DNA from: an uncultured Planktomarina sp.
Lineage (GTDB): Bacteria > Pseudomonadota > Alphaproteobacteria > Rhodobacterales > Rhodobacteraceae
Length of the DNA: 64,000 nucleotides
Direction of reading: 5' to 3'
Assembly (NCBI GenBank): GCA_905182425.1
Contig: CAJJBP010000007.1
Span: forward strand, 1-64,000
Positions 1 to 64,000 of this stretch are shown in pieces; positions within the stretch are counted from its first letter, which is position 1, and the number at the start of each line of letters is the position of its first letter. The translations under genes were made by a program, and so were the position numbers. The notes beneath the pieces are model-generated. The model ran no database searches. It was given only the letters and a program-made list of their open reading frames with translations, and was not told the origin of the DNA.

Positions 1-405
1 AAGCCTTGCCTGCAGTTTGACAAAGGCAGCTCCTGCCACACCACTGTATTTCATATCCCACTGAGGCGTTAGATAAGCACGGATCAGGTCGGAAACTGAT
101 GGTGGCGCGTCTAAGCCTAACAAATCGTCAAGCAGTGCTTCGCGCCGATCAGTAATTTGCATACCTCTGCGTAGAAAAGCTTGATCAAAAAGATGTTGTT
201 TAGATTGAAAGTAGTAATTTATAAGTGCTTGATTGACATGTGCACTGGCCGCAATGTCGCGCATCCGGCCACCACTAAAACCATGTTCAGAGAAAATAAT
301 TTCAGCGCTATCAAGAATTGAAACTCGTAGATCTTTATCGTCGGAAGGTCGACCAGGGCGGCGTGTAACCATTTTAGCCTTAGAGGTTTCGATAGGATCT
401 TTCAT
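1..405 (-). CDS. TetR-family transcriptional regulator (C-terminus cut by window edge)
   Basis: The minus strand reads as 135 codons from an ATG at 405 to the window edge without a stop. After a short basic leader (TRRPGRPSDD), residues about 25-75 look like a TetR-type helix-turn-helix: SILDSAEIIFSEHGF, then RMRDIAASAHVNQALINYYF, which ends with the usual YYF segment before the ligand domain. TetR proteins repress nearby genes and release DNA when a small molecule binds the C-terminal domain. That domain begins here but is incomplete, so no ligand can be suggested. The target is unknown; the protease gene downstream is read on the same strand, so this is not an obvious divergent pair. Confidence 0.85.
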   Translation of the reverse strand, partial: MKDPIETSKAKMVTRRPGRPSDDKDLRVSILDSAEIIFSEHGFSGGRMRDIAASAHVNQALINYYFQSKQHLFDQAFLRRGMQITDRREALLDDLLGLDAPPSVSDLIRAYLTPQWDMKYSGVAGAAFVKLQARL

Positions 406-749
406 GAGATTGTAATATGCTACATTCGAAGACCGTGTCCAGTAATCACAAACCAAACACTTTTTTTTAAAGTTGGTGCTCAAAAATAGTTTGAGATTTA
501 GTTAGTCTTTACTGTTCCATAGCAGAACTGATAGTTTTGTCGAAGTCACAAGCTGGGATCTAACTAAAACTTTGCGTCCAAGCGTTACCCTTGTCTCCTT
601 AAGACCCTGATTGCGGTCCCACGTCAATGATGAATTGCGGACCCAGGTGGTGGCCGTTTATCCTTTAAAATTCCACGCCCTAATTAAAACCCTAAGTCTG
701 GCCAGTATTACTTGCCTTTCACCAATTAGAATCCATGATGAAAAACGTT
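406..749. other. Intergenic stretch, nothing recognised
   Basis: About 340 bases between the TetR gene start and the end of the protease gene. It presumably holds the TetR promoter. I see no convincing RNA gene, repeat, operator palindrome or terminator. The short open frames crossing it show no family features. Confidence 0.5.
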
Positions 750-1481
750 TCACCTACTCGAGAATTTTGCTTCAGACCCAGCCAAAACCTGGACGTTTTG
801 ATCTACCGGAGCACCTAGCGATATGGGTTCACCTGACATCTCCGACTTTGCCGAAATAACTGATACAATCATTGGAGCGCCGAGATCTCGTCGAAAAACT
901 GGCGCTCCAGATGAACCAAAATCCATCTTACAGCTAAAAACTTGAGCATTCTGCTTCTCTCCCAAAACCTCGCACTGATCATGAAATCCCTGCTTTTCGC
1001 TTCGGTCGTGGGCGTATGAGACAATTGTAACCTTTGTTCTTCGTGCTGGCATCGGCGCAATGCTCACAGGTGTAATACTTGGGTGGTTGATTGGGGTTAC
1101 CAGTTCTAGAATAGCCAAGTCATTTGCGACCCTCCCCAGACCGACCTGCCCACTATACTCATAGTTCGGGTAAGCCTTGATGGATCCAATTTTACGGTAT
1201 GCCTCCGCCTGACCATCCGTCCAACCCGCTCGAAACTCAAACCGGTCAGAACTTACAGGCATTCCTGTTTGAGCATCATAAACACAATGAGCAGCTGTTA
1301 AAACATGGCGGGGACTGATCAATGTCGCAGTGCAAAAACCGCCATCCGCCACATTAAGGCGCCCAACAGCTGCCCAAATCTTTGCGCGCTCCAATTTACT
1401 AACCAATGACCCTGCACTTTGCGAGCAGGCCCCTTGCACCAAAAGACACCATGCAAAAAAAATACCAACGAAAACTCGCAT
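750..1481 (-). CDS. Secreted trypsin-like serine protease (S1 family)
   Basis: A 243-residue protein with a hydrophobic N-terminal export signal (residues 3-18, VFVGIFFAWCLLVQGA) ending near Cys19. The chymotrypsin-fold triad is visible: His65 in LTAAHC, Asp121 in NDLAILEL, and Ser191 in DFGSSGAP. The last motif is GSSGAP, a variant of the classic GDSGGP. Several cysteines (50/66 and 170/184) are placed for disulfides, which fits a periplasmic or secreted location. It belongs to the small V8/trypsin-like proteases common in roseobacters. Substrate is unknown. The Cys19 context (QGAC) is a poor lipobox, so cleavage by signal peptidase I is more likely than lipidation. Confidence 0.85.
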   Translation of the reverse strand: MRVFVGIFFAWCLLVQGACSQSAGSLVSKLERAKIWAAVGRLNVADGGFCTATLISPRHVLTAAHCVYDAQTGMPVSSDRFEFRAGWTDGQAEAYRKIGSIKAYPNYEYSGQVGLGRVANDLAILELVTPINHPSITPVSIAPMPARRTKVTIVSYAHDRSEKQGFHDQCEVLGEKQNAQVFSCKMDFGSSGAPVFRRDLGAPMIVSVISAKSEMSGEPISLGAPVDQNVQVLAGSEAKFSSR

Positions 1482-1537
1482 CCTCAGACCTTATATTTGC
1501 AAAACTCTGCTAGCCCTCTATGCACAGTAAATCTAAC

Positions 1538-2859
1538 TTAACGCAATATTGGAACCTTTCCTGCGCCAGAAGATTCTGACATCGCAGCAGGCTTTGGGCC
1601 ACCTGTCGCCCAATCTAAAAGCTCAACCGTGTGCACGATTGGGATATCAGTTGCGCTGCCAATTTGCATCATGCAACCGAGGTTGCCTGCGGCGATAATG
1701 ACATCTGGCTTCTTCGCCTTCAATGATTTCCAGCCTTGCGCGCCTTCAGTCGCCCTGCAATCTCAGGCTGCATCAGGTTATATGTCCCCGCTGACCCGCA
1801 ACACAAATGGCTATCTTCAGGTTCTGAGACTTTAAATCCTGCACGGCGCAGTAGGTCTTTGGGGTAGGTTTTAATTTGTTGTCCATGCTGTAACGAACAT
1901 GCAGCATGATATGTTACCCGCACATCACTTTTTGGGAACTCTGGCATATCAAGTTCTATCAATACCTCACTGACATCGCGGGCCAGCTGCGCCACTCGAG
2001 TTGCTTGCTGCTCTAAAGCGTGACCAGCAAACATATGGGCATAATCTTTAACTGTAGTACCGCAACCAGATGTGTTGATAACGATTGCGTCCAACTCTTT
2101 TGCCGCATCTTCTTCGGCAAACGCTTTAATGTTCACAGTCGCCGTCCTGAGACTTTCATCAGTTTTGCCCATATGATGCGTTAGAGCTCCACAGCAGCCT
2201 TGGGTCAGTATAACGACCTCTGCCCCCAGTCGCGTTAACAGGCGGATAGTGGCATCGTTGATATCAGTATTCAGTGCGCGCTGCGCACAGCCTGTCATCA
2301 ATGCAACTCGCATTTTCGCCGGCACCTGGGCTGGGAAAACCTGAGCGTCGTCATTAAGGCTTTTCGCAGGAATTTGCCGTGGAGCCATGTCAAGCATCGC
2401 TCTTAGGCGAGGATCTGGAAATATCGCCCGCAAGGGGCGCATTATTTTAGCCCCGAGCAAAGCCATGCGAAAACGGTTTGGATATGGCAGAATGCGGGCC
2501 AAGACCCAGCGCAATGCACGATCTGAAAAACTGCGTTTGTAATTTTGCTCAATATAGTCCCGGGCATGGTCAATAAGATGCATGTAATTCACCCCTGATG
2601 GGCAGGTGGTCAGGCACGCCAAACAAGAAAGACATCGGTCGATGTGCTGAACAGTTTTTACATCTGGAACTCGCTCGTTCTCAAGCATATCTTTTATCAA
2701 ATAGATCCGCCCTCGGGGACTATCCAATTCATCACCCAAGACTTGGTAGGTGGGGCACGTCGCTGTACAAAAGCCACAGTGTATACAGCTGCGTAAGATA
2801 TCATTGGCTCGCTTAAATTTTGGGTCTTCAAGCTGCGCCTCAGTAAAATGAGTTTGCAT
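1538..2859 (-). CDS. glcF: Glycolate oxidase iron-sulfur subunit GlcF, frameshifted near the C-terminus
   Basis: GlcF carries electrons from the FAD subunits GlcD/GlcE of glycolate dehydrogenase. Two 4Fe-4S ferredoxin motifs are present near the N-terminus (CIHCGFCTATCP and CLSCLACLTTCP), followed by CCG-type domains (QGCCGALTHHMG, HLCCGSAGTYN). The main frame stops after KARKAGNH at 1720, but the expected C-terminal tail (KPDVIIAAGNLGC through VELLDWATGGPKP) continues in another frame from about 1723 to 1538. Adding one A to the AAA run at about 1730 (minus-strand GGAAATC) restores a 440-residue protein, the usual family length. The start overlaps the glcE stop by one base (TAATG). A single homopolymer indel suggests sequence error, but true inactivation cannot be excluded. 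Confidence 0.85.
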
Positions 2860-4019
2860 TAGTACATCCGTCCCGGGTTTAGAATTCCACGTGGGTCAAA
2901 CTTGTGTCGTAGATCTACCATCAGTTTATTTAGGGTTGGCGTTTGTGGCTGAAAACTGGGAACTAACATGTCAGTCAGAGAGGCGGATTTCATCAATGTT
3001 GCGTGCCCACCAAGCGCTGTAAGTTGCTCTTGGATAATTGCGTGGAGCGTTGCCGTATTCTCAGCACGTTGCTTATTTTCATCATCAAGCCCAAGCCAAA
3101 TCAAGCCCCCACCCCAGTCCATTTGATACTGAAGCTTTATGTCGGAGGCTTCCAATACCTTCAACAGCTTTAACGAATTCGTTGGGCGTAAAGACACACG
3201 CCAGACGGTATCCATACTTTTCCAAGCAGTGAGGTTTCGCATCTCATGCCAAGGACTTTCAATCTCAGTAATATCACCGAAGTGTACCAGCCTCTGGGTC
3301 AATTGCGAAACGCGGTAGCGAACTGACGCAACAAAACCCTCAATCCGTATCATAACGTCTTTGCCACCATTTACATTCAGGACGGTGCCTACTCCACTTA
3401 CATCATAAGGGGTCCTCAGAACTGCAGACATACATTCGACTGCCTTCTCCCAACCTTGGGTTGCGATCCTAAGCGTTGATTCTGTTTCTGCTTTTGGCAG
3501 AACTTTAAGAGAAACCTCTGTCAAAACACCAAGTGTCCCCCAAGATCCCACCAGTAATTTCACTAAGTCATATCCGGTGACATTTTTCATAACCCGACCA
3601 CCATTTTTCAAAAGCTGTCCAGCTCCATCGACAAAAGAAACACCCAAAGTGAAATCGCGCGCAGCGCCAACTTGAATGCGGCGCGGGCCCGAGACGTTAG
3701 CAGCTATAATACCGCCCAGGGTAGGTATTCCCTGCGTACCAAGAAGGTCACGGTGGTCCATCGGCTCAAATGCTAAGCATTGATTTTCTAGATCCAGAGC
3801 TGCTTCTATCTCCGCAACTGAAGTCCCGCTCTTGGCCACTAAGGTCATAGCGCCAGGTTCATAGGTCACAATGCCAGACATGAGGTCAGTACTAAGGCCA
3901 CATCGTGCGGAGCTTTGCCCAATAGGCCGCGTCCCGCCACCTAAGACACTCAGGGGTTGTGGTGCCGCCGCAATAATATCGCATAGTTCTGCTACATTCT
4001 GGGGGTGATGAATCTCCAC
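2859..4019 (-). CDS. glcE: Glycolate oxidase FAD-binding subunit GlcE
   Basis: GlcE is the second flavin subunit of glycolate dehydrogenase, which oxidises glycolate to glyoxylate. The PCMH-type FAD-binding fold is seen in LSVLGGGTRPIGQ near the N-terminus and GTQGIPTLGGIIAANVSG further on, and the protein ends with DPRGILNPGRMY as is typical of the family. The frame is open up to 4082, but I place the start at the GTG at 4019, because it overlaps the last base of the glcD stop (TAGTG) and the protein then begins with the family-like EIHHPQNVAELCDII. This gives 386 residues. The upstream part of the frame overlaps the glcD C-terminus. The gene is intact, unlike its two partners. Confidence 0.85.
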   Translation of the reverse strand: MEIHHPQNVAELCDIIAAAPQPLSVLGGGTRPIGQSSARCGLSTDLMSGIVTYEPGAMTLVAKSGTSVAEIEAALDLENQCLAFEPMDHRDLLGTQGIPTLGGIIAANVSGPRRIQVGAARDFTLGVSFVDGAGQLLKNGGRVMKNVTGYDLVKLLVGSWGTLGVLTEVSLKVLPKAETESTLRIATQGWEKAVECMSAVLRTPYDVSGVGTVLNVNGGKDVMIRIEGFVASVRYRVSQLTQRLVHFGDITEIESPWHEMRNLTAWKSMDTVWRVSLRPTNSLKLLKVLEASDIKLQYQMDWGGGLIWLGLDDENKQRAENTATLHAIIQEQLTALGGHATLMKSASLTDMLVPSFQPQTPTLNKLMVDLRHKFDPRGILNPGRMY

Positions 4020-5493
4020 TATGCAGCTGTTCGAGATTGGGACACAGCCAACGGAAAAACCTTCGCCGGATTTAGCAGCCAACTTGGGTCAAAGACATCT
4101 TTAATAGCCATTTGGATTTCCAAGTCGCCAGCTGAGTATTGGTTTTCCATCAAATCTCTCTTTCTCAATGCCAACTCCGTGCTCACCCGTGAGAGCAACC
4201 GCCGACCTCAACGCAAAGCCTAAGCAATACGTCCGCGCACCATCAGCTTCACACAAAGTTCTAAGGTCTCCAGGCTTTGTTGGCATCATACATAGAATCA
4301 ACGGATGCATATTCCCGTCACCTGCATGAAAAACATTTCCTACGCGCAAACCATATTGCTGGGATAATTCTTCTATCCGGCGTAAAACCTCGGACAAGGC
4401 AGAGACTGGAATTGTTCCATCAAGGCACATATAGTCAGCCACCTGCCCGACCGCACCAAAAGCCGATTTTCTTCCAAGCCAAATGGCTTCACTTTCAGCA
4501 GCCGATTGGCTTTGGCGAATTTCAACCGGATTATGCTTTTGTGCAATTACATTAATCCGGTCCATTTGATCCTGTATTTCAGTTTCAGAACCTTCAACCT
4601 CAACAATCAAGAGCGCCTCACACTCAGGGTATCCCGCCTTCGCAAAGTTCTCACATATCTCAATAATAGGGCGATCCATGAACTCAATCGCCACCGGCAG
4701 AACACCCGCCTTGAATAATATCCGCAACACATGCACCCGCGACCTCATTTGCTATCAAATCCTATCAGTACCGGCCGGGCAGCCTTCAGGTTTTCGGAAG
4801 AATACGTAGCGTTGCTTCGGTCACCACACCCATCTGCCCCTCAGAGCCACAAATCAGACTCCAAGCAAGTCCATACCCACGCAGCGTCTCGAAATGACCC
4901 CCGCCAATCTCGACGTAATCGTCTCCGTCCATCAGAACCAACTTCACACCCAGCAAGTTATTGGTCGTCACTCCGTACTTCAAGGCAGTGGGCACCCCCG
5001 GAATTCATGGCAATATGTTGCCCGCTATTGCTCAGGCCAGTATCACCTGAACGGTCAGGGGGCATAGAAAAAATCCTCGCTCCTCAACCGCGCCACTGAC
5101 ACGCTCAGATTAGTGCGTCCTCTTTGGACACGGAATCAGGCGATTGTCATAATCGGTCTCTAAGACCATTATTTCACTTTGGCGACTCCCAAGGATCAAC
5201 ACAGTCGGCAGTGGGCAATGCTCCACCCGCCAAAGAGGTGCCTGCGCCACGGGGGACCACCGGTACACCGTGGCTACATGACAAATTTTCAAAACATCCG
5301 ATACTTCTTGGGTGCTAGTTGGTAGTACCACAATCATCGGGGCACACTTATAAGCCGTCAGCGCGTCACATTCATATACGCGTGTCTCAGACGGATCATC
5401 TATAACCGCATCACGCGCCATCACTTTTAGCAAAGCTGCAACAACAACTGATTTTTTAGCCAATATATCTAGGTTCGGCTGTGGCATTTCCAT
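4019..5493 (-). pseudogene. glcD: Glycolate oxidase subunit GlcD, full-length but broken by many single-base indels
   Basis: The three frames together carry a nearly complete GlcD (about 490 codons). Recognisable blocks in order are MEMPQPNLDILAKKSVV..., CDALTAYKCAP, VPVVPRGAGTSLAGG, VLETDYDN, GRTNLSV, MNSGG, KYGVTTNNLLG, CGSEGQMGVVTEATLRILPK, GVLPVAIEFMDRP, LGRKSAFGAVGQ, NVFHAGDGNMHPLI, LTGEHGVGIEK and VFDPSWLLNPAKVFPL, ending at a TAG at 4019-4021. Successive blocks sit in different frames. Between about 5270 and 4960 I count roughly ten single-base changes, mostly one extra copy of a base; more occur near 4740-4790 and 4130-4240, while 4260-4720 is clean. Residues stay conserved throughout, which argues for poor consensus sequence rather than old decay. 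The start has a good ribosome-binding site (GGAGGG, 6 bases before ATG). Confidence 0.85.
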
Positions 5494-5505
5494 GGCAAAC
5501 CCTCC

Positions 5506-5530
5506 AATTGGTAATTTTTTATAACCAATT
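5506..5530. promoter_or_regulatory. Inverted repeat at the glcD start, possible GntR/FadR-type operator
   Basis: AATTGGT at 5506-5512 and ACCAATT at 5524-5530 form perfect 7-base arms separated by 11 bases, 13 bases upstream of the glcD ATG. The half site TTGGT/ACCAA resembles half sites of FadR-subfamily regulators such as PdhR and LldR, although those usually have a 3-base spacer. A FadR-type regulator is encoded at 17483, so control of glcDEF by such a protein is plausible but is inference only. Confidence 0.4.
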
Positions 5531-5972
5531 AGAGAGGATCACAAGACTATTTCCCTCATTATAAGCGACCAATAGTATTTTGACATAATATTTTTGCATT
5601 TTCGATTTGAGACAAATGTGTCATCAACTTTGGTCCAGTCAGCAAAATTGTGATTGGGCGTTTCAACAAAACTCTCCAGCTACAAAACCCCAGGCATGAT
5701 GGCACAGTAGGTTTCAATCGTGGGCGGTGAGTTCTATATTCTTCGAACGCTTTACCGTCTTGGTTGGCCAGGTCACCAGTTCTAATGTTAACGCTCATCG
5801 CGAGGTTATCAATGATTTGGACACTTAATTTTTCAATTAATGCAAGCTCACTTTTGAAAAAAACGTTCAATTTCAAATATAATATTCTTACCCGTAGTCA
5901 TGACATCAGCATATATTGATCTATCTAACTGCTCTATGTACTTTAGGTTTGAAATTTGGGATTAGAAATCAC
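5531..5972. other. Intergenic region between divergent glcD and the DUF1285 gene
   Basis: This AT-rich stretch must contain the divergent promoters of glcDEF and the DUF1285 gene. A 105-codon minus-strand frame at 5559-5876 shows no domain, signal peptide or family similarity I can recognise, and I do not call it a gene. Nothing else was recognised. Confidence 0.4.
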
Positions 5973-6554
5973 ATGACAGGACAGAAGATCGAGGCACCAT
6001 CGGCAGAAAACCTTGCAGCAAGTGTTAATGCAGCCTCAACAGGCAGTGGATTGCCACCTGTTCACCTTTGGAACCCTCCATTTTGTGGCCACTTGGACAT
6101 CCGAATTGCGCGGGACGGGACATGGTTTTATCTGGGGACACCCATTGGACGGCCTGCCTTAGTAAAATTATTTTCTTCAATCTTAAAGTTAGAGGGGGGC
6201 GCTTACTTTCTTGTGACCCCAGTTGAGAAAGTCGGGATCACGGTAGATGATGCACCGTTTGTTGCTGTTGATTTCGATGTTATAAATGGGGATTTACATT
6301 TTACGACCCAGGTCGGCGACCAAATGATTGCGGGGCCCAAAAATCGAATTCGCGTTGAGCGCGACCCGGAAACGGGCGAGCCATCCCCTTATGTTCTGGT
6401 ACGCAACAATCTTGAGGCTTTAATCGATCGCAAAAGTTTCTACCGTTTAGTAGATATTGGAGAACATGACCATCACGAGGGTCAAAGCTGGTTTGGGGTG
6501 CGTTCCAAATCCACTTTCTTCCCCATTATTCCCTCAGCAGATCTTGAAGTCTAA
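5973..6554 (+). CDS. DUF1285 domain-containing protein
   Basis: A protein of about 193 residues that matches the DUF1285 pattern common in roseobacters: LPPVHLWNPPFCGHLDIRI, DGTWFYLGTPIGRPALVKLF, VTPVEKVGITVDDAPFVAVDF, then RNNLEALIDRKSFYRLVD. The function of the family is unknown. It is soluble, with no signal or membrane segment. The frame is open from 5916, but the ATG at 5973 (MTGQKIEAPSAENL) fits relatives better than the upstream hydrophobic residues. It is divergent from glcD and convergent with the crotonase gene 10 bases downstream. Confidence 0.8.
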   Translation: MTGQKIEAPSAENLAASVNAASTGSGLPPVHLWNPPFCGHLDIRIARDGTWFYLGTPIGRPALVKLFSSILKLEGGAYFLVTPVEKVGITVDDAPFVAVDFDVINGDLHFTTQVGDQMIAGPKNRIRVERDPETGEPSPYVLVRNNLEALIDRKSFYRLVDIGEHDHHEGQSWFGVRSKSTFFPIIPSADLEV

Positions 6555-6564
6555 GCCCAAATAG

Positions 6565-7359
6565 TCACTTAAACAGAGGCGCGCGCTTACTCGTGCCAGC
6601 CATAACCGATTCCATCTGATTGGGTGTACCAATGATATCGGCTTGCAACGCGCCCTCAATTGCAAGACCTTCTCCCATTGGGAGAGTCCAAGTTTGATCA
6701 ATTAAAGCCTTGCTTCCGTTCACCGCCTCTGGACTACGGCTCATAATTTCAAAGGCTAATTGCTGAGCTGCGGCAAGCGGGTCTTCAACTATACGAGTCG
6801 CGAGCCCAACTTGTTGGGCAGTCTCTGCAGTCATCATCCGAGCAGTCATCATCAATTCTTTTGCTTGATCCACGCGCATCAATTGCGGCAAAGCCTGGGT
6901 TATCCCCATATCTGGAATAAGGCCCCACTTCGCCTCCATAATACTCATCCTTGTATTTGGGCTCACCAACCGAATGTCAGCACAGAGAGCCAACTGTAGG
7001 CCAGCTCCAATACAAACTCCATCAATCGCTGCTATTACAGGAACCTGAAGTTCACGCCAAATATAACAGGGTCTCTGGAACCAATTTGCAGCGCCTTCCT
7101 GATTTAGATTTCGCATTTCCGCACGAATTTCGTCCAAGCGGGGCAGGAGTGATTGCAAAAACTGCAAATCAATACCCGCACAGAAATCAGCACCAGCGCC
7201 AGTTATAATAACCGCACGCAACCCTGGCGTTTGCTGCAAACTCACCCCAGCCTCATAAAGAGCATTAAACGACTCTTCAGTAAGGGCATTTTTCTTTTCA
7301 GGTCGATTAAGTGACACAGTCGCCAAACCATCTACCATGCTAAGATCTAAGTTCTTCAT
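6565..7359 (-). CDS. Crotonase-family enoyl-CoA hydratase/isomerase
   Basis: A 264-residue crotonase-fold protein starting at the ATG at 7359 (MKNLDLSMVDGLATVSLNRP); upstream codons run into the neighbouring rluE gene and lack family similarity. The oxyanion-hole segments are ITGAGADFCAGIDL and AIDGVCIGAGLQLALCADIRL, and the following SIMEAKWGLIPDMG is typical. The carboxylate of MEAKWG and the D in PDMG fit isomerase-like members (enoyl-CoA isomerase or dienoyl-CoA isomerase) as well as hydratases, so the exact reaction is left open. Likely role: beta-oxidation of acyl-CoA. It lies 37 bases downstream of rluE on the same strand. Confidence 0.8.
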   Translation of the reverse strand: MKNLDLSMVDGLATVSLNRPEKKNALTEESFNALYEAGVSLQQTPGLRAVIITGAGADFCAGIDLQFLQSLLPRLDEIRAEMRNLNQEGAANWFQRPCYIWRELQVPVIAAIDGVCIGAGLQLALCADIRLVSPNTRMSIMEAKWGLIPDMGITQALPQLMRVDQAKELMMTARMMTAETAQQVGLATRIVEDPLAAAQQLAFEIMSRSPEAVNGSKALIDQTWTLPMGEGLAIEGALQADIIGTPNQMESVMAGTSKRAPLFK

Positions 7360-7396
7360 GGTCCAATGATAGCTGCATCCCCGCATTTGCAAAGGC

Positions 7397-7942
7397 TTAC
7401 GTTGCGGAGCGGTATGACCCAGGCGGCAAATTATCCAAAGTCCAATCACCTATTTGGGCGCGGATAAGCCGCAATGTGGGGTGACCAACAGCAGCTGTCA
7501 TCCGTCGGACCTGCCTATTTTTGCCCTCAGTAATTTGTAATTCAATCCAACTATCTGGCACAGACTTTCGAATCCGAATTGGTGGGTTTCGAGGCCAAAG
7601 ACCTTCTGGCTCTGGGATCAACCGCGCTTTCGAGGGCCGAGTGGTCCCGTCTTTCAACTTCACTCCACTTCGTAGCGTACCCAGCACATCATCTGAGGGT
7701 ACTCCCTCAACTTGGGCCCAATATGTTTTTAGTATCTTATTTTTGGGTTGGGTAATGCGAGCCTGTAGCTTGCCGTCATCAGTCAAAAGCAACAAACCTT
7801 CACTGTCACGGTCAAGACGGCCAGCAGGATACAAATGAGGCACAGGAATATAGGGCGAAAGAGTCTCACGTTCTTGCCCTTTTATACTTTTATCGGTGAA
7901 TTGCGACAACACGTTGAAAGGTTTGTTGAACAGGATCAGCAT
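7397..7942 (-). CDS. rluE: 23S rRNA pseudouridine synthase, RluE type
   Basis: A 181-residue RsuA/RluB/E/F-family enzyme without an S4 domain, which is the short architecture of RluE (pseudouridine 2457 of 23S rRNA in E. coli). The N-terminus [16 protein letters not shown] and the catalytic block [20 protein letters not shown], with the essential Asp in RLDRDS, are clear. Further conserved blocks are [11 protein letters not shown] and [25 protein letters not shown]. It is cytoplasmic and modifies the large subunit rRNA during assembly. It starts at an ATG at 7942, 36 bases from the end of the PLP enzyme gene on the same strand. Confidence 0.9.
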
Positions 7943-7977
7943 AACTGTTGTCCATTAGCTGCACACATTTCCAAACC

Positions 7978-9120
7978 TCAAACTAAAGCCTGCTCAAGAT
8001 CATCTATGAGATCCTGCACACCCTCTACCCCAATTGACAAACGCAGAAGGTTTTCGGGAATACCTGTATGTGGCTCGATCGTAAACCGGTGCTCAACTAA
8101 GCTTTCCACGCCACCCAAGGACGTGGCTCGGTGAAATAAATCCAGTTTCCCCGCGACCCGCAGTGCATCTAACGCTGTACCTTTGACCGTAAACGACAAA
8201 AGCGATCCAAAACCTTGGGTCATTTGAATCGCTGCCACTTGATGGCCGACAAAATTAGGAAGACCGGGGTAAAACACATGTTCCACAGCCGGGTGGGCAT
8301 GCAAAAACTCTGCCACAACCTGCGCATTTTGTGACATGCGTTCAACCCGCAAAGGCAATGTCCGCATCCCACGAATCAATAACCAAGCTTCAAAACTACC
8401 AATCACGGCGCCCGCATCATGTCGATCTATAGCCATAGCAGTCCAGTGATCCGAAAGCGGTGAGTTTGTGGCAAGGACCCCAGCCAAAACATCAGAATGC
8501 CCATTGATCCCTTTGGTGGCAGAATGCATCACAATATCCGCACCAAAATCCAAAGTCCGGGTCAAAATCGGCGTCGCCGCAGTGGCATCTACAACGAGCA
8601 TCGCGCCCACAGCATGAGCACATTTCGCGGCATGAGCAATATCAGTGCATCGCAACCACGGATTTGATGGGGTTTCTATATAGACCATGTCAGGTTTATT
8701 GGTTGCGCAAAGCTGTTCCATCTGTGTGGTTTCACTCAAATCAGCCTCAATTAAATTCATACCACGCCGATCACAGAAACCGCGAATCCACGTTGTTGCA
8801 CCCCAATAAATTTGAGACTGGACTAATACGATAGAGCCGCTCGGTAACGCTCGAAAAACGGCCGCAATTGCAGCCATTCCGCTGGGAAACAACAATGCTG
8901 CTTCCGCATTATCCAATTTGGCTAAAAGGTCTTCAGCCACTCGCACGGCATCATTGTGATCCCTTGCGTAAATATTTCCAGTCCTATGCGGCTCATAATC
9001 ACGATCTCTTACAAAAGTCGTACTTGGCTGGATCGGAGGTACCACTCCGCCACTAGCCGCATCAATATACCCACTAGCTTGTGCTGCAATGGTCGCTGCT
9101 GAAAGACTACGTTTTACCAT
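7978..9120 (-). CDS. Cys/Met metabolism PLP-dependent enzyme (cystathionine gamma-synthase or beta-lyase like)
   Basis: A 380-residue fold-type I transsulfuration enzyme. PLP-binding features are in order: the phosphate-binding FPSGMAAIAAVF, the ring-stacking region YIETPSNPWLRCTDI, Asp in LVVDATAATP, and the Schiff-base lysine in MHSATKGINGHSD. The C-terminus contains SLGGVESLVEHR and LLRLSIGVEG, typical of the family. It converts or forms cystathionine-type thioethers in methionine/cysteine metabolism; sequence alone does not separate gamma-synthase, beta-lyase and gamma-lyase. It lies 30 bases downstream of polA on the same strand, so the two may be co-transcribed. Confidence 0.8.
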   Translation of the reverse strand: MVKRSLSAATIAAQASGYIDAASGGVVPPIQPSTTFVRDRDYEPHRTGNIYARDHNDAVRVAEDLLAKLDNAEAALLFPSGMAAIAAVFRALPSGSIVLVQSQIYWGATTWIRGFCDRRGMNLIEADLSETTQMEQLCATNKPDMVYIETPSNPWLRCTDIAHAAKCAHAVGAMLVVDATAATPILTRTLDFGADIVMHSATKGINGHSDVLAGVLATNSPLSDHWTAMAIDRHDAGAVIGSFEAWLLIRGMRTLPLRVERMSQNAQVVAEFLHAHPAVEHVFYPGLPNFVGHQVAAIQMTQGFGSLLSFTVKGTALDALRVAGKLDLFHRATSLGGVESLVEHRFTIEPHTGIPENLLRLSIGVEGVQDLIDDLEQALV

Positions 9121-9150
9121 ATTATTTACCCTACACTTTGGAGGTTTACT

Positions 9151-11946
9151 TTAGTGAGCATCCGCCCAATTCTGGCCTGATCCCGCTTCAACAATAAGAG
9201 GAACATCTAGGCGCACCGCAGGCATACTGGCTCCCTCCATGATCTCCTTTGCAATCACCGTAAGCTCATCGACAGCGCCATCTTCGACCTCAAACAATAA
9301 TTCATCATGCACTTGTAAGAGCATCTTGGCAGGCAGCTTCGCAATCGCATCTGGCATCCGCACCATAGCGCGGCGGATCACATCGGCGGCAGTGCCCTGA
9401 ATGGGTGCATTTATAGCTGCACGCTTGGCAAAACCGGCCTGTGGGCCTTTTGCATCTATTTCAGGTGTGTGAATTTTACGCCCAAACAATGTTTGGACAT
9501 AGCCATGCTGTTTGGCGAAGCCTACGGTATCATCCATATAGGTTCGGATGCCCGGGAAGCGTTCAAAATAGGTGTTGATGAAAGCCTGCGCCTCCCCTCT
9601 TGGGATGCGCAGATTACGGGCCAAGCCAAAGCCAGAAATTCCATAGATTACACCAAAGTTAATCGCTTTAGCTTTACGCCGAACATCTGGTGTCATCTTA
9701 TCCAATGGCACATCAAACATCTGGCTAGCGGTCAGGGCATGAATATCTATGCCATCGGCAAACGCCTGCTTAAGGCTGGCAATATCAGCAATATGCGCCA
9801 AAATACGGAGCTCTATTTGGGAATAGTCCAAAGCAACAAGGGTCTTGCCCGGCTCAGCCACAAAAGCTGCACGGATTTTCCGACCTTCTTCCGTGCGGAT
9901 CGGGATATTTTGCAAATTTGGATCTGTTGAGGACAAACGTCCCGTGCTTGCTCCCGCGATTGAATAAGAGGTGTGCACTCGGCCCGTGTCTGGATGAATA
10001 TGGTCTTGAAGAGCATCTGTGTAAGTTGATTTCAGCTTGCTCAACTGACGCCAATCTAGCACACGACCCGGCAATTCATGTTCAGTTGCAAGATCCTCCA
10101 ACACATCAACACCAGTTGCATATGCTCCAGTCTTACCTTTCTTGCCACCCGGCAAGGCCATCTCATCAAACAAGATTTCACCAAGCTGTTTGGGAGACCC
10201 TACATTAAAGGTACGCCCAGCAAGAGTGTGTATCTCATCTTCAAGGGCTGCCATTTTTTGAGCAAAACCATTCGACATGCGGCTCAGAGTATCGCGGTCA
10301 ACCTTGATCCCATGCCGCTCCATTTGAGCTAATACTGGCACCAAGGGGCGCTCCATAGTTTCATAAACCGTAGTCACTCTTTTACGATGCAAACGCGGTT
10401 TGAGATACTGCCAGAGACGCAATGTAATATCCGCATCCTCAGCCGCATATTTTGTAGCCTCATCCACGGGCACGTGGTCAAATGTTATTGCTGATTTCCC
10501 CGTCCCTAACAAGGTCTTGATCGGGATAGGCACATGGTTGAGGTAGCGTTCACTCAATAAATCCATGCCATGGTTGTGAATACCAGCATTTTGCGCATAG
10601 CTCAAAAGCATTGTGTCATCTATTGGGCCTATGTTAATTCCAACTCGGACCAAGATTTTCGCGTCATATTTCATATTTTGACCAATTTTGAGGATTGTAC
10701 TGTCCTCCATAACAGGCTTCAACATAGCCAACGCTTCAGCAAGGTTCATTTGTCCCTCTGCGAGCTCATTACTGCCAAACAGGTCATCTGCATTTCCGGC
10801 ACGGTGAGTAAGCGGTAAATAAGCCGCCTGCCCGGCCTCAACACAAAGGCAAACTCCAACCAAATCTGCACGCATATCATTCAGGCCAGTCGTTTCAGTA
10901 TCAACAGCCACGTATCCACGGGCATAAATTCGATCAATCCAAACCTGCAAACTGGCCGCATCACGGATGGTTTCATACTTACTTATATTAATTGGGGGGG
11001 ATTCTGACACGTCACTGGTGGCTTCGCGCTCGACTAAATCCTCAATAATTGGCGCTTCAGTCCCCATTTGATCAGCAAGCCGTTTGGTGAGCGTTCTGAA
11101 CTCCATCTTAGACACGAATGCCAGGAGATCCTCAGGGATAGGATCTTGAACTTCCAGATCATCAATGGTGAAATCAAGATCCATATCGCATTCAAGTTGT
11201 ACCAGTTTCTTCGATAATTCGATTTGTGGACGGTTATCTAAAAGGCTTTCACGGCGTTTGGGTTGCTTGATTTCACCCGCGCGATCCAAAAGACTTTCGA
11301 GATCACCATATTCATTAATCAATAAAGACGCAGTCTTAATTCCGATACCCGGCGCACCTGGAACATTATCCGCGCTGTCACCAGCCAAAGCCTGCACATC
11401 CACGACCCGTTCAGGATAGACACCAAATTTCTCTAACACACCATCACGATCAATAATCTTATTCTTCATGGCATCTAGCATAACGACACCATCACCAATT
11501 AATTGCATCATATCTTTATCAGAACTGATGATCGTACAGGCACCGCCCGCATCGCGGGCATGACTGGCTAAAGTTGCAATAATGTCATCAGCCTCAAAAC
11601 CTTGAACCTCCTTGCAGGCTATATTGAATGCGCGAGTAGCATCCCGCGTCAGAGGAAATTGAGGAATTAAATCCTCTGGCGTTGCAGATCGGTTCGCTTT
11701 GTATTGGTCATACATGTCATTGCGGAATGTCTTTCCAGAATGATCAAAAATCACAGCAACGTGGGTCGGCGCATCTGGCCCAGTGTTGCCCTCAACATAG
11801 CGATGCAGCATATTACAGAATCCAGCAACAGCTCCAACTGGCAATCCATCTGATTTGCGCGTCAGAGGCGGTAAAGCGTGATATGCGCGGAAGATAAATG
11901 CAGATCCATCGATGAGATGAAGATGATGCCCGTTCCCGAATGCCAT
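9151..11946 (-). CDS. polA: DNA polymerase I
   Basis: A 931-residue protein with all three domains. The 5'-3' exonuclease occupies about residues 1-290 (LHLIDGSAFIFRAYHALPP, SSDKDMMQL, GDSADNVPGAPGIGIKTA). The 3'-5' proofreading domain, about 330-520, keeps its acidic residues (VAVDTETTGL, NMKYDAKIL, YAAEDADITLRLW), so proofreading should be active. The polymerase domain includes LDYSQIELRILAH (motif A), KAINFGVIYGISGFGLA (motif B) and LLQVHDELLFEVED (motif C). It fills gaps in repair and replaces Okazaki primers. Start ATG at 11946; length is normal for the family. Confidence 0.97.
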   Translation of the reverse strand: MAFGNGHHLHLIDGSAFIFRAYHALPPLTRKSDGLPVGAVAGFCNMLHRYVEGNTGPDAPTHVAVIFDHSGKTFRNDMYDQYKANRSATPEDLIPQFPLTRDATRAFNIACKEVQGFEADDIIATLASHARDAGGACTIISSDKDMMQLIGDGVVMLDAMKNKIIDRDGVLEKFGVYPERVVDVQALAGDSADNVPGAPGIGIKTASLLINEYGDLESLLDRAGEIKQPKRRESLLDNRPQIELSKKLVQLECDMDLDFTIDDLEVQDPIPEDLLAFVSKMEFRTLTKRLADQMGTEAPIIEDLVEREATSDVSESPPINISKYETIRDAASLQVWIDRIYARGYVAVDTETTGLNDMRADLVGVCLCVEAGQAAYLPLTHRAGNADDLFGSNELAEGQMNLAEALAMLKPVMEDSTILKIGQNMKYDAKILVRVGINIGPIDDTMLLSYAQNAGIHNHGMDLLSERYLNHVPIPIKTLLGTGKSAITFDHVPVDEATKYAAEDADITLRLWQYLKPRLHRKRVTTVYETMERPLVPVLAQMERHGIKVDRDTLSRMSNGFAQKMAALEDEIHTLAGRTFNVGSPKQLGEILFDEMALPGGKKGKTGAYATGVDVLEDLATEHELPGRVLDWRQLSKLKSTYTDALQDHIHPDTGRVHTSYSIAGASTGRLSSTDPNLQNIPIRTEEGRKIRAAFVAEPGKTLVALDYSQIELRILAHIADIASLKQAFADGIDIHALTASQMFDVPLDKMTPDVRRKAKAINFGVIYGISGFGLARNLRIPRGEAQAFINTYFERFPGIRTYMDDTVGFAKQHGYVQTLFGRKIHTPEIDAKGPQAGFAKRAAINAPIQGTAADVIRRAMVRMPDAIAKLPAKMLLQVHDELLFEVEDGAVDELTVIAKEIMEGASMPAVRLDVPLIVEAGSGQNWADAH

Positions 11947-11987
11947 GATGATGCGATCCCTGGTTTATTAGTTAATAGGTTTGTGAC

Positions 11988-12146
11988 ATGAAAATATTAA
12001 TGCTGCCAGTGCTGCTGGCTTCGATTCCAATAATTACAGTCGCCAAGGGGCTATTTCCAGATAAAAAAGCAAAGTCACGCTTCATTTCCAAGACTGTACT
12101 AGCAAGGTATTATTACCAGTTAAGCCTATCTTTCAAAAAGCTTTAA
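11988..12146 (+). CDS. Possible small exported or membrane-anchored protein (52 residues)
   Basis: A 52-codon frame, divergent from polA. It begins MKILMLPVLLASIPIITVAKG, a hydrophobic stretch that could be a signal or anchor, followed by a basic tail (FPDKKAKSRFISK) and YYYQLSLSFKKL. No strong ribosome-binding site is visible and I do not recognise a family. It sits alone between polA and the zinc-finger gene on the opposite strand, so chance is a fair explanation. Confidence 0.25.
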   Translation: MKILMLPVLLASIPIITVAKGLFPDKKAKSRFISKTVLARYYYQLSLSFKKL

Positions 12147-12220
12147 GACTCCAAAACAATGTTGTTCAAGCGATTAACTCGGCCATTAAGAATACTAATT
12201 CTTGAAATTTTTGAAGCAGT

Positions 12221-12400
12221 TTAAACCTTTCCTTCAAATCCTTTATTCACCATTTTGGCGTCACAGTATGGACAAACCACCCATCCAAGGTCGTTTGGGA
12301 TTTGCAACCAAACACGGGGGTGTCCCAAGGCGCCTTCGCTGCCATCACAGGCCACGCGAAACGCCTCTACAATTTTGATCTCTGGTGTTTGAGTTATCAT
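12221..12400 (-). CDS. Small zinc-finger domain protein (zf-CHCC, NDUFS6-like)
   Basis: A 59-residue protein starting at the ATG at 12400. It matches the short alphaproteobacterial zf-CHCC proteins: EIKIVEAFRVACDG, then GEGALGHPRVWLQI (here SEGALGHPRVWLQI), ending with the VVCPYCDAKMV knuckle. The Cys, His, Cys, Cys set (CDG, GHPR, CPYC) would bind one zinc. The mitochondrial relative NDUFS6 belongs to complex I; the bacterial proteins are presumed related but the role is not settled. Longer upstream codons in the frame overlap the divergent ABC transporter gene and are not coding. It is transcribed toward polA. Confidence 0.8.
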   Translation of the reverse strand: MITQTPEIKIVEAFRVACDGSEGALGHPRVWLQIPNDLGWVVCPYCDAKMVNKGFEGKV

Positions 12401-12498
12401 TTTCAAGCCTTTTGGTTGCTGTTGGGCTGCGCCCCGCATATGTCGAGGGCTACGATACCAAAACCAGCGCAGCTCACAAGCACTTTGAAAGGTCCGAT

Positions 12499-13419
12499 AT
12501 GTCAGAAAATGCAATTGAGCTTCGAGGACTAGAGAAAACCTACGCTGCTACTAAAAAAATGAGTGCAAAAAAGGCATTGGACGGCATCAATCTAGATATT
12601 CCAAGAGGCTCTATATTTGGACTTTTGGGGCCCAACGGCGCGGGTAAATCCACGCTGATAAATATCCTAGCCGGGTTGGTACAAAAATCATCAGGTACAG
12701 TTAATGTTTGGGGTTTTGATCAAGACAAAAACCCTCGGCAATCCCGCGCAGCAATTGGAGTTATGCCTCAAGAGCTGAACCTTGATCCGTTCTTCACTCC
12801 AGGCGCATCTCTTGATATGCAAGCAGGACTTTATGGCGTACCAAAGCGTCAACGAAAAACAAGTGAAATTCTGCGTCTTATCGGTCTTGAAGATAAAGCT
12901 AACGCTTACGCTCGCAGTCTATCGGGTGGGATGCGCAGGCGCCTCTTGTTGGGCAAAGCATTGGTCCACAGTCCACAGATTTTGGTGCTCGATGAACCCA
13001 CAGCTGGTGTAGACATTGGACTGCGCCAAATGCTTTGGGATAATATCCGTCAATTGAATGCTGATGGCATGACAGTAATTTTAACGACACACTATCTCGA
13101 AGAAGCTCAGGAAATGTGCGATAGGATTGCAATTATTCATGAGGGTAAATTACGGGCTCTGGATACTACGGCCAACCTTTTGTCAAAACTCGACACCAAA
13201 ACTGTCGTTGTACAAGCACAGGTATCCCAAAAAATATCACTACCTGACGGAGTGACTTTGGACTACCGGCCAGATGGCAGCCTTGCCTTTAGCTATAGAC
13301 ACAGCATCACATCCCCAAACTTAATCCTGGATGCCCTGCGTTCGGCAAACGCTCACATCGAAGATATTCAGACAGAGCAACCTAATCTGCAGGACGTATT
13401 TTTAGAAATTACCAAGTAG
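12499..13419 (+). CDS. ABC transporter ATP-binding protein
   Basis: A 306-residue ATPase subunit starting at the ATG at 12499 (MSENAIELRGLEKTY). Walker A is GPNGAGKST, the ABC signature is LSGGMRRRLLLGKAL, Walker B is ILVLDEPTAGVD and the switch His is in LTTHYLEEAQEM. The C-terminal 80 residues resemble the accessory domain of ABC-2/drug or polysaccharide exporters (type DrrA/CcmA-like). No permease gene follows; the next gene is convergent. The partner must be encoded elsewhere, or this is an orphan ATPase. The short gap to the divergent zinc-finger gene holds both promoters. Confidence 0.85.
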   Translation: MSENAIELRGLEKTYAATKKMSAKKALDGINLDIPRGSIFGLLGPNGAGKSTLINILAGLVQKSSGTVNVWGFDQDKNPRQSRAAIGVMPQELNLDPFFTPGASLDMQAGLYGVPKRQRKTSEILRLIGLEDKANAYARSLSGGMRRRLLLGKALVHSPQILVLDEPTAGVDIGLRQMLWDNIRQLNADGMTVILTTHYLEEAQEMCDRIAIIHEGKLRALDTTANLLSKLDTKTVVVQAQVSQKISLPDGVTLDYRPDGSLAFSYRHSITSPNLILDALRSANAHIEDIQTEQPNLQDVFLEITK

Positions 13420-13425
13420 CAATTA

Positions 13426-13812
13426 TTAAGGCTGATCCCGGCAGAGCATCCGGCCCAAGGGACGGCCTGCAACCAAGTGTATGTGGAGGTGAGGAACCTC
13501 TTGAACGCCATGTGCACCAGTATTTGATAATAAACGGTAACCGTCACCACCATAACCCAGGTCCACTTTGAGCGCTTGCGCCACGTCGCCAATCGTACGT
13601 GTGAAATCCACTATCTCCTCGGCGCTGGCTTCTGCCGCAAAATGGTCAAAGCACACATAGGGCCCCTTAGGGATTACCAAAACATGTTCTGGCGCTTGGG
13701 CGTTAATATCGCGAAATGCAAGACTATGGTCTGTTTCAAGCACAGTTGTATTAGGAATCTCACCGCGTAAGATTTTAGCAAAAACGTTTTGATCATCATA
13801 GTCGTACCCCAA
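13426..13812 (-). CDS. hinT: HIT-family nucleotide-binding protein (HinT-like)
   Basis: A 128-residue histidine-triad protein. The HIT motif is PHLHIHLVAGRPLG near the C-terminus, and the N-terminal YDDQNVFAKILRGEIP and FRDINAQAPEHVLVIPK are typical of the Hint branch, which hydrolyses purine nucleoside phosphoramidates. I place the start at a TTG at 13812, 7 bases after a GAGGAG ribosome-binding site; the resulting protein starts (M)GYDYDDQNVF as expected. A TTG at 13833 is also possible but would have the ribosome-binding site inside the gene. It is convergent with the ABC gene (6-base gap). Confidence 0.85.
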   Translation of the reverse strand: MGYDYDDQNVFAKILRGEIPNTTVLETDHSLAFRDINAQAPEHVLVIPKGPYVCFDHFAAEASAEEIVDFTRTIGDVAQALKVDLGYGGDGYRLLSNTGAHGVQEVPHLHIHLVAGRPLGRMLCRDQP

Positions 13813-14069
13813 GGTTAGTCTCCTCAATTTCAAATAATTATTCCACTAGCGTTATATGGTTAACTTTCTTTTAAGAAATATCCAAAAACACAGCCAATCT
13901 AACGCCTTGGACGAAGCATTTTTCACCAAAGCATATCTACAAAATCTTCATCATTTAAACATTTTTCTAAATCTTACTGCAACTCCTAACACCAAATTCT
14001 AAGCAAGATAAAAATTGCTGAAATCGATCTCAGCCACAGCCATTCAACTATCTGCCAGCAATCAAGATC

Positions 14070-15059
14070 TTATGTGAGGCCTTGCGCCTTTATTAGCTCT
14101 GCAATCGACGTAGCAGGACGAGGGCCAATGTGGCTGATCACTTCTGAGGCGGCAATGCCACCAATTTTCCCGCAGGTTTGAAGATCATAGCCATGAACCA
14201 AACCGTACAAGAAACCAGCCGCAAACTGATCACCAGCGCCAGTGGCGTCCACAGGCGTCACAGGAACAACTCCGACGTCCCACCTTGAGCCTTTTTGGCA
14301 AATCGAGACACCGTCTGAAGACCGCGTACAAACAACCAATTCACAGTCAGCCGATCCGAGGGTCAATGCAGAGGAAAGGTCGTCCGTCTGGTACAGTGAC
14401 TTCAGCTCCTCCTCATTGCACAGGAGGTAATCCAACGGGCCCGCAACAAGCTTTCGAAAGTCTTCCCGGTGCCTATCGACGCAAAACGGGTCAGACAGGG
14501 AAATACCAGCCCGCGCACCTGCTGTTCGGGCTTGGTCTGCCGCTTTGCGAAATGCAGCCTTACCCGGCTCCTTATCAAACAAATAGCCCTCCAAAAACAA
14601 AATTTCGCAATCTGAAACTACTTCAGACGATACATCATCCGGACCAACATCAGAGGAAATACCAAGATAAGTATTCATGGAACGCTCTCCATCAGGAGAA
14701 ACAAAAATCATCGAACGAGAGGTGGGCAAAGCAGCGTTCTTAATTGGTTTATTTGGAAAATCAGTGCCCTCAGCTATCATTGCAGCGGCGTAAGACGCAC
14801 CCAAATCATCCAATGCTACCCTACCGATAAAAGCAGTGCTTACACCTAGAGAACCTAAACCAGAGATCGTATTCGCCACGGAGCCACCCGGTGTCTCGGT
14901 GCGCTGATCCATTGCGGAAAATAACGCCTCAGCACGCAGCTGATCAATAAGTTGCATTATGCCTTTTTCAACTCCGTTTTCAGTAAGGAACGCATCGTTG
15001 GTTGTAGCGATTACATCAGATACTGCATTACCAATGCCAACAACTTGAAACTTTTTCAT
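14070..15059 (-). CDS. PfkB-family sugar/nucleoside kinase (adenosine-kinase-like)
   Basis: A 329-residue ribokinase-fold protein. The N-terminal GIGNAVSDVIA, the glycine-rich TPGGSVANTISGLGSLG and the C-terminal PVDATGAGDQFAAGFLYG (PfkB signature 2, with catalytic Asp in GAGD) are present. The sequence pattern is that of alphaproteobacterial proteins annotated as adenosine kinases, which phosphorylate adenosine to AMP; substrate is inferred. The ATG at 15059 shares its A with the TGA of nth (TGATG), so the two are translationally coupled. Confidence 0.85.
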   Translation of the reverse strand: MKKFQVVGIGNAVSDVIATTNDAFLTENGVEKGIMQLIDQLRAEALFSAMDQRTETPGGSVANTISGLGSLGVSTAFIGRVALDDLGASYAAAMIAEGTDFPNKPIKNAALPTSRSMIFVSPDGERSMNTYLGISSDVGPDDVSSEVVSDCEILFLEGYLFDKEPGKAAFRKAADQARTAGARAGISLSDPFCVDRHREDFRKLVAGPLDYLLCNEEELKSLYQTDDLSSALTLGSADCELVVCTRSSDGVSICQKGSRWDVGVVPVTPVDATGAGDQFAAGFLYGLVHGYDLQTCGKIGGIAASEVISHIGPRPATSIAELIKAQGLT

Positions 15060-15703
15060 CAAAGGTTTTTCTCCTCAAAAAGGCAAAGATCACGTATAAT
15101 GCACGCCTTGCATTTCGGTTTACGAGCCATACAAATATACCGCCCATGCAATATCAGCCAATGATGTGCATGTAACTGAAAATCCGCTGGAACATTATCT
15201 TCAATCGCACGCTCAACATGATCAACTGTTTTTCCTGGCGCGATGCCCACACGATTACCAATGCGGAAGATATGCGTATCGACTGCTTGGGCAGGCTGCT
15301 GCCACCACATATTCAGAACGACATTTGCAGTTTTGCGACCAACGCCTGGGAGACTGACTAATGCGGCTCGTGAATTAGGAACTTCACCACCAAACTCATC
15401 CACTAACAAATGGGCCATCTTCATAACATTACGAGCTTTCGTTTTATAAAGACCAATGGTTTTGATGTGCTCAATCAAACTCTCTTCACCTAAGTCTAAC
15501 ATCTTTTGCGGTGTATCAACAATTTTGAACAAAGCCGCTGTGGCCTTATTGACACCTTTATCAGTCGCTTGAGCAGATAAGGCGACAGCGACAATTAGTG
15601 TGTAAGCATTAACATGATTTAGCTCGCCCTTCGGTTCTGGCTCATTGTTCTGAAATCGCGTAAAAATTTTGCAGATTACCTGGTATGAAAGCTGTTTTTG
15701 CAT
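15059..15703 (-). CDS. nth: Endonuclease III (DNA glycosylase/AP lyase)
   Basis: A 214-residue protein from the ATG at 15703. The helix-hairpin-helix is LVSLPGVGRKTANVVLN, with the catalytic Lys in GVGRKTA and Asp in AVDTHIFRIGNR. The C-terminal 4Fe-4S cluster cysteines follow the C-x6-C-x2-C-x5-C pattern (CMARKPKCKACIIRDLC). It removes oxidised pyrimidines in base excision repair. It is divergent from the alkylation-repair gene at 15813, so two DNA-repair genes share this promoter region. Downstream it overlaps the PfkB kinase start. Confidence 0.95.
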   Translation of the reverse strand: MQKQLSYQVICKIFTRFQNNEPEPKGELNHVNAYTLIVAVALSAQATDKGVNKATAALFKIVDTPQKMLDLGEESLIEHIKTIGLYKTKARNVMKMAHLLVDEFGGEVPNSRAALVSLPGVGRKTANVVLNMWWQQPAQAVDTHIFRIGNRVGIAPGKTVDHVERAIEDNVPADFQLHAHHWLILHGRYICMARKPKCKACIIRDLCLFEEKNL

Positions 15704-15812
15704 AGAATTACATGTAGCTAACTTTTCTCTCAGACAAAACCGCAATTTTCGGGTCGCTACTTGGAATATTCATAGGCTATGGTACACAAATCAATAATGG
15801 AGAACTTTAAGT

Positions 15813-16640
15813 TTGGAAGACACCCATAATTTCCAAGTTATTCGCCGCGCCATTGAAGCAGTTTACCGCTTTGACTATTCTTGTCGCTTTCAAGACCTTG
15901 TAGATGCCATCAGACTTAGTCCAGCAAATTTCAAGCGAAGTTTCTCTTTTTGGGTTGGGATTTCACATAAAAAATATCAGCAATACTTTGCGTAAGACGA
16001 TGCAAAATATCTTCTACAAAAAAATTTTAACAAGTTGCAAACTGCCCAAGAGTTTGTGTCATCAGAAAGCTCTCGGCAAGAGGACTTTTTTGTGAGCTGG
16101 GAGGCTATGGTACCCAGAGCTCAAGCCTCAAAAGGAGATGGCATCACAATTTATGAGGGCTGGTATCAAAGTCCCTTTGGAGAAGTAATTGCAATGGGTA
16201 CAGATCGCGGAATCTGTGGTCTTGGTTTTGCCAGCGAATTGGGACGGGACGTTGCGCGATCAGACCTTATTAAGAGATGGACTGCGGCCCACTTAAAACC
16301 AGCAAATACTCAACTTGATAACTGGATGGCAACAGCCTTTTCACAATGTGAAAAGATCGATCTACATTTGATTGGTACGCCCTTCCAGATTAGGGTTTGG
16401 GAAGCTTTACTTACAATTCCAAATGGGCACGTCACAACATATTCTCTTATCGCAGATAAGATTGGTAATCCCAAAGCCGTACGCACTGTTGCCACAGCCA
16501 TAGGACAAAATCCAATTGGGTTTTTAGTTCCATGCCACAGGGTTTTAAGAAAATCAGGAGAAATAGGTGGTTACCATTGGGGTTTGCCCCTGAAAAGGGA
16601 GATTCTTGCCTATGAAGGAGCCCTAACCGATGCACAATAA
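15813..16640 (+). pseudogene. Ada-like methylated-DNA-cysteine methyltransferase with an in-frame stop codon
   Basis: One frame of 275 codons runs from a TTG at 15813 to 16640, interrupted only by a TAA at 15993-15995. Before the stop is an AraC-type helix-turn-helix (FQDLVDAIRLSPANFKRSFSFWVGISHKKYQQYFA). After it, DDAKYLLQ and LQTAQEF continue the same domain, followed by the O6-alkylguanine transferase domain: GTPFQIRVWEALLTIPNGHVTTY, and the active Cys in VPCHRVLRKSGEIGGYHWG. Relatives have Leu where the stop lies, so TTA to TAA is the simplest change. The transferase half could be made separately from an internal start near 16035. The lesion may be a sequence error or a real nonsense mutation. 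Confidence 0.8.
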
Positions 16641-16740
16641 TAGGCAAAGCTTTGCCCAAACTCATAAGTTTATTTGCGATTTGAATTGCAGGTATTAAGT
16701 TACAGAAAAGGCGCCCTCAGAGCACAAAAAGGATTTAGGA

Positions 16741-17406
16741 ATGATAGTTTCTCGAATAAGTATGACAGTTACTGGTGCTGCATTATTGTTGGTTACAGCC
16801 TGCACGGACCCAAACCGTCTGGATAGAAGCAGCGGTCGGGACAATGAAACAACGGCAACTGTAATGGGCAGCATGCTTGGAGCAATAGCTGGCATGAAAG
16901 TATCAGGCGATAAGGATCGTACCAAAGGTGCATTATTAGGAGCATTCTTTGGAGCCGCTACCGGCTCAGTCATTGGACAACGATTGGACCAACAAGAGGC
17001 GGATCTTCGTCGTAATCTCGGCAACAATAAAGTTACGATCACGAATACAGGCTTAGAACTGATTGTAACAATGCCGCAGGATATTTTGTTCGCTGTTGAT
17101 AGCTCATCAGTTCGAAGTGACCTTCGACGTGATCTTGAGGCCGTTGCCAATAACTTACTAGCCTACCCGGACACCACAATTAAAATTAAAGGCCATACAG
17201 ATAACTCTGGGTCAGCTGCCTATAATCAATCCCTATCTCAACGCCGAGCGGAAGCCGTGGCTGAAGTGTTGACAGCTAGCGGCGTGCCACCAGGCCGAAT
17301 TCGTTCAATTGGACTCGGAGAAGATTCTCCATTGCAAAGCAACCTTACAGACCAGGGGCGTGCCCAGAATAGGCGTGTTGAAATTATAATTCAGCCGTAC
17401 ACATAA
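16741..17406 (+). CDS. OmpA-family outer-membrane lipoprotein
   Basis: A 221-residue protein with a lipoprotein signal ending in the lipobox LVTAC (Cys21). A glycine-rich segment with small residues (residues about 41-80, GSMLGAIAGM, GALLGAFFGAATGSVIGQ) resembles glycine-zipper domains. The C-terminal OmpA/peptidoglycan-binding domain has KGHTDNSGSAAYNQSLSQRR and GRAQNRRVEI. The architecture is that of YiaD/Pal-like proteins that tie the outer membrane to the cell wall. A ribosome-binding site (AGGATTTAGGA) precedes the ATG at 16741. Confidence 0.9.
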   Translation: MIVSRISMTVTGAALLLVTACTDPNRLDRSSGRDNETTATVMGSMLGAIAGMKVSGDKDRTKGALLGAFFGAATGSVIGQRLDQQEADLRRNLGNNKVTITNTGLELIVTMPQDILFAVDSSSVRSDLRRDLEAVANNLLAYPDTTIKIKGHTDNSGSAAYNQSLSQRRAEAVAEVLTASGVPPGRIRSIGLGEDSPLQSNLTDQGRAQNRRVEIIIQPYT

Positions 17407-17482
17407 TGCTACAGTACTATCTTGTGATGAAGCTTTTCTTTAAGGAAATAGTCATATGTTTTGACTAGTCCTTGGAGGACAC

Positions 17483-18244
17483 ATGCCATTTCAATCAATC
17501 GAAGCTGAAAAACTTTCTAAATCAGTTGTTCGGCAGATCGAACAGCTCATTTTGCGTGGTATCTTAAGACCAGGTGAGCGCCTACCTGCTGAACGTGACC
17601 TTGCCGAAAAACTTGCAGTTTCTCGTCCGTCATTACGCGAAGCACTTGGAGAGCTACAATCAGCGGGTCTCCTGATCGCACGCGCCAACGCTGGGATTTT
17701 TGTCGCCGAAGTATTAGGATCTGCTTTCTCTCCTGCTCTTATGCGCCTTTTCGCAACCCATGACGAAGCAGTCTACGATTATCTAGCCTTCCGGAAAGAC
17801 CTAGAGGGCCTTGCAGCAGAGCGCACAGCGCTTGAAGGATCTGATACTGACTTACAGGTCATTGATGCAATTTATCAAAAAATGGTTGCCAGCAAATCCA
17901 ATCGGCCCTCTGATGAGCAAGCCCGGCTAGATGCTCAGTTTCATATGTCTATTTGCGAGGCAGGGCATAATGTGGTCATGCTGCACATGATGAGATCTAT
18001 GTACGAGCTGCTTGAAATTGGAGTTTTCTATAATCGTCAAGCCACTTTCCGACAGCGCAGTGGCCGTGATCAACTGCTTGAACAACACCGCGAGATAAAC
18101 GCAGCCCTACAGGCGCGTGATCCTCACGGAGCCAAGCAAGCCGTGCATAAACATCTGGATTTTGTTGCAGGTGTTTTGCAGGCACAAGATCGTGCAGATC
18201 GCAACGAAAAGATCTCAAAACTACGTTTTTTGCACATTCAATAA
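17483..18244 (+). CDS. FadR-subfamily GntR transcriptional regulator
   Basis: A 253-residue regulator with an N-terminal winged helix (IEQLILRGILRPGERLPAERDLAEKL, then SRPSLREALGELQSAGLL) and a C-terminal FCD all-helical ligand domain from about residue 95, with metal-binding-type histidines (DAQFHMSICEAGHN, EQHREINAAL, VHKHLDFV). It resembles the PdhR/LldR/GlcC group, which senses small organic acids. A glycolate role is possible because the window contains glcDEF with a TTGGT/ACCAA palindrome at 5506, but the two loci are 12 kb apart. The ATG at 17483 has a strong GGAGGAC ribosome-binding site. Confidence 0.85.
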   Translation: MPFQSIEAEKLSKSVVRQIEQLILRGILRPGERLPAERDLAEKLAVSRPSLREALGELQSAGLLIARANAGIFVAEVLGSAFSPALMRLFATHDEAVYDYLAFRKDLEGLAAERTALEGSDTDLQVIDAIYQKMVASKSNRPSDEQARLDAQFHMSICEAGHNVVMLHMMRSMYELLEIGVFYNRQATFRQRSGRDQLLEQHREINAALQARDPHGAKQAVHKHLDFVAGVLQAQDRADRNEKISKLRFLHIQ

Positions 18245-18268
18245 TTTCAGTAGTAATGGCAAACTAAC

Positions 18269-18304
18269 TAGTAAGGCCCCAGGAATAAACCTTGGGCCTT
18301 ACTA
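18269..18304. terminator. Perfect 11-bp hairpin between convergent genes, likely bidirectional terminator
   Basis: TAGTAAGGCCC at 18269-18279 pairs perfectly with GGGCCTTACTA at 18294-18304, and an inner AGG/CCT can extend it. It sits in the 80-base gap between the FadR-type gene and the end of the ATP synthase operon. No good U-tract follows on either strand, so it may need Rho or act by RNA stabilisation. Confidence 0.6.
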
Positions 18305-18326
18305 AAAATAATATTAAACCAATATG

Positions 18327-18884
18327 TTAGTGAAACTTAGAACCTACGTCATCGATAGAAGCGTCAATCAGACTATTGCTTTCGGCTTCAGTCATCTGCC
18401 TGCTAATGATGTCCCGCGCAGCACCTATAGCCACCACAATGGCTTGGTCCCTTACTTCTTTAACTGCAGATGCCTCAGCCGACGCAATCTGATCTTCAGC
18501 AGCGGCCAACCGGCGCGCAACTGAGGATACGATATCCGCTTTCGCTTGCTCTGCAGCCGCCGCGGCTTCTGCTTTTGCAGCTTCCAGAATACGGTCAGCC
18601 TGAGCTTGAACTTCAGTCTGCTTCTTCTCATAAGAGGCCAACAATGCTTTCGCATCTTCCCGTAAGGATTTTGCTTCGTCAAGTTCGGCTTTGATCGCAG
18701 CAGCGCGTTTGTCCAACAAGCCGCCCAGCATTTTGGGAACACCAAGGTACAAAATAATACCAATGAAGATTGCGAACGCAATCATCACGACAAAATTTGT
18801 ATTACGAAGTGATATAAATGGGCCGCTCGCAGAAAATGCTGGAGACGCCAATAGAGTAATTAGAACAACAGTTAAGCGTAACAT
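18327..18884 (-). CDS. atpF: F0F1 ATP synthase subunit b
   Basis: A 185-residue b subunit of the F0 peripheral stalk. A cleavable-looking N-terminal segment (LRLTVVLITLLASPAFSASG) is followed by the membrane anchor (NFVVMIAFAIFIGIILYLGVP) and a long charged, alanine-rich helix (about residues 55-165) that forms the dimeric stator with b'. It is the last gene of the F0 operon, 3 bases after the b' gene. The F1 genes are not in this window, as is usual in Rhodobacterales, where F0 and F1 are separate operons. Confidence 0.93.
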   Translation of the reverse strand: MLRLTVVLITLLASPAFSASGPFISLRNTNFVVMIAFAIFIGIILYLGVPKMLGGLLDKRAAAIKAELDEAKSLREDAKALLASYEKKQTEVQAQADRILEAAKAEAAAAAEQAKADIVSSVARRLAAAEDQIASAEASAVKEVRDQAIVVAIGAARDIISRQMTEAESNSLIDASIDDVGSKFH

Positions 18885-18887
18885 GCC

Positions 18888-19424
18888 TTACCCTTTCATC
18901 CGAGACGTTACAGCGGCTGTCACGGTTTTAACATCTGCCTTACCGCCCATTGCTGCAACAATTTCTTTCGCTGTCGCTTTAGCAACATCTTTAACGCTGT
19001 TAACAGAGCTATCACGGATTTCGGCTAGGGCGGTCGCAGCTTCTGCTGTTCGAGCCGAAATTTCAGCATCGGCTTTTGCCAATTCAATATCTAGTTGCGC
19101 CTGAATTTCAGCACGCATCGCAATATTGATTTGTTGGGCTTCTGCCCGGGCCTCTGCCAAAGCTTTCTCATAGGCTTGCTCAGCCTCAAGCGCCCGTTGT
19201 TTCAAATCTTCAGCTTCAGCAAGGTCGTTTGTTATAGTTCCAGCGCGTTCAGCTAATGCCCCACCAATGCGCGGGAGCGCAAAACGAGACAAGATAAAGT
19301 AAATCACAACAAGTGTAACAACCAACCAAAAAATTTGATTTGAGAAGGTCGAGAAATCTAGTTGTGGCATGCCAGGTCCGGCTTCCGCCGCAGCATCACT
19401 TAACTCTTGTGTCTTTGTTGCCAT
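18888..19424 (-). CDS. atpF2: F0F1 ATP synthase subunit b'
   Basis: A 178-residue second b-type subunit (b'), as in photosynthetic and related alphaproteobacteria. The N-terminal acidic leader contains [39 protein letters not shown] split across its membrane anchor at about residues 27-50, then an alanine- and glutamate-rich coiled-coil stalk ([17 protein letters not shown] onward). It forms a heterodimer with the b subunit encoded downstream. Position 2 of the stalk genes after atpE is the standard order. Confidence 0.93.
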
Positions 19425-19494
19425 GTCATTTCCTCCAATACCTGAGGGCGAACTGAGGCCCCACTAGGACCCCAGAACCTAAGGAAAGGATGGA

Positions 19495-19731
19495 TTAAAC
19501 AGCGAACATCAGCAGCAAAGCGACGAGGAACGAAAAGATCCCCAAGGCTTCAGCAAACGCAATACCAATAAACATGGTAGCTGTTTGTCCACCAGCAGCT
19601 GATGGATTGCGCAAAGCGCCTGATAGGAAGTTGCCAACAACATGGCCAACACCAACGGCCGCGCCGCCCATCCCAGTACATGCCAAGCCAGCACCTATGT
19701 AAGCGCCCATTTGTACGATATCACCAGTCAT
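19495..19731 (-). CDS. atpE: F0F1 ATP synthase subunit c
   Basis: A 78-residue proteolipid of two hydrophobic hairpin helices joined by a polar loop ([14 protein letters not shown]). The first helix is glycine-rich ([21 protein letters not shown]). The proton-binding carboxylate is the Glu in [10 protein letters not shown] of the second helix, with the nearby residues typical of H+ rather than Na+ rings. It forms the rotating c-ring of the ATP synthase. Spacings of about 50-70 bases to atpB and to the b' gene leave room for its own strong translation signals, as expected for the most abundant subunit. Confidence 0.95.
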
Positions 19732-19779
19732 TTCAGTTTCTCCTTAGATTGGGATTTTAGATAAATTAAAGTTCAAACC

Positions 19780-20559
19780 CTAGTGGTGCGGATGCAAAGC
19801 ATCGCGCAGATACACACAAGTTAGAATTGCGAAAACATAAGCCTGGATGAAGGCAACGAGCACCTCCAGGGCATATATTGCAGTAATCGCCAGGATCGAT
19901 AGTGGTGTTACCACGAGGCCGATGCCTGTCGAAATTAGGACCAAAGGTGCGAACGCCGCAAACACTTTGATAACAGCGTGCCCCGCCATCATGTTTCCCG
20001 CCAAACGAATGGAGTGACTAACAGGGCGGACAAAATATGAGATAACCTCGATCAATGCTAAGATAGGGCGCAAAATCAGAGGGGCAGATGAAATCCAAAA
20101 TACGCCAAGAAATCCGAAGCCGTTTTTCACGAAACCTATGATCGTTACAGCAAGGAACACAGCCATCGCCATAACTGCGGTCACTGCGATGTGGCTTGTC
20201 GTTGTGAACGCCATTGGGATCAGACCCAAAAAGTTAGCGACCAAGATGAACATGAACAATGTCATCACATAAGGGAAGAACACAACGCCGTCTTTTCCGG
20301 TTACGTCTTCTACCATTTTGTAGATGAACCCATAGGTAAGCTCTGCGATGGATTGGCTGCGAGAAGGAACCAAAGCCCGCCCGCGTGCTCCAAAAATCAT
20401 AATAAAAGCAATTACGATAACCGTGAGGGCCATCATAAGCGTTACGTTTGTGATCGTAAACCATTCAACGTCTCCACCCACAAGAGATATGACCTGAAAC
20501 TGATCCATTGGATGAAATACGAGACCGTCTTCTAATTCGCTGTGTGTTTCCGTCGCCAA
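19780..20559 (-). CDS. atpB: F0F1 ATP synthase subunit a
   Basis: A 259-residue polytopic membrane protein carrying the proton half-channels. The essential Arg lies in [14 protein letters not shown], and the last helix contains [22 protein letters not shown]-terminal FHPMDQFQV is typical of roseobacter AtpB. The likely start is a TTG at 20559 (M)[11 protein letters not shown], preceded by a purine-rich stretch; the only close ATG is the M in HPMDQF and would remove conserved residues. Four bases separate it from atpI. Confidence 0.94.
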
Positions 20560-20563
20560 GGTC

Positions 20564-20887
20564 TCAACCCTTTTTATCTTCTACGGCTTGCGCCACGTGC
20601 ATTTTCTGTACCTCTTCCGCAGTTCGCATCATTGTACGAATTCCAGCGGCGAGGCCCAAACCTATAAACAGGATTAGGAAGATCGGTATTGTACCGAAAA
20701 GCCAATCAAGGCCATATCCAACCCCAAAACCGATGGCTATTCCTGCCACCAATTCGATCACCATGCGCCAAGCCATGTTGGCCATTGTATGATGCTCTTC
20801 TTTCGCCGGCTTTGGAGCCCGCGCCAACCGAACTTTCGCAATACGATTATCAAGCTCTTTGAGCTTTTTCGGATCTGGCGATTTCAT
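20564..20887 (-). CDS. atpI: ATP synthase assembly/accessory protein AtpI
   Basis: A 107-residue protein, first gene of the F0 operon. A charged N-terminus ([23 protein letters not shown]) is followed by two membrane helices ([23 protein letters not shown] and [19 protein letters not shown], each broken by charges at the ends). AtpI-like proteins help c-ring assembly or Mg2+ supply. The length and two-helix layout fit the alphaproteobacterial form. It is divergent from the ArsR regulator gene. Confidence 0.88.
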
Positions 20888-21068
20888 CCAAAACTCCCGG
20901 TTAAGAGTGCTTGGAGGTGGATAGTCTGCACAGGCCTTAGAGTCAATTCACATAAATTACCTAAATTTTTTCTTAAGTTATTGATTTATAACACATTAAA
21001 TTCAAACAAAGATCGTACCGACACTGAGATACAACCAAAATACTCATTTTGCCTCAGATTCAGACATT

Positions 21069-21082
21069 CAACCATTTGGTTG
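21069..21082. promoter_or_regulatory. Inverted repeat CAACCA-TT-TGGTTG upstream of the ArsR gene
   Basis: Six-base arms with a 2-base centre lie 32 bases before the regulator start at 21115, in the region shared with divergent atpI. The position suits an autoregulatory operator of the winged-helix protein. Function is inferred from symmetry and position only. Confidence 0.35.
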
Positions 21083-21114
21083 ACCATTTAATGCATATGA
21101 TTAAATTACATTTT

Positions 21115-21441
21115 ATGAACCAACGTCTCGATCATATTTTTTCGGCCCTCGCTGACCCAACCCGCCGACAAATTTTGATGATGCTGTTGGAAGACGACAT
21201 GGCTGTTACAGATGTGGCAGAGCCCTTTGAGATGTCGCTAGCAGCGATTTCAAAGCATCTTGGGGTTCTTTGCGTAGCAGGGCTTATCACACAAGAACGA
21301 CGCGGGCGGGTAAAATGGTGCAAATTGGAACCAGACGCCACACAATCTGCATGGACTTGGATGCAAGGTTTTGGACAGTTTGAAACACTCGACTTGGACG
21401 GCCTGGAAACATACATCGAGACTATATTAAAAGATAATTGA
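21115..21441 (+). CDS. ArsR-family winged-helix regulator
   Basis: A 108-residue protein (MNQRLDHIFSALADPTRRQI), with the ArsR helix-turn-helix VTDVAEPFEMSLAAISKHLGVL and wing LITQERRGRVKWCKLEP. The usual metal-binding cysteine motif ELCVC is absent, so this is of the non-metal branch often paired with SRPBCC/AHSA1 proteins; no such partner follows here. The ATG at 21115 is chosen because similarity starts there; earlier in-frame starts at 21049-21099 add residues without family resemblance. A palindrome at 21069-21082 may be its operator. Confidence 0.82.
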   Translation: MNQRLDHIFSALADPTRRQILMMLLEDDMAVTDVAEPFEMSLAAISKHLGVLCVAGLITQERRGRVKWCKLEPDATQSAWTWMQGFGQFETLDLDGLETYIETILKDN

Positions 21442-21565
21442 TTTTGGAGAGTTTGTTTAAACGCGAAATGTCTAAAATTTCGTCAAATCATACCGTTATA
21501 TATTCTTTACTCAAACACCTGAGACTTGACTCTATCTCTAGCCTCGCTGTAGTTGGCTTCAAATT

Positions 21566-21646
21566 CCGGAAGCTTAAATCTTCCGGTCCTTAGGCATTTG
21601 CCAGGATCGCCACCCGTCAGCGCATTGCGCCCACGGGTGCTTTTTT
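21566..21646 (+). ncRNA. Structured leader or small RNA upstream of ffh, ending in an intrinsic-terminator-like hairpin
   Basis: Hairpin 1 is CCGGAAG (21566-21572) pairing with CTTCCGG (21580-21586). Hairpin 2 is CACCCGT (21611-21617) pairing with ACGGGTG (21633-21639), with a GCGC/GCGC inner pairing, followed at once by a T6 run (21641-21646). A possible -35 TTGACT lies at 21526-21531. The terminator is 71 bases before the ffh ATG, so either a short free RNA of about 100 nt is made here or ffh is controlled by attenuation. It lacks the GGAAGNAGC core of SRP RNA. I recall a leader motif named after ffh in comparative RNA surveys, but cannot test membership. Confidence 0.55.
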
Positions 21647-21717
21647 GGTTTGGACTACAGGGATTCGCAATGGCGCGCCTGATGGGGCGGGACATACAAT
21701 TAAGAAAGGGGCTGCCT

Positions 21718-23220
21718 ATGTTTGAAAATCTGTCTGAACGCCTCAGTGGTGTGTTTGATCGGCTAACCAAGCAAGGTGCGCTATCCGAGGAAGATGTAAA
21801 ATCCGCCCTGCGCGAAGTACGTATTGCGCTTTTGGAGGCTGATGTTAGCCTTCCAGTTGCCCGTGAGTTTGTCAAAAAAGTTCAATTTAAGGCAACCGGC
21901 GCATCTGTCACCAAATCGGTAACTCCTGGACAGCAAGTCGTCAAAATTGTCCATGACGCTTTAATAGAAACGTTGCGTGGCGAAGGGGAACCGGATGATC
22001 TGAAAATTGACAACCCGCCAACGCCAATTTTGATGGTGGGTTTACAAGGCTCTGGTAAGACGACGACGACTGGTAAATTAGCTAAACGGCTTGCAACCCG
22101 TGAGGGCAAAAAAGTTCTGATGGCCTCGCTTGACATCTATCGTCCTGCGGCGATGGAGCAATTGGCTATTCTCGGAACACAAATTGGTGTTGATACCCTC
22201 CCTATCATGTCAGGTGAGTCTGCGGTTCAGATTGCGAAACGCGCAAAGCAGCAAGCGACGCTTGGTGGCTATGACGTTTACATTCTCGACACCGCCGGTC
22301 GTCTACAGATCGACGAAACGTTAATGAAAGAAGTTGAGGATGTGCGCGATGCCGTATCTCCGCGTGAAACACTTCTGGTGGTTGACGGGTTAACAGGCCA
22401 AGTGGCTGTTGAAGTTGCCGAAGAATTTGACGGCAAAATTGGCATTACCGGCGTCGTGTTGACCCGGATGGATGGTGACGGTCGTGGTGGGGCCGCGCTT
22501 TCCATGCGAGCTGTGACTGGGAAGCCTATAAAATTTGTTGGTTCTGGCGAAAAAATGGAAGCCCTTGAGACATTTGAACCTGAACGTGTCGCAGGCCGCA
22601 TCTTGGGCATGGGCGACATTGTTGCCCTCGTTGAAAAAGCACAGGAAACCCTTGAGGCAGAACAAGCCGAGCGGATGATGAAGCGTTTTCAAAAGGGTAT
22701 GTTCAACATGAACGACCTGCGCAACCAACTTGATCAAATGCAAAAAATGGGTGGTATGCAGGGCTTGATGGGCATGCTCCCAGGCATGGCCAAGATGAAG
22801 GGTAAAATTGAGGATGCGGGCCTGGATGACAAGCTGCTGGCACGTCAAATTGCGTTAATTAATTCTATGACTAAAAAAGAGCGGGCAAATCCTGGCCTCT
22901 TGCAGGCTAGCCGTAAAAAGCGAATTGCAGCAGGTTCAGGTATGCAAGTAAGCGACCTCAACAAGCTTTTAAAACAACATCGCCAAATGGCCGACATGAT
23001 GAAAAAGATGGGCAAACGCGGTGGTATGGACGCCCTCAAGGGCATGTTCGGTAAAGGTGGGCCAAGCCAAGCTGAACTGGCCGCAGCACAAGAGCAAATT
23101 TCTAATGGCGCAACGGGCGGAATGCCAAAAGGAATGTCTTTACCCAAAGGCATGGGTGGCCTGTCCGGCATGGGCGGCGGACTGCCTGGCGGGTTGAGCG
23201 GACTGGGGAAGAAAAAGTAA
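21718..23220 (+). CDS. ffh: Signal recognition particle protein Ffh
   Basis: A 500-residue SRP54 GTPase from the ATG at 21718 (MFENLSERLSGVFDRL), preceded by AAGAAAGGGG. The N domain is followed by the G domain: GLQGSGKTTTTGKLA (P-loop), DTAGR, TRMDGDGRGGAALS. The methionine-rich M domain (from about residue 300) has MKRFQKGMFNMNDLRNQL and many Met residues for signal-peptide binding, then a glycine/methionine-rich tail (GMSLPKGMGGLSGMGGG). It delivers nascent membrane proteins to FtsY and SecYEG. Upstream in-frame codons belong to the leader and are not coding. Confidence 0.97.
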   Translation: MFENLSERLSGVFDRLTKQGALSEEDVKSALREVRIALLEADVSLPVAREFVKKVQFKATGASVTKSVTPGQQVVKIVHDALIETLRGEGEPDDLKIDNPPTPILMVGLQGSGKTTTTGKLAKRLATREGKKVLMASLDIYRPAAMEQLAILGTQIGVDTLPIMSGESAVQIAKRAKQQATLGGYDVYILDTAGRLQIDETLMKEVEDVRDAVSPRETLLVVDGLTGQVAVEVAEEFDGKIGITGVVLTRMDGDGRGGAALSMRAVTGKPIKFVGSGEKMEALETFEPERVAGRILGMGDIVALVEKAQETLEAEQAERMMKRFQKGMFNMNDLRNQLDQMQKMGGMQGLMGMLPGMAKMKGKIEDAGLDDKLLARQIALINSMTKKERANPGLLQASRKKRIAAGSGMQVSDLNKLLKQHRQMADMMKKMGKRGGMDALKGMFGKGGPSQAELAAAQEQISNGATGGMPKGMSLPKGMGGLSGMGGGLPGGLSGLGKKK

Positions 23221-23331
23221 TGAAATACTTTTTCACAATAAATACTGAATTCCTTCGGAGGACCTCCGATTGACTTTTATTCTTGAGACAAGTCGCCTTG
23301 TTTACCGCCACCCAAAATCCGAGGGGATATC

Positions 23332-23628
23332 ATGACCGATGAAGTTTTACGTGCTGCTGAGATTTTGAAAACGCACCGCGCCAGCATCGATAGGCTAGAC
23401 GCTATATTAGTTTACACCTTAGGAGAGCGTTTTGCTCACACTCAAGCCGTTGGCAAACTCAAAGCAGAGCACAACCTTCCACCATCTGATCCAAACCGTG
23501 AAACCACGCAAATTACCCGTCTACAAGATCTTGCACAACGTGCAGATCTAGACCCCGAGTTCGCCAAGAAATTTCTGAATTTTATTATACAGGAAGTCAT
23601 ACAAGACCATAAAACATACCAAGATTAG
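23332..23628 (+). CDS. Chorismate mutase (AroQ type)
   Basis: A 98-residue all-helical protein: LKTHRASIDRLDAILVYTLGERF contains the first active-site Arg and helix, then QAVGKLKAEHNLPPSDPNRE has the conserved Lys and the R-E end. Residues 70-95 form the last helix (FAKKFLNFIIQEVIQDH). It converts chorismate to prephenate for phenylalanine and tyrosine. This stand-alone form between ffh and rpsP is a common arrangement in Rhodobacterales. The ATG at 23332 follows GAGGGGATATC. Confidence 0.88.
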   Translation: MTDEVLRAAEILKTHRASIDRLDAILVYTLGERFAHTQAVGKLKAEHNLPPSDPNRETTQITRLQDLAQRADLDPEFAKKFLNFIIQEVIQDHKTYQD

Positions 23629-23673
23629 GATGCAAAATTTGCATTCCTTCCACCATTTTCAAGGAGAATAACT

Positions 23674-24273
23674 ATGTCAATGAAAATCCGTTTGGCCCGT
23701 GGTGGGTCAAAGAAACGTCCTTTTTACCGCGTTGTAGCAGCGGACAGCCGTATGCCACGTGATGGTCGTTTCATCGAAAAGCTGGGCACTTATAACCCAT
23801 TGCTCGCAAAAGACAGTGAAGAGCGAGTACAAATAGATATGGAACGTGTTCAGTACTGGCTTAGCAAAGGTGCGCAACCGACAGACCGTATAGCACGCAT
23901 GTTGGAAGCAGCCGGCGTATTGCCTGCTAAAAGCCGTTCAAACCCCGTAAAAGCCCTTCCAGGCAAAAAGGCTCTGGAGCGCGCTGAAGAAAAAGCAGCC
24001 AGAGCAGCTGACGCTGATACAGCTCCAGCTGAAAAGGCACCGGCTGAAGAGGCTCCAGTTGAAAAAGCGGCTGACGCTGCAGCAGCTCCGGCTGAAGAGG
24101 CTCCGCTTGAAAAAGTGGCTGACGCTGCAGCAGCTCCGGCTGAAGAGGCTCCAGTTGAAAAAGTGGCTGACGCTGCAGCAGCTCCGGCTGAAGAGGCTCC
24201 AGTTGAAAAAGTGGCTGACGCTGCGGCAACTCCGGCTGAAGAGGCTCCAGTTGAAAAAGTGGCTGACGCTTAA
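23674..24273 (+). CDS. rpsP: 30S ribosomal protein S16 with a long tandem-repeat tail
   Basis: Residues 1-80 are a normal S16 ([42 protein letters not shown]). Residues about 85-132 are a lysine/alanine-rich extension, and residues 133-199 are four 16-residue repeats of the type [16 protein letters not shown] plus a partial fifth. Alphaproteobacterial S16 proteins often carry an alanine- and acid-rich tail, but this one is long (199 residues against about 80-125) and is nearly exactly repeated in DNA. The tail is likely disordered. A strong ribosome-binding site (AAGGAG) precedes the ATG. An intrinsic terminator follows at 24326. Confidence 0.95.
24070..24270 (+). repeat. Four 48-bp tandem repeats in the 3' end of rpsP
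   Basis: Units at 24070-24117, 24118-24165, 24166-24213 and 24214-24261 each begin GCTGACGCTGC and end with GAAAAAGTG, followed by a partial unit. Units 2 and 3 are almost identical; unit 1 differs by CTT for GTT (Leu for Val) and unit 4 by GCG and ACT. The 48-base length keeps the frame, so slippage changes tail length by 16 residues. Confidence 0.93.
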
Positions 24274-24325
24274 AATTATATTGCTTGGTAACGCTTAATT
24301 AGCATTTAAGCATTCAAAAAAATGA

Positions 24326-24352
24326 AAAACCCCGTCAAACTGGCGGGGTTTT
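24326..24352 (+). terminator. Intrinsic terminator after rpsP
   Basis: AAAACCCCG (24326-24334) pairs with CGGGGTTTT (24344-24352) across a 9-base loop, ending in a T run. It lies 52 bases after the rpsP stop and separates rpsP from rimM-trmD, probably reducing rather than abolishing read-through. Confidence 0.88.
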
Positions 24353-24383
24353 CCATTTTCCACTTTGACTTTAAGGTACCTTT

Positions 24384-24530
24384 ATGTTGTTACGCCCCAT
24401 TCGTTCCCTCATGTTAATTGCAATTTTCTTTCTGGCAGGATATTTTTATGCCCGGTTTCAGATCTCTGAAAACTGCGGCATAGATGGTGGTACAGTTGAG
24501 AATGGGTATTGTATAGGAGTGAGCCAATGA
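24384..24530 (+). CDS. 48-residue single-pass membrane microprotein coupled to rimM
   Basis: This short gene (MLLRPIRSLMLIAIFFLAGY at its start) encodes a basic N-terminus, one membrane helix (about residues 9-22), then a tail with two cysteines (ENCGIDGG, NGYCIG) that could form a disulfide in the periplasm. Its TGA overlaps the rimM ATG in ATGA, which strongly suggests it is translated and coupled. Small proteins with this layout (helix, short Cys-containing tail) sit at the same place in related genomes as far as I recall. Function unknown; a role in the rimM-trmD operon is by location only. Confidence 0.7.
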   Translation: MLLRPIRSLMLIAIFFLAGYFYARFQISENCGIDGGTVENGYCIGVSQ

Positions 24531-25030
24531 GTGAACTAATCTGTGTGGGCTCTATCGCAGGCGCTTTCGGCGTGAGGGGCGAGTTACGGGTCAAAAGCTT
24601 TTGTGCAAATCCCTCTGATCTTGCAGAATATACTCCGCTGCTTACTGAAGACGGAGAACAAAGCTATGAGCTATCACTTATCGGTGAAATTAAAAATGGA
24701 TTTTCGGCACGGATTGTAGGCATCGACACCAAGGAAGCAGCCGACGCATTGCGCGGGGTTTCCTTGTTTGCACGCCGCGAGGATCTGCCAGAGCTTCCAG
24801 TTGATGAATATTATTACTCTGATTTAATAGGGTTTGAAGTAGCCGATACGGGCGGTATATTTATTGGAACGGTCAAAACTGTGGTGAATCATGGGGCAGA
24901 CGACCTGCTGGAAATCAGTATTCCCGGCGCATCGGATACGGCACTTGTGCCTTTCACCAAAATTTTCGTACCTACAGTTGATATGAACGCCAAAAGCATA
25001 GTAATTGATCCACCAGAAGGTCTGCTATGA
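24527..25030 (+). CDS. rimM: Ribosome maturation factor RimM
   Basis: A 167-residue protein starting MSELICVGSIAGAFGVRGELRVKSF, with the RimM N-domain motif GAFGVRGELRV. The second, PRC-barrel domain includes EYYYSDLIGFEV and a late LVPFTKIFVPTVD. It binds S19 and helps 30S head assembly. The start at 24527 overlaps the stop of the preceding microprotein (ATGA), and its own stop overlaps the trmD start (ATGA), so the three are coupled. Length is normal. Confidence 0.95.
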   Translation: MSELICVGSIAGAFGVRGELRVKSFCANPSDLAEYTPLLTEDGEQSYELSLIGEIKNGFSARIVGIDTKEAADALRGVSLFARREDLPELPVDEYYYSDLIGFEVADTGGIFIGTVKTVVNHGADDLLEISIPGASDTALVPFTKIFVPTVDMNAKSIVIDPPEGLL

Positions 25031-25821
25031 GCGCTAATGAACGCTCGCATGGACGCAAATCGATCCACGCAAGCATAACACCACGCGCATTAATCGGCGA
25101 TAGCCCTGATTTAGCGGGGGTTTGGCGCGCAGACATTCTTTCCTTATTTCCAGATACGTTTCCCGGTGTTCTGGGTGCATCCATAACAGGCAAGGCCCTA
25201 AAAGAAAACAAGTGGCAATTGCACACTCATGATTTACGCACCTACGGGGAAGGAAAACATCGGAACGTGGACGACACCCCAGCAGGTGGCGGGGCTGGAA
25301 TGGTTATGCGTGCTGATGTGCTTGGCCGTGCAATTTCAGATGTGCTGCGTCGGCGTGACCCTTGCCCAATAATCTACATGTCCCCCAGAGGTAGACCTTT
25401 GACCCACACCCGCGCCAAAACATTGGCAAATGGTCCTGGCGCCATAGTGCTTTGCGGCCGATTTGAAGGTATTGACCAACGTATAATTGACCATTTTCAA
25501 ATCGAAGAGATAAGCATAGGTGATTATGTCCTGTCCGGTGGAGAACTGGCAGCTCAGGTCATGCTTGATGCGTCCATCCGCCTCATTCCTGGCGTTTTGG
25601 GCAATCAGACAAGTACAGAGGAAGAGAGCTTCTCCAATGGATTGCTAGAACACCCGCAATTCACCCGCCCCCTTGTCTGGGAAGGTAGGGAAATCCCCCC
25701 AGTTCTGATGTCTGGCCATCATGGCAAGGTTGCAGACTGGCAAAAACAGCAATCCGAAGCGCTAACACAGCAAAGACGCCCAGATTTATGGAAAGAATTT
25801 AATAAGTCACATAAAAATTAA
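25027..25821 (+). CDS. trmD: tRNA (guanine37-N1)-methyltransferase TrmD
   Basis: A 264-residue SPOUT methyltransferase. After an N-terminal extension typical of roseobacters (SHGRKSIHASITPRALIGD), the catalytic domain runs WRADILSLFPDTFPGVLG, with DDTPAGGGAGMVMRADVL, the knot YMSPRGRPLTHTRAKTLA and LCGRFEGIDQRIIDHF, and EEISIGDYVLSGGELAA. It methylates G37 next to the anticodon and prevents frameshifting. The C-terminus ends with TQQRRPDLW. It shares four bases with the rimM end. Confidence 0.96.
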   Translation: MSANERSHGRKSIHASITPRALIGDSPDLAGVWRADILSLFPDTFPGVLGASITGKALKENKWQLHTHDLRTYGEGKHRNVDDTPAGGGAGMVMRADVLGRAISDVLRRRDPCPIIYMSPRGRPLTHTRAKTLANGPGAIVLCGRFEGIDQRIIDHFQIEEISIGDYVLSGGELAAQVMLDASIRLIPGVLGNQTSTEEESFSNGLLEHPQFTRPLVWEGREIPPVLMSGHHGKVADWQKQQSEALTQQRRPDLWKEFNKSHKN

Positions 25822-26108
25822 GTTTATAAGCATGCAGATCAATGCACCCCCCCTTGCCTCGCGGACATTCTCCAAATATACGGCGAAAGTCTGAACCAGA
25901 AATGGATTCGGAAAGCTTTATTATTGCTCAGGTCATTGCACGTACGCCTTTTCTTCGGGGCCTGCAGATGAGTTGATGCAAGATAAAAGTACAAAGCAAC
26001 GACGACCTAAACTCTGGCGGGCACAGTTGTGGACCCGGAAGAAGACCGAGAGCGCTGAGGTGGCACCCAATATTCACGGAACAACCGTGAGAAAAAAAGG
26101 AGCGTCAG
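25822..26108 (+). promoter_or_regulatory. rplS leader region with a hairpin
   Basis: The gap between trmD and rplS is 287 bases. A hairpin CACGG (26075-26079) / CCGTG (26085-26089) with loop AACAA is followed by a purine run that serves as ribosome-binding site (AAAAAAAGGAGCG) for rplS. This could be a translational control site for L19. A 65-codon frame at 25973 that overlaps rplS out of frame is not considered real. Confidence 0.45.
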
Positions 26109-26480
26109 ATGAATCTGATTGCACAGCTAGAGGCGGAACAAATCGCCGCCCTCGGGAACGATATCCCTGATTTCAAAGCCGGCGATACGATACGTGTCGG
26201 TTACAAGGTAACCGAAGGCACACGCAGCCGAGTTCAAAACTACGAAGGGGTATGCATCGCCCGTAACAACGGAACTGGAATTGCTGGTTCGTTCACAGTT
26301 CGCAAAATTTCGTTTGGTGAAGGAGTGGAACGGGTTTTCCCATTACACTCAACGAATATCGATAGTATTACAGTAGTACGCCGCGGCCGTGTACGTCGGG
26401 CAAAACTATACTATCTCCGTGATCGCCGAGGTAAATCGGCGCGTATCGCTGAGAAAACAAACTACAAACCGAAGTCGTAA
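26109..26480 (+). CDS. rplS: 50S ribosomal protein L19
   Basis: A 123-residue L19: [16 protein letters not shown], the core [31 protein letters not shown], and the highly conserved [24 protein letters not shown] split by the usual residues, then [17 protein letters not shown]. It sits at the 30S-50S interface. A strong ribosome-binding site (AAGGAGCG) lies 7 bases before the ATG. It is followed 12 bases later by rpmE, so the two are co-transcribed. Confidence 0.97.
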
Positions 26481-26491
26481 GGAGCGGTACT

Positions 26492-26713
26492 ATGAAACAA
26501 GATACTCACCCCGACTATCACTTTATAAATGTTAAAATGACAAATGGCGATATCGTACAAATGCGTTCCACCTATGGTGCAGAGGGCGATCAGTTGGCGC
26601 TAGACATCGATCCTTCAGTACACCCTGCTTGGACTGGCTCTGGCGCACGCTTGATGGACACTGGTGGACGTGTTTCCAAGTTCAAAAAGAAATACGAAGG
26701 TCTCGGCTTCTAA
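26492..26713 (+). CDS. rpmE: 50S ribosomal protein L31
   Basis: A 73-residue L31: [20 protein letters not shown] and [19 protein letters not shown], then [16 protein letters not shown]. The zinc-binding cysteines of the C+ form are absent, so this is a C-minus type L31 as in other Rhodobacterales. It ends the rpsP-to-rpmE translation cluster and is followed by an intrinsic terminator. Confidence 0.95.
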
Positions 26714-26735
26714 TTCATTTCAATACCAGTAATTT

Positions 26736-26766
26736 GAAAAACCGGTTCCCTAGAGCCGGTTTTTTT
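26736..26766 (+). terminator. Intrinsic terminator after rpmE
   Basis: AACCGG near 26739-26745 pairs with CCGGTT at 26756-26761 around a TTCCCTAGAG loop, followed by a T run to 26766. Preceded by an A-tract, so it may work in both directions, but no gene converges from the right. Confidence 0.85.
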
Positions 26767-26887
26767 ATCTCTAACGACTGCCAGTGACAAACCAATAAAA
26801 TCATACCACCTATTTATCGATGGATTTCACTGCCAATCTCAAACCAATACCAGTTGCAAAAAATATAAAGATTTTACGGGGTACATT

Positions 26888-27697
26888 GTGGCGCATATAA
26901 TTGTTGTCGGTAATGAAAAAGGTGGTTCTGGAAAATCTACGACCACTATGCATGTGGCAACCGCTTTGGTGCGAATGGGTCACCATGTGGGAGGCATGGA
27001 TCTGGATTTGCGACAAAAAACCTTCGGTCAGTATATAAAGAATCGGGCACGATATTGTTCAGAGACTGGAATTAACCTACGAACACCTCATTATATTGAC
27101 TTGCCAGAGGTCAACGAAGCCTCTCTCAAGCCTGGGTCAAACGTGTTCGATCATAGGTTGTCCTCAGGTATCGCTCTTTTGGAACCACAATCAGACTTCA
27201 TAATTATCGATTGTCCAGGCAGTCACACACGCTTGTCACAGATGGCACATTCTTTAGCAGATACTTTAATAACACCCCTGAATGACAGCTTCGTAGATTT
27301 TGATCTTTTGGCCAAGGTAGAAAGTGACGGAAAAACAATCAAAGGTCCTTCTGTCTATTCAGAAATGGTCTGGGGCGCTCGGCAACTACGCGCAGAAGCA
27401 GGAATGAAACCAATGGATTGGATCGTCGTTAGAAACCGTCTCGGCGCGCAAAACATGATTAATAAAAAGAAAATGGGCGCCGCGCTCACCTTATTGGCAA
27501 AACGCATTGGTTTCCGGGCAGCTTCAGGCTTTAGCGAACGTGTAGTCTTTCGGGAGTTGTTTCCCCAAGGCTTGACGCTTCTGGACCTCAAGCAGGTTGG
27601 CGGTCGGCAGCTAAACATGTCAAATATCGCCGCTCGGCAGGAATTACGGGAGCTCATAAAAACACTTAAGCTTCCAAACGTGAAGATTGATTTTTAG
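26888..27697 (+). CDS. mipZ: MipZ, ParA-like ATPase for division-site placement
   Basis: A 269-residue deviant-Walker ATPase. The P-loop is GNEKGGSGKSTTTMHVATAL, the second acidic site is GGMDLDLRQKTFGQYIKNR, and Walker B is FIIIDCPGSHTRLS. The family-specific ending includes FRELFPQGLTLLDL. MipZ forms a bipolar gradient through ParB contact and inhibits FtsZ away from midcell; it is confined to alphaproteobacteria. The start is a GTG at 26888; the next residues (AHIIVVGNEKGG) match the family start. It is monocistronic here. Confidence 0.93.
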   Translation: MAHIIVVGNEKGGSGKSTTTMHVATALVRMGHHVGGMDLDLRQKTFGQYIKNRARYCSETGINLRTPHYIDLPEVNEASLKPGSNVFDHRLSSGIALLEPQSDFIIIDCPGSHTRLSQMAHSLADTLITPLNDSFVDFDLLAKVESDGKTIKGPSVYSEMVWGARQLRAEAGMKPMDWIVVRNRLGAQNMINKKKMGAALTLLAKRIGFRAASGFSERVVFRELFPQGLTLLDLKQVGGRQLNMSNIAARQELRELIKTLKLPNVKIDF

Positions 27698-27720
27698 AAT
27701 GTTTTTTGCAAAAATTAAGT

Positions 27721-28653
27721 TTAATCTAACTCTTTTAAGCTGGGCGGGTTACAACCCTTACGTCCGCAATTGATAGCTGCTGCCTTCGCTGCGCGAAGTA
27801 ATAATGTCTGCATAAACTCCTCCGATAGGTGTGGCAGAGCATTTTGTGACAGGACTCCATTGGCACTAAGAAAACTCAATACAGTTCCCATAAATGTATC
27901 ACCAGCGCCAACTGTATCTACCAAATCGCCTACAGGGTAGGCTGAAATATCAATTTTTTGATTATTCCAAAAAGCAATAACACCATTCTTTCCCTTGGTC
28001 ACAATAGTCACATGCGCAGATGTTTTATTTAGTAATTTGACACATGCATCCTCAAAGGGAATTTCTGGAAAAATCCAAGTCAGATCTTCATCACTCAGCT
28101 TAATCAGGTCAACTGCGGACATCAGTAACCATAGCCTGTTCAAATAAGAGCTACGATCTGGAATAAGAATTGGGCGCACATTAGGATCTAAGGTTGTTAC
28201 AATACCGGCTTTATTTTGAGCAATAAAAAAATCTGCCCAAGCCACCGAGTCTGGTCCATCAATTATAGCCAGCGACGTTAAATGAAAAGCCACCCCCAAG
28301 CTTGGAAAGTTTTTTTGAAGAAGTGGCAGATCAACTTCACGTTCAGCCGTATCATTACGGTAGAACTGGTAACTTGGTTGACCTTTTTTCAACGAAACAA
28401 CAGCCATTGAAGAGGGTTTTTGCGAACGTGAACTTAATAATTCAATACCATCAGAGACCAAGGCGTCTGCCAAAAAATCCCCAAGGTTATCAGTAGAGAT
28501 CGGAGTAATGAACCCAACCTTTTGAAGCTGACGACCCACCACTCTTGCAGTATTGTAGCCCGAGCCACCCCGCGCACCAGCAAACATAACGCTACCAGTG
28601 TCACGCGTGCTTTCGATCATATCGATCAAATTATCTCCACCCACAACAATCAT
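27721..28653 (-). CDS. PfkB-family carbohydrate kinase (fructokinase-like)
   Basis: A 310-residue ribokinase-fold protein from the ATG at 28653, chosen because GGAGGGTGAAGTA precedes it. N-terminal MIVVGGDNLIDMIE and GARGGSGYNTARVVGRQLQ match the substrate-binding side; the C-terminal DLVDTVGAGDTFMGTVLSFL is the PfkB signature with catalytic Asp. Substrate cannot be read from sequence; fructokinase or 2-dehydro-3-deoxygluconokinase types are likely. No sugar transport genes adjoin. Divergent from kynureninase across 270 AT-rich bases. Confidence 0.82.
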   Translation of the reverse strand: MIVVGGDNLIDMIESTRDTGSVMFAGARGGSGYNTARVVGRQLQKVGFITPISTDNLGDFLADALVSDGIELLSSRSQKPSSMAVVSLKKGQPSYQFYRNDTAEREVDLPLLQKNFPSLGVAFHLTSLAIIDGPDSVAWADFFIAQNKAGIVTTLDPNVRPILIPDRSSYLNRLWLLMSAVDLIKLSDEDLTWIFPEIPFEDACVKLLNKTSAHVTIVTKGKNGVIAFWNNQKIDISAYPVGDLVDTVGAGDTFMGTVLSFLSANGVLSQNALPHLSEEFMQTLLLRAAKAAAINCGRKGCNPPSLKELD

Positions 28654-28924
28654 TACTTCACCCTCCAGTTGATAGACACACACAACATCAACCTAATACC
28701 GCGTTATGGTTAAAATAATATTTTTTTCCAATTATAATTTGTCAAGTGGCAACATAAAGCGAGTGCCAATTAAAAATTTCGAAAATCAATTCACTCAAAT
28801 AGCACGTCAGCAGGCGACTTTAATACTGTCTGGGGTTGACCATGGCGGGAATTAGTCGCCAATACGAACCGAAGCTCATCCTTGAAAATTGAGTAGTGCA
28901 ATAACTGACCAAGAGAAAGTTCGT

Positions 28925-30121
28925 ATGACTGATTTTGCCAAAACCCGCGCAATGTTCGATATCCCTGAGGGGATGATCTACCTAAATGGCAACTCACTAG
29001 GGCCCATGCCCATAGCAGCACCCGACGCCATAAAGAGATTCTTGCATGATGAATGGCGCACCGAATTAGTTCGGGGCTGGAATACCAAAAATTGGTTCAT
29101 GCAGACAAATACATTGGGTGATCGCGTAGGCCGCCTTATCGGAGCAAAGCCTGGTTTTACGGTTGTGGGCGACACACTTTCAATCAAGGTTTTCCAAGCA
29201 GTAGCGGCGGGGCTAGAATTAGTTCCAGATCGTAAAATTATTTTATCTGACAACGGCAACTTTCCCACCGACCTATATATGGTCGAAGGACTTATGAAGC
29301 TGCGAAATGCCGGCTATGAACTGCTAACGCCTGATCCGGAAGCAATGATGGATCAAATTAACGATCAAGTCGCCGTGGTTATGGTAACTGAGGTGGATTA
29401 CCGCACTGGTAGAAAACACGATATGTCTGCGTTGATCACCAAAGCGCATAGCGTGGGTGCAATTGTGGTTTGGGATATGGCTCACTCACTTGGTGCTATT
29501 CCTGTTGATGTCACATCAACTGATGCAGATTTTGCGATTGGCTGTACTTACAAGTACATTAATGGCGGACCAGGCGCACCAGCCTTCATTTATGTATCGC
29601 CTCGATTAATCGATGACGCCGAACCGGTTCTTTCAGGCTGGTTTGCGCATGAAGCTCCATTTGCGTTTGACATCGATTTCCGTCCTATGCCCGGCAAGAT
29701 TGACCGCATGAGGATAGGCACACCGTCCCTTTCTGCATTTTCCTTGTTAGACGCGGCATTGGATGTTTGGGATCATGTTGATATTTTTGAGCTGCAAGAG
29801 AAATCTGTTGAATTATCGAACGCATTCATTGCTAAAGTAGAAGCAAGATGTCCAGGCGTTACATTAGCCAGTCCACGTGATCCATATGCCCGTGGTAGTC
29901 ATGTTTCCTTTGAATTTGAGCACGGCTACTCCTGCATGCAGGCCTTGATTGATCAAGGTGTTATCGGAGATTTCCGCGCACCAAACATAATGCGATTTGG
30001 AATCACTCCATTATTTATCAACATGGATGACATTGAACGAGCCACTCAAATTTTTGAACAAATATTAAGTGATAAAACGTGGCAAAAACCACAATTCCAA
30101 AATCGCTCACGGGTAACTTAA
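28925..30121 (+). CDS. kynU: Kynureninase
   Basis: A 398-residue PLP enzyme starting MTDFAKTRAMFDIPEGMIYLNGNSLGPMP, with the kynureninase N-terminal pattern. Conserved blocks include NFPTDLYMVEGL, DMAHSLGAIPVDV, the PLP-lysine in FAIGCTYKYINGGPGAP, and GWFAHEAPFAFD. It cleaves kynurenine to anthranilate and alanine in tryptophan catabolism. The other kynurenine genes are not adjacent. The ATG at 28925 fits the family start; a TTG-initiated extension at 28889 lacks similarity. Confidence 0.93.
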   Translation: MTDFAKTRAMFDIPEGMIYLNGNSLGPMPIAAPDAIKRFLHDEWRTELVRGWNTKNWFMQTNTLGDRVGRLIGAKPGFTVVGDTLSIKVFQAVAAGLELVPDRKIILSDNGNFPTDLYMVEGLMKLRNAGYELLTPDPEAMMDQINDQVAVVMVTEVDYRTGRKHDMSALITKAHSVGAIVVWDMAHSLGAIPVDVTSTDADFAIGCTYKYINGGPGAPAFIYVSPRLIDDAEPVLSGWFAHEAPFAFDIDFRPMPGKIDRMRIGTPSLSAFSLLDAALDVWDHVDIFELQEKSVELSNAFIAKVEARCPGVTLASPRDPYARGSHVSFEFEHGYSCMQALIDQGVIGDFRAPNIMRFGITPLFINMDDIERATQIFEQILSDKTWQKPQFQNRSRVT

Positions 30122-30290
30122 TCTCTGGAGGTGCCATAGTTTTAATCGATGTGTTATTCCCAAATTTCAGGAATTAAACTGTCACATCTTTTTGCACATA
30201 CGTCATAAAACTATAATTTATTCACTGCTAATATGGACCTTAACTGTCATATTGGTTATGGAATGCGCAACGTAAAGAGGACTGAAACAA

Positions 30291-32513
30291 ATGGCCGTCT
30301 CAAACGATCCTGATATCATTTACACAACGGTTGACGAAGCACCGCAATTGGCATCAGCCTCTCTGCTTCCAATTGTTCAAGCCTTTGCCGCAGTGGCTAA
30401 TGTTTCAGTGGGGACGCGCGATATTTCACTTGCAGGACGGATCATAGCAGCTTTCCCAGAAAGTCTTACCAAACAACAAAAACAATCAGATGATCTGGCA
30501 CTCCTCGGTGAGTTAGTAAAAACACCCGAAGCAAATGTAATTAAACTTCCAAACATTTCGGCATCTGTTCCACAGCTTGTAGCAGCATTAAAAGAACTGC
30601 AGTCGCAGGGTTATGATCTGCCCAATTACCCTGAAGCGCCAATCACAGAAGAAGAAACAAGCATCCGCGCTCGTTTTGACACACTTAAAGGATCGGCAGT
30701 AAATCCGGTATTGCGTGAAGGTAACTCAGACCGCCGAGCCGCCAAAGCTGTGAAAAATTATGCCATGGCCAATCCACACTCGATGGGTGTTTGGGCTCCA
30801 GACAGCAAAACCTACGTATCAACAATGTCGTCTGATGACTTTTTCAGCAACGAAAAATCAGCCACCTTGACAACTGCGCAAGCTGGTAAGGCCCGTATCG
30901 AACTTCTAACAGAAAGCGGCTCCGTCACAGTTTTAAAATCAGAAGTAGATTATCACTCAGGAACAGTTGTTGATGCTACATTCATGTCAGTAAAAGCACT
31001 AAGTTCTTTTTTAAGCGATCAGTATAAGGGCGCTAAAAACGCTGGTGTCTTGTTCTCAATCCACCTCAAAGCCACCATGATGAAAGTTTCAGATCCAATC
31101 ATTTTTGGTTATGCTGTAAAAGAATATTTAGCGCCTGTTTTTGAAAAATACGGCGACGATCTCGAAGCAATAGGCGCCAATCCTAATTCTGGTTTGGGTG
31201 CACTACTAAAAAGTATTGAGCAATCTTCAAAATCAGAAGAAATCATGGCCGCCGTCAACTCTGCTGTAGCATCCAAGCCACCTCTCTACATGGTCAATTC
31301 CGACAAAGGGATCACCAACCTTCATGTCCCCTCAGATGTGATTATTGACGCGTCGTTGCCTGCTCTTATTCGTGCCGGCGGTAAAAGCTGGGGTCCAAAT
31401 GGATCCGAGTCAGATACAAACTGCGTGATCCCAGACAGTTCATACGCCCCAGTTTATGACGAAACTATTAAGTATTTTAGAGAAACCGGCGCTTTGGACC
31501 CGTCCAAATCTGGTACAGTGCAAAACGTCGGCTTAATGGCGCAAAAAGCTGAAGAATACGGCTCACACCCAACAACCTTCGAGGTAGTAACCGCAGGTAC
31601 CGTTCGCATCATTCTAGCAAATGGTGATGTGTTGCATGAACATGTTGTGGAAAAAGGCGATATCTGGCGATCTTCTTCAACACGCCAAGCGCCTATTGAA
31701 GATTGGGTTCAACTTGCAATTGATCGCCAAGCACTCGAAAATTGCCAAGCCATTTTTTGGCTGGATGCCAAGCGAGCCCACGATGCTCAATTGCTAAATT
31801 ATGTAAAACCAATCTTAGCTGCGAAGGGCGTTTCTGACAAATTCCTTATTCTAGCTCCTCGCGCTGCGACACGCCTGAGTTTTGAAACCATTCGGACTGG
31901 TGCTATGTCTATTGCAGTGACCGGAAACGTCCTGCGAGACTACTTAACTGATCTGTTCCCAATTCTGGAATTGGGAACATCAGCAAAAATGCTTTCAATT
32001 GTGAAATTGATGAACGGCGGTGGTTTGTTTGAGACCGGCGCTGGTGGATCAGCCCCAAAACACGTCCAACAATTAATGGAAGAAAACCACCTTCGCTGGG
32101 ACTCCTTAGGTGAGTTCTGCGCCTTAGGCGAAAGTTTGAAGTTCCTTGCGACAGCCAACGGCAATACCAAAGCTAAAGTTTTAGGTGATGCAGTTGATTT
32201 GGCAACACAGGGCATCTTGGATCACAATAAATCTCCAGGTCGGACAGTGGGTCAACCTGATAACCGTCACAGCCACTTTTACTTTGCGCTCTATTGGGCA
32301 CAAGCTCTAGCAGAGCAAACGGATGATGTTGAATTATCTGCCCATTTCACCCCAATCGCCAAAGATTTAGCTGAACATGAAGTTGAAATTTTGGCTGATT
32401 TAGACATGAGTCGAGGTACGGCGGTCGACGTTGGGGGATATTTCCATGGTAACAGCGCCAAAACCTCAGTAGTCATGCGGCCATCAACACGCTTAAACAA
32501 AATTATTGGATAA
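30291..32513 (+). CDS. icd: Isocitrate dehydrogenase, NADP-dependent, monomeric type
   Basis: A 740-residue monomeric IDH (type II), much longer than the dimeric enzyme of about 405-450 residues. Recognisable blocks are DIIYTTVDEAPQLASASLLP, LREGNSDRRAAKAVKNYA, YMVNSDKGITNLHVPSDV, FETGAGGSAPKHVQQLMEENH, SPGRTVGQPDNRHSHFYFAL and GGYFHGNSAKTSVVMRPS. It oxidises isocitrate to 2-oxoglutarate with NADP in the TCA cycle. A hairpin (GACCGTCC, 32524-32531, with GGGCGGTC, 32555-32562) follows the stop and may end transcription, although no U-tract is present. Confidence 0.96.
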   Translation: MAVSNDPDIIYTTVDEAPQLASASLLPIVQAFAAVANVSVGTRDISLAGRIIAAFPESLTKQQKQSDDLALLGELVKTPEANVIKLPNISASVPQLVAALKELQSQGYDLPNYPEAPITEEETSIRARFDTLKGSAVNPVLREGNSDRRAAKAVKNYAMANPHSMGVWAPDSKTYVSTMSSDDFFSNEKSATLTTAQAGKARIELLTESGSVTVLKSEVDYHSGTVVDATFMSVKALSSFLSDQYKGAKNAGVLFSIHLKATMMKVSDPIIFGYAVKEYLAPVFEKYGDDLEAIGANPNSGLGALLKSIEQSSKSEEIMAAVNSAVASKPPLYMVNSDKGITNLHVPSDVIIDASLPALIRAGGKSWGPNGSESDTNCVIPDSSYAPVYDETIKYFRETGALDPSKSGTVQNVGLMAQKAEEYGSHPTTFEVVTAGTVRIILANGDVLHEHVVEKGDIWRSSSTRQAPIEDWVQLAIDRQALENCQAIFWLDAKRAHDAQLLNYVKPILAAKGVSDKFLILAPRAATRLSFETIRTGAMSIAVTGNVLRDYLTDLFPILELGTSAKMLSIVKLMNGGGLFETGAGGSAPKHVQQLMEENHLRWDSLGEFCALGESLKFLATANGNTKAKVLGDAVDLATQGILDHNKSPGRTVGQPDNRHSHFYFALYWAQALAEQTDDVELSAHFTPIAKDLAEHEVEILADLDMSRGTAVDVGGYFHGNSAKTSVVMRPSTRLNKIIG

Positions 32514-32760
32514 GTAATTAATAGACCGTCCTCACTCCCACATCTATTAGGAACGGGCGGTCACTAAAAATCTGCAGTATTGCTGAGTGACTGGCATCGA
32601 TATTGCGGGCTGAGTTTAATTGTTACTTCACCACTAGTAACTATTATTTAATAAAGTTTTAAAGCTGTTGATTTAGGATGGAGGCAAAAACAGCTTTTAT
32701 AAATGTTGCATTCTAAGCTCCAATACCTATTTATACTTATAGAATTTTCCGGAGAGAATA

Positions 32761-33621
32761 ATGACGTATGCCCCCCCTAAGGTTTGGACGTGGGACACTG
32801 AAAATGGCGGAAAGTTTGCAAATACCAATCGCCCAACATCAGGTTCAACACATGACGAAGAGCTTCCAGTTGGAAAGCACCCCTTGCAGCTTTACTCACA
32901 AGGGACGCCTAACGGAGTAAAAGTGACAGTGATGCTGGAAGAGCTTATCGCCGCCGGACATGCTGATGCAGAATACGATGCATGGTTAATAGATATTGGC
33001 AAAGGTATGCAATTTAGTAGTGGCTTCGTGGATATCAATCCTAACTCTAAAATTCCTGCGCTCTACGACACAAGCACTGGAATTCGTGTATTTGAGAGTG
33101 GAGCGATTTTGCTTTATTTGGCAGAAAAATTTAAGGCTTTTATACCTAAAGATCACGCAGAACGGACTGAGGTACTGAACTGGCTATTCTGGCTTCAAGG
33201 GTCTGCTGCATATTTGGGCGGTGGCTTTGGACATTTCTATGCATATGCACCAGAGAAATTTGAATATCCAATCAATCGGTATGCGATGGAGGTTAAGCGA
33301 CAGTTAGATGTCTTGGATCAGAACCTAGCAAAGCGAAGATTTTTGGCCGGGGACTGCTTCACAATCGCTGATATGGCAACTGCCCCTTGGTATGGAGCAT
33401 TGGTCAAAGGCATAGTGTACAATGCCGCAAATTTTCTAGATGTAAGCAGCTATAAAAATGTGACCAGGTGGGCCAATGAGGTTTTTGCCCGCCCCGCTTT
33501 TATTAGAGGTCGTATGGTCAATCGTACGCATGGTCCAGATGATGAGAAACTACTCGAACGTCATGATGCCAGTGATTTTGACAGCCTTCGCACCATTCAA
33601 GCAATAGAACCAACTGTATAA
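32761..33621 (+). CDS. yghU: YghU-type glutathione transferase (disulfide-bond oxidoreductase)
   Basis: A 286-residue GST-fold protein. The start (MTYAPPKVWTWDTENGGKFA, NRPTSG) is the distinctive N-terminal extension of YghU. The thioredoxin-like domain follows (HPLQLYSQGTPNGVKVTVMLEEL, NPNSKIPAL, VFESGAILLYLAEKF), then the all-helical domain with FTIADMATAPWYGAL. YghU-type enzymes have glutathione-dependent disulfide-bond reductase and peroxidase activity. A good GGAGAGAAT ribosome-binding site precedes the ATG. It is single, with a 240-base leader after icd. Confidence 0.9.
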   Translation: MTYAPPKVWTWDTENGGKFANTNRPTSGSTHDEELPVGKHPLQLYSQGTPNGVKVTVMLEELIAAGHADAEYDAWLIDIGKGMQFSSGFVDINPNSKIPALYDTSTGIRVFESGAILLYLAEKFKAFIPKDHAERTEVLNWLFWLQGSAAYLGGGFGHFYAYAPEKFEYPINRYAMEVKRQLDVLDQNLAKRRFLAGDCFTIADMATAPWYGALVKGIVYNAANFLDVSSYKNVTRWANEVFARPAFIRGRMVNRTHGPDDEKLLERHDASDFDSLRTIQAIEPTV

Positions 33622-33649
33622 GGTCTAGAAATAATTCGAGGGCTTTGCA

Positions 33650-34627
33650 TCACGGTATTCGGCGGCCAAACAGTTTTTGACCTAACAACAATAGGCCCCC
33701 AAAGGCGAATACAAGAATATAATCTATGATTGGGATGCGCAGCACCTCATTCAGATTTCCCCAACCACGACTTGAATAAACTATCAAAACCATAAAAATA
33801 GACGCTAGGCCTATTGCCCAACGCAGGCTGCGGGATAAGCCTAATCCATGCATCTGCGTCATGACAATCAAGAACAAAAATCCAAACAGAAACATAGGCA
33901 AAATCTCTTGACCCGCGACAAAAGCCACTATGACCCCATGCACCAAAACAGAACCTTCAAGTGCAAAGGTCCAATACTTATTGCTGTGTACACGGGTGAA
34001 TATAAATGCACCCTGGATGAGAAGTAGAAAAGTATACATAAAACCAACCACATGCCCAAGTGTTGTCTCCATAGGATGGTACCAATACGTGAACGTCACT
34101 GCCCAGGCAAAATAATACCCATGGTAACGCAGCAATATTGGTCTTATGCGCGAAAACCAAGAAGTGCCGACTCCTAAAAATAGTCCACGTCTGGGGGCCT
34201 CCATCAGCAAAACGATGACCAGCAAAATAATGACAGAGCCCTGCGACGTGATTACCGGCAAATCTTGTCCAAGCCCATCATAAAAAACTGCTGTTTGAAG
34301 ATAGTGAAGAGCAACGAATAGCGCTGTTCCCACGAGTGCAATCCAATTGATTGGATGCATTTTATTACGATCTCGCAGTTTTGTGCGGTTGGCCTGCGCC
34401 CAACCAATCACGCCCCAAATAAAAAGTTGATGGGTAAGATATGAGACCCAAACAGAAATACGAGACCAAAAAGTAGGATCAGGTCGCTTCCAAAAGTACC
34501 AATTAAATCCTTGATCGGGAGCGAACTCAATATCAGAAATTGCAGGGCTTATTGAGAAAATACTTATTGCGGCCACAAAAGCAATTATGATGCTTAAAAT
34601 CCAAGTTCTTTTTAAAGTTAAATTCAT
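33650..34627 (-). CDS. Polytopic membrane protein of unknown function
   Basis: A 325-residue protein that I do not recognise. It has about 8-9 hydrophobic segments, for example ILSIIIAFVAAISIFSI (residues 10-26), WIALVGTALFVALHYLQ, VIILLVIVLLMEAP, VVGFMYTFLLLIQGAFIFT, VLVHGVIVAFVAGQ and ILVFAFGGLLLLGQ. Aromatic-rich loops near the N-terminus (GFNWYFWKRPDPTFW, YYFAWAVTFTYWYHPMETT) and several conserved-looking histidines (HYLQ, YHGYY, YHPMETTLGH, LVHG) could bind metal or haem. It stands alone, convergent with yghU. No transport signature was seen. Confidence 0.75.
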   Translation of the reverse strand: MNLTLKRTWILSIIIAFVAAISIFSISPAISDIEFAPDQGFNWYFWKRPDPTFWSRISVWVSYLTHQLFIWGVIGWAQANRTKLRDRNKMHPINWIALVGTALFVALHYLQTAVFYDGLGQDLPVITSQGSVIILLVIVLLMEAPRRGLFLGVGTSWFSRIRPILLRYHGYYFAWAVTFTYWYHPMETTLGHVVGFMYTFLLLIQGAFIFTRVHSNKYWTFALEGSVLVHGVIVAFVAGQEILPMFLFGFLFLIVMTQMHGLGLSRSLRWAIGLASIFMVLIVYSSRGWGNLNEVLRIPIIDYILVFAFGGLLLLGQKLFGRRIP

Positions 34628-34787
34628 TTATATGATTTTCCCACCTGCCCTACAAACTATGGACCATCCAATTCTTTTTCAATACTGTCCATGTTAACCA
34701 TCAGCAACTGATCTCTCCACCTTCAACACGAATTCGCCTTATGGGGGGGGCACGGCATGGTAAGATCAATCTTAGACCGGGTGTTTA

Positions 34788-35720
34788 ATGTTTATGAAAG
34801 TATTGATTACAGGTGGCAACGGTAACTTGGGCCGTTTGGTTGCAGCCAGTTTAGAATCAAGCGGTACCCAAGTTATAAGTTTTGATTTACCAGGTACATT
34901 GGGTGCTTTCAGCAAAATACGTCACGCCACAGTCCTGGGAGACATACGAAACCATGAACTTTTAAAAAGGGTATTGGAAACTCATAAACCGAATGCCATA
35001 ATTCATCTTGCCTCAATGTTGTCAGGCAGCTCAGAGGCAAACCCAAGCGCCGCCTGGGATATAAATGCATCTGCGTCCATTTCTCTTATGCGGTTATGTT
35101 TGGAAAAAGTAGATGGTCCCTTCTTCTTCGCCAGCACGGCAGCAACCTATGGACCTGACCTTACTAGCCCAGTTATTCTCGACACACCTCAATGGCCGGA
35201 GAATGTTTACGGTGCAACAAAAGTCGCCGTCGAACGCATGGGAGTATACTTAAAAATCTGCCAAAACTTAGACTTTAGATGCATTCGCTTTCCAATGGTT
35301 TTATCGCCCCTTGCACCAACCGGTGCCATAACAGCCTATCCGAGCCATGCTATAGTGGCTGCCACACGTGGTGAAGCTTTTGATTTCCCAGTGGACTGTA
35401 TGACAGGGATGTCGACCATTTATCTGAACGATGTGACTCGGAGTATTATTGAAATTTGTCAGGCGAAACGTAGAGATTTAAGACACCACATATATAATTT
35501 GCACAGTTTTTATTTCGACACCCAGCAACTCGCCAATGCTATTAAAGCGCGTTATCCATCTTTTGAATATACCTTTCAGCCGGGCACATCCGTGGATAAC
35601 TTGATCCGGCGTTGGCCTAATGAGTTTGACGACCAAGCCGCGCGACAAGATTGGGGTTGGAAACCAAAATATGATTTTTCCGCAACAATTGAAGCCTTAT
35701 CGAATGCAACTCATGAATAA
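34788..35720 (+). CDS. NAD-dependent epimerase/dehydratase family protein (extended SDR)
   Basis: A 310-residue extended SDR. The Rossmann glycine motif is VLITGGNGNLGRLV and the catalytic YxxxK is in ENVYGATKVAVERMG, with Ser/Thr in FASTAATYGPD. The middle region (RFPMVLSPLAPTGAITAYPSHAIVAAT, MSTIYLNDVTRSIIEI, as separate segments) resembles short-chain L-threonine 3-dehydrogenases and related epimerases. Substrate is unknown. Start is ATG 34788 or ATG 34794 (MKVLITGG). It is the first plus-strand gene of a CoA-type catabolic region and lies 60 bases before an enoyl-CoA hydratase. Confidence 0.8.
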   Translation: MFMKVLITGGNGNLGRLVAASLESSGTQVISFDLPGTLGAFSKIRHATVLGDIRNHELLKRVLETHKPNAIIHLASMLSGSSEANPSAAWDINASASISLMRLCLEKVDGPFFFASTAATYGPDLTSPVILDTPQWPENVYGATKVAVERMGVYLKICQNLDFRCIRFPMVLSPLAPTGAITAYPSHAIVAATRGEAFDFPVDCMTGMSTIYLNDVTRSIIEICQAKRRDLRHHIYNLHSFYFDTQQLANAIKARYPSFEYTFQPGTSVDNLIRRWPNEFDDQAARQDWGWKPKYDFSATIEALSNATHE

Positions 35721-35780
35721 CACAAAGACTTGTGCTAGAGTTGGAATACAAAACTAATCTGTGATTAATGTGAGGCGTAA

Positions 35781-36572
35781 ATGAATTCCTACGAAACACT
35801 GCTATTAAGCCATCCTAAAAATCATGTTTTGCAAATCACACTTAACCGCCCAGCGGCCGCAAACGCTTTTAATACACAAATGGCTCAGGACTTAGTCAAT
35901 GCGTTCGAGGCAATAACAATGGATCCAGGTGACACGCGCGTGCTAGTTTTGACAGGTTCAGGTGATCGGGCTTTTTGTGCGGGGGGGGACCTGAAGGAAC
36001 GCAACGGTATGAGCGATACGGCTTGGGGCAGGCAGCATTTAATCTATGAACGTATGGCTCGGGCAATCTTGAATTGCCCAACTCCAATTATTGGTGTCAT
36101 TAACGGTGCAGCTTATGGCGGCGGGTGTGAATTGGTTGCAGCTGTAGATTTTGCTTATGTCGCTGAAGGAGCCAAGTTTGCTCAAACAGAAGTAAAATTT
36201 GGAATTATTCCTGGCGCAGGAGGCACACAAACTCTTGCGCGAGCAATAGGGGAACGCCGCGCCAAAGAGCTAATTCTAACAGGTCAAGTTTTTGATGCAG
36301 ACCAAGCTTTAGACTGGGGTTTAGCTAATGCGATATATCCTTTAAAAGAATTGATGCCTGCTGCATTAGCAACGGCTCAGACTCTCGCAGAAAATGCACC
36401 AATCGCAGTGCGTCAAGCCAAACAGGCCATTGGCAAAGGAAGACAAATGAGTCTAGCAGACGGGCTCTCATTTGAAATTGAAGCCTACAACCGGACTATT
36501 CCAAGCCAAGACAGACGTGAAGGAGTCAAAGCTTTTAATGAAAAACGCAAACCAAACTTTTCTGGATTTTAA
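35781..36572 (+). CDS. Enoyl-CoA hydratase/isomerase family protein
   Basis: A 263-residue crotonase: LQITLNRPAAANAFN, then VLTGSGDRAFCAGGDLKE and GVINGAAYGGGCELVAAVDFAYV form the oxyanion hole. The two catalytic Glu positions of hydratases appear as the E in GGGCELVAA and the E in AQTEVKFGIIPGAGGTQ (the latter fitted to FAQTEVKFGI). It resembles 2-ketocyclohexanecarboxyl-CoA hydrolase- or methylglutaconyl-type members less than true hydratases. It likely acts in the same pathway as the ligase and dehydrogenases at 38-42 kb. It overlaps the end of the convergent sulfatase gene by 4 bases. Confidence 0.85.
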   Translation: MNSYETLLLSHPKNHVLQITLNRPAAANAFNTQMAQDLVNAFEAITMDPGDTRVLVLTGSGDRAFCAGGDLKERNGMSDTAWGRQHLIYERMARAILNCPTPIIGVINGAAYGGGCELVAAVDFAYVAEGAKFAQTEVKFGIIPGAGGTQTLARAIGERRAKELILTGQVFDADQALDWGLANAIYPLKELMPAALATAQTLAENAPIAVRQAKQAIGKGRQMSLADGLSFEIEAYNRTIPSQDRREGVKAFNEKRKPNFSGF

Positions 36573-38209
36573 TCTAAAGTGTGATCTTGACGAACCGGAC
36601 CTCGATATTTTTCAGTCAGCTCTTCTGAGGCTTCACTTCCATCGAATAAGAACGGAAGAATGCCACGGCGCATTGAGCGCCCACGCATTGCTTTGATGTC
36701 ATCCTCAGATTTGGTAACGCGTTGCGATAGACGCAAACCCCATGTCCTAAGGTGGCCATACATTTTATCGATAACCGCCCCATGATTTGAGCCTTTTGCA
36801 AGGTCATGAAACTCTTGTGGGTCATTATGGAGATCAAATAGCATTGGACGCATTCCACCCTCGGAGTGCATCAATTTATATCGGCCATCATAAACCATAA
36901 ACAGGCGTGCATCTCGTGGCTCTACGCCCAGATTAGCAGCTTGTGGTGTAGCCGAATAATCGTACTCAGAAATGACAAACTCCCGCCATTTTGGCGTTTC
37001 CCCATTCAGCCAAGGCATCAATGATTTACCTTCAAGAATATGATCAGGTACATGTCCCCCAGCAGCATCGACAAATGTGGCGGCTAGGTCAATGCTCTCG
37101 ACTAAAGCATCACAAGCAGTTCCACGCGTGGTATTAGCTGCCGCTCTTGGATCATAAATTATTAAAGGTACTTTGACAGATGGCTCATGAAATAAATCCT
37201 TTTCACCTAGCCAGTGATCCCCAAGATAATCACCATGATCAGAGGTCAACACGATCATGGTGTCTTTCATCCTACCAATTGCCTCAAGATGATCCAGCAA
37301 AACGCCTAATTGATCATCGCATTGCTTAATCAATCCAAGATAAGCCGGAATAACTTTCTCACGAACGTCATCACGCTGAAACGCAGTTGCAATTTTATTA
37401 CTCATATAAGCCCCATAAACAGGATGCGGGTTTTCCAGCTCGACATCGTCTCGCACTGGCAAAGGAACATGTTCTGCTCCAAACATATTGTGGTAGGGAG
37501 CAGGAACGATGTAGGGCCAATGCGGTTTAATGAAGCTGACATGCGCCATCCAGTCACCTTCAGACTGATCGATAAAATCAATTGTTTGAGCCGTTAGCCA
37601 AGGTGTCTCGCTGTCTTCTTCTTTGATGTTAGCGGGCTTGTCCGCATTCCGAAACATCCAGCCACTCGCTATTTCCGCATCACTAACTCCGGCGTTAGCA
37701 TAGTCTGCCCATGGATTTTCACCATCATACCCTTTAGATTTAAGATATTCGTTATAGGGGCTACGCTTCTCATCATAAAATCCGTCAGGCCCATATGCCC
37801 ACAATCCGTCGTCACGGATCCAATTATCAAAACCACATTCGGCTTGTCGTGCACCAATTACACTATCTGCCGCTAAACCAAGACGCGCCATGCCTTCAGC
37901 ATCTGCTTTCATATGCGTTTTACCAATAATCCAGGAGTTCATACCAAGTTTGCGCAGATGGTCTCCAATAGTTTGCTCTCCAACGCGCAATGGAAATCCG
38001 TTCCACTGCGCGCCATGACTGCTAGCATAACGGCCCGTATAAAAGCACATGCGGCTAGCACCGCAAATTGGGGATTGGACGTAGCTATTGGTGAATCGCA
38101 CACCCACATTGGCCACTCGGTCGAAATTTGGCGTATCCAAATGTGGATGACCCGAACAACTTAAGTAATCAAAGCGTAACTGATCATACATTATAAATAA
38201 GATATTCAT
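36569..38209 (-). CDS. Sulfatase (alkaline phosphatase superfamily)
   Basis: A 546-residue sulfatase. Metal-binding Asp is in LFIMYDQLRFDYL, and the formylglycine site is in SPICGASRMCFYTGRY: the pattern C-G-A-S-R is the CxAxR variant of CxPxR that formylglycine-generating enzymes can use. Later blocks are HVSFIKPHWPYIVP, VLTSDHGDYLGDHWLGEK with the second metal site, and a C-terminal HNDPQEFHDLA. No signal peptide is seen, so it is probably cytoplasmic, unlike most polysaccharide sulfatases. It may also belong to the phosphonate monoester hydrolase group, which shares this fold and nucleophile. No sulfatase-maturation gene is in the window. Confidence 0.85.
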   Translation of the reverse strand: MNILFIMYDQLRFDYLSCSGHPHLDTPNFDRVANVGVRFTNSYVQSPICGASRMCFYTGRYASSHGAQWNGFPLRVGEQTIGDHLRKLGMNSWIIGKTHMKADAEGMARLGLAADSVIGARQAECGFDNWIRDDGLWAYGPDGFYDEKRSPYNEYLKSKGYDGENPWADYANAGVSDAEIASGWMFRNADKPANIKEEDSETPWLTAQTIDFIDQSEGDWMAHVSFIKPHWPYIVPAPYHNMFGAEHVPLPVRDDVELENPHPVYGAYMSNKIATAFQRDDVREKVIPAYLGLIKQCDDQLGVLLDHLEAIGRMKDTMIVLTSDHGDYLGDHWLGEKDLFHEPSVKVPLIIYDPRAAANTTRGTACDALVESIDLAATFVDAAGGHVPDHILEGKSLMPWLNGETPKWREFVISEYDYSATPQAANLGVEPRDARLFMVYDGRYKLMHSEGGMRPMLFDLHNDPQEFHDLAKGSNHGAVIDKMYGHLRTWGLRLSQRVTKSEDDIKAMRGRSMRRGILPFLFDGSEASEELTEKYRGPVRQDHTLD

Positions 38210-38300
38210 GATGACCCCAAATTTTGTTCATAATCTTTTTGCCGCTTGGATAGATCTAAATGCAAGTAAGATTTGAATTGAAACTCACAAACTATACAAA

Positions 38301-39237
38301 TTAGCTCTTCAACTTCCGTGCAGTTAGAATTCTTAAAAGTCCATCATCACGTATCTGTTCAAGCTCAGCTACAGTTTTACCCTGCGCCTGTGTATCGACC
38401 CCCGCAATCAAAGTGGCGCAAACCTCCGGGCTAAGGTTAGGTGTGCCCTGATCTGCCCATAGTAGCTCTTGACTTAGACCGAGATGCTGCAAGTAATCGC
38501 TCATGCCACCGCTTCTACCTCCAAGATGGTAAGTCATATGTGCTCCAGTCACAGCCCAGCGCAGACCTGGGCCATGAATAAGAGCGGCGTCAACAACATC
38601 GACATCAGCAATGCCTTCACTCACAATATTCACTACCTCACGCCAGAGAGCCGAGGCCAACCGATCAGCAATGTGACCCGTCGCTTCACGTTTAAGACGT
38701 ATTGGGACGCAGCCGATACTTAGATAAATTTTTCTGCAAAATCTAACGTATCTTTTGAAGGACAATTCATCTCAACTAGCGAAATTAGGTGCGGCGGATT
38801 AAAGGGATGTGCCGTAAGCAATCTATGTGGCGCCCTCATGTCGGCACTCGGCGTAGACCAAACGAAACTCGAAGCACTTGATGCAATCAGGGCCTCAGGT
38901 GGGCTCAGCACCTCAAATTTTCGGTAAAGCTCTTTTTTTAAATCAATTATTTCAGGAGCATTTTCCCGAACAAAGGTGACCCCCTGCATCGCTTCAGCCA
39001 TCTCACTAAATGTATTCAAATTTCCTAGGGTTTTGTCCCTTCACCTAGAGACTGAAGCTGAAACATTGGGCCCTTTATGCGATCAGCAAGGGTTTCAAGC
39101 GGAATAGTATCTGGATCCCACGCACGGACATTAAATCCATAGTGCAAAAAAGAGCTGCCCAGCTTGCCCCTGCCAAACCACAAGCCAAAATAGCGATTTT
39201 TTTGGGGTTCAGCACTGATGGGGACCTGTTCAGACAT
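38301..39237 (-). pseudogene. 3-hydroxyacyl-CoA dehydrogenase, NAD-binding type, broken by four frameshifts
   Basis: The pieces add up to one protein of about 312 codons. The N-terminus MSEQVPISAEP passes into another frame as KKIAILACGLAGASWAALF, returns as HYGFNVRAWDPD, then jumps near 39030 to NTFSEMAEAMQGVTFVRENAPE with LTAHPFNPPHLISLVE, and again near 38740 to VPIRLKREATGHIADRLASAL with GPGLRWAVTG. Simple changes repair three of the breaks: C4 to C3 near 39199, T6 to T7 near 39150, and T3 to T4 near 38727. It resembles carnitine or L-3-hydroxyacyl-CoA dehydrogenases of roseobacters. Conserved residues remain in every frame, which suggests homopolymer sequence errors, although real inactivation is possible. 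Confidence 0.8.
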
Positions 39238-39249
39238 TGCGTAAAAACA

Positions 39250-40017
39250 TTACCGAGGCGCCATTCTGATCGCACCATCAAGGCGAATAACTTCTCCATT
39301 GAGCATTTGGTTGTCAACAATGTGCGCGACGAGATTTGCATATTCAGATGCCCTTCCCAAACGGTTTGGAAATGGAACTTGCGCACCAAGTGCATCTTGA
39401 ACATCTTTCGGCATGCCCTGAACCATCGGCGTCGCGAAAATACCAGGGGCAATAGCGCAAACTCTAATACCTTTATCTGCAAGATCACGGGCCATAGGCA
39501 AGGTCATACCAACAATGCCTCCCTTTGAGGCAGAGTAAGCTGCTTGTCCAATTTGACCATCATAAGCTGCAACAGACGCTGTATTAACAATTACTCCGCG
39601 CGCTCCGTCTGGACCACATGGCGCACTTGCAGCCATCAAAGCTGCGGCTTGAGATGCGCAATTGAAGGTACCTATAAGATTGATTTGAATAGTTTTTGAG
39701 AACATAGCTTCATCATGAGGAAGCCCGCGAGACACAGTTTTGGCAGCAGGCGCAATCCCTGCACAATTAACCATTATTCTTGGTGTACCGTGTAAGTTTA
39801 CAACTTGTTCTAAGCCTATAGCAACACTTTCGGTGTTTGATACATCAACTTGGTGAAAGCTACCATTTAGATTTTTTGCAATCACCTGTCCAGCGGCAAC
39901 ATCGATATCAAAAACGGCAACCTTTACTCCCATACCTACTAATTTATGCACTGTCGCAGCCCCAAGACCTGAAGCTCCACCTGTAACAACAGCAACTGTT
40001 TTATTACCAAAGACCAT
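39250..40017 (-). CDS. SDR-family 3-hydroxyacyl-CoA dehydrogenase (HSD10-like)
   Basis: A 255-residue short-chain dehydrogenase: TGGASGLGAATVHKL (NAD-binding), VDVS, VNCAGIAPAAKT, NTASVAAYDGQIGQAAYSASKGG with the Ser-Tyr-Lys triad, and CAIAPGIFATPMVQGMP. The insertion with GLPHDEAMFSKTIQINLIGTF is typical of type II 3-hydroxyacyl-CoA dehydrogenases (HSD17B10 group), which oxidise 3-hydroxyacyl-CoA with NAD. It lies 12 bases upstream of the broken dehydrogenase start and 66 bases downstream of the acyl-CoA ligase, all on the minus strand, so the three form an operon. Confidence 0.88.
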   Translation of the reverse strand: MVFGNKTVAVVTGGASGLGAATVHKLVGMGVKVAVFDIDVAAGQVIAKNLNGSFHQVDVSNTESVAIGLEQVVNLHGTPRIMVNCAGIAPAAKTVSRGLPHDEAMFSKTIQINLIGTFNCASQAAALMAASAPCGPDGARGVIVNTASVAAYDGQIGQAAYSASKGGIVGMTLPMARDLADKGIRVCAIAPGIFATPMVQGMPKDVQDALGAQVPFPNRLGRASEYANLVAHIVDNQMLNGEVIRLDGAIRMAPR

Positions 40018-40083
40018 TAAATCATTTCCTTAAATTTGTGAGCTTTTAACATTCAATCAGACTTAAACTAACTTCACGTTTGG

Positions 40084-41718
40084 TCAAACAGGCTTTGAGT
40101 GTAGATGGTACCAAAATCTCTCACGAAGCTTTAGTTTAGAAATTTTGCCAGTGGCGGTCATCGGCAAGCTCGACACAAACACAACATCATCAGGAACCTG
40201 CCATTTGGCAAGATTGGAACCAATTATATCGAAAATACTTTTTATATCAGGCTTGATGCCATCGCGCGCAACAACTATCAATATAGGCCTCTCATCCCAT
40301 TTCGGATCATATGCCCCAATAGCTGCACAATTTGTAATATCTGGATGTGACATTGCTAGATTTTCAATATCAAGTGAACTTATCCATTCACCACCAGACT
40401 TTATTAGATCTTTTGCCCGGTCAGTAATTGTCAGATATCCAGCCTCATCGATTTTGGCAACGTCACCAGTACCAAACCAACCCTCCAAATCAATAGCGTT
40501 AGCAGTGGCTTCCGGGTTTTCAAAATATTCCGAAATTATCGCGTTGCCGCGCACATACAGTTCCCCCACACCATCTCCATCATGGGCAACCTTGTCTCCA
40601 TTGTCATCGATCAACTTCATTTCAACGCCAAAGACCCTACGGCCTTGCGTTTTCTTAAGCTCCAACATTTCATTCATAGGGAGGTCAGACTCTGGTAAGA
40701 AGAGTTGCCCACTGCTGCCAATTGGGCTCATCTCAGTCATTCCCCAGGAATGGGCAACATCAACACCTAGCGTTTCAAACGTCTCAATCATTTGGCCAGA
40801 TGCAGCAGCACCGCCAATTACCACATGTCTTAATCCCTCAGGGATACTCCCTCGCTTCGCAATCTCATCCAGCAGGCTAATCCAGATCGTAGGGACCCCC
40901 CAAGCCGAAGACACTCCTGTATCGTTCATCAAGTCATACAGCGAGGCACCATCGAGATTGCGCCCAGGGAACACAATTTCTGCCCCTACAAGCGGAGCTG
41001 TATAAGGTATTCCCCAAGCATTCACGTGAAATAGGGGTACAACCGGCAAGATCTTAACGCCCGCCTGAAAGACGTTTGGAAATGCAAGAATTGTAGAGAA
41101 TGCATGCAAAACTGTAGACCGGTGTGAATAAAGAACACCTTTTGGGTCGCCGGTGGTTCCTGAAGTATAACAAAGACTGCAGGCAATATCCTCATCCAAA
41201 TCGCACCATATATATTCCGACGTTTCTTGTTGGATCAAAGCCTCATAACACAGTGCATTTGGAAGACCATGTTCAGGCATTTCATTAACTTCGCACAAGA
41301 TCACGTAGGTAATTTCATCATCCAACTGGTCAACAATAGCAGATATAATAGGAACTAAATCAGTATCAATGAACACCAATCGGTCCTGCGCATGGTTAAT
41401 AATGTAGACCATTTGTTCAGCAGAAAGTCTTGGATTTATAGTATGACAGACAGCACCAATACCTGAAATTGCATAATACAGCTCCAGGTGGCGGGACCCG
41501 TTCCAAGCTAATGTTGCAGCCCTGTCCCCAAAGGTAACACCGAGCCTTTCTAGCGCGTTCGCTAACTTACGACATCTGGCAGCCATTTCTCGATAGGTAA
41601 TACTATGGCGAATATTTTTATTGAGTGCCGAAACAACTGTACGGGCCCCATGAATTTCTTCCGCAAACTTAAGAATTTCCGACGTATTTAAATGCCGTTT
41701 CATCATATTGCCCAGCAT
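40084..41718 (-). CDS. Acyl-CoA ligase (AMP-forming, fatty-acid type)
   Basis: A 544-residue ANL-superfamily enzyme. The AMP-binding P-loop is CSLCYTSGTTGDPKGVLYSH; further blocks are PLFHVNAWGIPYTAPL, HSWGMTEMSPIG, GWFGTGDVAKIDEAGYLTI and DRAKDLIKSGGEWIS, with the C-terminal catalytic Lys in MTATGKISKLKLRERF. The closest group is medium/long-chain fatty-acid or related carboxylate-CoA ligases (FadD3/AlkK-like). It would activate the substrate for the HSD10-like and other dehydrogenases downstream. The start is the first of three close Met codons. Confidence 0.9.
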   Translation of the reverse strand: MLGNMMKRHLNTSEILKFAEEIHGARTVVSALNKNIRHSITYREMAARCRKLANALERLGVTFGDRAATLAWNGSRHLELYYAISGIGAVCHTINPRLSAEQMVYIINHAQDRLVFIDTDLVPIISAIVDQLDDEITYVILCEVNEMPEHGLPNALCYEALIQQETSEYIWCDLDEDIACSLCYTSGTTGDPKGVLYSHRSTVLHAFSTILAFPNVFQAGVKILPVVPLFHVNAWGIPYTAPLVGAEIVFPGRNLDGASLYDLMNDTGVSSAWGVPTIWISLLDEIAKRGSIPEGLRHVVIGGAAASGQMIETFETLGVDVAHSWGMTEMSPIGSSGQLFLPESDLPMNEMLELKKTQGRRVFGVEMKLIDDNGDKVAHDGDGVGELYVRGNAIISEYFENPEATANAIDLEGWFGTGDVAKIDEAGYLTITDRAKDLIKSGGEWISSLDIENLAMSHPDITNCAAIGAYDPKWDERPILIVVARDGIKPDIKSIFDIIGSNLAKWQVPDDVVFVSSLPMTATGKISKLKLRERFWYHLHSKPV

Positions 41719-42100
41719 ATTGTCTCCTAAGGCTCGCTACCAAAATCTATTTTTTCCTGTAGAAATATCTTACTGAAACGTCTGAACTACCTGCAATTCT
41801 ATTAAACTGTAATTCCAACAGCACGACAAGAGTGGAGCAATTCTTTATCCGGTTGTAACAATAGGTACAAAACTATCAAAGACTGCGATCTAGTAAAAGC
41901 TATAATCGTCTCACACATGACAAACGAGTGCAGTCAAGACCATGATAGATTAGTAAACCTGTTAATCAGCCAAGTGTTATGAACAAAGTACTGTGGCCAA
42001 TTCATACAAAATGCACAGCGTTATACGGAGTAAACCATTAGTAAGATGCGTAATTTGATAGGGTTTTAATAACAAAGATTTTTCTTTTTGCTACGCATTT
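41719..42100. other. Intergenic region, nothing recognised
   Basis: An AT-rich stretch of 382 bases between the acyl-CoA ligase start and the glmM end. It presumably holds the promoter of the ligase operon. No RNA gene, repeat, palindrome of note or terminator with a U-tract was seen on either strand. Confidence 0.45.
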
Positions 42101-43444
42101 TTAGGACGCAGCACTTATTGCGCCAGAAACTTCATCCACGATTTGTTTTAGTAACGCTTCGTTTTCAGATTCAACCATTACTCTGATAAGAGGTTCCGTT
42201 CCAGACACGCGTATTAATAGGCGACCGTTACCAAGCAAAGTTTTCTGCGCATTGGCAATCTCTTTTTTGACTTTATCATTTTCAAGAGGTGCGCAACCCT
42301 TGGTGAAGCTGACATTTTTTAAGACTTGCGGACATGGCGTGAAAACGCTCGCAAGCTCACTTGCTGTTTTCTCTGTTTCGACCAAAGCAGCTAGGAATTG
42401 CAAACCAGCAAGAAGTCCGTCACCAGTCGTTGCATAATCAGTCATTACGATATGGCCAGATTGCTCCCCACCAAGATTAAAACCACCTTTGCGCATAGCT
42501 TCGACGACATAACGATCACCAACATTCGTTCGGTGCAAGCCAATACTTTGCGTCTCTAGCCAACGCTCCAGGCCTAGGTTTGACATAACCGTAGCTACCA
42601 AAGCACCGCCTTTTAGAACTCCAGATTGCGCCCAGCGCGCCGCAATCAGACCCATTAGCTGATCTCCATCTGCGACTTGCCCTTTGTTGTCTATTATGGC
42701 GATACGATCGGCGTCTCCATCCAAGCAAATACCAAGGTCAGCACCATTATCTAAAACTGCCCGTGCAGCAGCTTCAGGATCGGTCGAGCCCACACCTTTA
42801 TTGATATTATAACCGTTTGGTTGCACGCCTAAAGGAATTACTTCGGCACCTAATTCCCAGAGAACTTCTGGGGCCGCTCGATACGCAGCGCCGTTCGCGC
42901 AATCTACCACAACTCTCAAGCCATCTAAACGCTTCCCGACAGGAAAGGTTGTTTTGACCGCTTCCACATAACGACCAATTGCACTTTCAACACGGCTGGC
43001 CCGGCCAATATTTTCAGGCTGGCATAATTCAACACCACTATGAAATAATGCCTCAATTTCAGCTTCAGCTTCATCAGACAGTTTAAAACCATCAGGACCA
43101 AAAAACTTTATTCCGTTGTCGTGATGCGGATTATGACTGGCGGAAATCATAACACCAGCATCTGCACGCATGGAGTGCGTCAACATTCCAACACCCGGGG
43201 TTGGAATGGGCCCTAAAAGAACCACGTCCATGCCAGTAGACATAAAACCAGAGGTTAAAGCATTCTCAATCATATAACCAGATCGACGCGTATCCTTGCC
43301 AATAACAACACGATGGCCATGAGTTTTATCACGTCTAAAAAACCTACCGGCGGCCGCTGCCAAACGTAATGCTGTCTCTGCGGTCATAGGGTAGGAATTC
43401 GCTGTTCCCCGAACACCGTCGGTTCCAAAAAGAGTGCGTTCCAT
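42101..43444 (-). CDS. glmM: Phosphoglucosamine mutase GlmM
   Basis: A 447-residue alpha-D-phosphohexomutase starting [20 protein letters not shown]. The phosphoserine loop is [20 protein letters not shown], the metal site is [14 protein letters not shown], and the sugar-binding motif is [12 protein letters not shown]; the C-terminal phosphate site is [16 protein letters not shown]. It makes glucosamine-1-phosphate for peptidoglycan and lipopolysaccharide. ATG at 43444 is used; a TTG one codon earlier is possible. No folP or ftsH gene adjoins, unlike in enterobacteria. Confidence 0.96.
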
Positions 43445-43615
43445 CAATTCTCCTCCCCAAGCCGACTATTAGCGCGCCATTATCAACGTTTACAACTCAC
43501 CAAATGACTACAATATCTTGAACACTGAGCTGATTTCAATCTGCGTAGCACACTCTCGGAGCGGGGTGGAAGGGTTATGCAATCAGTACCTCAACTTATT
43601 TACCCACATAAAAAA

Positions 43616-45145
43616 TTAAAAAGAGTGCGCTGCAGCATAACCGACAGCCAAACCGATTAACAATGTCGGCACTAACCATGCGAGCTTGCGACCATTTTCA
43701 CCTAACTTTTCATCTGGTTTATTATAGGATCGGATCAACAAATCTTCTGCCATCTGAGGAAGCTTTGGTCCAAAACGAGCTAGTACTCGCAGCGTCTTAA
43801 AGAGATCTTTAGCCAAGGCTTTTGGCCCGATGCTTTCTTTGATGTAGCCCTCGACAACAGGCTTTGCGACTTCCCAAATATTGACTTGAGGATGCAATCT
43901 GCGCGCAACTCCTTCAACAACAACCATTGTACGTTGTAACAAAATCAGTTCAGTCCGTGTCTCCATGCCAAATTTCTCAGTCACAGCAAATAAATGGCTG
44001 AGTACCCGACCCATACTAATTTGGGTAGCATCCATGCCAAAAATTGGCTCACCAACAGCACGCAGCGCACGGGCAAATTCATCAACATCCTTATCGGCCG
44101 GCACATATCCAGCCTCAAAGTGGACTTCAGCAACCCGTTTATAATCACGACGAATAAAACCGTACAGAATCTCGGCATAAACCCGTCGTGTATATTCGTC
44201 GATCCGTCCCATAATTCCAAAGTCGTAAGCGATAATATCGCCATTATAGGCAATCTTTAGGTTTCCCTGGTGCATATCTGCATGGAAAAATCCATCCCGT
44301 AGCGCATGAGATAAAAACAAATGTAACACACGCTCACCAATCACATGCCTATCAAGGCCTGCGGCATCTATAGACTCGTTATCTACAGCAGGGATGCCAT
44401 CCGCCCAATCCATTGTCATGACGTTTTTACCAGAAAGGTTCCAATTTACTTTTGGTAACTGAAATCCAGCATCACCTTCAGTATTCGTTGCGAATTCTCC
44501 AGCGGCACTGCTTTCCAGACGCAGATCCAGTTCCCCCATAACCACACCTTCAAAGTGCGCAATTACCTCTAGAGGTCTCAATCTGCGCGCGCCAGGAGCC
44601 AAAATTTCTACCATGCGGGCCGCAAAATAGAAGGCATCAATGTCTCGTTGAAAAGCACGCTCAATACCCGGTCTTAAAACTTTAACTGCAACATCTGCTC
44701 CGCTTGATACTAATTTGGCACGGTGGACCTGCGCGATAGAGGCTGCAGCAACAGGCAGACTGAACTCAGAAAAAACATTTTCGAGAGACTGCTCTAGCTC
44801 ACTCTCAATCATTGAACGCGCCTCTTCCATTGGGAACGGCGGCAATTTATCCTGTAAAACACGCAACTGATCAGCCAAATCGTGACCAACGACATCAGGC
44901 CTTGTGGAGAGTATCTGACCAAATTTTATATAGGCAGGCCCAAGAGCGGACAGAGCCCGGGTGGCAGGAGGCATGGAGGGGTCGCCTTTATATCCCAACC
45001 ACTGAAAAGGCCAACCAATGATTTTTGCTGCAATACGCAAGCCCCAAGGGGCTTGATAGGCGTCCAATATTAATTTAAGCGCTCCGGTCCGTTCAAGAGT
45101 TGCACCAGTTATGATTAGCCTGAGTATATTATGTGGGCCACGCAT
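43616..45145 (-). CDS. ubiB: UbiB, atypical kinase for ubiquinone synthesis
   Basis: A 509-residue protein of the ADCK/UbiB family: the family motif K-x-G-Q is in AYIKFGQILSTRPDVVG, the alanine-rich loop is PVAAASIAQVHRAKL, followed by VAVKVLRPGIE, and HADMHQGNLKI and IAYDFGIMGRIDEYTR provide the metal-binding residues. One hydrophobic helix closes the C-terminus (LAWLVPTLLIGLAVGYAAA). It supports coenzyme Q synthesis at the membrane. Its ATG directly abuts the ubiE stop (TAGATG), so the two are translationally coupled. Confidence 0.95.
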   Translation of the reverse strand: MRGPHNILRLIITGATLERTGALKLILDAYQAPWGLRIAAKIIGWPFQWLGYKGDPSMPPATRALSALGPAYIKFGQILSTRPDVVGHDLADQLRVLQDKLPPFPMEEARSMIESELEQSLENVFSEFSLPVAAASIAQVHRAKLVSSGADVAVKVLRPGIERAFQRDIDAFYFAARMVEILAPGARRLRPLEVIAHFEGVVMGELDLRLESSAAGEFATNTEGDAGFQLPKVNWNLSGKNVMTMDWADGIPAVDNESIDAAGLDRHVIGERVLHLFLSHALRDGFFHADMHQGNLKIAYNGDIIAYDFGIMGRIDEYTRRVYAEILYGFIRRDYKRVAEVHFEAGYVPADKDVDEFARALRAVGEPIFGMDATQISMGRVLSHLFAVTEKFGMETRTELILLQRTMVVVEGVARRLHPQVNIWEVAKPVVEGYIKESIGPKALAKDLFKTLRVLARFGPKLPQMAEDLLIRSYNKPDEKLGENGRKLAWLVPTLLIGLAVGYAAAHSF

Positions 45146-45898
45146 CTAGATTTTCCATCCAGAATGCAGCGCCGCAATACCCAAAGAAAGGTTACGATAG
45201 CTCACATTTTCGAAACCCGCACCACGGATCATGTTCAAAAACGTTTCCTGATTTGGAAACTTACGAATCGATTCGACCAGGTATTGGTAACTATCGCGGT
45301 CATTTGCGATCATTTTTCCCATCGCAGGTATTATATTAAAAGAATAAAGATCATATGCTTTTTGTACCAACGGAACGGGAATTTGACTAAACTCGAGGAC
45401 CATCAACCGACCACCTGGGCGTAAAACTCGAAATGCTTCACTTAGAGCATCTTCAGGCCGCGTTACATTACGAATACCAAAGCTAATTGTGTAAACATCA
45501 AAGCTATTATCAGCAAATGGTAAGGCCATTGCATCACCAACCAGCCAGTCGAGACTTTGCTCCATTTCACTGGCTTCCGCCCTTTTACGCCCTTCAACGA
45601 GCATATTTTCTGTGAGATCCAGCACAGTTGCATGGCCTGAGCCCGCACGGTTCAAGAATTTAAAGCTGACATCGCCAGTCCCACCGGCCACATCGATTAA
45701 CGTTTGACCGCAACGAGGTGCCAACCAGTCCATCATCGCTTCTTTCCAGATACGGTGTATTCCAATGCTCATAACGTCATTCATAACATCATATTTTGCG
45801 GCAACAGAATTAAATACCCCCTGCACTTTTCCAGCTTTTTCGGCAGCATGTACGGTTTCAAAGCCGAAGTGAGTTGTTTGATCAACGTGGTCTTGCAT
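45146..45898 (-). CDS. ubiE: Ubiquinone/menaquinone methyltransferase UbiE
   Basis: A 250-residue class I SAM methyltransferase: [20 protein letters not shown], then [19 protein letters not shown] (UbiE start region), [15 protein letters not shown] (SAM motif I), [16 protein letters not shown] (UbiE signature) and [16 protein letters not shown]. It carries out the C-methylation of ubiquinone precursors. It is the first gene of the ubiE-ubiB operon and is divergent from mutM with 84 bases between them, a conserved arrangement in Rhodobacterales. Confidence 0.96.
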
Positions 45899-45982
45899 GG
45901 GACAGGCCCTTTCGTAACTTCAGCCCCTCTTATAATACCCAGAACGGCTGTTACAATGCGGTGTAACATAAGGAAACGTGAG

Positions 45983-46834
45983 ATGCCCGAATTACCAGAG
46001 GTTGAGACAGTCCGTCGCGGTCTAATGCCCGCCATTCTGGGCCAAATCATTTTCAGGGCAGAAGTGAACCGGCCAGATCTTCGATGGCCCTTCCCAAAGA
46101 ATATGGCAAAGCGGCTAACTGGCGCCCGGGTGACTGCCCTTCGTAGACGCTCTAAATACATATTAATGGATCTCGATCGTGGAGAGACGCTTATTATCCA
46201 TCTCGGAATGTCAGGTAGAATGCTAATATCAGGCCTCAAATTGGGCAATTTCTTTACCGAACATCCTGCTGCGGAAAAACATGACCACGTGGTTTTTCAA
46301 ATGGAAAATGGCGCACGCGTTACTTTTAATGACGCCCGTCGCTTTGGAGCAATGGACTTGGCAACAACCGCAGAGGTTGAGAGCCATAAGTTTTTAACAT
46401 CCCTTGGTCCCGAGCCCCTGGGAAATTCTTTTAATGAGAGCTACCTCAAAGGTGCGTTAACAGGAAAAAATTCCCCTATCAAAACAGCCCTCCTCGATCA
46501 GAGAATCATTGCAGGTTTAGGCAATATTTACGTATGCGAAGTGCTATATCGCAGCAAAGTCTTACCAACCCAAAAGGCTGCAACCCTATCAAAACTGGCT
46601 ATTGGCAAAATCGTGCCAACCATCAGAGAAGTGTTAGAAGAGGCAATATCAGCCGGTGGATCAAGCCTAAAAGATTTTCGTCAAACAGGTGGTGAATTAG
46701 GTTATTTTCAACATAGTTTCCAAGTCTACGGCAGAGAAGGTGAAACTTGCAAAGAGAAGGCCTGTAAAGGCACCATCAAACGGATCACCCAATCGGGTCG
46801 CTCTAGTTTCTTCTGTCCACAGTGCCAAAGATAG
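45983..46834 (+). CDS. mutM: Formamidopyrimidine-DNA glycosylase (Fpg/MutM)
   Basis: A 283-residue glycosylase. The catalytic N-terminus is [14 protein letters not shown] (Pro after Met removal). The helix-two-turn-helix is [21 protein letters not shown], and the C-terminal zinc finger is Cys-type: [15 protein letters not shown] and [10 protein letters not shown]. It removes 8-oxoguanine. The ATG at 45983 is fixed by the required N-terminal Pro-Glu; the long open frame upstream is antisense to ubiE. Neighbours match other roseobacters. Confidence 0.97.
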
Positions 46835-46897
46835 CTTGATCTAGGACGTGAACCTGATAGGCCTAAAAGCTTAGAAGCAACAATTCAGGGGCCGTTC

Positions 46898-47674
46898 ATG
46901 GCTTATGAAAATATAATCGTCGAAATTACAGACCATGTTTGTCTGATAAAATTGAATCGCCCAAAGGCACTCAATGCGCTTAACTCACAACTGGTGGCGG
47001 AACTGAGTGATGCCGTGCGTCAGGCGGAAACAAATGATAAAGTTCGTTGTATGATTATATCAGGCTGTGACAAGGCGTTTGCTGCGGGAGCCGATATTTC
47101 AGAAATGTCTGAAAAAACATTTGTTGATGTAGTCACTGATGACCTTTTTGGAGCTAGTTTGCTGCCTATTCAAAATGCAAACAAGCCAATCATTGCGTCT
47201 GTCGCAGGTTATGCCTTGGGTGGAGGCTGTGAACTTGCGATGATGTGCGACTTCATTATCTGTGCTGATAACGCTAAATTTGGGCAACCTGAAATTAATC
47301 TCGGCGTGATTGCCGGCATTGGAGGAACACAAAGATTAACCCGTTTTGTTGGTAAATCAAAATCTATGGATATGCACCTTACGGGCCGTTTCATGGATGC
47401 TGAAGAGGCTGAGCGTTCTGGGCTTGTTAGCCGCGTTGTTCCACTAAAACGTCTAGCCGAGGTCTCTCTAAGTATCGCGATTAAGATCGCTGAAAAATCC
47501 CAAATTTCTGTGAAAGCAGCAAAACAAGCCGTGAACCGCTCCTACGAAACAACTTTGTCAGAAGGACTTTTGTTTGAGCGTCGGGTTTTTCACTCGATGT
47601 TCGCAACAGAGGACCAAAAAGAGGGTATGACCGCGTTCATTGAGAAACGTGATCCACACTTCCGTGATAAGTAA
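46898..47674 (+). CDS. Enoyl-CoA hydratase
   Basis: A 258-residue crotonase with typical hydratase residues: IKLNRPKALNALNSQLV, GCDKAFAAGADISEMSEKTF (oxyanion hole), ASVAGYALGGGCELAMMCDFI with the first Glu, and FGQPEINLGVIAGIGGTQRL with the second Glu. It ends KEGMTAFIEKRDPHF as in short-chain enoyl-CoA hydratases (FadB1/EchA type). It hydrates trans-2-enoyl-CoA in beta-oxidation. The position between mutM and rpsT is conserved in Rhodobacterales. Confidence 0.92.
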   Translation: MAYENIIVEITDHVCLIKLNRPKALNALNSQLVAELSDAVRQAETNDKVRCMIISGCDKAFAAGADISEMSEKTFVDVVTDDLFGASLLPIQNANKPIIASVAGYALGGGCELAMMCDFIICADNAKFGQPEINLGVIAGIGGTQRLTRFVGKSKSMDMHLTGRFMDAEEAERSGLVSRVVPLKRLAEVSLSIAIKIAEKSQISVKAAKQAVNRSYETTLSEGLLFERRVFHSMFATEDQKEGMTAFIEKRDPHFRDK

Positions 47675-47825
47675 TTTCAGAATCACTTTGCATCTTCGGT
47701 GAAACTCGCTATACGCACCTCAGAAAATGCGCGTGTGGCCCGCTTGGCTTTAGATAATCCGGTCCAAACGGAATGGGCCTAGCGGTGAGACGTGTGGCTC
47801 GAGATACAAAATAGGACCTGAAAAC

Positions 47826-48089
47826 ATGGCAAATTCACCCCAAGCAAAAAAACGTGCGCGCCAACTCGAACGCCGCACCGCAATCAACAAAACTCGAAGA
47901 TCCCGCATCCGCACTTTCCTTCGCAAAGTTGAAGAAGCTATTGAATCGGGCGACAAGGACGCTGCAACAGCAGCATTTCGCGCGGCTCAACCTGAGCTAA
48001 TGCGCGGTGTCACAAAAGGTATTTTTCACAAAAATACGGCTTCGCGAAAAGTCTCACGGTTAGCGTCACGTGTAAAATCAATTTCTTAA
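47826..48089 (+). CDS. rpsT: 30S ribosomal protein S20
   Basis: An 87-residue basic protein: [39 protein letters not shown] (read in two parts), then [26 protein letters not shown]. It binds 16S rRNA at the 5' domain. The 150-base leader before it may carry autoregulatory sites, but I see no clear structure. It is followed by a strong intrinsic terminator and then the dnaA upstream region. Confidence 0.97.
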
Positions 48090-48106
48090 AAAGATTCAAC
48101 TTTTCC

Positions 48107-48141
48107 AAAAAAAGGCGCGTTTTTTCTCGGGCCTTTTTTTT
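48107..48141 (+). terminator. Intrinsic terminator after rpsT
   Basis: An A7-GGC run (48107-48116) pairs with GCC-T8 (48131-48141) around a loop containing GCGTTTTTTCTCGG. The long T run makes it a strong terminator on the plus strand, and the A run suits the minus strand as well. Confidence 0.85.
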
Positions 48142-48171
48142 GTGTCTAAAATACTGTTTTTAGACACAAAA
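48138..48171. repeat. 14-bp perfect inverted repeat in the rpsT-dnaA gap
   Basis: TTTTGTGTCTAAAA (48138-48151) and TTTTAGACACAAAA (48158-48171) are exact reverse complements with a 6-base centre (TACTGT). It directly follows the rpsT terminator. It could be a second terminator stem, a protein-binding site or an origin-linked element; the sequence does not decide. Confidence 0.8.
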
Positions 48172-48532
48172 TAACGCTCCCATATTTTATCCTCAAACCG
48201 AGTAAGAGATTCTTTTTCATGAATCTACGAGTCAAGAATGAAGATCGGTTGCAGAGCAATCAACCTCAAGGATAAAAAAGAATAACGAGTCACATTTTGT
48301 ACCGGGGGGGACAAAGGCTGTGGGGACCTTCGCGCTGTGCGATAGAGTTCGTACAGTCTCTAAAAATAGCATAATATTCCATTTATAGGGTTTTTTGCAG
48401 TTTCTTTCCTAAATAAGCGCCTCCTAATGGCGTTTTGTGAAGTGAGTTTCGTGGTTGCTGCGATTTTGATCAAAGCATCCTTTTGATTCGCAGGTTGAAA
48501 TACCCGCTACGTATTTTAGGACGTTGAGACAC
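48172..48532 (+). promoter_or_regulatory. dnaA upstream region with a cluster of GANTC sites
   Basis: GANTC, the site of the cell-cycle methylase CcrM, occurs at 48208-48212, 48221-48225, 48229-48233, 48287-48291 and 48485-48489 (a sixth is at 48093). Three lie within 26 bases, two of them as an AGATTC/GAATCT inverted repeat. About 1.4 would be expected by chance in this 361-base stretch. Methylation-dependent control of dnaA is known in Caulobacter. No consensus DnaA box was found; the nearest is TTATCCTCA at 48187, one mismatch. The region contains the dnaA promoter but need not be the origin. Confidence 0.5.
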
Positions 48533-49891
48533 ATGAAACTAGAATCTTGGAATATTGCTTCAGATCAGCTCCGCCGGTCACTCGGACATAACAATTTCAA
48601 GTCTTGGATCGAACCTTTAGAGTTTGTTGGTGATGAAACGGGAACGGCCGAATTTTCAGTTCCTACAAGCTTTTTTGGAAATTATGTGCGTCAACATTTT
48701 GAAGACCAAATTCTCTATCAGCTTCGCGACGCAGGCATGCAAGTTAGCAGGGTATCTTTCTCTGTGGGCCGTGCTGATCTAGCCGCAAAGCAATCGATTT
48801 CTACTACCACGACAAAGTCTTCAGCAATCAGAGAAGAAAAAGCCCGTGAGATCCAAGGCGCCAAACTAGATCCGCGTTTTGTGTTCGATAATTTCGTTGT
48901 TGGAAAGCCAAATGAATTGGCGCATGCAGCGGCAAAACGCGTGGCCGAAGCAGGTCCAGTTTCGTTCAATCCTTTATTTCTTTACGGCGGTGTAGGTTTG
49001 GGTAAAACTCACTTGATGCACGCGATCGCTTGGGAACTTCAATCTAATCGTCCAGACATCAATGTTATGTATCTATCGGCAGAGCAGTTCATGTATCGTT
49101 TTGTGCAAGCCCTCCGTGAACGCAAAATGATGGACTTTAAGGAGCTATTTCGCTCCGTGGACGTCCTGATGGTTGATGATGTTCAATTCATTGCGGGAAA
49201 AGACAGCACACAGGAAGAGTTCTTCCACACATTTAACGCATTGGTTGATCAGAACAAACAAATTATAATCTCTGCAGATCGAGCACCGGGAGAGATCAAA
49301 AATCTTGAAGACCGAATTGCAAGCCGCCTGCAATGTGGGTTGGTCGTGGACCTCCATCCAACTACCTATGAGCTGCGCCTAGGTATTTTACAGTCAAAAA
49401 TTGAGCTTTATCAGTCGAGTTACCCCGGCATTGAAGTCCGCCAAGAGGTCGTTGAGTTTCTTGCACATCGTATATCATCAAACGTCCGCGTGCTCGAGGG
49501 TGCTTTAACACGCCTCTTCGCATTTGCATCCTTAGTTGGTCGAGAAATTACAGTTGAACTCACTCAAGACTGTTTATCCGATATTTTGCGCGCGTCAGAC
49601 CGTAAAATTACAGTTGAAGAAATTCAGCGCAAAGTGAGTGAGCATTATAACATCCGGCTTTCTGATATGCTTGGCCCAAAGCGCCTCCGCAGTTTTGCTC
49701 GTCCCCGCCAAATCGCAATGTACCTGTGTAAAAAATTAACCAGCCGCTCACTGCCGGAGATTGGTCGCCGTTTTGGTGGTCGTGACCATACAACAGTTAT
49801 GCATGGAGTGCGGCGGATAGAAGATTTACGAAATCAAGACAGCCAAATGTCGGATGATCTTGATATGTTGCGTCGATCCCTTGAGGGCTAA
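48533..49891 (+). CDS. dnaA: Chromosomal replication initiator DnaA
   Basis: A 452-residue DnaA from the ATG at 48533 (MKLESWNIASDQLRRSLG). Domain I is at residues 1-80, followed by a short linker rich in Ser/Thr. The AAA+ domain has FLYGGVGLGKTHLMHAIA (Walker A), LMVDDVQFIAGK (Walker B) and DRIASRLQCGLV (box VII-like). The C-terminal DNA-binding domain is FGGRDHTTVMHGVRRIE, the DnaA signature. It opens the origin and regulates its own synthesis. dnaN follows after about 100 bases. Confidence 0.97.
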   Translation: MKLESWNIASDQLRRSLGHNNFKSWIEPLEFVGDETGTAEFSVPTSFFGNYVRQHFEDQILYQLRDAGMQVSRVSFSVGRADLAAKQSISTTTTKSSAIREEKAREIQGAKLDPRFVFDNFVVGKPNELAHAAAKRVAEAGPVSFNPLFLYGGVGLGKTHLMHAIAWELQSNRPDINVMYLSAEQFMYRFVQALRERKMMDFKELFRSVDVLMVDDVQFIAGKDSTQEEFFHTFNALVDQNKQIIISADRAPGEIKNLEDRIASRLQCGLVVDLHPTTYELRLGILQSKIELYQSSYPGIEVRQEVVEFLAHRISSNVRVLEGALTRLFAFASLVGREITVELTQDCLSDILRASDRKITVEEIQRKVSEHYNIRLSDMLGPKRLRSFARPRQIAMYLCKKLTSRSLPEIGRRFGGRDHTTVMHGVRRIEDLRNQDSQMSDDLDMLRRSLEG

Positions 49892-49994
49892 TTAATTTTT
49901 TCGCAAGACATCGGTTAAAACTGACTAGCAAACTCTTGTGTCCTACCAAAATTCCTATACGGTTTTACATCCATACACGTCACGGAGAACAGCG

Positions 49995-51113
49995 ATGAAA
50001 CTGTCAATCGAACGCGCAACTTTGTTGAAGGCCGTGTCACAATCACAGTCAGTTGTTGAGCGACGTAATACTATTCCAATTTTGGCTAATGTCCTGATAG
50101 AAGCCGAAAGTGATCACGTCTCATTTCGTGCAACGGACCTCGACATCGAAGTTGTTGACCGCGTTAGCGCAATGATTGAGCGCGCAGGTGCTAGCACGGT
50201 ATCAGCGGTAACTCTCCACGAGATTGTACGCAAATTGCCAGATGGCGCTTTAGTGACATTGACTGATGACGGCACCTCTGGCCGCCTCACAGTAGAAGCT
50301 GGTCGGTCGAACTTTTCGTTGGCAACACTACCGAAAGAAGATTTTCCGATCATGGCAACGTCCGAGTACGAATCGAATTTTACCGCTTCAGCTATGGTTT
50401 TGCGCCGTTTGTTTGATAAATCTAAGTTTGCGATCTCAACAGAAGAGACACGCTACTATTTGAACGGCGTCTACATGCATGTAGCTGAAGGAGAAGGCGG
50501 ACAAGTTTTGCGTTGTGTTGCAACCGACGGGCACCGTTTGGCGCGGATTGATGCAGATCTTCCAAGCAATGCTGAAACCATGCCAGGCGTTATTGTTCCA
50601 CGCAAGACAGTTGGCGAGCTACGTAAACTTTTAGACGATGATAATGCTCAAATTGCAGTTTCCATTTCTGAAACCAAAGTTCGGTTTGCAACTCCAGATG
50701 TGACTTTAACTTCAAAGGTTATTGATGGTACATTCCCCGATTACACGCGGGTCATTCCATCGGGAAATACACGCAAGCTTGAGGTTGACGCTTCCGAGTT
50801 TGCCCGTGCTGTTGACCGCGTTGCCACTGTTTCATCAGAACGGTCGCGTGCAGTGAAATTATCTCTGGACGAAGATCGTTTAATCCTTTCTGTAAATGCT
50901 CCAGATAGCGGTGCTGCAGAAGAAGAATTGGCAGTAGCATACGGTGATGAGAAACTTGAAATTGGTTTTAATGCCAAATATCTTCTGGAGATAGCAAGCC
51001 AAGTCGACCGTGAAAATGCAGTCTTTTTGTTCAATTCCTCCGGTGATCCAACATTAATGCGTGAAGGCAATGATAGGTCAGCGATTTATGTTGTCATGCC
51101 AATGCGTGTTTAA
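49995..51113 (+). CDS. dnaN: DNA polymerase III beta subunit (sliding clamp)
   Basis: A 372-residue clamp starting MKLSIERATLLKAVSQSQSV, with the three repeated clamp domains: VVERRNTIPILANVLIEA in the first, FAISTEETRYYLNGVYMH and CVATDGHRLARID in the second, and FNAKYLLEI with the C-terminal YVVMPMRV in the third. It holds polymerases on DNA. The ATG at 49995 follows GGAGAACAGCG; upstream codons from 49938 are not family-like. Upstream is dnaA, downstream recF after 24 bases. Confidence 0.97.
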   Translation: MKLSIERATLLKAVSQSQSVVERRNTIPILANVLIEAESDHVSFRATDLDIEVVDRVSAMIERAGASTVSAVTLHEIVRKLPDGALVTLTDDGTSGRLTVEAGRSNFSLATLPKEDFPIMATSEYESNFTASAMVLRRLFDKSKFAISTEETRYYLNGVYMHVAEGEGGQVLRCVATDGHRLARIDADLPSNAETMPGVIVPRKTVGELRKLLDDDNAQIAVSISETKVRFATPDVTLTSKVIDGTFPDYTRVIPSGNTRKLEVDASEFARAVDRVATVSSERSRAVKLSLDEDRLILSVNAPDSGAAEEELAVAYGDEKLEIGFNAKYLLEIASQVDRENAVFLFNSSGDPTLMREGNDRSAIYVVMPMRV

Positions 51114-51137
51114 TTTTCTCAGTTTGTGAAGGGCAAA

Positions 51138-52244
51138 ATGCCCAATCTGGCAATTGAAAACTTAACACTGTCTCACTTTCGGTCTCACCATCGGGTTCAA
51201 ATCGAATGTGATGCAAGGCCAGTTGCAGTCTATGGCTCTAACGGAGCGGGCAAAACGAATATTCTTGAAGCAATTTCAGTCCTTTCTCCTGGGCGTGGCA
51301 TCCGCGGATCGAGCGCTGAAGAAATGACTCGTCGCCCTGAAGCCTTAGGTTGGAAAGTTAAGGCCGTCGTGCACTCACAAGATAGGTTTCACGAAGTTGA
51401 AACGTGGTCAGAGAATGGTGCTGCCCGGCAGGTGCGTATAGATGAAAAGTCGGCTACACAGATTATGCTAGGGCGTATTACTCGTATTTTATGGCTAATT
51501 CCGGCCATGGATCGTCTCTGGATTGAAGGCGCTGAAGGGCGTCGACGGTTTCTTGATCGTATGACACTGTCCTTTCAGCCCAGTCATGCCGAAAATGTTT
51601 TAATTTATGAAAAAGCGATGCGCGAGCGCAACAGACTTTTGAAAGACCAAGTGAAAGACCCACATTGGTACCGTGCAATCGAAGAACAAATGGCACTGTC
51701 TGGAGTTAAGATTAGGGCTGCCCGGACCGAGGCTTTGGAATATATTCAAGCGGCCCAAGATGAAGCTGAAACAGCATTTCCAACAGCTAACCTCTCATTA
51801 GTGAATACAGAAGTCTCTAATATACCAACGGAAAGTAATGAACTTGCCCAAATTTTAAATGAAAATCGCAGTCGAGACACTGCAGCTGGGCGGACATTAA
51901 TCGGTCCACATCGTGATGATATATATGGCGTTTTTGCTGCAAAAAATGTACCAGCAAAAGACAGCTCCACCGGCGAACAAAAAGCACTTTTGATATCTCT
52001 GATCCTTGCAAATGCACGAGCCTTAAAGCAGCAAACTGGGCATGCGCCAATCTTACTCCTGGATGAAGTGGCCGCACATTTGGATCAAGAGCGTCGAGCA
52101 TCTCTTTACAATGAAATTTGCGCTTTGGGCGCACAGGCTTGGATGACAGGTACCGGACCTGAATTATTTTTAGAATTGGGAAATGCTGCACAGCACCTTC
52201 TTGTGGTCGAGGTCGAAGGCAAATCTGAAGTCAAATTCCTTTGA
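51138..52244 (+). CDS. recF: DNA replication and repair protein RecF
   Basis: A 368-residue SMC-like ATPase: Walker A GSNGAGKTNILEAISVL, signature STGEQKALLISLILANA and Walker B PILLLDEVAAHLD. The central region includes GAEGRRRFLDRM typical of RecF. It loads RecA on gapped DNA with RecO and RecR. Start ATG 51138 (MPNLAIENLTLSHFRSH); a GTG at 51126 would add four residues. Its stop overlaps the next gene start (TTGA). Normal length. Confidence 0.95.
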   Translation: MPNLAIENLTLSHFRSHHRVQIECDARPVAVYGSNGAGKTNILEAISVLSPGRGIRGSSAEEMTRRPEALGWKVKAVVHSQDRFHEVETWSENGAARQVRIDEKSATQIMLGRITRILWLIPAMDRLWIEGAEGRRRFLDRMTLSFQPSHAENVLIYEKAMRERNRLLKDQVKDPHWYRAIEEQMALSGVKIRAARTEALEYIQAAQDEAETAFPTANLSLVNTEVSNIPTESNELAQILNENRSRDTAAGRTLIGPHRDDIYGVFAAKNVPAKDSSTGEQKALLISLILANARALKQQTGHAPILLLDEVAAHLDQERRASLYNEICALGAQAWMTGTGPELFLELGNAAQHLLVVEVEGKSEVKFL

Positions 52245-52861
52245 GCATTTCTATCACAGATCTAGCCCTTTACGCGCTAGCAGTTTTCATTCTTTTTTTA
52301 ACCCCAGGCCCTGTTTGGGTGGCGCTTCTCGCAAGAACTCTGTCTGGTGGCTTTCAGGCAGCTTGGCCGCTTGCCCTTGGTGTGAGCCTTGGTGATGCGG
52401 CTTGGCCATTATTGGCCATTCTCGGCGTAAGTTGGTTAGTTAATGAAATTGACGGTTTGATGCGCATCATGCGCATTGTAGGCGCTCTTATGTTCCTCAT
52501 AATGGGAACACTTCTAATAACTAGAGCTGACCGAGCCTTGGGTAGTAACAGCCGTCTGACCCGTCCAGGAATGTGGGCGGGTTTTGTCGCCGGTGTATTG
52601 GCGATCCTAAGCAATCCCAAAGCAATATTATTTTATATGGGAGTTTTACCTGGATTTTTTGACCTCACACAAATTTCCAACACAGATGTTTTTACGATTG
52701 TATTAGTGTCGGTTCTGGTCCCGTTTCTCAGTAATCTCACTTTGATTGCGTTTGTGCATCAAATAGGCCAAGCACTACGCGCACCAAGCGCGGTTAAGCG
52801 CATTAATATTATATCCGGTTGTCTTCTAGTTGTGGTGGGATTAATTATTCTGTTTACTTGA
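52241..52861 (+). CDS. LysE/RhtB-family amino-acid exporter
   Basis: A 206-residue membrane protein with the LysE pattern: LALYALAVFILFLTPGPVWVALLARTL (first helix and TPGP motif), GGFQAAWPLALGVSLGD (glycine-rich loop), then five to six helices, including IVGALMFLIMGTLLI and LAILSNPKAILFYMGVLPGFF, a hallmark of the family. These proteins export amino acids such as lysine or homoserine/threonine, or related metabolites; substrate cannot be given. The start is a TTG at 52241 overlapping the recF TGA. It is inserted between recF and gyrB. Confidence 0.85.
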   Translation: MSISITDLALYALAVFILFLTPGPVWVALLARTLSGGFQAAWPLALGVSLGDAAWPLLAILGVSWLVNEIDGLMRIMRIVGALMFLIMGTLLITRADRALGSNSRLTRPGMWAGFVAGVLAILSNPKAILFYMGVLPGFFDLTQISNTDVFTIVLVSVLVPFLSNLTLIAFVHQIGQALRAPSAVKRINIISGCLLVVVGLIILFT

Positions 52862-53263
52862 GAAGATTGACCATAACCACTTCTAGGCTGCCCAAAGGGC
52901 TCTTATATGTCAGGTGTTACACGAACGGGATTTAAAGTGACATCTTTCAATTTTTAAGTGAAATATAATCTATCAGTCAGAGCACTATGCCCACCCAAAT
53001 ACTCGTTAAAAAGCCTACCACGCTTCCAGGTTAAGGATAAGTACAATTCAAATTAACCAGTGACGTTTACATACGTTTTGTTTGTTATTATTTGATGCAA
53101 AATCCTATAATATACCCAAAATTATAAAGGTTTTTATCTGATTGTAATTCAAAAGGCCGCTTAAGAAAAAATTGCTATAGTTAGATACTATCTCTTGTGC
53201 CATTTACGTGACAACCGCTTCGAATTACGCTATCTGTTGTGTAACTTAGTAAAGGTGACCGTT
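52862..53263 (+). promoter_or_regulatory. AT-rich gyrB upstream region
   Basis: About 400 bases with strong A/T bias and runs such as TATAATATACC at about 53109. A weak hairpin (GCCC-AAA-GGGC, about 52889) just after the LysE gene may end its transcript. It must hold the gyrB promoter. The frame open from 53195 into gyrB has no family similarity before the ATG at 53264. Confidence 0.4.
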
Positions 53264-55682
<2,419 letters not shown>

Positions 55683-56005
55683 TTTAGTTATTTTAATGCT
55701 TTTAAGATTAGGTATAGCGGAAATTAATCTAAGTTTGGTATAAAGGAGCTGGGCGGGTTGCAAATACTTCGTCCAGCAACAAGAAATTCAATTCTTGAAA
55801 GCTAATCCAGAAGGTTAGTGTCTTAACCTAATGGTGGTTGGCTATCTGCCAATTTTCTTGAAATTATGAGAAGTAACTCAAGCAATAGCGCTGTCCCCGC
55901 ACACATGCAAGTATACCGGGGGACTCGGGAACCGAAAATCCGCGTTGGGCAGCGCAGTCGCAAAACTTTCCAATTGGATGAAATTGCTTTGAATAGACAT
56001 AAAAC
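55683..56005. other. Intergenic region between convergent gyrB and trhO
   Basis: About 320 bases. A small inverted repeat AGGTTA (55812-55817) / TAACCT (55824-55829) could be part of a terminator but has no U-tract. A 62-codon minus-strand frame overlapping the trhO end has no family features. Nothing else recognised. Confidence 0.4.
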
Positions 56006-56890
56006 CTATACCTTGTTTTTATCAGCGTCCATCTGGCGCTGACGCTCTCCAAACCTTACACGATCTTCATCGCTATATTCATCAACACATTGATGACACT
56101 GAACGCCTTTCATATACTCATTGCGCGTTTTATCAGACTGAGTAATTGGGCGGCGGCAAGCAAAACATTGGTCGTAACGACCTTCGGCAAGGCCTTGCCC
56201 AACTGAAACCCGGTTATCAAAAACAAAACATTCACCTTCCCAGGTACTTTCATTTTTAGGTATATTTTCAAGGTATTTTAAAATGCCACCTTTCAAATGA
56301 TATACATCTTCGACACCCTGCCCAAGAAGGAAGTTTGTCGACTTTTCGCACCGAATTCCACCTGTGCAAAACATAGCAATTTTCTTATTGTGAAACCTAT
56401 GTTTATTTTTAGCCCACCACGCAGGAAACTCACGAAATGTTTTGGTTTGAGGGTCAACAGCACCTTGAAAGGTGCCGATACCAACTTCATAATCGTTGCG
56501 CGTATCAATCACGGCAAAATCCGGTGACGTGATCAACTTATTCCAGTCTAAAGGATCAACATAATGCCCAGCGCCACTGGACGGGTTCACGTCCGGCTGA
56601 CCCATTGTCACGATCTCTTTTTTTAGACGCACTTTCATACGTTTAAAAGGCATAGATTGCGCTTTGCTTTCTTTATGTTCAAAATCAGCACACCCCGGCA
56701 ATGTAGCGATATGGGCCCAAAGGCGCGCCATGCCCGAGCTGGACCCAGCCACAGTGCCATTGATTCCCTCGCGCGCCAGTAGGATTGTACCTTTTATGCC
56801 CTCATGCTCACTTAAAGACAAAATTGGGCCCCGCAAAGCAGCAGGATCCTCAAACCGGGTGAAATGGTACATTGCAGAAACCGTGAACAT
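56006..56890 (-). CDS. trhO: tRNA uridine-34 hydroxylase TrhO (rhodanese-domain protein)
   Basis: A 294-residue protein from the ATG at 56890 (MFTVSAMYHFTRFEDP). The N-terminal UPF0176 domain (GTILLAREGINGTVAGS, FKRMKVRLKKEIVTMG) is followed by a rhodanese domain with AVIDTRNDYEVGIGTF and the active Cys in IAMFCTGGIRCEKST. The tail has CxxC pairs (YDQCFACRRPI, GVQCHQCVDEY) that could bind zinc. TrhO makes 5-hydroxyuridine at position 34 of certain tRNAs. It is divergent from pncA. Confidence 0.92.
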   Translation of the reverse strand: MFTVSAMYHFTRFEDPAALRGPILSLSEHEGIKGTILLAREGINGTVAGSSSGMARLWAHIATLPGCADFEHKESKAQSMPFKRMKVRLKKEIVTMGQPDVNPSSGAGHYVDPLDWNKLITSPDFAVIDTRNDYEVGIGTFQGAVDPQTKTFREFPAWWAKNKHRFHNKKIAMFCTGGIRCEKSTNFLLGQGVEDVYHLKGGILKYLENIPKNESTWEGECFVFDNRVSVGQGLAEGRYDQCFACRRPITQSDKTRNEYMKGVQCHQCVDEYSDEDRVRFGERQRQMDADKNKV

Positions 56891-57074
56891 GCGATGCGTA
56901 GTAATGTGGTGAGCCGCAACTCGCAAGAACACTTTAACTCAAAAAAATAGAAGAGTGCCACGAATTACTGCATCATCTTCAATAGACATAACACTAGGTT
57001 CATATGTGTGGCCTCATTGACCCCAAGGCATACCCTGTCTACCTCTAGGAGTGAAATAAAAGTGAGAATATTTG

Positions 57075-57666
57075 ATGCGTGCCCTGATAGTAATAGATAT
57101 GCAAAACGATTTTTGTCCAGGTGGTGCTCTTGCTGTGACCGGTGGCAATGAAATTGTATCACCAATAAACCAAATAATGGATGAATTTGATGCAATCATA
57201 CTAACACAAGACTGGCACCCTGCGGGGCATTCTTCATTCGCCTCCTCGCATGACGCTTCTGCATTTTCATCTATTGAGATGTCTTATGGCAAACAAATTT
57301 TATGGCCCGACCACTGCGTACAGGGCACCAAAGGTGGACAGTTTCATTTCGGCCTAGACACTAAAAATGCAGATCTCATTCTGCGCAAGGGCTACAACCC
57401 TTTGATAGACAGCTACTCTGCTTTTTTTGAAAATGATCATAAGACCCCAACTGGTCTTGCGGGCTATTTGAAAACACGGGAAAATTAAAGACCTAACCTT
57501 TGTGGGCTTGGCTACAGACTATTGCGTTGCTTATTCGGCACTTGACGCTGCCCGATTAGGATATGAAGTTAGCGTAAGAACAGAGCTTTGTCGCGCCATT
57601 GATATGGAAGGCACCCTTGAGATTGCCTTGCGCGATATGAAATTAAAAAGAGTGAATTTGATCTGA
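57075..57666 (+). CDS. pncA: Nicotinamidase PncA, frameshifted
   Basis: An isochorismatase-fold amidase converting nicotinamide to nicotinate. The first part has MRALIVIDMQNDFCPGGALAV (catalytic Asp), DWHPAGHSSFAS (metal-binding Asp/His) and LRKGYNPLIDSYSAF (catalytic Lys). It stops at TAA near 57488 after YLKTREN. The rest, KDLTFVGLATDYCVAYSALDAARLG with the catalytic Cys, continues in another frame to a TGA at 57664-57666. Shortening the AAAA run near 57480 by one base joins them as YLKTREIKDL and gives a protein of about 196 residues, the usual length. Its stop overlaps the pncB ATG (TGATG). Confidence 0.88.
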
Positions 57667-58958
57667 TGGTTGATATTGCAACGCGAGTTTGGAGTCACAA
57701 ATGGAAGATTGATCCAATTGTACGTTCATTAATTGATACAGATTTTTATAAACTATTAATGTGCCAATCTGTTTTTAGAAATAGTCCTGATACGCAAGTG
57801 ACTTTTAGCTTGATTAACCGATCACCTCACATTCGACTTGCTGAAATTGTGGATGAAGGTGAGTTGCGTGAGCAATTAGACCATGTCCAGTCCCTATCCC
57901 TATCTCGCGGTGAAAGCACATGGATGAGGGGCAATACATTCTATGGTAAACGTCAAATGTTCACACCTGAATTTATGGATTGGTTTGAAACACTGCGCCT
58001 ACCGCCCTATCTCTTGGAAAAAAAAGATGGGCAGTATGAGCTAACCTTTGAAGGTAGTTGGCCCGAAGTTATGCTTTGGGAGATCCCTGCCTTATCAGTC
58101 TTGATGGAGCTTCGGGGACGCGCCGTACTGGGCGACATGCGAAAATTTGAACTTCAGATCTTATATGCTCGCGCTATGACCAAACTTTGGGGGAAAATCG
58201 AACAATTACGTTCCATTGATAACCTACGCCTTGCGGACTTTGGCACCCGACGTCGGCACTCATTCTTGTGGCAAGACTGGGCAGTACAAGCGATGACTGA
58301 AGGGCTAGGCAGCAAATTTGTTGGTACATCAAATTGCCTTATTGCGAAAAATCGTGATTTGGCTGCGATTGGTACCAATGCACACGAACTGCCTATGATA
58401 TATTCCGCATTAGCGACTTCAGATTTCGCTTTACGTCAAGCGCCCTATGACGTGTTGTCGGATTGGCATGATGAGCATGATGGCAACTTGCGTATTATTC
58501 TTCCAGATACTTACGGAACTCAGGGTTTTCTTGATAATGCGCCAGACTGGTTGGCCAAATGGACCGGTATCCGAATTGACTCAGGCGTCCCTGAAGCTGG
58601 CGCTGAAATAGCGATTAAATGGTGGAAAAGTCGTGGGGAAGATCCAACGCAAAAATTAGTTATTTTTTCAGACGGATTGGATGTTGCTAAAATTTCCGAG
58701 CTCCAATCTAAATTTGATGGCCGTGTTCGTGTCTCGTTTGGCTGGGGTACATTGCTGACAAATGACTTCCGCGGGCTTGTTCCAAAAGATTCCTTGGCTC
58801 CATTCTCACTCGTGTGCAAGGCCATCAGCGCAGATGGCAAACCAACGGTAAAGCTGTCAGACAATTCCAATAAAGCCATGGGACCAGCCGATGAAATAGA
58901 ACGCTACAAGCGCGTTTTTGATATTAAAGCGCAATCAGCGCAGAACATTATTGTTTAA
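57666..58958 (+). CDS. pncB: Nicotinate phosphoribosyltransferase
   Basis: A 430-residue PncB: SLIDTDFYKLLMCQSVF (start of the family), VTFSLINRSPHIRLAE, then LADFGTRRRHSFLWQDWAV with the conserved His and phosphate site, TSNCLIAKNRDLAAIGTNAHELPMI in two parts, RIDSGVPEAGAEIAIKWW and FGWGTLLTNDF. It makes nicotinate mononucleotide in NAD salvage. Together with pncA it forms a two-gene operon with overlapping stop and start, so nicotinamide is recycled in two steps. Confidence 0.95.
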   Translation: MVDIATRVWSHKWKIDPIVRSLIDTDFYKLLMCQSVFRNSPDTQVTFSLINRSPHIRLAEIVDEGELREQLDHVQSLSLSRGESTWMRGNTFYGKRQMFTPEFMDWFETLRLPPYLLEKKDGQYELTFEGSWPEVMLWEIPALSVLMELRGRAVLGDMRKFELQILYARAMTKLWGKIEQLRSIDNLRLADFGTRRRHSFLWQDWAVQAMTEGLGSKFVGTSNCLIAKNRDLAAIGTNAHELPMIYSALATSDFALRQAPYDVLSDWHDEHDGNLRIILPDTYGTQGFLDNAPDWLAKWTGIRIDSGVPEAGAEIAIKWWKSRGEDPTQKLVIFSDGLDVAKISELQSKFDGRVRVSFGWGTLLTNDFRGLVPKDSLAPFSLVCKAISADGKPTVKLSDNSNKAMGPADEIERYKRVFDIKAQSAQNIIV

Positions 58959-58970
58959 AACGTGTGATGT

Positions 58971-59897
58971 TTAATTCAGCCATTGGTAAGATAAGTGCAA
59001 AGCACGCTCTGCATATCGCCTTTGTGTAGTGCTCTTCTTTGGCTCCCTGGGAATGACCCAACCAGAGGAGGCAAACCCACGAAGCATGAGAAAGAAATGG
59101 ATATCTTCAAGGCTTGGTGCGGGACGTAACACGCCATAACCGTCTCGAACCGCTTCGATCAGATCGTCCAAATATCGCAAAGTGTAGTGCTGAGACATAA
59201 GCGCACCCAAATCATATCCACGATATCCAAATCCTGAATCGTCAAAGTCGATTAAAGTCAAACCTGATGGTGTAGAGAAAATATTCTCCTGCACAGCATC
59301 AGCGTGTATCAATCCAAAATCAGCATCCTTCATACCCTCTAAATGCGCATATGCTGCATCACGAGCATAGATCATAAACTTCTTCTCACTTGCAGAAAGT
59401 GATGGATTTTCCCAAAAACGACCCCAAAACGGAGACTTCCCAAGCAGGCCAGACAAGTTCCAAGATGGGCGTGTAATATCATTAGTCTTTATAGAATCAG
59501 TCACATTATGAAGCTCGGCAAGCAACAGGCCTACACCCCGATAGAGATCACAATGTTCTGTTATGGTACCATCAAATGCCTCCTCAGCCCTACCAATTGG
59601 CATACCGTCAACCCATGAGATTACTGAGGCGTATCTGCCACCGTCGATCTCTAATAATAATGAACCATCGGGCATACTCACCGGCCTTGGGCAGGAAAAT
59701 TCTGCATCTGCTAGACGATTAGTCCATATCAATTCAGATAGGATTGATGCTTTTTCTTGATATCCTTTACGATGCAGGCGCAACGCGACAGGTGCATCGT
59801 TTATTGAAACTCGGTATACCGCATTTTCGCGTTCTGCGATCAAACATATGGGACCATCCGCTCCCCAAGCTGCCGCAATATCTTCAACCTTATTCAT
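58971..59897 (-). CDS. APH-family small-molecule kinase (hydroxylysine/ethanolamine-kinase-like)
   Basis: A 308-residue phosphotransferase from the ATG at 59897 (MNKVEDIAAAWGADGPIC). The ATP-grip N-lobe has LIAERENAVYRVSI and VALRLHRKGYQEKASILSEL; the catalytic loop is FGLIHADAVQENIF (Brenner motif HxD...N) and the metal motif is TLIDFDDSGFGYRGYDLGA. Its ATG overlaps the stop of the class III aminotransferase gene (ATGA), so the two act together. In animals an APH-family hydroxylysine kinase and a class III phospho-lyase form a pathway; a similar kinase-plus-lyase pair is a plausible reading here. Substrate not proved. Confidence 0.8.
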   Translation of the reverse strand: MNKVEDIAAAWGADGPICLIAERENAVYRVSINDAPVALRLHRKGYQEKASILSELIWTNRLADAEFSCPRPVSMPDGSLLLEIDGGRYASVISWVDGMPIGRAEEAFDGTITEHCDLYRGVGLLLAELHNVTDSIKTNDITRPSWNLSGLLGKSPFWGRFWENPSLSASEKKFMIYARDAAYAHLEGMKDADFGLIHADAVQENIFSTPSGLTLIDFDDSGFGYRGYDLGALMSQHYTLRYLDDLIEAVRDGYGVLRPAPSLEDIHFFLMLRGFASSGWVIPREPKKSTTQRRYAERALHLSYQWLN

Positions 59898-61159
59898 GTA
59901 ACATCTACAGCAAATGCGTCTGCTAAAATATGCGTCGCACACTCTGTATCCGCACTGCAAAAGGGCATAGGTGGCCGCAGTTTCAAGATGTTGCGATTGC
60001 GGCCAGTGCGTCCCATCAGCATTCCATGATTGCGTGCATATTCCACCACATGAGCTGCCAGCCTCTCATCCGCTTCACCATCTTTTTCAAGCTCCAAGGC
60101 CACGAACAAACCACGTCCACGCAAGCTTGCGATTGAGGAATGTGAAATTTGTGCCAAACGCTCTAAAAATTCGCCACCGATAATGCGTGCGTTTTCAACA
60201 AGATTATCTTGCTCAATCACATCTAAAGTAGCAGCTGCTGCGGCGCAGCTGACCGGATTTCCTCCAAAGGTATTGAAATACCCAAATGCATTGCGAAATG
60301 CCGACATTACTTCAGAACGCGCGACAACCGCAGCGACCGGATGCCCATTGGCCATCGGCTTTCCAAGCGTCACCACATCTGGAGACAACCCCAGCCAATC
60401 GTGGCCCCACCAGGTACCACCCGAACGGCCAAAGCCAGGTTGAACTTCATCAGATATCAAGACCCCACCAGCCGCTTTTATAACTCTCTCCGCCGGACGC
60501 ATAAAGTTTTGAGGCAAATCAGGCAAGCCTTCATTGGCAAACGTTGGACAAAACAAAAACCCAGAAAACCCATGACCTGCAGCTTCAAGATCATCTATCG
60601 CTTTTTGAATTTCCTTTGCAAAAGCTTCTGCTTGATTGGCAAAACTACCACCTACTGGTCGCAATGTATCGGGGGCCGGTACATGCCGAACATGAGCTGC
60701 ATATCCTCCAATTGGAGGTTTACGGGAGGACAATTGGGATACTGCCATTGTATTTCCATGATATGTATTATCAGTAGATATAATTCCAACTTTACCTGTC
60801 ATCGCTTGGGCCATGCGTAGCGCAATATCGTTAGCCTCAGAGCCACTACAAACCATAATTACCTGATCCAACTCCATTTGGAACTTTGCAGTTAGGCGCT
60901 CGCCGTATGAAACGATACCGTCATGTAGATAGCGTGTGTGGGTATTCAATGTCGCAGCCTGTTCAGAAATCGCCGCAACTACATGTGGGTGACAGTGGCC
61001 AACATGCGGTACGTTGTTGTAGCAATCAAGGTACTTATTGCCATCCATATCCCATGCCCAAACACCAGAACCACGAACGAGGTGCACGGGATTATCGTAA
61101 AATGTGGGCACATTAGGCCCTAGAACAGCTTGCCTGCGAGCCATCAATTCATTCGTCAT
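59894..61159 (-). CDS. Class III PLP-dependent enzyme (AGXT2-like aminotransferase or phospho-lyase)
   Basis: A 421-residue class III aminotransferase fold. Key parts: YLDCYNNVPHVGHCHPHVV, MVCSGSEANDIALRMAQA, ISTDNTYHGNTMAVSQLSS, LISDEVQPGFGRSG and the PLP-lysine in VVTLGKPMANGHPVAAVVA. The pattern YNNVPHVGHCHP and LGKPMANGHP is close to ethanolamine-phosphate and phosphohydroxylysine phospho-lyases, which are class III members that eliminate phosphate instead of transaminating. The coupled downstream kinase gene supports that reading, though ordinary transaminase activity remains possible. It overlaps the arfB end by 11 bases. Confidence 0.85.
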   Translation of the reverse strand: MTNELMARRQAVLGPNVPTFYDNPVHLVRGSGVWAWDMDGNKYLDCYNNVPHVGHCHPHVVAAISEQAATLNTHTRYLHDGIVSYGERLTAKFQMELDQVIMVCSGSEANDIALRMAQAMTGKVGIISTDNTYHGNTMAVSQLSSRKPPIGGYAAHVRHVPAPDTLRPVGGSFANQAEAFAKEIQKAIDDLEAAGHGFSGFLFCPTFANEGLPDLPQNFMRPAERVIKAAGGVLISDEVQPGFGRSGGTWWGHDWLGLSPDVVTLGKPMANGHPVAAVVARSEVMSAFRNAFGYFNTFGGNPVSCAAAAATLDVIEQDNLVENARIIGGEFLERLAQISHSSIASLRGRGLFVALELEKDGEADERLAAHVVEYARNHGMLMGRTGRNRNILKLRPPMPFCSADTECATHILADAFAVDVT

Positions 61160-61568
61160 CTTTTACCTTTCCGCGCAAAGACTTTACTGTACCACGTTGC
61201 GTTTTACTGGCCAGCCTGCGTTTTTGTGAGCCAAAAGTCGGGCGAGTTGCAATCCGGGGTTTTGGGCGATGTGTTGCTTTAACAATCATTTCTTTTAGCC
61301 TCTCACGCGCAATCTCACGATTGCGAGCCTGCGAGCGGGTATCTTCGACACGCACGATCAAAGCGCCCTCTAGTGTCCATTTTCGCCCTGCAATTTTTTT
61401 TAACCGTATCTTTACCGAGCGAGGCAGGCTTGGACTACGGTCTGCTTCAAAACGCAGCTCAACCGCCGTAGCAACTTTATTTACGTTTTGACCACCCGGC
61501 CCTTGTGAGCGGGTAAAGCTTTCTGTGAGCTCCCAATCTTGAATCGTTATATCATCATTAATTTGCAT
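61149..61568 (-). CDS. arfB: Peptidyl-tRNA hydrolase ArfB (ribosome rescue)
   Basis: A 139-residue release-factor-like hydrolase: the catalytic GGQ is in FTRSQGPGGQNVNKVATAVEL, with RSVKIRLKKIAGRK and the C-terminal basic tail (KPRIATRPTFGSQKRRLASK, then KTQRGTVKSLRGK) that enters the mRNA channel of stalled ribosomes. It rescues non-stop ribosomes without trans-translation. The ATG at 61568 (MQINDDITIQDWELTE) is the expected start. The frame is open further upstream to 61706, through a terminator hairpin; that extension is not typical of ArfB. Confidence 0.92.
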   Translation of the reverse strand: MQINDDITIQDWELTESFTRSQGPGGQNVNKVATAVELRFEADRSPSLPRSVKIRLKKIAGRKWTLEGALIVRVEDTRSQARNREIARERLKEMIVKATHRPKPRIATRPTFGSQKRRLASKTQRGTVKSLRGKVKDDE

Positions 61569-61589
61569 AATGGGCCCAATATGCCACAA

Positions 61590-61621
61590 AGAAAAAGGGC
61601 CGCCTAGAAAAGACGGCCCTT
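61590..61621 (-). terminator. Intrinsic terminator on the minus strand, just before arfB
   Basis: On the minus strand AAGGGCCG (61621-61614) pairs with CGGCCCTT (61602-61595); two more pairs (TC with GG) can extend the stem around a TTTTCTA loop, and a TTTTTC tract follows. This ends the transcript that comes from 61.7-61.8 kb, 26 bases upstream of the arfB start, so arfB needs its own promoter or read-through. Confidence 0.85.
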
Positions 61622-61695
61622 CGAAAGTTTTTTGGGAGGCCGGGTCGTTTAGGACACCTTCGCCCAAGTTTGGCGGATTAACACCAAGGGTTGCC

Positions 61696-61752
61696 TTAGA
61701 GGACACCCCCCAAACCTGTTACGACTCCATTCTCCAATACCTTTCTTGACAC
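61696..61752 (-). CDS. Candidate 18-codon microgene with an extreme Shine-Dalgarno sequence
   Basis: The minus strand carries AAAGGAGGTGATCC at 61767-61754, with a GTG 7 bases after AGGAGG. From it an 18-residue frame reads MSRKVLENGVVTGLGGVL and ends at TAA (61698-61696). An intrinsic terminator follows at 61621-61590, so the whole unit would be about 170-220 nt. A TTGACT at 61816-61811 might be a -35 element. The complementarity to the 16S rRNA 3' end is 17 bases (see findings). If the G6 run at about 61706-61711 were G5, the frame would run on in frame into arfB. A non-coding RNA is equally possible. Confidence 0.45.
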   Translation of the reverse strand: MSRKVLENGVVTGLGGVL

Positions 61753-61812
61753 TGGATCACCTCCTTTCAGTTGTTTAAAGATATTCACAATTTGTCAGAG
61801 AGAGTTTCAAAG

Positions 61813-62457
61813 TCAATGATTTTTTACACTACGCCCTACTAGATATTGTACGAGCATACGAAATGGAACTAATGCCATAAGTGCAATAGAAAGCTTAACA
61901 AGCCAATCAGCAACAGCGAGCGATACCCATAAAGGCAATTCCGGGCCACTTCCAAGTAATGGTGCACCACCTTGTGCCCAGTCAGGAATGCTTGCCACTT
62001 CGAGCCTGTTGAACATGGAAGAGAACGCAATCGTAAAAAATAAAGCCGTGTCTATGGCGCTGCCAATCAAAGTAGATGCTAAAGGCGCACGCCACCATAG
62101 ACCACTTCGTAAGCGATCAAATATTTGGACGTCCAACATTTGTGCAATTAAAAATCCGATGCCTGATCCAAGTGCGACGCGCAAGGTTACAGCTGGATAA
62201 GAATATCCATCTCCCTGCAACATAACTTGCGTGCCAATGAGTGAGCATAAGATCCCCACGCAAAAGCCAACAAAAACTACACGACGTGCTGCGGCAATTC
62301 CATAAACTCGGTTCATCACATCCGTGACGAGAAAGGCCAAAGGATAAGTAAAAGCACCCCATGTCAGCCAATCCCCAAATAAGTATTGAACGAGGATGTT
62401 TGAGGCGACAACAATTACTGCCATGGCAATAATACCAGGGAGGTAGTTATTTTTCAT
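61813..62457 (-). CDS. yhhQ: Queuosine precursor transporter (YhhQ/VUT family)
   Basis: A 214-residue membrane protein with about six helices: GIIAMAVIVVASNILVQYLFG, the start of the VUT fold, then FTYPLAFLVTDVMNRVYG (family motif with Asp and Asn), FVGFCVGILCSLIGTQVML and ALGSGIGFLIAQMLDVQIFD, with PLASTLIGSAIDTALFFTIAF. YhhQ imports queuosine precursors such as preQ0/preQ1 for tRNA modification. The ATG at 62457 is used because the ribosome-binding site GGAA lies in the preQ1-type riboswitch 10 bases before it. The upstream riboswitch strongly supports this function. Confidence 0.93.
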   Translation of the reverse strand: MKNNYLPGIIAMAVIVVASNILVQYLFGDWLTWGAFTYPLAFLVTDVMNRVYGIAAARRVVFVGFCVGILCSLIGTQVMLQGDGYSYPAVTLRVALGSGIGFLIAQMLDVQIFDRLRSGLWWRAPLASTLIGSAIDTALFFTIAFSSMFNRLEVASIPDWAQGGAPLLGSGPELPLWVSLAVADWLVKLSIALMALVPFRMLVQYLVGRSVKNH

Positions 62458-62466
62458 AGTTTCAAT

Positions 62467-62498
62467 TCCGTTTTTTAGCCAAGGTAGCGGCGACTTGG
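62467..62498 (-). promoter_or_regulatory. preQ1-I riboswitch controlling yhhQ translation
   Basis: On the minus strand, P1 is CCAAG (62498-62494) with CTTGG (62483-62479); loop 1 is TCGCCGCTAC. The A-rich tail CTAAAAAACGG follows, and its CGG (62470-62468) pairs with CCG (62490-62488) of the loop to make the P2 pseudoknot. This matches the preQ1-I H-type pseudoknot layout (loop ending in CUAC, six-A tail, three-base P2). The GGA at 62469-62467, the probable ribosome-binding site of yhhQ, is part of P2, so ligand binding would block translation. The partner gene is a queuosine-precursor transporter, as expected. Confidence 0.85.
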
Positions 62499-62563
62499 TC
62501 AGGTTTGACGTCACCCCGTACGTAGTTTGCAAAAATCTTTCAAGTAAAAAATATTTTTACCAT

Positions 62564-63496
62564 TCAGGGAGAAGTCAATATTGTTGAACACTGCTCGGGT
62601 AAGACTGATAATTTTATTTCTGGCCTTGGCTTTCTTGGTTTTGGATTCGGATTTGGTGGGGGCGGGTTAAGGATGCGATCAACCCACCCTTGCGCCTCAT
62701 CACAGCCATCTCCCAAAGGTGGAGGAGCTTGGTTTTTGCATCCCTTTTGTCCCTTGGGGCACTTTATCCGTACGTGAAAATGATAGTGATGCCCATACCA
62801 AGGTCTAATTTTACGTAACCAGTCTCTGCTACCTTTTGCTGATTTACACATGGCAACCTTTGCGCCTGGAAAAATAAATATACGTGCGACCCTCGGGTCT
62901 GATGCCGCTAGCTTCAAAATAGCTTCATGCTCCGCAGTCCATTTATTATTGGTGAAAGCACCTTTGGACCTACGTGTCGAGACCGAAGAGATTTCTTCCC
63001 GAACGGCCTGGTCTAGATTCAAATCTCTCGCAGGCAGCAACCAAATGTCAGCGTCTAGTCCTATTTGGTGACTAGCATGACCTGACAGCATAGGACCTCC
63101 GCGAGGTTGCGAGATGTCACCAATATAAATACCTTTCCAACTAGTTCCTCTGGCTACTTTACTAGACAAATCTTGCACATAATCAATAAGAACCGGTTGA
63201 CCCCAATTTCGGTTACGCGATAGCCGCATCGCTTGCCAAGTGGGCCCAGTTTCAGGTAACGCCTTTGCACCAGCTAAACATCCTTTAGCATAGCTACCAT
63301 GGGACTGCGCCCTTTGCTTTGAACCCCTCTGAGCAGCTCCGAACAGAAATTTTGCTGGCAAATCTGCCGCAATAGACTCAGGTCTTGCTCGGGGGCCATC
63401 TTCATGACTTTGCGCAAGTAGCGGTTCAATGACACCACAAATTGCCAGCACAGTTATTAAGGTTAAGGTACGGAAGAAGAGGAAACTTTTTCCCAT
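62564..63496 (-). CDS. mepA: Penicillin-insensitive murein endopeptidase MepA
   Basis: A 310-residue periplasmic LAS-family metallopeptidase. An N-terminal signal (FFRTLTLITVLAICGVIEPLLAQ) is followed by FLFGAAQRGSKQRAQSHGSYAKGCL (as in MepA), the zinc ligands in MLSGHASHQIGLDADIWLLP, and GHHYHFHVRIKCP. The tail is proline-rich (NPPPPNPNPKPRKPRPE). It cleaves D-Ala-meso-DAP cross-links in peptidoglycan. The start at 63496 overlaps the end of the MFS gene by 34 bases in another frame, so the two are coupled or the true start is a later Met. Confidence 0.93.
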   Translation of the reverse strand: MGKSFLFFRTLTLITVLAICGVIEPLLAQSHEDGPRARPESIAADLPAKFLFGAAQRGSKQRAQSHGSYAKGCLAGAKALPETGPTWQAMRLSRNRNWGQPVLIDYVQDLSSKVARGTSWKGIYIGDISQPRGGPMLSGHASHQIGLDADIWLLPARDLNLDQAVREEISSVSTRRSKGAFTNNKWTAEHEAILKLAASDPRVARIFIFPGAKVAMCKSAKGSRDWLRKIRPWYGHHYHFHVRIKCPKGQKGCKNQAPPPLGDGCDEAQGWVDRILNPPPPNPNPKPRKPRPEIKLSVLPEQCSTILTSP

Positions 63497-64000
63497 TTGT
63501 CTTGATCTCCATTCGGATGAACCCAGCGCAGCAACAATAAGCCCAAAACGAACAAACCTACGACTGGGGTAAAGCCTAACCGAGCATCATTTAACCAGTA
63601 TGTGAAAACTCCAATCAGAAGTGGAGCTAAAAAGGCAGTAGCCTTACCCGCCAAGGCAAACAATCCGAAGGCCTCAGTCGGACGGTTGGGATTCGTATGT
63701 CTTACCATCATGGAACGGCTGGCAGCATAAATGCCCCCACCAGATCCACCAATCGCCGCACCGCAAATAAACAGCATAATATCTGGCAAACTGGAGCCCT
63801 GAGCCAAAGGGAAGCCATAAAAAGACGTGCGTGACATTCCAATGATGAGTAATGATACGATAATCAATATCCAAATATGACAATAGATCACTGGACGGGG
63901 ACCGAGCTTACGGTCGTATTTTCCTGATATCCATGTGAACAATGCCGCCGAAATTCCACTGATAATTCCAAAAACCCCAAGTTGTGTTTGTCCCCAATCC
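63463..64000 (-). CDS. MFS transporter, UMF1/Atg22-like (N-terminus beyond window)
   Basis: The minus-strand frame is open from the window edge to the stop at 63463 (179 codons), so the gene is cut at its N-terminal side. Visible residues include WGQTQLGVFGIISGISAALF, FTWISGKYDRKLGPRP (MFS loop with K-Y-D-R-K-L-G), GGSGGGIYAASRSMMVRHTNP, EAFGLFALAGKATAFLAPLL and a last helix VVGLFVLGLLLLRWV. This matches the UMF1 (Atg22-like) branch of the major facilitator superfamily. Substrate unknown. It overlaps the mepA start. Confidence 0.82.
   Translation of the reverse strand, partial: DWGQTQLGVFGIISGISAALFTWISGKYDRKLGPRPVIYCHIWILIIVSLLIIGMSRTSFYGFPLAQGSSLPDIMLFICGAAIGGSGGGIYAASRSMMVRHTNPNRPTEAFGLFALAGKATAFLAPLLIGVFTYWLNDARLGFTPVVGLFVLGLLLLRWVHPNGDQDKWEKVSSSSVP

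Follow-up and report, generated by a model that had tools for sequence, protein, structure and literature searches.

A conserved alphaproteobacterial small RNA with a long 16S rRNA complement and a short kept frame, a candidate mini-mRNA acting through ribosome engagement

What would an RNA do that offers the ribosome an exact complement of the 16S rRNA 3' tail, a start codon, 18 codons and then a terminator? Such an element occurs on the minus strand of the window analysed here, a 64,000-nt stretch from an uncultured Planktomarina sp., and the initial annotation proposed either a strongly translated microprotein gene or an RNA that binds 30S subunits. The complement reads GAAAGGAGGTGATCCAG at 61768-61752 and matches perfectly over 17 nt (plus strand 61752-61768, CTGGATCACCTCCTTTC); within the window no other match to the 16S tail exceeds 9 nt, and the 2.43-Mb assembly contains a single copy of the 11-mer AAGGAGGTGAT. 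The 16S tail GGCTGGATCACCTCCTTTC was found in 13 copies across 7 of the 20 genomes of the genus; it is absent from the window's own assembly, and we therefore infer the tail of the organism itself. As first described, a GTG (61752-61750) stands at ordinary spacing from the block and opens a frame of 18 codons with its stop at 61698-61696, and the unit has its own intrinsic terminator, with 12 pairs at 61622-61594. A simple terminator finder gave a hit for 90 of 170 copies of the element. The predicted RNA fold of 61588-61780 has an energy of -73.7 kcal/mol (z -3.57). A sigma-70 scan of the locus listed neither the putative -35 nor the putative -10 element given in Table 1.

Table 1 Features of the element and the evidence on which each is based (positions within the window).
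Feature	Position	Strand	Basis
Putative -35 element TTGACT	61811..61816	-	TTGAC-like hexamer largely conserved in 45-sequence alignment
Putative -10 element CAAATT, 16 nt past -35	61789..61794	-	Weakly conserved CANNCT-like hexamer in the same 45-sequence alignment
Predicted small RNA, about 190 nt, ends presumed	61588..61781	-	cmscan RF01867 match 61596-61776 and fold z
17-nt complement of 16S 3' tail (extended Shine-Dalgarno)	61752..61768	-	Sequence; conserved in relatives
18-codon frame, GTG start, TAA stop	61696..61752	-	ORF list; start and stop kept across family
P2 hairpin enclosing start codon (61756-61748 pairs with 61741-61733)	61733..61756	-	Folds and covariation count
P3 5' strand GTCGT, inside the AGTCGTAACAGGT-type sense 16S-like stretch	61721..61725	-	Alignment and covariation count
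P3 3' strand ACGAC	61644..61648	-	Alignment and covariation count
P4 5' strand CAGGTTTGG	61710..61718	-	Fold and covariation count
P4 3' strand CCAAACTTG	61665..61673	-	Fold and covariation count
Internal anti-Shine-Dalgarno CCTCCC, pairs with GGAGG (P1)	61634..61639	-	Folds and covariation count
Intrinsic terminator with T-rich tail	61589..61622	-	Terminator search; helix 6 of covariation count

A cmscan search matched 61596-61776 to the Rfam family RF01867 (CC2171, typed as sRNA) over the whole model (1-159), with E 2.3e-7. The score of 40.8 bits does not reach the gathering score of 75 bits, so the locus is treated as a distant homologue as opposed to a curated member. The conserved 5' block (cAAcaAucGAAAGGAGGUGAUCCAGUGUCU, nearly identical) and the 3' terminator are both present, while the middle of the window RNA diverges. 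Judged by sequence, the locus is a distant homologue of this Caulobacter sRNA family. When genomes were searched with the model, 61 of 289 from the class matched at E up to 0.001; the match among 14 control genomes was in Caulobacter vibrioides only. Just 9 of the 61 matching genomes lie above the cut-off, the gathering score thus excluding most homologues, and separate models for its subgroups may be needed. One genome, that of Methylobacterium tarhaniae (G503, L126), contains two copies above the cut-off, and multiple matches at E up to 0.001 occurred in G048, G307, G314 and three others. A search of plasmids for the element gave no match. At the Inquilinus limosus locus (L138, 7753-7804), a whalefall-1 RNA scores above its own gathering score.

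Published accounts of this family, so far as their available parts go, are brief. MH_s33 of Mesorhizobium huakuii, a CC2171 family member, was seen by sequencing as a 215-nt RNA and is not among the RNAs marked for Northern analysis (PMC5596092), and the family gained one more covarying pair in Rfam 15 (PMC11701678). For Caulobacter, most ncRNAs were found to be untranslated by Schrader et al. in 2014, with two previously predicted ncRNAs being translated (PMC4117421). Neither a function of CC2171 nor a description of a 16S-complementary block or frame in the family was found in the portions of the literature searched.

The block itself is kept in relatives. Its pattern is present in 37 of 61 relatives, comprising 18/20 of the genus, 12/17 others of the family and 7/24 others of the class, and 152 of 198 family genomes contain the block. 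With TGTC fixed and one mismatch allowed, 59 of the 289 class genomes contain the pattern, compared with 2 for a reversed control pattern. On these class-genome counts, together with the 9-nt runner-up and the single 11-mer, a chance match was rejected, and the 17-nt match is borne out as originally described. The wobble position had been left free in the pattern and was A or G in 60/60 class-genome matches, and either base pairs with the U of 16S. Among the family-genome matches listed, 13 have C at this position, with loss of the distal 16S pairing, and a fourteenth looks chance-like. Thirteen Rhodobacteraceae copies (L185-L196 and L013, from G348, G498, G494, G375, G458, G497, G401, G400, G453, G334, G404, G358 and G028) read GTGCTYY instead of GTGRTCC; their distal pairing is gone and the start-codon hairpin mostly retained. 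A scan with the wobble fixed to A/G returned at least 120 stretches, 80 of them at loci with names. The names among these 80 listed matches are alphaproteobacterial, for example Paracoccus, Sphingomonas, Mesorhizobium, Bradyrhizobium, Brevundimonas, Roseococcus and Inquilinus; some are labelled just 'Proteobacteria bacterium', and two are MAGs labelled Gemmatimonadota. In the latter (L068 and L097) the block is accompanied by a short frame, and chance or misbinning is possible.

Start codons in the family copies are ATG, GTG or TTG. Because collection of the copies required one of these at the expected position, the start codon was judged by the scans of relatives and class genomes. There its first base, left free in the pattern, was A, G or T in 60/60 class-genome matches, and C was seen at that base in none of the matches listed for family genomes. 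A stop after 14-31 codons was found in frame 0 for 171 of 172 copies, compared with 29/171 and 42/169 in frames 1 and 2 read from that position, although the copies are related and frame and stop counts are not independent events. This count applied no length filter and covered 172 of 174 copies; L080 was left out as cut by its locus end, and one further copy because no stop precedes its end. The nineteenth codon of 42 distinct Rhodobacteraceae frames is TGA in 15, TAA in 14, TAG in 12 and CCG in 1, that of 23 Sphingomonadaceae-type frames is TAA in 11, TGA in 11 and CAG in 1, and codon 15 of 7 Bradyrhizobium-type frames is TAG in 4, TGA in 2 and TAA in 1; such counts at a fixed codon lean towards their result, as groups were chosen partly by frame length (peptide pattern plus 16, 18 or 20 codons for the first group and 18 or 20 for the second). 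On a tree of the RNA built without the stop columns (35/36 rows), the stop types require at least 14 changes. Start and stop are therefore kept in one frame, as expected of a small-protein gene, and by this comparison the short frame is real. The original description is likewise upheld by the family comparison as regards the conservation of the RNA, the terminator that belongs to it and the retained start and stop. One copy, L157, has the only long frame, of 59 codons, which by eye resembles a secreted protein carrying the block, by chance or not.

The peptide fares differently. Mean differences at codon positions 1, 2 and 3 are 0.233, 0.275 and 0.285 for 39 distinct Rhodobacteraceae frames, 0.319, 0.352 and 0.227 for 23 distinct Sphingomonadaceae-type frames, and 0.126, 0.126 and 0.034 for 7 distinct Bradyrhizobium-type frames. 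Purifying selection on amino acids was not seen in any of these three sets, and a conserved microprotein, one option of the initial annotation, is not supported. If the element encoded a very short peptide with a function of its own, behind an exceptionally strong ribosome site, this would account for the kept start and stop and for subgroup peptide patterns such as VSRVILERGVGTVRGAVA. However, the codon positions are about equally variable in two groups, so that the peptide is not visibly conserved, and the small Bradyrhizobium set is least variable at the third position, which is RNA-like. The groups also have little in common after MS, and helix P2 contains or adjoins conserved codons such as TTG GAG. 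We consider this explanation improbable. A start and stop that are kept around a peptide that is not suggest that the element acts by engaging ribosomes as opposed to making a particular peptide.

Covariation was assessed on a consensus structure from 36 Rhodobacteraceae sequences. In the RNAalifold model, P1 joins the block's GGAGG to a CUCC element ahead of the terminator, and P2 is a 9-pair hairpin that contains the start codon; P3 was added by hand. Across this structure, 94.0% of 1427 cells are paired, compared with 86.3% in shuffled and at most 57.4% in slid alignments, and both sides have changed in 115 cells compared with 33.7 after shuffling, with the structures counted being partly derived from the same alignments. 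Compensatory changes in the stems, which would be expected of a functional RNA, are thus found. They are carried by P3, P4 and the terminator; P1 and P2 change mostly by G-U, P1 varying on one side only. Copies with altered start regions mostly keep P2. Over 48 rows, two of which (L199, L200) come from another subgroup, P2 is 89.1% paired (88.0% shuffled, at most 50% slid) and has 4 double-change cells compared with 1.0, which we take as modest support. A second group (36 sequences, with peptides starting VSHC, MSHC or similar) pairs the block with a 16S-tail-like stretch inside the frame. One block/internal-mimic pair is A-U in 19 and G-C in 8 of these sequences; 89.3% of cells are paired compared with 84.7% shuffled, double changes number 38 compared with 10.9, and one hand-added pair fails in 31/36. 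The alignments counted hold 36/44 and 36/45 sequences of their groups, and a third (22/24) was aligned and left out of the counts.

Tests of folding energy speak against this structure. The block pairs with the rest of the RNA better than in dinucleotide shuffles in only 16/44, 0/24, 9/45, 7/34 and 1/7 sequences by group. P2 does so in 27/44 Rhodobacteraceae sequences, and a further start-proximal helix in 0/24, 4/45, 4/34 and 1/7 sequences outside this family, so that shuffle-based support is weak in most groups. The window RNA is predicted to be closed (unpaired probability 0.04-0.15 for GGAGG and 0.14-0.20 for the start codon), while the folds of three groups are partly closed (0.24-0.33 and 0.49-0.58, respectively). 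A sequestered ribosome site is the layout of type I toxin mRNAs, and an internal anti-Shine-Dalgarno silencing a short toxic frame would resemble this element. With a peptide that is not conserved and by eye not membrane-type, and an opposite strand that holds no RNA family above gathering score, we rate such a toxin as barely plausible.

P3 also bears on the second 16S-like stretch, AGTCGTAACAGGT, which had been put forward as a sense counterpart of the block. The stretch is present; it begins at 61726, which is 26 nt past the first base of the start codon and not about 35. Its likeness to 16S did not survive alignment of 45 Rhodobacteraceae sequences, in which GTCGTAAC is confined to loci of the Planktomarina genus and the position reads like GTCGGGACAG outside it. 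On this alignment a second 16S mimic was rejected, and the stretch is one strand of helix P3. The frame would, as suggested, fuse to that of arfB by a one-base shift in the G6 run, since no stop interrupts the arfB frame upstream as far as 61706. A sequencing error in this run is rejected because the 18-codon frame is kept in relatives.

The element lies between a Vut_1 (yhhQ-like) gene upstream and an arfB-like gene downstream, whose RF-1 domain was confirmed. A tblastn search placed a same-strand Vut_1 relative no more than 800 nt upstream of 41/44 Rhodobacteraceae copies and 4/130 others, and a same-strand arfB relative no more than 800 nt downstream of 31/44 and 3/130, respectively. The RNA therefore has a fixed home in Rhodobacteraceae and not in the class. 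The arfB link first drawn stands as local synteny and fails beyond the family, making arfB probably a neighbour and not a target. A leader-peptide attenuator of arfB in Rhodobacteraceae would fit the shared strand and the arfB start 26 nt past the terminator stem. An attenuator would be followed by the same gene wherever it occurs; instead, 13 of the 44 Rhodobacteraceae copies lack arfB there (for 12 of these, the downstream sequence covered 540 nt or more), Vut_1 is the steadier neighbour, no conserved downstream gene was seen outside Rhodobacteraceae, and arfB rarely follows the copies of other groups, yet block, frame and stop are kept. Attenuation of arfB is accordingly very unlikely in our estimation, and loss or relocation of arfB may leave the RNA in place. 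The element as part of the yhhQ 3' UTR was rejected: promoter-like elements intervene, and no Vut_1 gene lies within 800 nt upstream in 108/108 copies of four groups. In Rhodobacteraceae, where a Vut_1 gene is usually present upstream, read-through from it may occur.

A more serious contender is a trans-acting base-pairing sRNA, in which CUCC would repress other mRNAs at their Shine-Dalgarno sequences while the frame and extended site mask or stabilise the RNA, making it dual-function with no functional peptide. A CUCC-type element precedes the terminator in Rhodobacteraceae, and the 3' part of the RNA (61582-61662, minus strand) resembles suhB/MmgR (RF00519; 28.1 bits, E 6e-4, below the gathering score of 41) in its CUCCC, ACUUU and terminator, in a match that excludes the 16S block and the frame. 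This likeness perhaps reflects a shared CUCC-plus-terminator module. SisA of Caulobacter is thought to repress its targets via an anti-Shine-Dalgarno 10-mer, and SisA-D and the sponge CrfA are small RNAs with such pairing; the available part of that account describes no 16S-complementary block or kept frame (PMC12559287). Class-wide, however, no CCTCC or CTCC stands at a common position. This explanation also leaves the 15-17 nt 16S complementarity and the kept stop codon unaccounted for, and we regard it as rather unlikely.

On balance we lean towards the element being a self-closed mini-mRNA that is opened by the 16S tail and acts through ribosome engagement. Comparison of the copies shows a 15-17 nt 16S complement, a start at fixed spacing, a kept stop, covarying helices and no conserved peptide. 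In the closed state, the internal anti-Shine-Dalgarno would pair with GGAGG, and in Rhodobacteraceae a hairpin would also hold the start codon; a point against this is that the position of the internal anti-Shine-Dalgarno varies. A free 30S subunit could displace the closed structure through long pairing by its 16S tail, whereupon the ribosome would initiate, translate a brief frame of indifferent sequence and stop. The RNA would most likely sense or take up initiation-ready 30S subunits, with RNA stability or CUCC exposure following from their engagement; the peptide is probably a by-product. The 30S binding or titration first proposed would fit such a role, and its output may be titration, sensing or the freeing of a CUCC seed. 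Calculated energies are compatible with opening by the tail: pairing of the 17-nt block yields -32.4 kcal/mol at an opening cost of 5.2 kcal/mol. For GGAGG alone the opening cost is 2.4 kcal/mol, with -6.6 kcal/mol gained by an AAGGAG site, suggesting that an ordinary site could open the RNA too. The model energies thus permit but do not demand the long 16S match, and leave a wide margin. A narrower version, which we put forward only tentatively, is a ribosome-availability switch, in which full-length 16S pairing by the free, mature 30S subunit would open the mini-mRNA, translation itself would be the output, and the freed anti-Shine-Dalgarno or the RNA level would relay the signal.

Known systems share parts of this arrangement. 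The rnTrpL/peTrpL RNA of Sinorhizobium meliloti is also a small RNA with a translated frame, of 14 codons; according to the available part of the source, it is leaderless, tied to trpE and makes a functional peptide, in contrast to the very long ribosome site and unconserved peptide seen here (PMC10117765). The extended Shine-Dalgarno sequences of Staphylococcus aureus likewise pair over a long stretch with the 16S tail where translation starts; the part of that report considered here presents them as general to its mRNAs, whereas the element is usually a single RNA gene in each genome and is sequestered internally (PMC13009471).

An Rfam family typed as sRNA would, on this evidence, hold a translated frame and reach well beyond its cut-off. 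A class-wide RNA with a kept start, a kept stop, a 15-17 nt 16S match and a drifting peptide would be a clear case of selection on the act of translation, and if the RNA reports free 30S subunits, it would provide a way to study how cells gauge their supply of ribosomes.
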